Shown here: piece by piece, positions 1 through 25,278 of the stretch
Layout of the letters: every line of letters begins with the position of its first letter
Position numbering within the stretch: the stretch's first letter is position 1
From: a virus
Reading direction: 5' to 3' (one strand)
Length of the DNA: 25,278 nucleotides
Virus record (IMG/VR): IMGVR_UViG_3300017967_000189
Span: 1-25,278 of that record
Made by a program: the position numbers and the translations under genes
Notes under the pieces: model-generated
Databases searched by the model: none
Seen by the model: only the letters and a program-made list of their open reading frames with translations
Told to the model about the DNA's origin: nothing

Positions 1-1
1 C

Positions 2-3000
2 GAGTTTGGTGATTTCAAGGTTGGTAACTTCGTTACTATCTTCAACAGAACTGGTGCTATTAGTTTCGTTGGTACTGTTAGTATCTCCGAACTGTCCTCC
101 ATTAAGATTGTTGGTGGTGCAATCACTATTACAGGTTTCTCCGATGATGATAACCTGGGTGGCACATTTGCATCTGATTCACTGCTGCCAACACAGGCAT
201 CCGTTAGAGACTACATCTCCAACAACCTTGGTCCATACCTGAACCAACCATATTCTACCAACGCTGTTCCTTCTGCGCTGGTTCAGTTGACATCTTCAGG
301 TAAGATCAACATTGACCAGATCCCTGCTCTGCGTCCTTTCAACATTACATCTGTCACATCTCAAGCAGAGCGTCTTGCTATTGAAGATGCTAATGCGGGT
401 GACATTGCTATCGAGACAAGTGCAACTACATTTAGCGTTGCATCTGGTTCTGTCAATACTAGCACAGATGCAATTGCAATCCCTGGTCATGGAACAAATG
501 ATGGTGACCAATTAACATATGGTTCTGGTACTAGTGACATTGGTGGTCTTGCTGATGGTAATGTTTACTATGTTATCAAGGTTGATAACGATAACATCAA
601 ACTTGCCACTACCGAATCTAATGCAAATGGTGGCAGTGCAATTGATCTTCTCACGCAAGGCGCAGGTACACATACATTTACCACACAAGGCACTGCAATC
701 TCCTACATCTTGGAGAATGACCTTGAAAGTCAGTTCTTAGCATTTGCACCTAACAGCAACTATTCATTCACTGTTAACGATATTCTCGTTGGTAGTTCTA
801 CAACTGCTCGTGGTACTGTCCAGTCATACAACGATGGTCTGATCTACAACTTTGTGATCAGTGATGGTGGTTCTGGATATACTGGAGACTTTGCACTCAC
901 AATCGGTGCTCCTGATGATCCAGGTGGTACACAGGCATCTGCTACTGCAAATGTCGTAAATGGTAGTGTAACTAAAGTTACTATCACAAATAAAGGTTCT
1001 GGTTACTACACCCAACCAACTGTACAGGTTCAGGTATCTCCTGGTGGTGCGGCAAATAACGCAAGCATTTCTGCACAAATTGAAGCTCGTGTTGATATTG
1101 ATATTGCAAACAATATCAAGTTTGATGCTGGTGACTTCATTCTTGATCAGTCTCTTGCTAACGAAGGCACAGGTACGTATTCTCAGTCAGGCACAACTAT
1201 CACAGTTAGTGAGACTGGGCATAACCTGTCCAACGTTGATCTTGTATATCTCGATTTTACGACGGGTGGGGCTTCTGATGGATTCTATACAGTATCTGTC
1301 CTCAACGCTAACCAGTATACAGTTACCAGCGTTAACAGCGGAACCCTGAGTGGTAATGTCAACAGAAAGAGAATTGTTGACCTTTCTAGAGCAATCAATA
1401 CTTCTGCATCTAATGCTGCAAACTGGACACAGTTAACATCCACTAATATTGATGCATCCAATATTGTTGCTGGTACAATTGACCCAGAAAGAATGGCAGG
1501 TAAGGGTACTGCCAACTCTTACACATTCCTTAGAGGTGATTCTTCTTGGGAATATGCACTTCAATCTATCAGACCCACTACACAAGATGCTATTGTAATT
1601 AGTGGATCTCTGTCAGATAGTAGTTACATTGACACTATTACTATTACTGCTGGTGGTACAGGATATACAGATGGTACTTATCAGAACATCCCAATGGGTG
1701 GCGGTAATATCTCGATCTCTAGTGATAATGTTGCTCGTGCAACATACATCGTCTCTGGTGGCGTAATCATTAGTGCATCGGTAACTGACTCTGGTACAGG
1801 ATACACTGGCAACTTCTCTGTTACTATCCCATCTGAACTTGGTGGTGGTACTGGAGCAATCCTGAACGCAGTTAAAGGTAGCATCAACCGCGCATTCGGT
1901 AATATTGAAATTGATATCAAGAAAGGTGATAACTTAACACCTGCTGCAACTGTTTATGGTAACTATGGTGTATTCCGTTTCCGTAAGGATGTTGCAAACC
2001 AAGCTGTTGGTAACCAAGATCAAGGCGGTTTCGTTATCGACAATAATGGTAACGTCGCTATCGACCAAGGTCCAGGTTCTGAACTGAATGCTGACAAACT
2101 TGATGGTAACCAAGGTTCCTTCTATCAGACAGCAAATAACATTCTGTTTGGTACACTTGATCCAGCACGTCTGGCAAATACAACCTACAACATCTCCATC
2201 TCTGGTACAGCAGATACCGCGAACAGAATCTTCAACGAAACTGCTGCACCTGGTTCCAATCCAGGACCTTCGCAGGCAACAAACGGTGTTGCTGCAGCAC
2301 TTAGAAATAACGCTGCTACAGGTCTTAGCGATGGTGGCACCACACATGGTGTTGTCACATATAGAAGAGAGGCAACTGGAACTGCAACCACTCAGTTAGG
2401 TTTCACTGATAACAATAACCTTTATATCAGAGGTAACACTGGCGGTAACGCTGTGTATACCAACTGGGCGAAGATCTGGTCGTCTGCTAACGATGGTGCT
2501 GCTTCTGGACTGGACGCTGACCTGTTAGAAGGTAAGCAGGGTCTCTGGTATCAGTCTGGTTACAACGTTGGTGACACCCGTGCAGGGATCAATCATCCAA
2601 TCGGTGATATGTTCTTGCCCGAAGTTCTTGGTCAAGACAAAATGGTCTTTGAGAACTTCTATGTCAATGATACTGGTAACAAGTACACCTTCTATGTACC
2701 AGATTTCCATTGCAGAACTGGCACTAGCGGTAACATCAACCCAGGTGGCACATATACTATCTACTCCGATGTCGGTGCAACCAATAACATTGGTTCTATT
2801 GTAGTTGATAGTGGTGCTTCAGGTGTCCAAGAATTAACTCACACAACAGGTGAGATTTATACTCTGGTCACTGGTACAGTTGCATTTGTTGGTGCTAACA
2901 GCAATGCTAACGTATATGTCTTTGGTCCTAACCCAGGTACCAAGTGGACAGTTTCTTCTTCCAACAAAGTTTCTAGCGGTTCTACCACAATCATCGGTCT

Positions 3001-4525
3001 TCGTGACGATGCTAACGGTGCAAAACTGCAGATTGGTAAGGCAGCAACTTCTACCACACCAACGATTGACTTTAGATCTTCTGGTCAGGCACCTGTCTAT
3101 GACGTTCAGATGATCGTCTCTGGTGGTAATGCAAACAACGGCAATGGTACTCTCAGAATCAATGCTGGTGACCTTACCATTAATGGTAACACCATCTGGC
3201 ATTCTGGTAATGATGGTTCTTCCTCTCAGTTAGATGCTCACTATCTTGATGGTTATACTCAGAGCACCAGTGCTACAGCAAATACGATTGCTCGCAGAGA
3301 TGCATCTGGACACTTAACTGTTAATGATCTCACTGCCGACCAAGGGATCTTCACCAACAACGGTGCAGGAACCTTAAGTCTTGCAGATGGTAATGGTATT
3401 ACAATTGGTAAGGTAGCAACTAACACTGCTACTTTAAGAGGTAAGCAAAATTCCGCTGTTGGTTACATCCGCTTTGGTACTGACAGCAATTCCTTTGGTT
3501 GGAACGGGACACATCTGTCTTACAATAACGTTTACTTCCGCAATGGTCGCATCGGTATTGGAGAAAGTAATCCAGGTTCAGCTCTTACTGTTGAAAATAA
3601 TGCAGATGGTTTATTCTCATATGCTTCATTTGGTCATGGACAATCTGGTCGCGGTCGAATTGGTTTAGGTGGAAGTGGTGGTTCCCCATCTATCGCATTC
3701 ACAGATACTGACAATGATAATGCTTGGGTCTTGGGTGCTGATGATGCCAACGTTTCTTGGTTCGTCATCAAAGGATTTGCTACTCCAGGTGGTGCTGCCT
3801 TAATTAACTCTCAAGGTTCTACTGGATCTTGTAACTTGGCAATCTATCAGGATACAGGTAGATGGTTTATCAACAAAGCAGGTTCTACTGGTGCTGGTTC
3901 TAGATTAAACGTTGGTGGTTCTATCGAAACGGACAGTCAACTTAAATCTACAGTTGCAACTGGTACTGCACCACTGTCAGTCAGTTCTACAACTAAGGTT
4001 ACTAACCTGAACGCTGATCTGCTTGACGGTTACACTGCACTCAACCTCCCGTACTTGGGTGGTAGTGTTAACGTTTGGATTAATGATGATGGTGGTCAAC
4101 CTAGATTCTACTTTGCCAACAACTCCCACACATACCTCAGAACTGGAGACAACTTCTACTTCAGATCTGATAACGATACCAGCATGGGTTCCATCGATGG
4201 TAACGGTGGTACTTGGACAATCTATGGTTCTGGTCAGAGCGAAAATACTCAGTCAACATATAGACTGGAAGTCCAGGGACAAAATGGTCTCAACATCAAG
4301 ACTTCTTCCGTTGGAGTAAGTGGTGGTCAGAGAGAAGTTGTTCTTCGTGCCGATGGTGATAAGCAGTGGATCGACCGTTACGGTGTATTCAAGAGAAACA
4401 GGAATACAGTTGTAGAAAACGTTACGGTTGCCAATGGTGACAACTGCATGACCGCTGGACCTATCACTATAAATAATAACATCACCGTTACTATTAATGA
4501 TGGCGGTTCATGGTCTGTGGTATAA
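2..4525 (+). CDS. Giant tail-fibre protein, 5'-truncated by the window edge
   Basis: The reading frame is open from base 2 to the stop at 4525, giving 1507 visible residues with no credible start inside the window; the TTG at 287 is internal, because the same frame codes for similar protein upstream of it. The protein is rich in Gly, Ser, Thr and Asn and is built from recurring fibre modules. These include GSGYT-type repeats (around 868-1060 and 1651-1880), a GL.dG..YYVI-type module (470-690), and four copies of an L(D/N)A(D/H)xL(D/E)G motif (about 2085, 2510, 3228 and 4010). Two of these follow W-x-S-x-NDG. It ends in a motif like AGPITINNNITVTI, common at the C-terminus of cyanophage fibres. 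It is probably a long tail fibre or a gp10/gp12-like baseplate-attached fibre used for host recognition. Placement within the virion is inference; the fibre assignment is firm. Confidence 0.88.
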   Translation, partial: EFGDFKVGNFVTIFNRTGAISFVGTVSISELSSIKIVGGAITITGFSDDDNLGGTFASDSLLPTQASVRDYISNNLGPYLNQPYSTNAVPSALVQLTSSGKINIDQIPALRPFNITSVTSQAERLAIEDANAGDIAIETSATTFSVASGSVNTSTDAIAIPGHGTNDGDQLTYGSGTSDIGGLADGNVYYVIKVDNDNIKLATTESNANGGSAIDLLTQGAGTHTFTTQGTAISYILENDLESQFLAFAPNSNYSFTVNDILVGSSTTARGTVQSYNDGLIYNFVISDGGSGYTGDFALTIGAPDDPGGTQASATANVVNGSVTKVTITNKGSGYYTQPTVQVQVSPGGAANNASISAQIEARVDIDIANNIKFDAGDFILDQSLANEGTGTYSQSGTTITVSETGHNLSNVDLVYLDFTTGGASDGFYTVSVLNANQYTVTSVNSGTLSGNVNRKRIVDLSRAINTSASNAANWTQLTSTNIDASNIVAGTIDPERMAGKGTANSYTFLRGDSSWEYALQSIRPTTQDAIVISGSLSDSSYIDTITITAGGTGYTDGTYQNIPMGGGNISISSDNVARATYIVSGGVIISASVTDSGTGYTGNFSVTIPSELGGGTGAILNAVKGSINRAFGNIEIDIKKGDNLTPAATVYGNYGVFRFRKDVANQAVGNQDQGGFVIDNNGNVAIDQGPGSELNADKLDGNQGSFYQTANNILFGTLDPARLANTTYNISISGTADTANRIFNETAAPGSNPGPSQATNGVAAALRNNAATGLSDGGTTHGVVTYRREATGTATTQLGFTDNNNLYIRGNTGGNAVYTNWAKIWSSANDGAASGLDADLLEGKQGLWYQSGYNVGDTRAGINHPIGDMFLPEVLGQDKMVFENFYVNDTGNKYTFYVPDFHCRTGTSGNINPGGTYTIYSDVGATNNIGSIVVDSGASGVQELTHTTGEIYTLVTGTVAFVGANSNANVYVFGPNPGTKWTVSSSNKVSSGSTTIIGLRDDANGAKLQIGKAATSTTPTIDFRSSGQAPVYDVQMIVSGGNANNGNGTLRINAGDLTINGNTIWHSGNDGSSSQLDAHYLDGYTQSTSATANTIARRDASGHLTVNDLTADQGIFTNNGAGTLSLADGNGITIGKVATNTATLRGKQNSAVGYIRFGTDSNSFGWNGTHLSYNNVYFRNGRIGIGESNPGSALTVENNADGLFSYASFGHGQSGRGRIGLGGSGGSPSIAFTDTDNDNAWVLGADDANVSWFVIKGFATPGGAALINSQGSTGSCNLAIYQDTGRWFINKAGSTGAGSRLNVGGSIETDSQLKSTVATGTAPLSVSSTTKVTNLNADLLDGYTALNLPYLGGSVNVWINDDGGQPRFYFANNSHTYLRTGDNFYFRSDNDTSMGSIDGNGGTWTIYGSGQSENTQSTYRLEVQGQNGLNIKTSSVGVSGGQREVVLRADGDKQWIDRYGVFKRNRNTVVENVTVANGDNCMTAGPITINNNITVTINDGGSWSVV
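4468..4475 (+). promoter_or_regulatory. T4-type late promoter TATAAATA
   Basis: A perfect TATAAATA octamer lies inside the last codons of the giant fibre gene, 53 bases upstream of the next start codon at 4529. T4 late promoters consist of essentially this -10 element, read by the gp55 sigma factor, and cyanomyoviruses use the related NATAAATA. It would start a transcript covering the fibrinogen-like fibre gene and the oxygenases behind it. Chance occurrence inside coding sequence is possible, but the position just ahead of a gene start favours function. Confidence 0.6.
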
Positions 4526-4528
4526 AAA

Positions 4529-5392
4529 ATGAGCACAATTACAGTACATGACATTCAAGGATTTAGCACTTACTCAAATAGAGTAAGGATTCCTAATGGT
4601 CATTTATTAGAAGTAGCTGGGCAAATGAAAGTGCCTACCCACACTACTTCAACTCGTCCCCCTTCAGAACTTGGAACTTTTGGTTTTAACACCGAAACCG
4701 AAGAACTTGAAGTCTATATCACTATCGGTGGTACAAACCAATGGTATGCAATCACCAAAGCTGCACCTGATGGTTCATCTCAAGATAAAGCTGCAGCATC
4801 TGGTTATCAGTTGATTCAGGACTATCCCAATATATCCGCTGGTTTGTATTGGATCAAGTCATCTCAGATGCCTACTGCTCTTCAGATGTACGTTGATACT
4901 GCAGAAGATGGTGGTGGATATGATTTTTACTATACAACTAACGGACCTTCTGTCAGCTATGTGAACAGCACAAATGCAGGTTCTAGTGTCGGTTTAAATC
5001 TCGTATTTCCAAGATCTAAGTATCATTGGAGAGCAATGTCTAGAGCTGCTAGTTACTTTGATAGTGGTAACCACAACTCATACTTTGAAAGCATGTATGC
5101 AATTCATAAAACAGGTGGTGGTGGAAACTTCACTGGATGTATTATGAGATCATCGCAGTATGGTGGAAACAACTGTGGTAGCTGGCAAGTTCCAGATAAT
5201 GGGAAGTGGTGGGCAAGAGATAACACTCACTCAGAACCCAATGGTGACTATACTGGATATGGTCTCTTATCAATGTATGGTGGTAACAGAAACGCCAACA
5301 ACCTTAATGCTTTGAGTAATATTGGTTTCAATGATGGCGGTGCATACAGCACTGGAAACCGATATCTTTTGTCAACAAATGCGAAACCCTAA
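4529..5392 (+). CDS. Fibrinogen-like tail-fibre/adhesin protein
   Basis: This 287-residue protein starts three bases after the upstream stop. Its N-terminal ~85 residues resemble short fibre attachment regions and contain a block of the form 'RPPSELGTFGFNTETEELE...W' that also appears, in diverged form, in the fibre protein at 11490. From about residue 105 it resembles the N-terminal half of fibrinogen-type domains: G-L-Y-W-I, then a short spacer, then D-x-x-x-D-GGG at residues 123-130, in the place of the usual 'vyCDm..dGGGW'. The C-terminal half is rich in Trp, Tyr, Gly and Asn with a few Cys. Such domains bind glycans or acetylated groups in other systems, so a receptor-binding tip is likely. 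No catalytic residues were recognised. The fibrinogen link rests on motif pattern only. Confidence 0.7.
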   Translation: MSTITVHDIQGFSTYSNRVRIPNGHLLEVAGQMKVPTHTTSTRPPSELGTFGFNTETEELEVYITIGGTNQWYAITKAAPDGSSQDKAAASGYQLIQDYPNISAGLYWIKSSQMPTALQMYVDTAEDGGGYDFYYTTNGPSVSYVNSTNAGSSVGLNLVFPRSKYHWRAMSRAASYFDSGNHNSYFESMYAIHKTGGGGNFTGCIMRSSQYGGNNCGSWQVPDNGKWWARDNTHSEPNGDYTGYGLLSMYGGNRNANNLNALSNIGFNDGGAYSTGNRYLLSTNAKP

Positions 5393-5395
5393 TTT

Positions 5396-6103
5396 ATGAA
5401 ACTGACTTTTGACGCGAATAACACTAAAGTATACGATAACATTCTAGATAAAGAACAATTCGATAAACTATTCGACTTTATGAACTTTATTCCGATGGTT
5501 CATAAACGTTCTCATGGTGAATGGAATCGTGTATGGGGGTTTAATGATGGTGAAATTCTTCATGCCAACAAATATGTTTGGACTAGGAACGCTACTAGGA
5601 AATTCGCTTACCCAGAAGATTGCTTGACGCCATATTTTGAAGCTGTCAATAAAGCAATTGAAGAATCTGGTATGTGGTCCGAAGAAGAGAAAAATGAGAT
5701 CACTACAATTGTAATGACCCCATATATCTGGCCACCTGGAACTGGTCTGAGTTGGCACAATGATAGTAACTATCTGGGTGCATTTACATTTTACTGTCAT
5801 CAATATTGGTCTCCTGAATGGGGTGGAGAATTTATGACATGCGAAGCAAATGACTATATTTTACCAGATAAAAAAGATGTAAAGTGGAAAGTATTTGACA
5901 ACCAACCTCTGTATGATGTTATCCTGGATGAGGGTGTAGGAAATTACATTCAACCCAAACCCAATCGCTTAGTCCTCAATAAAGGAGGTCCAAAAGGAAT
6001 TCTACATAAGGTAAATAAAAGTACAGTAAACGCTGGTCCAAGAATTACCTTACAGGGATTTATTAGGTCCAAAGGTATTGATGATGATTGTTGTTCTGAG
6101 TGA
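5396..6103 (+). CDS. 2OG-Fe(II) oxygenase (prolyl 4-hydroxylase-like)
   Basis: This 235-residue protein carries the facial-triad pattern of 2-oxoglutarate/Fe(II) dioxygenases. H121 and D123 form the HxD in 'SWHNDSNYLG', H204 in 'ILHKV' is the distal histidine, and R216 in 'GPRITLQGF' sits 12 residues later where the 2OG carboxylate is normally bound. 'GGEFMTC' after the HxD fits the jelly-roll strand that follows it in this family. It would couple oxidative decarboxylation of 2OG to hydroxylation of an unknown substrate in the infected cell. The gene begins three bases after the fibrinogen-like fibre gene and is followed closely by a second oxygenase, so co-transcription is likely. Such enzymes are common in cyanomyoviruses; their substrates are not established, and modification of virion proteins is one idea. 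Confidence 0.85.
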   Translation: MKLTFDANNTKVYDNILDKEQFDKLFDFMNFIPMVHKRSHGEWNRVWGFNDGEILHANKYVWTRNATRKFAYPEDCLTPYFEAVNKAIEESGMWSEEEKNEITTIVMTPYIWPPGTGLSWHNDSNYLGAFTFYCHQYWSPEWGGEFMTCEANDYILPDKKDVKWKVFDNQPLYDVILDEGVGNYIQPKPNRLVLNKGGPKGILHKVNKSTVNAGPRITLQGFIRSKGIDDDCCSE

Positions 6104-6108
6104 GTATT

Positions 6109-6846
6109 ATGAAGCATGAATTGAGAGAATTTTTTCCCAAAGTCTTGGGAATTTATCATCCAGATGGTGACTTTGAGCATCATACGATCAAAGAAACTTG
6201 CGAAAGAATTAAGCAAGAAATTCCAGAAGGTCATGAAGAATGGAGTTTTAATTTATTTGATAGAGAAAATCTTTGCCATTATTACAATCAATCAAACTCA
6301 TCCATACTGGATGTAGATCCAGTTTTTGTACCATTTGAACAATGGTTGAAAAAATGTGCTCATCATTTTATGACTGAGATTCATAATTATGTTTTGCCAG
6401 GTGGACCTGATGATTTGTTTGTCAGTGATTGTTGGATGAATTGGTGCCGTAAGGAAAGAGCGGCACAGATTAAACACAATCACAATAATTCTTTGATCTC
6501 TGGAACTTACTATGTAAGCAGAGAAGATTATGTACATGCTGGTCTTGACTTCTTCCAAACTTGTCCAGATTTGCATCCATCTCTCACTCACATGAAGCAA
6601 TGGGACAACGTTACTAAATACAGTAGGCAAACTGAACAGTTTTATCCTAGTGAGGGTACTCTCTTGCTGTGGTCATCTGAACTTTATCATGGTTATGATG
6701 GAACCGTGAATTTGTGGGATGGTAGAACTACCATTTCTATGAATTTTGTTCCTAGTGTTATAGATAATGGTAAGTATGCCTACGCTATCGATACCGATAG
6801 AACAAGGTATCAGAATCAATTCGCTAATAAAGATGGAATTTCCTAG
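6109..6846 (+). CDS. Second 2OG-Fe(II) oxygenase (2OG-FeII_Oxy_5-like)
   Basis: I prefer the ATG at 6109 (245 residues), preceded by a weak purine-rich GAGTGAG, over the GTG at 6100 that overlaps the upstream stop. The protein has an H123-N-H125 motif in 'KHNHNNSLISGTYYV', a distal H194 in 'LYHGY' and R206 in 'GRTTISMNF', 12 residues further on. This layout, with 'SG.YYV' directly after the first histidines, matches the TIGR02466/PF13759 type of oxygenase seen in marine phages and bacteria rather than the classical HxD prolyl hydroxylase of the gene before it. It probably hydroxylates an unknown substrate. The two adjacent oxygenases are only distantly alike, so they are not a simple recent duplication. 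Confidence 0.82.
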   Translation: MKHELREFFPKVLGIYHPDGDFEHHTIKETCERIKQEIPEGHEEWSFNLFDRENLCHYYNQSNSSILDVDPVFVPFEQWLKKCAHHFMTEIHNYVLPGGPDDLFVSDCWMNWCRKERAAQIKHNHNNSLISGTYYVSREDYVHAGLDFFQTCPDLHPSLTHMKQWDNVTKYSRQTEQFYPSEGTLLLWSSELYHGYDGTVNLWDGRTTISMNFVPSVIDNGKYAYAIDTDRTRYQNQFANKDGIS

Positions 6847-7111
6847 ACTAAGATCTGAATTTCGTGACTGGCAGAATGAAATGAATGCTAAGGTCTCCGA
6901 ATATGTAGATGGAAGGCAGATGTCCTATCCATCTATAGAAGAGCAGCTTGATTTGCTATTTCATGATATTGAACATGGCACTTTAGATAGTAGCGGTAAA
7001 TTCTTTAGAGCAATTGCTGCAGTAAAAGCATCTGTCGCAAAACCATCTTGGATTGAAGAGTATAAAAATTATGATTTCTCCAAGGAGACTTTTGAAGAAG
7101 ATCTCGACTGA
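6833..7111 (+). CDS. Small conserved phage protein with YPSIEEQLDLLFHDIE motif
   Basis: The likely start is the ATG at 6833, giving 92 residues and a 14-base overlap with the oxygenase; a longer frame reaches back to 6767 but lies wholly inside that gene. The core 'YPSIEEQLDLLFHDIEHG' followed by 'GKFFRAIAAVKA' is a helical motif that recurs in short proteins beside tail-fibre genes of many tailed phages. No catalytic residues are visible. Its place between an oxygenase and a fibre gene suggests a fibre-associated accessory role, perhaps a chaperone or linker; this is inference. A diverged version of the motif appears in the gene at 12464. Confidence 0.75.
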   Translation: MEFPRLRSEFRDWQNEMNAKVSEYVDGRQMSYPSIEEQLDLLFHDIEHGTLDSSGKFFRAIAAVKASVAKPSWIEEYKNYDFSKETFEEDLD

Positions 7112-7121
7112 ATGACAAACA

Positions 7122-8291
7122 ATGGCATCTAGAATCAAAGTTGATGAAGTAACTAACTTAGCTCAGTCGGGAGCAGTATCGTTTCCGACGGGTGGTGCTA
7201 GTTTTAATGGCAACGTTACAGTTACTGGTAACATTGACTTCACTGGAAACCTGTTACAAAATGGTTCTCCATTTGTAACTCTACCCCAAATGGATGTTAA
7301 CAACATTGGTGCCGTCTTAAGGTCTGGTGGCACTACTGGAGTTGCATATTGGGATGTTAGTGGTGAAGGTTCCCAGGTTGGTGCCTCTCAAGCAAAGTAT
7401 AAAGCTGGTTTTGACATCACTAGAGGATACACCTGCTGCGGATATCGCGGTGGTAGCTCCTGGAGAAATGTCAATAGACTTGTACATGCTACATTTACTC
7501 AGACTAACCTCGGTGACTTGTCTAACTGGTCTGGTGCATACATTGATGGCAAACCCAGCGCCAGTATGAATGGGTACATTTTTGCAACTGGTAACTCTTG
7601 GGATGCTACTACTTCTCAGGTTTCCAGACTGAACATGGCAACTGAATCTAATGGAGGTGCTGCAGCAAGCATGTCATCCACTAGAAACAGATGTACAACT
7701 ATGTGTAGGGACTTTGTTTACGCATATGTACATGGTGGTGGTAGTAACTCCAGCAACACAGTTAGATACAATCTTTCTACTGAAGCAAGTAACAACTCAA
7801 CATCTCACCCCAACGGTTCGCAAAACAACCCAGCGGGAGGTCAAGGTGCTACGGTAGGTTGGATTAGACAATCTGGTGCTAGAGCATTCAACTTTTCAAC
7901 CGAAACTTATTACGCTTGGGCAGATAGCCCAGGAACTGACGGTTCCAACAAAACTCTTTCTAGTAGGAATGGTTTTGCATATTGGAACACTGCTGGTGGA
8001 TATCGTACTTCTTCTGACTGGCATGTAAGAGATTCTTACACTGGTGGTCGCATGGCAAATGTCAGCAAAAATGGAATTACCACAGGTGAGGAATCGATGC
8101 ACACTGGCAACGAATATGGATTTATTTGTGGTCAGTATGATGGAAACCAGAACAATAACGGATATCTCTTTAGATACGCAAGTCACTCGTTCCAAAGAGA
8201 TTCTAGAATGGACAGTCTTGGCACTAGTGGTAGAGCATCTGCTGCTGGTATTGAGTATGGAACTTTGATGTACGGTTACACAGGAATGTAA
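7122..8291 (+). CDS. Tail-fibre-like protein with propeller-like repeats
   Basis: This 389-residue protein begins with an N-terminal region typical of marine phage structural proteins (MASRIKVDEVTN..., then 'VTVTGNIDFTGNLLQNG'). From about residue 95 it consists of loosely repeating blocks rich in Gly, Ser, Asn and aromatics. Each has a pattern like 'G(Y/F)xxGxY...N.....(Y/F)x(Y/F)', reminiscent of kelch-type beta-propeller blades, with blade-like endings such as 'GYIFAT', 'FVYAYVHGG', 'GFAYWNTAGGY' and 'YGFICGQYDGN'. No signal peptide or membrane segment is visible. The likely role is a receptor-binding or decorating virion protein. The fibre assignment is good; the propeller fold is inference from repeat texture. 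Confidence 0.75.
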   Translation: MASRIKVDEVTNLAQSGAVSFPTGGASFNGNVTVTGNIDFTGNLLQNGSPFVTLPQMDVNNIGAVLRSGGTTGVAYWDVSGEGSQVGASQAKYKAGFDITRGYTCCGYRGGSSWRNVNRLVHATFTQTNLGDLSNWSGAYIDGKPSASMNGYIFATGNSWDATTSQVSRLNMATESNGGAAASMSSTRNRCTTMCRDFVYAYVHGGGSNSSNTVRYNLSTEASNNSTSHPNGSQNNPAGGQGATVGWIRQSGARAFNFSTETYYAWADSPGTDGSNKTLSSRNGFAYWNTAGGYRTSSDWHVRDSYTGGRMANVSKNGITTGEESMHTGNEYGFICGQYDGNQNNNGYLFRYASHSFQRDSRMDSLGTSGRASAAGIEYGTLMYGYTGM

Positions 8292-8292
8292 A

Positions 8293-9039
8293 ATGAGGAA
8301 GTATTACTTAGCAAGAACTTGCCCATACATCGATAAACTCACAACAGTAGATCTGATGTGGAACATGTATGGCGTTTCTGTCTTTTCTATTGAAGAGCAG
8401 TGGAAGAGAGATCTAGTATACCTCACTGGTTCCTGTGAAGAAATCAGTGAAGATGTAGGACGTTGGGGAACCAAACACTTTGGCGAAATTCGCTTGGAAG
8501 TGAAGGTTACCGACGAAGACCCTCTGTCGGAAGATGAAGAATATTCCATCTCTCAACAGGGTGCCAAGGTCAAAATCAAACTTCCACAAGAACGTATCGA
8601 CGCAGCAATTACGTTCATGAAACTTTCTGCCAAGTTGGTAATTGAAGATCAGTATGATCGTAAATTCTTATCACTCAAAGCAGAAGAATCTAAACTTGAG
8701 CAATATCTCTGGGGAACTCAAGTCAGAGAAGCAAATAATTTAGAGGGTTCAACACCCATACTAAATAGTATTGCTGCTGCAAAAGGCATTGAAGTTGCTG
8801 AAGTTGCTACAAGTGTTCTTGCAGGACATAGCAAATTCAATGAAAAAGTCAACGCACTCTATAAAGAGATGCTTGACATAAAACAAGAATTCAAAGCAGC
8901 TGCTACAATCAAAGAGTTAAACGTTCTCTGGCAGAAATATATGGGCATCCCAATGCCTAATGCACAGTCTGTAGAGAGAAGAGAAGTTGAGGAAGACAAA
9001 TTCACCCCAACACCTGTCACACCTGGTTTGCAATTTTAA
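8293..9039 (+). CDS. Conserved cyanophage helical protein, function unknown
   Basis: This 248-residue protein starts two bases after the fibre gene's stop, with AGGA six bases ahead of the ATG. The first ~100 residues look like mixed alpha/beta, with an acidic stretch 'TDEDPLSEDEEY'. Residues ~100-225 are strongly helical and charged and include 'LEQYLWGTQVREANN' followed by 'TPILNSIAAAKG'. This helical part faintly resembles DUF4376-like segments found near tail-fibre genes, where the pattern 'Q..W..Q..EA....' followed by a proline and an alanine-rich helix occurs. The tail 'TPTPVTPGLQF' is probably disordered. It is most likely a tail-associated structural or assembly protein. No enzymatic motif was seen. 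Confidence 0.7.
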   Translation: MRKYYLARTCPYIDKLTTVDLMWNMYGVSVFSIEEQWKRDLVYLTGSCEEISEDVGRWGTKHFGEIRLEVKVTDEDPLSEDEEYSISQQGAKVKIKLPQERIDAAITFMKLSAKLVIEDQYDRKFLSLKAEESKLEQYLWGTQVREANNLEGSTPILNSIAAAKGIEVAEVATSVLAGHSKFNEKVNALYKEMLDIKQEFKAAATIKELNVLWQKYMGIPMPNAQSVERREVEEDKFTPTPVTPGLQF

Positions 9040-9046
9040 TTAAAAA

Positions 9047-9805
9047 ATGATTACATCTGATGCGATTGAAGCCTTCGTAGAAGGCAACATGGATTATGGC
9101 ATGACCCATGAACAAATTAAAAACTTTGTAGTCAACTCTCATGTCACCGACAAGCGTAAACTTCGTCAAGTCTTAGTTGAGGTTGAGAGGCGCAACCATG
9201 ACCGTAAGAAAGTCTATATGGACATGGAGCGTAAGCAAATTGAAATCGATCGTCTGCGAGAACAGTTAGAAGTAACTGAGGACAAGTATAGTAGACGTTT
9301 GATGGAAATTGACATCGAAGAGTTTACTTTAGATCTTGGCAAATTTCAAGTAACGCTGCATCAATATGATAATGAGATGCAAGCTTTCATGGACTGGATC
9401 AATAAACATTACGGGTCCATGGAAGAAGTCGTCGAAGATGCAAAATACAGTGAAGATGATGAGCGAAAGTATTGGATCGCTCGTATGGGCAAACAAGCAG
9501 CAATGGATGTTTACTGCACTGGACGGATCGGTGTTGGCAATCTAGATTCTATCGCAATGATGCGTGAAGAAGATCAGTATGCTACACTCAATGTAGCAAT
9601 GCAGTATTCTGGTTTGCTAAATGCTGGTATCGGCAAAATTCAAGGTGAGTTGAAACCTCAACTTGATAAAATGATGATGGATGGAACTGCTCCCCGCATC
9701 CCAACGTTTGAGGGTATTGAAGAAAGTCTCAACCTCAAACTTTTTGAAAACTTGACAGGATCTAGTGATGAACAAAAGAGTCTTCAGTCTACCGATAAAT
9801 CCTAA
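9047..9805 (+). CDS. Coiled-coil protein, probably virion-associated
   Basis: This 252-residue protein is of unknown function. Residues ~45-100 are highly charged and show heptad-like spacing of Ile, Leu and Met, predicting a coiled coil. The C-terminal half ('QYATLNVAMQYSGLLNAGIGKIQGEL') is helical and less charged. The start follows an AT-rich leader with no Shine-Dalgarno. The last 38 bases overlap the start of the downstream U32-methyltransferase gene, implying translational coupling. Its position in a run of fibre and fibre-accessory genes makes a tail-fibre connector or assembly chaperone plausible, but nothing in the sequence proves this. Confidence 0.7.
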   Translation: MITSDAIEAFVEGNMDYGMTHEQIKNFVVNSHVTDKRKLRQVLVEVERRNHDRKKVYMDMERKQIEIDRLREQLEVTEDKYSRRLMEIDIEEFTLDLGKFQVTLHQYDNEMQAFMDWINKHYGSMEEVVEDAKYSEDDERKYWIARMGKQAAMDVYCTGRIGVGNLDSIAMMREEDQYATLNVAMQYSGLLNAGIGKIQGELKPQLDKMMMDGTAPRIPTFEGIEESLNLKLFENLTGSSDEQKSLQSTDKS

Positions 9806-11465
9806 ACTCGATGAGGAGTTTGTCGAAGGGACGTTCATCCCATTCTTAAAAAAATATAGGGATTATATATTCGATCTCTATTTTACATGTCGCATTCCTC
9901 CATTCATGCAAGATGCAATGGGGGATTGCTTTCGTGTAAATGAATTGGTTGGAACATCTGCGATGTATATTTCTTCGCAAACAGATATTCCACTATCTGC
10001 TACATTTAATAATCTATATGTAAGACCAGATCAAAAAAATTTAGATACCTGGATCAAAAGTTTTAGACCATATTATGATGCTGGTGTTAGAGTTGTAACT
10101 CTTCCCCACACTACATGGGTATCGACTGGGCAGATCCAAATGGAATATCCAGAACTCTTTATCAAGAACACTATTCTTCGCGAAGTAACCAGAGCGAATG
10201 AAGTTGTTGCTTTAGCAAAAGCAGGTTTCCATTATGTGAATCTAGATAGGGATTTGATGAGAGATCATCAACAACTAAAAGAAATTAGAAGAGCAAAGGA
10301 ATATTGCGAGCGTATTGGAAAACCAGTAAAACTTTCCATGCTTGTGAATGAAACATGCTGGGGTGGATGCCCTATCATGCCAGAACACTATCATTACAAT
10401 AGCACAAGAACTGGTGATGATCCGATCTTCTTTGCAAGTCCTATTAGTAGAGTTTCTTGTTCTACTTGGGATGTAGAGCATCCAGAGTATGACTTGAAGC
10501 AAGCAAATCTTCCCCCATGGAAAAGAGATTGGGAAGAGATGTTAGATCTTGGTATTGATGTATTTAAGATGCATGGTAGAGAAAGTGCCATGCGTTTGCA
10601 GGAAAGTATGGACCTTATCGAAAGATGGGCGAACAATGAAGAATACATGTTCCCTGAGTATAAGAAATATCAGGCAGAACTCCAGATGAAAGAATCTCCC
10701 ATCAATATGTGGAGAGAAAAAATTAAAACTTGCAAGTTCGATTGTTGGGATTGCAACTACTGTGAAGCAGTCGTAGATTCTCACATGAAGAAAACAGATC
10801 TACGTGTACATCCGCATGTGGAAACTTGTGTTGATGCATTTGAGAACTCTGGTAAATATCTTTCTAATCATACATCCACACCAGTTCCTGGTTTAACTTC
10901 ACCTAGAGTTAGACATTTTCTCAATAATATATGCTCACAAGAGGGTGCAGTTTACCTTGAGGTTGGAGTGTTTGCAGGATCTACTTTCTGTGCAGCAATT
11001 GAAAATAATGATATGGTTGCAGCATACGCAAATGACAATTGGACACAACCGAATTTGCAACCAGAAAGAGAAGATTTAGATCTTGATGTAACTGGTGATA
11101 TGGAAACTTTCATATCTAATGTAGAGAGGGTATCTTCAAATCTAGACTTTGACATTAGCGTACTGGATGGAGATGCACAGTCTTTAGATGCATCAAATTT
11201 TCAGCACAAAGTAAATGTAATTTTTTACGATGGTGACAATGATCCATCAGTTATGTTCCAGTTCTTTAACAACATGGATCAATATACGGATAGTGTATTT
11301 ACTTTGATCATAGATGATGCAAATATGCAGTCCAATGTTCAGGTCACAAAAGAGTTTGTAGAATCTAAAGATTGGAAAATTCTGTATGAAAGAGAACTAT
11401 TAAACGATGTGGAAGATGATGCTATGTGGTGGAACGGGCTTTATGTCTTAGTGTTGTCTAAATAG
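9768..11465 (+). CDS. U32-like TIM-barrel protein fused to SAM methyltransferase-like domain
   Basis: The ATG at 9768, with AGGA about eight bases upstream, gives 565 residues; a GTG at 9765 is an alternative. Residues ~1-340 resemble the peptidase U32/UbiU-UbiV family: a beta/alpha barrel pattern followed by 'LVNETCWGGCP' with C197-x3-C201, then 'MPEHYH', as in the family's 'vNegC...Cp.r..H' signature. A second cluster, C322-x3-C326-x2-C329-x2-C332, ends this half. U32-type proteins of the UbiU/V group bind 4Fe-4S clusters, so a metal site is likely. Residues ~375-565 look like a class I SAM methyltransferase of the Methyltransf_24 kind: motif I 'LEVGVFAGS' beginning near E398, then 'IFYDGDND' and 'TLIIDDAN'. 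It may oxygenate, hydroxylate or methylate an unknown target. The fusion is clear as one open frame; each domain assignment is by motif. Confidence 0.7.
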   Translation: MNKRVFSLPINPKLDEEFVEGTFIPFLKKYRDYIFDLYFTCRIPPFMQDAMGDCFRVNELVGTSAMYISSQTDIPLSATFNNLYVRPDQKNLDTWIKSFRPYYDAGVRVVTLPHTTWVSTGQIQMEYPELFIKNTILREVTRANEVVALAKAGFHYVNLDRDLMRDHQQLKEIRRAKEYCERIGKPVKLSMLVNETCWGGCPIMPEHYHYNSTRTGDDPIFFASPISRVSCSTWDVEHPEYDLKQANLPPWKRDWEEMLDLGIDVFKMHGRESAMRLQESMDLIERWANNEEYMFPEYKKYQAELQMKESPINMWREKIKTCKFDCWDCNYCEAVVDSHMKKTDLRVHPHVETCVDAFENSGKYLSNHTSTPVPGLTSPRVRHFLNNICSQEGAVYLEVGVFAGSTFCAAIENNDMVAAYANDNWTQPNLQPEREDLDLDVTGDMETFISNVERVSSNLDFDISVLDGDAQSLDASNFQHKVNVIFYDGDNDPSVMFQFFNNMDQYTDSVFTLIIDDANMQSNVQVTKEFVESKDWKILYERELLNDVEDDAMWWNGLYVLVLSK

Positions 11466-11489
11466 AATAGTTACTAGGCACCGTTATAA

Positions 11490-12461
11490 ATGTCAACGTT
11501 AAACGTCAGTGACATCACCGCTAGTAAGCTAGTCACTACTGCAGGTGGTGTTAAATTATCATCCCACTCTGGTCCCAACAACTATCCGACTGGTGAATCG
11601 GGATTGATGATTTATGATTCTGCTTCTGCAGATATCAAATTTCATAATGGTAGTACGTGGGGATCTCCTGGCGGTAGCACCATTGCATCTGGAGATAGAA
11701 GCAGTAGACCATCATCACCAGACGAAAGTAACGTTCGATATAATACCCAAGATGGTCAAATTGAGTATTTCTTCAAGAACGAACACTCTAACCAAGGCAG
11801 TCAAGTCTGGGCACCTGTAGGTGGTAGAAACTTGGTTTGTTGGACTGAAAGGAAAGACGGCTGGAGTAGTATTGATATGAAGTGGGGACCAGGTAATGGT
11901 GCCTCCACAGGAGGTTACTACAACTCCTATGAAATTATCATGAACTTCTACGAACCTGGTGGTGGTAATGGTGAATATTACATTCGCTTTATCGACGCAA
12001 ACGGCAACGTAGATTCCAACGGTGGTAGATATTTCTACATGGTTTCTGGATGGCACGCAAATGATGGTAGACCACGAGCAGCATCTGGTACTGGAGGTAG
12101 ATCATACTTTGCAATTACTGCCCAGGACGGTAGTTATGAACTCCAGTCAAACGGAGAATCATCATACACTGCTCATGTATATGTGAGTAACACTCCAAAC
12201 TCCAGTACAGCAAACTACTGGTCCTACTACATGTTTGGTGCTGGAGGAACAGAACAAGCGGGAGGTGAGTACCATGGTGGTGGTGTTTGGCGTGGTGCTC
12301 AGAGAAAAGGTAACACAGGTTATCCATTAGGTGGATTTAGAATTTATAGTAACGTCGCAGCAAGAAGTGTAACTAATGGTTGCAACTTTGCATGTGCAGT
12401 ATATGGCACTATGCCATCTATTAGAGATTATCCAGAAGCAGGTTCTTACATCAACTACTAA
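11490..12461 (+). CDS. Tail-fibre-like structural protein
   Basis: This 323-residue protein opens with 'MSTLNVSDITASKLVTTAGG' followed by 'GLMIYDSASADIKFHNGSTW', a common N-terminal signature of marine phage fibre proteins. A second block, 'RPSSPDESNVRYNTQDGQIEYFF' in split form with 'QVWAPVGG' after it, parallels the N-terminal block of the fibre protein at 4529. The rest is Gly/Ser/Asn/Tyr-rich beta structure ending in 'GFRIYSNVAARSVTNGC' and 'ACAVYGTMP'. No catalytic motif was seen. It is probably a short adhesin or fibre tip. It begins 24 bases after the methyltransferase-fusion stop and is followed immediately by a small acidic gene, so the same transcript probably covers both. Confidence 0.75.
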   Translation: MSTLNVSDITASKLVTTAGGVKLSSHSGPNNYPTGESGLMIYDSASADIKFHNGSTWGSPGGSTIASGDRSSRPSSPDESNVRYNTQDGQIEYFFKNEHSNQGSQVWAPVGGRNLVCWTERKDGWSSIDMKWGPGNGASTGGYYNSYEIIMNFYEPGGGNGEYYIRFIDANGNVDSNGGRYFYMVSGWHANDGRPRAASGTGGRSYFAITAQDGSYELQSNGESSYTAHVYVSNTPNSSTANYWSYYMFGAGGTEQAGGEYHGGGVWRGAQRKGNTGYPLGGFRIYSNVAARSVTNGCNFACAVYGTMPSIRDYPEAGSYINY

Positions 12462-12463
12462 TC

Positions 12464-12817
12464 ATGGACACACTAAGAGAAGTAAGTAGAGAAGAGTGGT
12501 TAGCCCACTATAGAAATAAAGGTGATGTTCCAGAAGACTACACCCATGTGGAAGCTGATGGAACGGAGAGACCCTGGACAGAAGAAGAGTGGGAGGATAT
12601 GATCCTCGAACACCGCAGACATCCAGATCTCGATGGAAAAGATCTCTCTTACATTGGTAAAAGAAGAGAAGAGTATCCAGATGAAACTGAACAACTTGGT
12701 GTTATCTGGTCTATTCTTGCAAAACTATCAGAAGATGGTGTAGACATTGGCGACGAAGGTCGTGAATGGGTAAAGTTATTCAAAGATATCAAAGCGAAGT
12801 ATCCCAAACCTGATTAA
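12464..12817 (+). CDS. Small acidic protein, unknown
   Basis: This 117-residue protein is rich in Glu, Asp, Arg and Trp and begins two bases after the fibre gene stop. The middle holds 'RREEYPDETEQLGVIWSIL', which looks like a diverged copy of the phage motif 'YPSIEEQLDLLFHDIE' in the gene at 6833, in the same sense and next to a fibre gene. The N-terminal half ('EEWLAHYRNKGDVPEDYTHV') is not recognised. No signal peptide, membrane segment or catalytic residues are visible. A fibre-accessory function is suggested by position and motif only. Confidence 0.65.
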   Translation: MDTLREVSREEWLAHYRNKGDVPEDYTHVEADGTERPWTEEEWEDMILEHRRHPDLDGKDLSYIGKRREEYPDETEQLGVIWSILAKLSEDGVDIGDEGREWVKLFKDIKAKYPKPD

Positions 12818-12819
12818 TT

Positions 12820-13407
12820 ATGGATCTATTTGTTACTAGAGTAAGCGACTTTCAAATTCCAGATATTCACTTACTCTCTGATCATATTATCCCACATCTA
12901 CTAGAAGAAGAAAAAACCATTGAACGCCAAGGTGACGCATATTCCATGCGTGGCAAAACTGGCTATCATTCTAGAGATAATCTTTGCGGCATTGATGCTG
13001 AGTGGTCAGAGAACCTAAAGTTGGTTATCCATGCCATGATTCAAGAACATGCTGCAAATGAAGATCGAGCAATCCCCCCTGCCCACTTGTGTAGGATTGC
13101 ATGTTGGGGTATGATTATGAGAGAAGGAGATCATTCTGTATTTCACAATCATCCTAACGCACGCTATAGTGGTGTTCTCTATCTTAAGGTTCCAGCAGGT
13201 TTGGAAAAGAAGGAAGGAGAGTTAGTGTTTGTAGATCCTAGAACACAAACTAGGGTTGGTAAATACTATGATCACCATGTTTTCCATAGAATCCACCCAG
13301 TTCCTGGTGAAGGATGGGTCTTTCCAAATTGGTTAGACCACTATGTAGAACCACATTTCTGTGAGGGTGAACGGATATCACTATCATTCAACCTCGTTGA
13401 CATGTAA
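12820..13407 (+). CDS. Third 2OG-Fe(II) oxygenase (TIGR02466/PF13759-like)
   Basis: This 195-residue protein contains H109-N-H111 in 'FHNHPNARYSGVLYL', then 'GELVFVDPR', a distal H174 in 'WLDHYVEP' and R185 in 'GERISLSFN', 11 residues later. This order (H.H, SG..YL, l.f.DPR, H.V.P, eRisvsfN) is the recognised layout of the marine-type 2OG-Fe(II) oxygenases. It should bind Fe(II) and 2-oxoglutarate in the cytoplasm and oxidise an unknown substrate. It is the cleanest family match of the three oxygenases here. It follows the small acidic gene by two bases and ends just before a late promoter, so it probably closes the transcription unit that began upstream. Confidence 0.87.
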   Translation: MDLFVTRVSDFQIPDIHLLSDHIIPHLLEEEKTIERQGDAYSMRGKTGYHSRDNLCGIDAEWSENLKLVIHAMIQEHAANEDRAIPPAHLCRIACWGMIMREGDHSVFHNHPNARYSGVLYLKVPAGLEKKEGELVFVDPRTQTRVGKYYDHHVFHRIHPVPGEGWVFPNWLDHYVEPHFCEGERISLSFNLVDM

Positions 13408-13413
13408 TAAATA
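13406..13413 (+). promoter_or_regulatory. T4-type late promoter AATAAATA
   Basis: AATAAATA overlaps the TAA stop of the third oxygenase and lies 21 bases ahead of the ATG at 13435. It fits the cyanophage late element NATAAATA, differing from the T4 optimum only in the first base. Transcription starting a few bases downstream would cover the three overlapping genes ending in the aminotransferase. Its location in one of the few non-coding gaps supports it. Confidence 0.6.
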
Positions 13414-13434
13414 CCTCAGTTGTTATTTAAAACT

Positions 13435-13617
13435 ATGACTACAGAAGAAATGGTGAAAGACTTCACCGATCAGTTGAAAGAACAGAAGGCAACAATCGTT
13501 GAATTGGAATCTGCCCTGAAAACTAGAAAGGAGCAAGTGCTTCGATTGGAGGGTGCAGTAGAAGCACTGAACATGACAATCAAGGCAGCAGAAGATGGCG
13601 ATAAAGAAGTCGAGTGA
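13435..13617 (+). CDS. Short coiled-coil protein
   Basis: The start is most likely the ATG at 13435, giving 60 residues; the upstream TTG in frame at 13420 falls too close to the promoter. Almost the whole protein is a charged helix with heptad spacing ('FTDQLKEQKATIVELESALK', then 'LRLEGAVEALNMTI'), predicting a small coiled coil. Similar short coiled-coil proteins are frequent in cyanomyovirus genomes, and their function is not known to me. Its 3' end overlaps the next gene by 23 bases. Confidence 0.65.
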   Translation: MTTEEMVKDFTDQLKEQKATIVELESALKTRKEQVLRLEGAVEALNMTIKAAEDGDKEVE

Positions 13618-13924
13618 ACTGCGTCAGCAGGAGCACGTCAATTCTACACAGATAGCAGTTCCATTTGATGGAACTGCAGAGACGTGCCCCTACAAGACGG
13701 GTGATGAATATCAAGGTAGACCAATTGTTGCGATTGGATTTACCAAAAACATTTATGGTCATCACTACCATTTAATTGTTGAGCGGGATAAAACTCATTT
13801 GAGAACAAAGTTTGTTTTCGATGACAAACACGATCTCAAGTTTACTAAACCAGTCGAAAGAATGGCTAAAACTCCCGACATTCGTAAATACTTGCCAAAC
13901 CCTGCTGATGCCAACAGAACTTAG
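13595..13924 (+). CDS. Hypothetical protein of unknown function
   Basis: The start ATG at 13595 gives 109 residues and overlaps the coiled-coil gene by 23 bases. The protein has a basic, polar N-terminus and a beta-rich core ('PIVAIGFTKNIYGHHYHLIV') with a cluster of histidines and aromatics. A charged C-terminal part containing 'RKYLPNPADANRT' follows. No family was recognised. The last 17 bases overlap the aminotransferase start. Coding is supported by the tight overlap chain and by protein-like composition, not by homology. Confidence 0.6.
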   Translation: MAIKKSSELRQQEHVNSTQIAVPFDGTAETCPYKTGDEYQGRPIVAIGFTKNIYGHHYHLIVERDKTHLRTKFVFDDKHDLKFTKPVERMAKTPDIRKYLPNPADANRT

Positions 13925-15110
13925 AGCATGGACAAACGGTGATCTAGATAAGATTGTAACAAAAACAGATGGATACTGGGTGGAGTATTCAGATGGCACA
14001 CGTTTACTCGATGTGCAATCTGGAAACTCCGCTTATATTTTAGGGTATGGAAATCAAGAAGTATTGAACTCCCTGAATTCCGATGTCAATTTTGTTAGAG
14101 GAAACCGAGGAGAGACCTGTGAGTTAGCACAGAAAATGGTCAAGCATGTATGCGAGACTGGTAACTGGGACGTATTGTCCTGGGCAATCTCTGGTTCATC
14201 TGCAGTAGAATCTGCAATCAAGATGAACGACCAATACTGGGGAAATCCAGAAAATTACATCGTTACATTTACACCTAGTTTTCATGGTACAACATTTTTA
14301 TGTCGTGCCATGGGTGACGATGATAACTATGTGAAGAGAATTAAAAAAGTACCGACACCTCTGTGGAAGAAAAAGGAAGATCAGATTTCTGCAGAAAGAA
14401 AGTCGTTTAAATATTTGCAACTCTTACTCAAGACATATAGGGGTAAGGTAGGTTGTGTTGTGATGGAAACTCTACCTTGGTTGAAAGGTGGTATACCCTG
14501 GTCACCATCCTGGTGGAAGATGGTTAGACATCTCTGCGATGAAGAAAACGTATTGTTAGTTGTTGATGATGTTGCTTGCTGTTGGGGTAAGTCTGGTCAT
14601 TGGCACGGATGGCAAAAGTATGGTATGCAACCAGACATCGCTGCATTGGGGAAATCATTAACTGCTGGATATACTCCTTTAGGATGTTCTGTCGCTAACA
14701 AAAAAGTTGGCGATGTAATTAGAAATAAAGATTGGGAGTTTGGTCATACTTGGCAACCAACTATGACAGGAATCAAAGCGATGAGTAAAGTCGTAGAGAT
14801 TATCGAGAGAGAAGATCTATTTTCTCTCACATCTCACATTGAGTTCTGCCTCAAAATGGTTGCGGAAAATTTATTAGATAGAAAGTATATTACATCATAT
14901 AGATGTAGTGATCTTTTCCTGTCTTTAGATCCACAAGAAAAGTATATGGATGCTAATGGAGATCTCAGTATGGAAGCATTTATGAAGTCTGGGTTATCTC
15001 TTACTAAGACTAGAAATGGATCTATTAGAATAATTGCTAACTTCAGATCAGATGCAATCTTTTTTGAGCAGATGGAAAAACGTCTTATCAAGTTCTTCCA
15101 AAGGCAATAG
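13908..15110 (+). CDS. Class III PLP-dependent aminotransferase
   Basis: The preferred start is the ATG at 13908 (400 residues); the same frame is open back to 13812, but that part lies over the previous gene and has no aminotransferase character. Family hallmarks appear in order: 'SGSSAVESAIKM' (phosphate loop), 'FHGTTF' (aromatic over the PLP ring), E187 in 'VMETLP', D220 in 'VVDDVACCWGKSGH' and the Schiff-base lysine K249 in 'ALGKSLTAGYTPLG'. The D-to-K spacing of 29 equals that of ornithine aminotransferase (D263, K292 in the human enzyme). The enzyme should move amino groups between a glutamate/2OG-type pair and an aldehyde or keto substrate. Glutamate-1-semialdehyde aminomutase, omega-aminotransferase and amino-sugar roles are all open. 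An intact active site argues against decay. Confidence 0.85.
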   Translation: MPTELRAWTNGDLDKIVTKTDGYWVEYSDGTRLLDVQSGNSAYILGYGNQEVLNSLNSDVNFVRGNRGETCELAQKMVKHVCETGNWDVLSWAISGSSAVESAIKMNDQYWGNPENYIVTFTPSFHGTTFLCRAMGDDDNYVKRIKKVPTPLWKKKEDQISAERKSFKYLQLLLKTYRGKVGCVVMETLPWLKGGIPWSPSWWKMVRHLCDEENVLLVVDDVACCWGKSGHWHGWQKYGMQPDIAALGKSLTAGYTPLGCSVANKKVGDVIRNKDWEFGHTWQPTMTGIKAMSKVVEIIEREDLFSLTSHIEFCLKMVAENLLDRKYITSYRCSDLFLSLDPQEKYMDANGDLSMEAFMKSGLSLTKTRNGSIRIIANFRSDAIFFEQMEKRLIKFFQRQ

Positions 15111-15118
15111 TATAAATA
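15111..15118 (+). promoter_or_regulatory. T4-type late promoter TATAAATA
   Basis: A perfect TATAAATA begins directly after the TAG stop of the aminotransferase and lies 28 bases ahead of the ATG at 15146. This is the best late-promoter candidate in the window: consensus sequence, intergenic, and correctly spaced to a long gene whose product is probably needed in quantity. It would drive the giant protease-cupredoxin protein and possibly the neck genes behind it. Confidence 0.75.
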
Positions 15119-15145
15119 CACCTGAGGGTATAATTGAGATGGCGG

Positions 15146-18100
15146 ATGAAAACGGCACTCGTCAGGGTATCTGACAACTATGATCTAGAGACGGCGAAAT
15201 CTGATATCCTGGAGAGATTCGGATACTTGACGTTTGATAAAATGTTCCCATCTTTTAAGATGATTACATTTACTTGCGATGATCAATATCAACTCTTAAC
15301 GGAAACTTCAGTCAGAGCACTTCCATACATCCAAAGATTTCGTTGGGATGCTGAGGATAAGTTCTCTTTGCATCCAGTAGAAGATGGTGCAACTGCAACT
15401 ATTGAGACCAATGGAGAATTTTCCCTCAACTCCGAAGGTGGTCTAAATGCAGTTACTAATACTAGGAACTTAACTGGCAGTGGATCTGGAACACTCTACG
15501 TAAAAGTCCAGAACATTGGTGGTCTAAACTTTTATGTGTTCTCACAGACCCAAGGTGGAACTTATAGTAGGTATTCTTCATTTAGCGGATTTGTACAAGG
15601 CGCTACCTATACATTTGATACTAGTGATGTCAGTAATGCCACTCACCCATTCAGATTGTCAGAAACTCCAGACGGTACTTGGACAACTGGAGGAACTGAA
15701 TATACTGCAGGTGTAACAGTTAATGGAACTGCAGGTAATGCAGGATCTTACACCAGAATTGTTGTAGGTACAAGTACACCATCAGTCTTCTATTATTATT
15801 GTACCAATCACCCAGGTATGGGAAGATATCAGGTTTCACCTGATAGATTTGGAACCTTTAATATTCATGACTATTGGCACCTGGATAGAATCACAAAGCA
15901 GGATAGGCAATATTTAAATGGAGAGTTCAGTACGACCGTCGATGGTGACACAGTAGACATCTATGTCATTGACACTGGTGTCCGTGGTGCAAGTAGACCT
16001 ACGGGTAACAATGCGGCTCTACATCCAGAACTATTTGATCCAAACTTTGTATCCGATCTTAATGGTACATCGGAACAACAAAACTATAGGCTATTTGAAG
16101 TTGCAGGATATACATCTCCTTATAGCACAAATGAAGATGACAATGGTCATGGTACATACTGTGCTATCTGCTCTGCAGGACGAACAGCAGGCGTTGCAAG
16201 AGAAGCGAAGATCTATGCCCTAAAAGCATTTAGCTCAGGTCTCAGCGCTTCCTACACCGCTATCCTGGACGCCTATCAAAAGGTCCTTGACCACAATACA
16301 AGTGGCAATGCAAACTACAAAGGCAACACAAGAGCAGCAGTTATCAATGCTTCTTTTGGACCAACAATTCCTTCCCAAAACTATCCTTACGTAGAACTTA
16401 ATGACGCTGGCAATGACAGCGGTACTGATGAAGAGATGCTCGATGATATGGAGAGCACTCTAGTTGCAGCAAATATCATGCTGGTTAGATCTGCTGGCAA
16501 TGGATTCAAAAACAGCAGCGATGCATTTGCTGGTCCTCTGATGGGCAAAGTTGTAGCTGGTACAAGAACTGCTGGTTACGCTGATGCCACATCTACAGGT
16601 CAGATCAACAATGTAGATGTCAACCAAAATAAAATTTCTGTTGGAGCATCAACTTATAATGATAGGTGGGCAGACTTTTCCAACTATGGTTCTGGTGTAA
16701 CTACAGTTGCTCCAGGTTCAGGCATTTTAGTACCACGGTACGATTGGACTACTAACACTCCATACAACAGTACGTCTAATTATACCACAATCAATGGTAC
16801 CTCATTCTCTGGTCCTATTGTTACAGGTATTATTGCGGCATGGGCAGATAGTAATGGATACACTCTGACAACAAATACTCTGACAGCTCTGTCTAAGAGC
16901 TTCATTAGAGGAACTGGTAGCACTGGTGATATTACAAAAGGTGCACACGTAAATTATCCAACAAATAGTATTGTAGATAAAAAACTACCAACAGATCCAT
17001 TTGCAGTAACTGCAAGTTCTGATCTGGTTGTTATGAGTTTTAACCCTGCAGATTCTAGTTACTTCCTGAATAACGTTGGACAACAGTTACAATTAAGAAC
17101 TAGTAGTGGTTTGACCTCACTCGTTCTTGGCGGAGTATCTGCAACTACTTTCAATATCACTGTAACTGCACCGTCAGCATCTGCATACAACTTATCTGGT
17201 ACAGATAGAAGTGGAAACATTGCAGGAAATAATGTAGCGGTAACTTGTAATGTAGGTGATACTCTTAATTTTAACCTCAGTGGTGTATCTGCTACACACC
17301 CATTCTATCTTAGAGATAGTAACGGTGGTCCAAACGTCAGCACTCCTGCTGCTACAGGTCAAGGTTCTACGGGCACTGCAACTGTCTCTTGGACACCAAA
17401 TACTCCAGGAACGTACTATTACCAGTGTGGTGTCCACTCCGTTATGATTGGTAGCATTACAGTTACCAACACTGGATCTGGTATTGATATTGTTTCTGAA
17501 TCTCAGGAAGGGTGGTTTACTATCCAGGCACAAAACGCCGTAAACAATACACTCACCATCCGAACATCAGGTGCTACTCCAAGTTCTACCACAACTGGTG
17601 GTGGTGCAAATAATTATGCTGCTATCATTAAGTCCGCAGATAAAAGTCATGAAGCACAAGATGGTGTAGTTGCGACAGGTGTAACTTTAAGATCTCAAAC
17701 TGATACACAAGAAGGGCAAGGTACAGGTTCATACACAAACGTCAAATATATCCCAGTAGATACTGGTGTTGACTTTGAACCTACATCAACCGCCGATAAT
17801 ATCACAAAGTCTCTTGGCGCATTCTATCCATTTATTGATACAACCATCACCTGGGCGACTGCTGCAGGAACTATTGGTGGATCTGGATATAACAGCGGAG
17901 ATACTGTCAATATAGATCTTGGTGCATCCGTTTTAAGAACATTTTCAAATGAGCCAGTTTTTGAAAACTACGTGCTCTCTGGAGATTCCATTGGCGCTAG
18001 TGGTCTTACCTTCAATACTTCTACTGGTATATTATCTGGTACTGTTACTGCCGATTACCTCGATACCACTTTTAACATCACAGTAACAGAGCAGACTACA

Positions 18101-20617
18101 CAGAATGCTCGATCATATAGTTTCACTACTTTAGGAACGGGTGTTCTTGTCACAATTACAAACCAACCTACTGCCGCTAGCGTAGAAGCAGGATCTGGTG
18201 GGACAGCAACATTCGGTCCAGTTGCTGGTACAAGTTCAGACGGATCTACCATTACGTATCAATGGCAAGTTAGTCAGGATAATTCTGCCTGGTCTAACGT
18301 TACCAATACTGATGGTTATAGTGGAGCAACTACGGCAACACTAACAGTAGATGATGATTTTGCAAAAAATGCATATTACTTCCGTTGCGAACTCGATACG
18401 AATACTGCAGTTTCTCCATCATATACAAACTCGGTACAACTAACAGTATTCCGTGTCATCACCGTTTCTACTCAACCAACAGATCAACAACCAGTAGCAC
18501 CTGCTGCAGCAACATTTACAACTGCTGCTAGCACATTAGATAGTGCATCAGTCAGCTATCAGTGGCAAAAGCAAGAGGCAGGAACTTCTACTTGGTCAGA
18601 TATTGGTGGTGCAACTACTATATCCTATACAACAGGAACTACATCATATGATGCAGATTTTGGTGATAGCTATCGTTGCAGATTAAATGCAACTGGTGCT
18701 ACCCAAACATTTACAAATGCTGCATTGTTGAATGTAACTAGAACTATCAACATTACATCTCAACCAACTAGCACAACAGGTGCAATCGGAGGTACTAGAA
18801 CATTTGGTGTTGCTGGTAATACTTCAGATAATGATGCTGGAGATATCACTTATCAGTGGCAGAGATCTATTACTCAAGGTTCTTCCTGGAGTGACATCAA
18901 TGGTGCTACTGCATCTTCATACACAACACCAGCATTAGATTCTGCATACGATAACAACCAATTCCGTTGTTTGCTTTCTGCCCCAGGAGCAACCACTGTT
19001 CCATCCAACGCTGCAACTTTACAAGTTGAGACAGTAACTCCTATTGTTACAATACAACCTTCAGATGCAACTGTAGACGAAGGAACTACTGCTACGTTTA
19101 CAACTCTTGGTGACACCACAATGACACCAATCGGCGGTAACGCTGCATCCTCTTCGTTCGATACAGAATCTTTCACCACTCCTAGTGGTGGCGGTGGCAA
19201 TTCTGATGAGCAATTTGCTGGTGGTTTTAGTGATCATGAGCCTAATGTCACATACCAATGGCAGAAGTCTGATGATGCTGGTGCTAACTGGTCTGATGTT
19301 CCAGGTGCAACTAATGCATCATACACAACAGGAACTCTAACATACGCTAACGACAACCAAGATCAGTATCGTTGTGAAATTGATGCTGTTGGCGCAGCAA
19401 GTCCCGCTTATACAAATGCAGCAACTCTAACTGTAGAGAGAACTCTCAGCATCCAGACAGATCCTGCAAACCAAACTGGTAATGAGGGTAGCACATCCAC
19501 ATATAATGTAACTGCAACTCAAAGTAGTGGTACTCCTACCTACCAATGGGAGAGATCGGATGATGGTGGTGCTAACTATAGTCAAATTGGTGGAGCAACA
19601 TCTGCGTCATATACGACACCTACACTGGTCTATGCTGACGATAATAATGATCGTTATAGAGTTGTAGTTTCTCTGGTTGGTGCAGCATCTAGTGTTACAT
19701 CAAATTATGCAACTCAAACAGTTCTGCGTGTAATTAATATTACCACGCAACCACAAGACATTGCAGTTATTGAGGGTGCTACAGCAACCTTTAATATTGC
19801 TGCAACAATCACTAGTGATTCTATTACATACCAGTGGCAAATCTCAACCAATGGTGGCGGTGCATGGTCTAATATCAATGGTGCTAACGGAGCATCGTAT
19901 ACTACACCTGCTACAACATATCCAACTACACCATCAGAACAATTCCGTTGTGTTCTTACCAACCCTGCTGCAACAACAGTAACTTCTGTAGCAGCAACTC
20001 TGACAGTTAATGAATCTGAATTTGTATCTGCACCATCTCAGGTAACTCCTTTCGTTGATCCAGATACGAACAGAACTCTTTCTAGACAACCAGTTATCAC
20101 GACAAGCGCGTTTGTCTCTGAGTATGCTGGGTCCACACACTTCTCTAGTTTCTGGAGAATTAGAAGAACTGCAGATAACGTAACTGTCTACGATACTGCT
20201 GCAACGTTTGCCCAAGGTGATACTGGTAACAAAACTAGCTTTACAGTTTCTGGTGGAATTCTAGATTTTGATACTGCATATTATGTGCAAGTCAAGTTTA
20301 GAGATAACAATGGTCTTGAGAGTGCTTACTCTACTCAAGCAAACTTTACTACACCATTTGTCGATCAACCAAACATTCAGACCATTACACCAGCATTTAA
20401 TCCAACAGTTAATGTTGATGCTGCACAGATCAAGTCTGGTTATGTACACACCTCTAGTGATTGGCAGTTCTCACCAAATAGTACATTCTCCAGTATTGTA
20501 CACCAGTCCCTTGGTAACACTGCAAACCTTACATCATATACACTTCCAAACAGTGTAAACTTGACCGCTGACACTACATATTATGTACGCATCAGATTCA
20601 ACGTCAATCCACAGTAA
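15146..20617 (+). CDS. Giant multidomain protein: cupredoxin, subtilisin protease, cupredoxin, Ig and fibronectin-like repeats
   Basis: The ATG at 15146 gives 1823 residues; an in-frame TTG at 15134 is less likely. Domain order: residues 1-80 unrecognised; cupredoxin-like 1 (~85-235) with H167 and C219-x2-H222-x2-M225; S8 subtilisin (~255-610) with D276 ('VIDTGV'), H335 ('NGHGT'), N452 ('SAGNG') and S553 ('NGTSFSGP'); cupredoxin-like 2 (~670-775) with H718 and C761-x2-H764-x2-M767; a He_PIG-like domain (~900-1000, 'GLTFNTSTGILSG'); six Ig-like repeats marked by 'YQW' (~1000-1627); a fibronectin-like region (~1628-1735); and a beta-rich C-terminus. There is no signal peptide. All four catalytic positions are present, so the protease is probably active. 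The architecture and its place between fibres and gp13 suggest a virion surface protein. A role in degrading host surface proteins or in maturation is inference. Confidence 0.85.
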   Translation: MKTALVRVSDNYDLETAKSDILERFGYLTFDKMFPSFKMITFTCDDQYQLLTETSVRALPYIQRFRWDAEDKFSLHPVEDGATATIETNGEFSLNSEGGLNAVTNTRNLTGSGSGTLYVKVQNIGGLNFYVFSQTQGGTYSRYSSFSGFVQGATYTFDTSDVSNATHPFRLSETPDGTWTTGGTEYTAGVTVNGTAGNAGSYTRIVVGTSTPSVFYYYCTNHPGMGRYQVSPDRFGTFNIHDYWHLDRITKQDRQYLNGEFSTTVDGDTVDIYVIDTGVRGASRPTGNNAALHPELFDPNFVSDLNGTSEQQNYRLFEVAGYTSPYSTNEDDNGHGTYCAICSAGRTAGVAREAKIYALKAFSSGLSASYTAILDAYQKVLDHNTSGNANYKGNTRAAVINASFGPTIPSQNYPYVELNDAGNDSGTDEEMLDDMESTLVAANIMLVRSAGNGFKNSSDAFAGPLMGKVVAGTRTAGYADATSTGQINNVDVNQNKISVGASTYNDRWADFSNYGSGVTTVAPGSGILVPRYDWTTNTPYNSTSNYTTINGTSFSGPIVTGIIAAWADSNGYTLTTNTLTALSKSFIRGTGSTGDITKGAHVNYPTNSIVDKKLPTDPFAVTASSDLVVMSFNPADSSYFLNNVGQQLQLRTSSGLTSLVLGGVSATTFNITVTAPSASAYNLSGTDRSGNIAGNNVAVTCNVGDTLNFNLSGVSATHPFYLRDSNGGPNVSTPAATGQGSTGTATVSWTPNTPGTYYYQCGVHSVMIGSITVTNTGSGIDIVSESQEGWFTIQAQNAVNNTLTIRTSGATPSSTTTGGGANNYAAIIKSADKSHEAQDGVVATGVTLRSQTDTQEGQGTGSYTNVKYIPVDTGVDFEPTSTADNITKSLGAFYPFIDTTITWATAAGTIGGSGYNSGDTVNIDLGASVLRTFSNEPVFENYVLSGDSIGASGLTFNTSTGILSGTVTADYLDTTFNITVTEQTTQNARSYSFTTLGTGVLVTITNQPTAASVEAGSGGTATFGPVAGTSSDGSTITYQWQVSQDNSAWSNVTNTDGYSGATTATLTVDDDFAKNAYYFRCELDTNTAVSPSYTNSVQLTVFRVITVSTQPTDQQPVAPAAATFTTAASTLDSASVSYQWQKQEAGTSTWSDIGGATTISYTTGTTSYDADFGDSYRCRLNATGATQTFTNAALLNVTRTINITSQPTSTTGAIGGTRTFGVAGNTSDNDAGDITYQWQRSITQGSSWSDINGATASSYTTPALDSAYDNNQFRCLLSAPGATTVPSNAATLQVETVTPIVTIQPSDATVDEGTTATFTTLGDTTMTPIGGNAASSSFDTESFTTPSGGGGNSDEQFAGGFSDHEPNVTYQWQKSDDAGANWSDVPGATNASYTTGTLTYANDNQDQYRCEIDAVGAASPAYTNAATLTVERTLSIQTDPANQTGNEGSTSTYNVTATQSSGTPTYQWERSDDGGANYSQIGGATSASYTTPTLVYADDNNDRYRVVVSLVGAASSVTSNYATQTVLRVINITTQPQDIAVIEGATATFNIAATITSDSITYQWQISTNGGGAWSNINGANGASYTTPATTYPTTPSEQFRCVLTNPAATTVTSVAATLTVNESEFVSAPSQVTPFVDPDTNRTLSRQPVITTSAFVSEYAGSTHFSSFWRIRRTADNVTVYDTAATFAQGDTGNKTSFTVSGGILDFDTAYYVQVKFRDNNGLESAYSTQANFTTPFVDQPNIQTITPAFNPTVNVDAAQIKSGYVHTSSDWQFSPNSTFSSIVHQSLGNTANLTSYTLPNSVNLTADTTYYVRIRFNVNPQ
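18148..20025 (+). repeat. Six tandem Ig-like repeats within the giant protein
   Basis: Six copies of a module with core 'TYQW(Q/E)xSxDxGxxWSxIxGATxxSYTT' type sequence are present; their conserved Tyr codons lie at 18257, 18557, 18851, 19253, 19541 and 19829. Spacing is about 288-300 bases (96-100 residues), except between the third and fourth, where it is 402 bases because of an extra Gly/Ser-rich stretch. The copies differ clearly at the DNA level, so they are old repeats rather than recent slippage. Ig-like modules on tailed-phage virion proteins commonly aid weak binding to cell-surface glycans. Confidence 0.8.
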
Positions 20618-20619
20618 AC

Positions 20620-21435
20620 ATGGCACAACCTAGCACCAGGCAGGAACTGATTGATTACGCTCTGCGTCAACTCGGTGCACCTGTATTAGAAATCAATGTC
20701 GATGATGATCAGATTTCTGATCTGGTAGATGACGCTATCCAGTATTACAATGAGCGTCACATGGATGGTTATATCAGAACCTTCCTGAAAGTTCCTATGT
20801 CAGAGGTTGTTATTGACACCATGACTACGGATACTGATACAACTGTTACTAATGCAACATCAGCAGGTACCAGTATTACGTATAAAACTCAAAACAACTA
20901 TATCAAACTTCCAGACTATATCACAGGCGTAGTCAAAGTATTTGATTTTGTTTCTAAGAACGTTACTAATTTGTTTGACGTTCGCTATCAGTGGAGACTG
21001 AATGATCTTTGGGATCTCACAAATACAGAGATCTTAACTTATGAAATGGTCAATCGCAGATTAGAAGATATCTATTTCTTACTTGAAGGTCAGAAGCAAA
21101 TTAGATATCAGATGCGTGGTGACCGTTTGTATCTCGACATCGACTTTAAAGAAGATGTTGCAGATGGAGACTTCTTAGTTCTCGATTGTTATCGTGCAGT
21201 TGATCCATCTGACTTTGCTGCAGTATACAATGATCTTTGGGTCAAGCGTTATCTTACTGCATTGATTCGTAGACAATGGGGTGCCAACTTAATTAAGTTC
21301 CAGGGAGCACAGCTGCCTGGTGGCATCACTATGAATGGTGAATTTATTTACAATGAGGGCAAAGAAGCAGTCCAGAAACTTGAGGACGAAATGCTTTCTA
21401 GTCATGAATTCCCACCAATGGATATGATCGGATGA
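20620..21435 (+). CDS. gp13: T4 gp13-like neck protein
   Basis: This 271-residue protein starts two bases after the giant protein's stop. It begins 'STRQELIDYALRQLGAPVLE' and continues with 'DDQISDLVDDAIQYY' and '...GYIRTFLK', the typical opening of cyanophage gp13. A C-terminal block 'VYNDLWVKRYLTALIRRQWG' then 'LPGGITMNGE' follows. In T4, gp13 (309 residues) and gp14 form the neck that closes the filled head and connects it to the tail; cyanophage versions are somewhat shorter. The next genes are gp14, gp15 and gp16 in T4 order, which strongly supports the call. Its stop overlaps the gp14 start in an ATGA arrangement. Confidence 0.9.
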   Translation: MAQPSTRQELIDYALRQLGAPVLEINVDDDQISDLVDDAIQYYNERHMDGYIRTFLKVPMSEVVIDTMTTDTDTTVTNATSAGTSITYKTQNNYIKLPDYITGVVKVFDFVSKNVTNLFDVRYQWRLNDLWDLTNTEILTYEMVNRRLEDIYFLLEGQKQIRYQMRGDRLYLDIDFKEDVADGDFLVLDCYRAVDPSDFAAVYNDLWVKRYLTALIRRQWGANLIKFQGAQLPGGITMNGEFIYNEGKEAVQKLEDEMLSSHEFPPMDMIG

Positions 21436-22760
21436 GAAACGTATTCTTCACACACGGCACTCGCAACGAACAATTCCTCCAACAGAACCTTGTGGAGGAA
21501 TATCTTAAGATGTTTGGAATGGATATTCTATACATTCCCAGGCAACTTATTAGAAAGGATGGCGTGTTCAATGAAGAAATCATTTCTGAGTTTGACGATT
21601 CATATATTATTGAAGCATACCTAGAGAACAATGAAGGATTTCAGGGTGGCGGTGACTTACTGACTAAGTTTGGAATCAGACAAACAGATGAGATTACAAT
21701 GGTGATCTCACAGCAAAGATTTTCGGATTTGATTTCTCAGTTCTTACTCTTAGATACAGATGTAGAAGTAGGAGAGAGACCTCAAGAAGGAGATCTTATC
21801 TACTTCCCACTTAGCAGTAACTATTTTGAGATTAAGTTTGTAGAACATGAAGAACCATTCTACCAGTTAGGTAAGGGTTACATATTCAAACTGCAGTGTG
21901 AGCTCTTTGAATATCAAGATGAGCAGGGAGATATCTTTGAGGGTGATGAAGATCTGGTCGATACTGGATATACTGTCAAGCATTACTATCTTCCACAGAA
22001 TGGAATTAGTGCTACAGGATCTGCAAGTCTATACAATGGTGCTCTAGAGCAACTGTACATCTCAGAAAATGGTAGTAAGTATATTGAAGCACCAACGGTG
22101 ACTATTGGTGGAGATGGTACAGGTGCTACAGCATCCGCATATCTCATCAACATCACAGTCTCTGGTGGAACTCCAACCAAATCTGCTGTCATTAGGGGTA
22201 CAGTAAAAGAGGGAACTCTAAGGTCCGTCAAGATTGTTGATGGTGGCGAAGGGTACGATGAAGATAGGGCAACGATTGCTATCAGTGCACCTGCAGCAGG
22301 TGGTGTTGTGCCCACATTAGTTCCAACATTTACAAAAGGAAAGTTGACAGCAATCAACATTACGGGTGAAGGATCTGGATATAAGAGTGTCGCATTGTTA
22401 GATATTGATACTCCTGGTACTGGATATACTAATGCAACTGTACAAATTTCTGCAGCACCTGTAGGCATCACGGGTTCATTTAAGATTGGAGAATCTGTCA
22501 CTGGTGGTTCCACTGGCGCTGTGGCACAGCTTGTGGAGTGGGATGCTCAAGAGGCATGGATCAAACTTAAATCTCCCACTGGCACATTTGCGATTGGCGA
22601 AACAATCATGGGTAGTACATCTGGTGCAACTATCATCCTAGATAATAGAGATGAGATGGCAAGTACCGATACTAAATATTATGAGAATGTTGCCTTTGAA
22701 GATCTTGGGGACGACATTATTGACTTTACTGAGACGAACCCATTTGGAGTAGCTACTTGA
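21432..22760 (+). CDS. gp14: T4 gp14-like neck protein with inserted fibre-type repeats
   Basis: This 442-residue protein overlaps gp13 by four bases. The first ~205 residues are typical of gp14 ('FLQQNLVEEYLKMFGMDILYIPRQ' in split form, 'FEIKFVEHEEPFYQLGKGYIFKLQCELFEY' in split form), and the last ~30 ('YYENVAFEDLGDDIIDFTE' and 'NPFG') look like its normal end. T4 gp14 is 256 residues. Between residues ~207 and ~410 lie beta-rich repeats such as 'GSKYIEAPTVTIGG', 'GEGYDE', 'GEGSGYKS', 'GTGYTNATVQI' and paired 'F.iGE...G.tsGA' units, resembling modules in the giant fibre at 2-4525. The protein closes the head and joins the tail. The added part could project outward from the neck like a whisker or decoration; that is inference. 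Confidence 0.88.
   Translation: MRNVFFTHGTRNEQFLQQNLVEEYLKMFGMDILYIPRQLIRKDGVFNEEIISEFDDSYIIEAYLENNEGFQGGGDLLTKFGIRQTDEITMVISQQRFSDLISQFLLLDTDVEVGERPQEGDLIYFPLSSNYFEIKFVEHEEPFYQLGKGYIFKLQCELFEYQDEQGDIFEGDEDLVDTGYTVKHYYLPQNGISATGSASLYNGALEQLYISENGSKYIEAPTVTIGGDGTGATASAYLINITVSGGTPTKSAVIRGTVKEGTLRSVKIVDGGEGYDEDRATIAISAPAAGGVVPTLVPTFTKGKLTAINITGEGSGYKSVALLDIDTPGTGYTNATVQISAAPVGITGSFKIGESVTGGSTGAVAQLVEWDAQEAWIKLKSPTGTFAIGETIMGSTSGATIILDNRDEMASTDTKYYENVAFEDLGDDIIDFTETNPFGVAT
21473..21501 (+). repeat. Short perfect inverted repeat near the start of gp14
   Basis: ATTCCTCC (21473-21480) pairs perfectly with GGAGGAAT (21494-21501), and ACA/TGT just inside the stem can extend it past a bulged A to a six-base loop. 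It lies about 40 bases after the gp14 start codon and includes a strong Shine-Dalgarno-like GGAGG. No U-run follows, so it is not an intrinsic terminator. It could tune gp14 translation or RNA decay, or be a product of codon choice. Confidence 0.35.
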
Positions 22761-22761
22761 T

Positions 22762-23763
22762 ATGTTAGGGACATACACATATAACCAGATCATTAGAAAG
22801 TGCGTCATTGGATTTGGCACACTGTTTAATGATATTGAGGTTCGCAAGAACAATGCAGACGGAAGTACCTATAGCAGAATGAAGGTGCCTCTGGCGTATG
22901 GTTCTCGCCAAAAGTTTTTAGCAAGATTAGAACAGCAAGCAGATCTTAACCAGAAAGTTGCGATCACGTTACCACGTCTGTCATTTGAGATGACTGGCGT
23001 TTCCTACGATGCCAGTAGAAAACTTAGTGCAATCACACTCAATCTCAAAGCAGATACTACTAACGCGGTTAAGAAACAGTATGCTCCAGTTCCATACAAT
23101 GTTGACTTTGAACTAAACATCATCTCAAAAACAAATGATGATGCTATTGAGATTGTAGAGCAGATTTTACCATACTTCCAACCATCATATAACATGACCA
23201 TCAAATTGGTCGATGCAATGGAAGAGTTCAGAGATGTTCCCGTTGTCCTTAATAGTGTGAACTACACGGATGACTATGAAGGATCTATGGATGATCGTAA
23301 GTTGACATTGTTTACGTTGCAGTTTACGGCAAAGACTTACATCTTTGGTCCTGTTGGAACCTCTGGTCCTATCAAAAAAGCAAAGGTCGATTATCATACA
23401 GAAGTCGATCTTACGGCACCGCGCAGAGTTTCCTACCAAGTCACACCAGCAGCAGTGTCGGACAAGAACAAGGATGCTACTACGGAACTTGCCGAAAAGA
23501 TTACAAAGACAACTCTTGTTATCGAAGTTTTAGATTCTACCGATATTCCACTCAAGACATACATCGAAATCGGAAACGAGGTTATGTACGTCAAGTCCAA
23601 ACCTGCTACGAATAAACTTGGTGTTCGCAGAGCACAAAAAAATACATCTGCAGCAGAAGCAGTTGCAGGTACACCAGTTGATCTAATCAACGCAGCAGAT
23701 GATGCGCTGTTAGATTCTAGCGACGACTTTGGTTTCAATGAGATGACTTCGTTCTATGGATAA
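22762..23763 (+). CDS. gp15: T4 gp15-like tail sheath stabiliser/completion protein
   Basis: This 333-residue protein starts one base after the gp14 stop. It matches gp15 in its opening ('Y.YN..IRK....FG.LF.DI...R'), in 'VPLAYGSRQKFLARL', 'LPRLSFEMTGVSYDA' and especially 'EIVEQILPYFQPSYN', a signature shared with T4 gp15. In T4, gp15 (272 residues) forms a hexamer capping the tail tube and sheath, allowing head attachment. The protein here is about 60 residues longer. The extra C-terminal part contains 'IEIGNEVMYVKSK' and 'LGVRRAQKNTSAAEAVAGT', which resembles the 'E.m.V......l.V.RG..GT.a..H..G..V' module of other phage structural proteins. The call itself is firm. Confidence 0.9.
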   Translation: MLGTYTYNQIIRKCVIGFGTLFNDIEVRKNNADGSTYSRMKVPLAYGSRQKFLARLEQQADLNQKVAITLPRLSFEMTGVSYDASRKLSAITLNLKADTTNAVKKQYAPVPYNVDFELNIISKTNDDAIEIVEQILPYFQPSYNMTIKLVDAMEEFRDVPVVLNSVNYTDDYEGSMDDRKLTLFTLQFTAKTYIFGPVGTSGPIKKAKVDYHTEVDLTAPRRVSYQVTPAAVSDKNKDATTELAEKITKTTLVIEVLDSTDIPLKTYIEIGNEVMYVKSKPATNKLGVRRAQKNTSAAEAVAGTPVDLINAADDALLDSSDDFGFNEMTSFYG

Positions 23764-24181
23764 GTTTGAAGGTTTAGATGAGGCATTCGAGACAGTCTCT
23801 GAAATAGTTCCTGCCGAGGTAGAAGAACCAAAGGCAAAGAAACCTCCTATTAAAAAGGAGGAGAATGATGACGTAGGTAAAGACTATGAATACGCCAGGG
23901 CAAATTTATATCAACTGGTGGACAAAGGACAAGAAGCTATCAATGGCGCTCTTGACTTGGCAATGTCTTCTGATCACCCTAGAGCATATGAAGTTGCTGG
24001 ACAACTTATCAAGCACGTCGGAGATGTAGCAGACAAGTTAATGGCACTTCAGAAGGATACTAAGTCTGTCAGAGAAGACAAGCAAAAGGGTCCAACTAAT
24101 GTCACCAATGCTTTATTTGTTGGTAGTACAGCAGATCTTCAGAAGATGCTGAAGGATGCTAAAAAGAAAGCAGATAAATAA
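23756..24181 (+). CDS. gp16: T4 gp16-like terminase small subunit
   Basis: This 141-residue protein overlaps gp15 by eight bases. 'DYEYARANLYQLVDKGQEAI', 'SSDHPRAYEVAGQLIKHVGD', 'LMALQKD' and 'NALFVGSTADLQKML' correspond segment by segment to T4 gp16 (DDYG..R.N......, DSPRHMEV...LM.QM, LHKDM, NATVFMGSPTELMDEI). T4 gp16 has 164 residues. It recognises phage DNA and stimulates the gp17 packaging motor. The N-terminus carries an acidic/lysine-rich linker ('PAEVEEPKAKKPPIKKEEN'), and the middle is a long helical hairpin as expected for oligomeric small terminases. The gene ends within a probable late promoter. Confidence 0.9.
   Translation: MDKFEGLDEAFETVSEIVPAEVEEPKAKKPPIKKEENDDVGKDYEYARANLYQLVDKGQEAINGALDLAMSSDHPRAYEVAGQLIKHVGDVADKLMALQKDTKSVREDKQKGPTNVTNALFVGSTADLQKMLKDAKKKADK
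24173..24180 (+). promoter_or_regulatory. T4-type late promoter GATAAATA (weaker)
   Basis: GATAAATA overlaps the last codons of gp16 and lies 23 bases upstream of the ATG at 24203. It fits NATAAATA with a less favoured first base. It would start a transcript for the small repeat protein, the zinc-ribbon gene and the gene beyond the window edge. The short intergenic position supports it; it could also be fortuitous, since GATAAATAA encodes Asp-Lys-stop at the gene end. Confidence 0.45.
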
Positions 24182-24202
24182 TCTTGGAGCATCACATATC
24201 CA

Positions 24203-24460
24203 ATGGCATACATTCGTCACGACGAAAATAATACTCCAGTCGATCCACAACCTGGAAAGACTACAGTAAACCAATTCTCAGGTAATGAGGGTTGGACTAC
24301 AGTCACGTATGAAAACTTCAACGCTGACTATCAAGCTCGCAATGATGATAACTCTGCCAGAACTCCTGGTACGTATCAGGCAAGAAACGATAATAATACT
24401 GCTAGAACTCCTGCAGCATATCAACGTCACGATGAAGACAATAACGCGGTAACTGGATAA
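24203..24460 (+). CDS. Small Asn/Asp-rich repeat protein
   Basis: This 85-residue protein lies behind gp16 and is not matched to any family. Its C-terminal half is three 15-residue repeats beginning at Y43, Y58 and Y73, with consensus YQAR(N)D(D/N)N(S/T)ARTPxx; the last copy is diverged ('YQRHDEDNNAVTG'). The N-terminus 'YIRHDENNTPV' is like that last copy, so the protein seems to start and end with the same unit. Composition is hydrophilic and probably extended or disordered, with no membrane or catalytic features. It could be a small virion or scaffold peptide. Its stop overlaps the next start by one base. Confidence 0.7.
   Translation: MAYIRHDENNTPVDPQPGKTTVNQFSGNEGWTTVTYENFNADYQARNDDNSARTPGTYQARNDNNTARTPAAYQRHDEDNNAVTG
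24329..24457 (+). repeat. Three 45-base tandem coding repeats
   Basis: Three units start at 24329, 24374 and 24419 and encode YQARNDDNSARTPGT, YQARNDNNTARTPAA and YQRHDEDNNAVTG. The first two are alike in protein but differ at many third positions, which suggests the repeat is kept for its protein sequence. The third is diverged. Confidence 0.75.
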
Positions 24461-25215
24461 TGGCAGAAAGAATTCCTACAATGTACGGTAGATACTATAC
24501 CATCAACCTTATTTGGCGTGGTAGAGAATTCACTCTGTCTGCTTTTACTCCAAAGTTACAGAAACTTCAGAGAACTGGAGCACAACGTATTGCAGAAAAG
24601 ATCTATCCTGGATGTAGGGTAGTTTCATATCATGAATCTGATAAGACTACAGCACCTACATTCTTGGCAACCGAGGGAACTATGAAAACATTTAGACAGT
24701 TCCGAGAACATTGCGGTATCGCATATGATGTAGTTGGTCATCAGTGTGGTCACTGTGATGCTACTGGATACCACACTGATGGTGAGAAGTGTTCTGAGTG
24801 CAATGGCACAGGTACTCTTCTTGGTCCCAACAATGGGATGGATGATATGGAAGAAGAGAAGAATGCATATGCCATCGGTATGGCTCAGGCAATGAAGTCA
24901 ACTGGTGATAAACCGCCTTTGAAAAAGAGTACAATCAAGAAGGCACACAAGATTGCAGATGCGGTAAAGAATGAAGACTGGCAGAAAAAATCTGGAAAAA
25001 ACCCAGAAGGTGGACTTAACGAAAAAGGACGCAAGTCCTATGAACGTCAGAATCCAGGAAGCGATCTTAAGAGACCTTCAAAGAAAGTTGGGAACCCTCG
25101 TAGAGCGAGCTTTTGTGCGCGAATGAAAGGCATGAAGAAGAAACTTACTTCTAAGAAAACTGCTAGAGATCCAGATAGCAGAATCAATAAGTCCCTTAGA
25201 GCTTGGAATTGCTGA
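24460..25215 (+). CDS. Zinc-ribbon protein with DUF6321-like C-terminus
   Basis: This 251-residue protein overlaps the previous stop by one base. Residues 1-~70 form a basic domain ('YYTINLIWRGREFTLSAFTP', 'IAEKIYPGCRVVSYHESD' in part). From M75 a new segment starts with 'MKTFRQFREHCG' and contains a DnaJ-type zinc ribbon, C96-x2-C99-x11-C111-x2-C114, followed by GTG. The C-terminal ~70 residues, highly basic, run from 'GGLNEKGRKSYER' through 'RRASFCARMKGM' to 'LRAWNC', matching my recollection of DUF6321, a small domain of cyanophages and related phages. Nucleic acid binding is plausible from charge and zinc ligands. Lying between gp16 and an expected gp17, it may take part in packaging, but that is inference. 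Confidence 0.72.
   Translation: MAERIPTMYGRYYTINLIWRGREFTLSAFTPKLQKLQRTGAQRIAEKIYPGCRVVSYHESDKTTAPTFLATEGTMKTFRQFREHCGIAYDVVGHQCGHCDATGYHTDGEKCSECNGTGTLLGPNNGMDDMEEEKNAYAIGMAQAMKSTGDKPPLKKSTIKKAHKIADAVKNEDWQKKSGKNPEGGLNEKGRKSYERQNPGSDLKRPSKKVGNPRRASFCARMKGMKKKLTSKKTARDPDSRINKSLRAWNC
24673..24684 (+). promoter_or_regulatory. Possible internal ribosome binding site and start
   Basis: GAGGGA at 24673-24678 precedes an in-frame ATG at 24682 by a few bases, a better Shine-Dalgarno than that of most genes here. Starting there would give a 177-residue product beginning 'MKTFRQFREHCG', without the N-terminal domain. Its first residues resemble the start of the gene at 25217 ('MKSFKDFMSE'). Confidence 0.3.
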
Positions 25216-25216
25216 T

Positions 25217-25278
25217 ATGAAATCCTTCAAAGACTTTATGTCGGAGAGTGTAAATATCTCTGGCGACTTCAACGGTAA
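25217..25278 (+). CDS. Start of a further gene, cut by the window edge
   Basis: An ATG one base after the zinc-ribbon gene's stop opens a frame of 20 residues ('MKSFKDFMSESVNISGDF...') that runs off the window. The opening M-K-x-F-x-x-F-x-x-E is a frequent start in cyanophage small proteins and is echoed at the internal M75 of the gene before. In T4 order gene 17 (large terminase) comes next, but too little is visible to say whether this is gp17 or another inserted gene. Confidence 0.6.
   Translation, partial: MKSFKDFMSESVNISGDFNG

Follow-up and report, generated by a model that had tools for sequence, protein, structure and literature searches.

Predicted type 1 copper-type cupredoxin domains beside a subtilase in a tail-region protein of a T4-like marine cyanophage, and their occurrence in other marine phages

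Locus and gene content

The window, meaning the whole stretch of DNA analyzed here, is a 25,278-base virus record with T4-like neck genes, namely, gp13 (head-tail adaptor, 20620-21435), gp14 (neck, 21432-22760), and gp15 (tail sheath stabilizer, 22762-23763). Directly upstream of gp13-gp14-gp15 sits the gene studied here, which encodes an 1,823-amino-acid tail-region protein on the plus strand (ATG 15146..20617, with the stop at 20617). The open reading frame (15134-20617) reads as an earlier, sequence-only reading had stated and has an in-frame TTG upstream at 15134; ATG 15146 is the start used by all relatives, as seen from their conserved MK[RK]VVVRV. Residue numbers are counted from this ATG and rise by 4 when counted from the TTG. 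A class III aminotransferase gene lies directly upstream (13812-15110), which is unusual in a tail region, and three 2OG-Fe(II) oxygenase genes are found among the tail-region genes of the window (5396-6843 and 12820-13407).

The protein matches PHROG 27200 over its full length. Homologues in the Prochlorococcus phages P-HM1 (PHM1_104), P-HM2 (PHM2_106), and MED4-213 (CPMG_00018) are 63 to 64% identical along the whole length and keep both of the ligand sets described below; they are annotated as hypothetical, with their cupredoxins unrecognized, and those of P-HM1 and P-HM2 occupy the same gene place, before gp13. The window protein is a large virion-type tail-region protein of a T4-like marine cyanophage; its place before gp13 and its PHROG classes suggest that it is part of the virion.

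Along the protein, a conserved N-terminal region is followed by an unstructured linker, cupredoxin 1, a Peptidase_S8 domain, cupredoxin 2, and an array of Ig-like repeats. The N-terminal region (15146..15373, plus strand) is conserved in 15 relatives and gave no Pfam or PDB match; its position suggests a protease pro-region, and it resembles the subtilisin pro-domain (I9) by eye only. The linker (15383..15478, plus strand) is predicted to be unstructured (pLDDT < 50, model residues 1 to 32). The subtilase catalytic domain (15950..16891, plus strand; Pfam PF00082, E value 1e-24) carries VIDTG, NGHGTY, and GTSFSGP, in agreement with the Asp/His/Ser motifs and family profile of Peptidase S8, and was the only Pfam match on the whole window protein. 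The Ig-like array (approximate limits 18140..20017, plus strand) was delimited by PHROG 613, 25852, and 3995 and by tail-protein matches. In six relatives (L033, L040, L027, L051, L034, and L031), a third cupredoxin interrupts this array at about residue 1420, with Gln replacing Met in its loop (CHFHTGQG or CHSHTGQG); the window protein lacks this domain, and its repeat is uninterrupted there.

Metal ligands and fold

Each cupredoxin carries a candidate type 1 copper ligand set on the plus strand. For domain 1, the first ligand is the His of THPF (15644..15646; H167 from the ATG, H171 from the TTG) and the ligand loop is CTNHPGM (15800..15820; C219, H222, and M225); for domain 2, these are the His of THPF (17297..17299; H718) and the loop CGVHSVM (17426..17446; C761, H764, and M767). 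The residue numbers given in the sequence-only reading are exact when counted from ATG 15146, and the amicyanin-type C-x2-H-x2-M spacing that it reported is present in both domains. This pattern occurs exactly twice in the 1,827 residues counted from the TTG, and THPF also occurs exactly twice, paired with it. A chance origin of the paired motifs was considered and was ruled out by the alignment of domain 1 to domain 2 and by the four ligand columns ranking with the best conserved across 89 copies, both described below. Both domains keep the conserved register of residues by which type 1 copper proteins are recognized, namely, His, Cys, His, and an axial Met or Gln.

Domain 2 (17147..17470, plus strand) was delimited by AlphaFold2, Foldseek, and a PDB profile search. 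Its AlphaFold2 model (pLDDT, 91.1; pTM, 0.83) matched cupredoxin-fold proteins in all 50 of the PDB matches listed by Foldseek, nearly all of them copper proteins, including rusticyanin, plastocyanin, nitrite and nitrous oxide reductases, laccases, and CuA domains; a few of the matches listed, such as coagulation factors, share the fold. Foldseek TM-scores were moderate (0.4 to 0.5 by query). A profile of 49 domain-2-type copies, searched against PDB, retrieved solved copper proteins and little else (CuNIR, 2e-8; plastocyanin, 4.5e-6; rusticyanin, 3.3e-5; pseudoazurin, 4.7e-5; amicyanin, 1.6e-4). Aligned to plastocyanin 1b3i, the His, Cys, His, and Met of domain 2 all fall on the plastocyanin ligands, and the plastocyanin loop, longer by two residues, shows these two as an insertion. 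The NCBIfam amicyanin model TIGR02657 matched 30 of the 49 copies at an E value of ≤0.01 (best, 1.1e-6), with no NCBIfam match at 0.01 for the window's own domain 2, and Pfam Copper-bind matched 43 of the 49 at an E value of ≤1 (best, 1.2e-7). The Copper-bind gathering score is exceeded in several full-length relatives; window domain 2 scores 13.8 bits against a cut-off of 21.2, and it is because single copies score below the Pfam cut-off that the domain has been left unannotated. From sequence and predicted fold together, domain 2 is almost certainly a cupredoxin. Giant-virus proteins also match its fold (BFVD A0A7D3QVK4 and several Marseillevirus/Pithovirus beta-sandwich entries), one of which is named a blue type 1 copper protein (Fadolivirus).

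Domain 1 (15488..15877, plus strand) was delimited by AlphaFold2, weak Foldseek matches, and a profile match to domain 2. Its model (163 residues, the first 32 unstructured; pLDDT, 82; pTM, 0.75) matched pseudoazurin, laccases, and rusticyanin weakly (Foldseek E values of about 0.001 to 0.01), and the sole match below 0.001 was SO1698, which is not a copper protein. The domain 1 profile alone had no match in PDB, and Pfam found nothing relevant on the domain 1 copies, none of which passes a Pfam copper model. Profile-to-profile comparison with domain 2 (hhalign) gave a probability of 98.6% and an E value of 1.3e-15, with all four ligands aligned. Mainly on this alignment, and secondarily on the weaker fold match, domain 1 is very probably a cupredoxin too. 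The cupredoxin reading proposed from sequence alone is thus borne out for domain 2 by profiles, model, and fold search and, for domain 1, is supported mainly by way of domain 2.

Among solved proteins, amicyanin has in common with the phage domains the cupredoxin fold, the Cys-x2-His-x2-Met loop, and the upstream His. It is a free periplasmic electron carrier, whereas the phage domain is a module embedded in a tail protein (here of 1,823 amino acids), and the window holds no methylamine dehydrogenase-type operon; the first His of the phage domains precedes Pro, unlike that of amicyanin, and matches to the amicyanin model are weak. Plastocyanin (PetE), whose four ligands align with domain 2, has the same fold but is a soluble single-domain photosynthetic carrier with a Cys-x2-His-x4-Met loop, and the phage domains differ on both counts. 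Copper nitrite reductases gave the best domain 2 profile match, and in the cupredoxin domain appended to Thermus NirK, CSIHPYMKG lines up in register with the phage loop; these enzymes are catalytic trimers with a type 2 site, which the phage domains lack. Multicopper oxidases (laccase-type domain) are fold matches for both phage domains and carry an HPFHLH motif, which the His-Pro-Phe at the first phage ligand resembles; laccases have a longer Cys-His-Met spacing, and neither window domain contains the HxH pairs of the trinuclear site of multicopper oxidases.

Conservation

Copies were collected from viral contigs and isolated phages (147 distinct; 89 after removing those >75% identical). The viral-contig loci were found by short peptide patterns, some spanning the ligands, so that this set is biased; the isolated-phage set was found by tblastn without ligand patterns, and 30 of its 38 copies keep the ligand pattern; one further copy, that of S-SKS1, has Cys-x4-His-x2-Met. 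Across the 89 copies, the four ligand columns are among the most conserved; all four ligands are retained in 67, and 5 copies, representing the third cupredoxin of relatives, keep His, Cys, and His and replace Met with Gln, which is the axial ligand of stellacyanin.

Loss of the ligands is strongly joint. Of the 89 copies, 73 have both Cys and the second His, 15 have neither, and a single copy has just one of the two (73/1/0/15; Fisher, 4e-16); the first His is likewise associated with Cys (Fisher, 7e-8), and both associations exceed those of all other pairs among 14 conserved columns. With the identity limit set at 50% (36 copies), the two associations stand at 1e-7 and 0.002, respectively. 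Because kinship inflates co-loss tests, a tree was built without the tested columns. On this tree, Cys was lost about 8 times, and the second His changed along with it in 6/6 independent pairs (P = 0.03); Met/Gln (about 4/6 pairs) and the first His (about 3/6) moved in the same direction and never in the opposite one, not significantly, so that significant tree-aware co-loss is confined to Cys and the second His, residues that lie three apart. Control columns followed Cys loss in about 0 or 1 pair (G143, F59, and G102) or about 2 pairs (Y181). The ligands are therefore not lost freely among homologues, the outcome that would have spoken against the sequence-only reading: Cys and the second His disappear as a pair, often along with the other two, and the selection on the ligands that it had proposed agrees both with retention of the full set in most copies and with the weak or absent tracking of the loss by other conserved columns.

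Copies without ligands retain the fold signal, so the fold does not depend on metal. In L028, L030, L031, L035, and L036, proteins with three to four cupredoxins in tandem include one or two that have lost the ligands, beside intact neighbors. Judged from these sequence comparisons, a functional type 1-type metal site is very likely.

Occurrence

For domain 1, 133 phage records match, most of them cyanophage tail fiber or structural proteins, and the matches extend to phages of Pelagibacter and Methylophilales; domain 2 matches 30. PHROG 677, the gp9-type baseplate wedge tail-fiber connector, is matched by 48 of the 49 domain-2-type copies, and the C-terminal domain of S-RIM2 gp9 matches 336 phage records, nearly all cyanophages, and the ligands are intact in 5/5 of the gp9-type proteins whose ends were read. 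A phmmer search with the gp9 domain alone gave nothing significant. The C-terminal domain of the gp9-type connector is the same cupredoxin module; this connector has intact ligands in common with the window protein, from which it differs in having a single copy and no protease. Cyanophage baseplate proteins annotated as gp9-type or T4 gp10-like end in an intact cupredoxin in five records (L094:1862-2806, L095:1577-2809, L107:1045-1779, L108:307-1782, and L109:604-1785), and the large baseplate genes that come after them in L094, L095, and L109 hold further, longer copies.

Cupredoxin-S8 fusions were found in S-H9-1, ACG-2014h, L032, L036, L059, L067, and L076, and the two occur in adjacent genes in P-SSM2, S-SSM7, and S-SCSM2R; the fusions were rechecked with Pfam, since low-stringency phmmer also hit low-complexity repeats. 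Copper-type domains do flank the protease of the window protein, as had been claimed, with the Pfam S8 domain between both; the arrangement is no oddity of one protease but one instance of a module widespread in marine phage virion proteins. The S-SCSM2R gene annotated as PetE (L106:3764-4270) encodes 168 amino acids, of which the N-terminal part is not plastocyanin and the C terminus is a gp9-type cupredoxin (49.5% to the S-RIM2 gp9 domain), and adjoins an S8 peptidase gene; it is likely a virion module mislabeled as a photosynthesis gene.

The search for a cellular origin gave one genome-collection match in a marine archaeal bin, the short Euryarchaeota MAG contig WTIV01000062.1, encoding a domain that shares 68% identity with domain 2 of the window; weaker matches occur elsewhere in the bin, and the contig itself may be viral. 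Within the open-license literature, we found no paper on phage tail or baseplate proteins that describes cupredoxin domains in them, under this name or as blue copper or plastocyanin-like domains. The finding is of a known fold in a new setting.

Interpretation

The reading that we favor, at about an even chance (roughly 0.5) for its parts jointly, combines a cupredoxin fold, a selected metal site, and a structural or docking role. The natural metal is probably copper. The same ligands could bind zinc, and the cytoplasm offers little free copper for assembly, which counts against copper. Under this reading, the cupredoxin would serve as a rigid beta-sandwich display module of tail fibers, the baseplate connector, and tail-associated proteases. 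It would be made metal-free inside the cell, where copper is scarce, and the natural guess is that it acquires the metal only later, at lysis or in seawater, given how tightly type 1-type sites bind copper. Once bound, the metal would lock the tip loop of the sandwich and thereby stabilize the exposed module or shape its surface for docking on a neighboring virion protein or the host; some proteins would have given up the metal site but retained the fold. That the role is structural or docking, rather than redox or supply, is tentative, a shade short of even odds. It is supported by the occurrence of the domain, together with Ig-like repeats, in proteins annotated or classed as tail fiber, baseplate connector, or virion structural proteins.

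A module common to fibers, connector, and proteases makes a shared role in stability or docking likelier than control of the protease. We therefore regard as unlikely a switch in which copper binding or oxidation gates zymogen processing or activity, keeping the enzyme silent in the cell and active outside, even though cupredoxin 1, behind an unstructured linker, separates the N-terminal region from the catalytic domain, cupredoxin 2 comes just after the latter, and the cupredoxin-S8 pairing recurs, fused or adjacent. If the linker before domain 1 were cut, domain 1 would stay with the mature enzyme; a cut just before the catalytic domain would send it away with the N-terminal region. Most copies have no protease (e.g., the gp9-type connector and tail fibers), the order of cupredoxin and protease varies (before, after, or both), and domain 1 of L040 and L051 has lost Cys and His and kept its S8 match, all of which argues against such a switch. 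Nor does the all-or-none loss of Cys and the second His fit an Ig-like scaffold whose Cys, His, His, and Met are fossils kept by common descent only; ligand-less copies with a fold signal do exist, as that explanation expects, but Met is replaced mainly by Gln, a known axial ligand, and the ligands are retained at identities of 25 to 40%, so that we consider it quite improbable.

In a copper analogue of the iron Trojan horse, fiber metal would be recognized by, or handed to, copper-handling proteins on the host surface. Ligand-bearing copies do occur on the fibers and fiber connector of Prochlorococcus, Synechococcus, Pelagibacter, and Methylophilales phages, and iron-binding tail fibers have been proposed in a marine phage (R22Y; PMC11705849), where a metal site, an HxH one, likewise lies in the tail and differs in fold, ligands, and metal. 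Against this, gp9-type copies sit at the fiber base and not at its tip, and ligands are lost in some fiber copies. We know of no host receptor for a copper-type phage ligand, and we hold this scenario to be distinctly unlikely. Highly improbable is a captured host plastocyanin acting in electron transfer proper and serving photosynthesis or respiration in the infected cell. Plastocyanin does rank with the closest relatives of solved structure, and cyanophages carry separate, true plastocyanin genes (petE; PMC3037559), but the domains described here are embedded in tail proteins of 400 to 1,800 amino acids with no sign of thylakoid or periplasmic export, their loop is amicyanin-like and not the longer plastocyanin one, and phages of nonphotosynthetic hosts are included.

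For marine phages generally, the two blue-copper-like domains flanking this protease are one case of a widespread module of tail and baseplate proteins. Plastocyanin-like matches in phage genomes are accordingly not always photosynthesis genes, one gp9-type module having already been labeled PetE. A wider proposition, which we offer as speculative and on the doubtful side, is that blue-copper modules are regular virion parts of marine T4-like and related phages, including the fiber-baseplate connector; that free virions are copper loaded; that the metal or its redox state matters for fiber attachment, tail triggering, or protease activation; and that the particles add to the organic copper ligands of the sea. 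Should copper occupy the sites, known marine phages by the hundreds would be metalloprotein particles. A metal, and possibly a redox signal, would then have a part in how cyanophage tails are assembled, stabilized, or triggered, and viruses would make a measurable contribution to the binding of copper in seawater.
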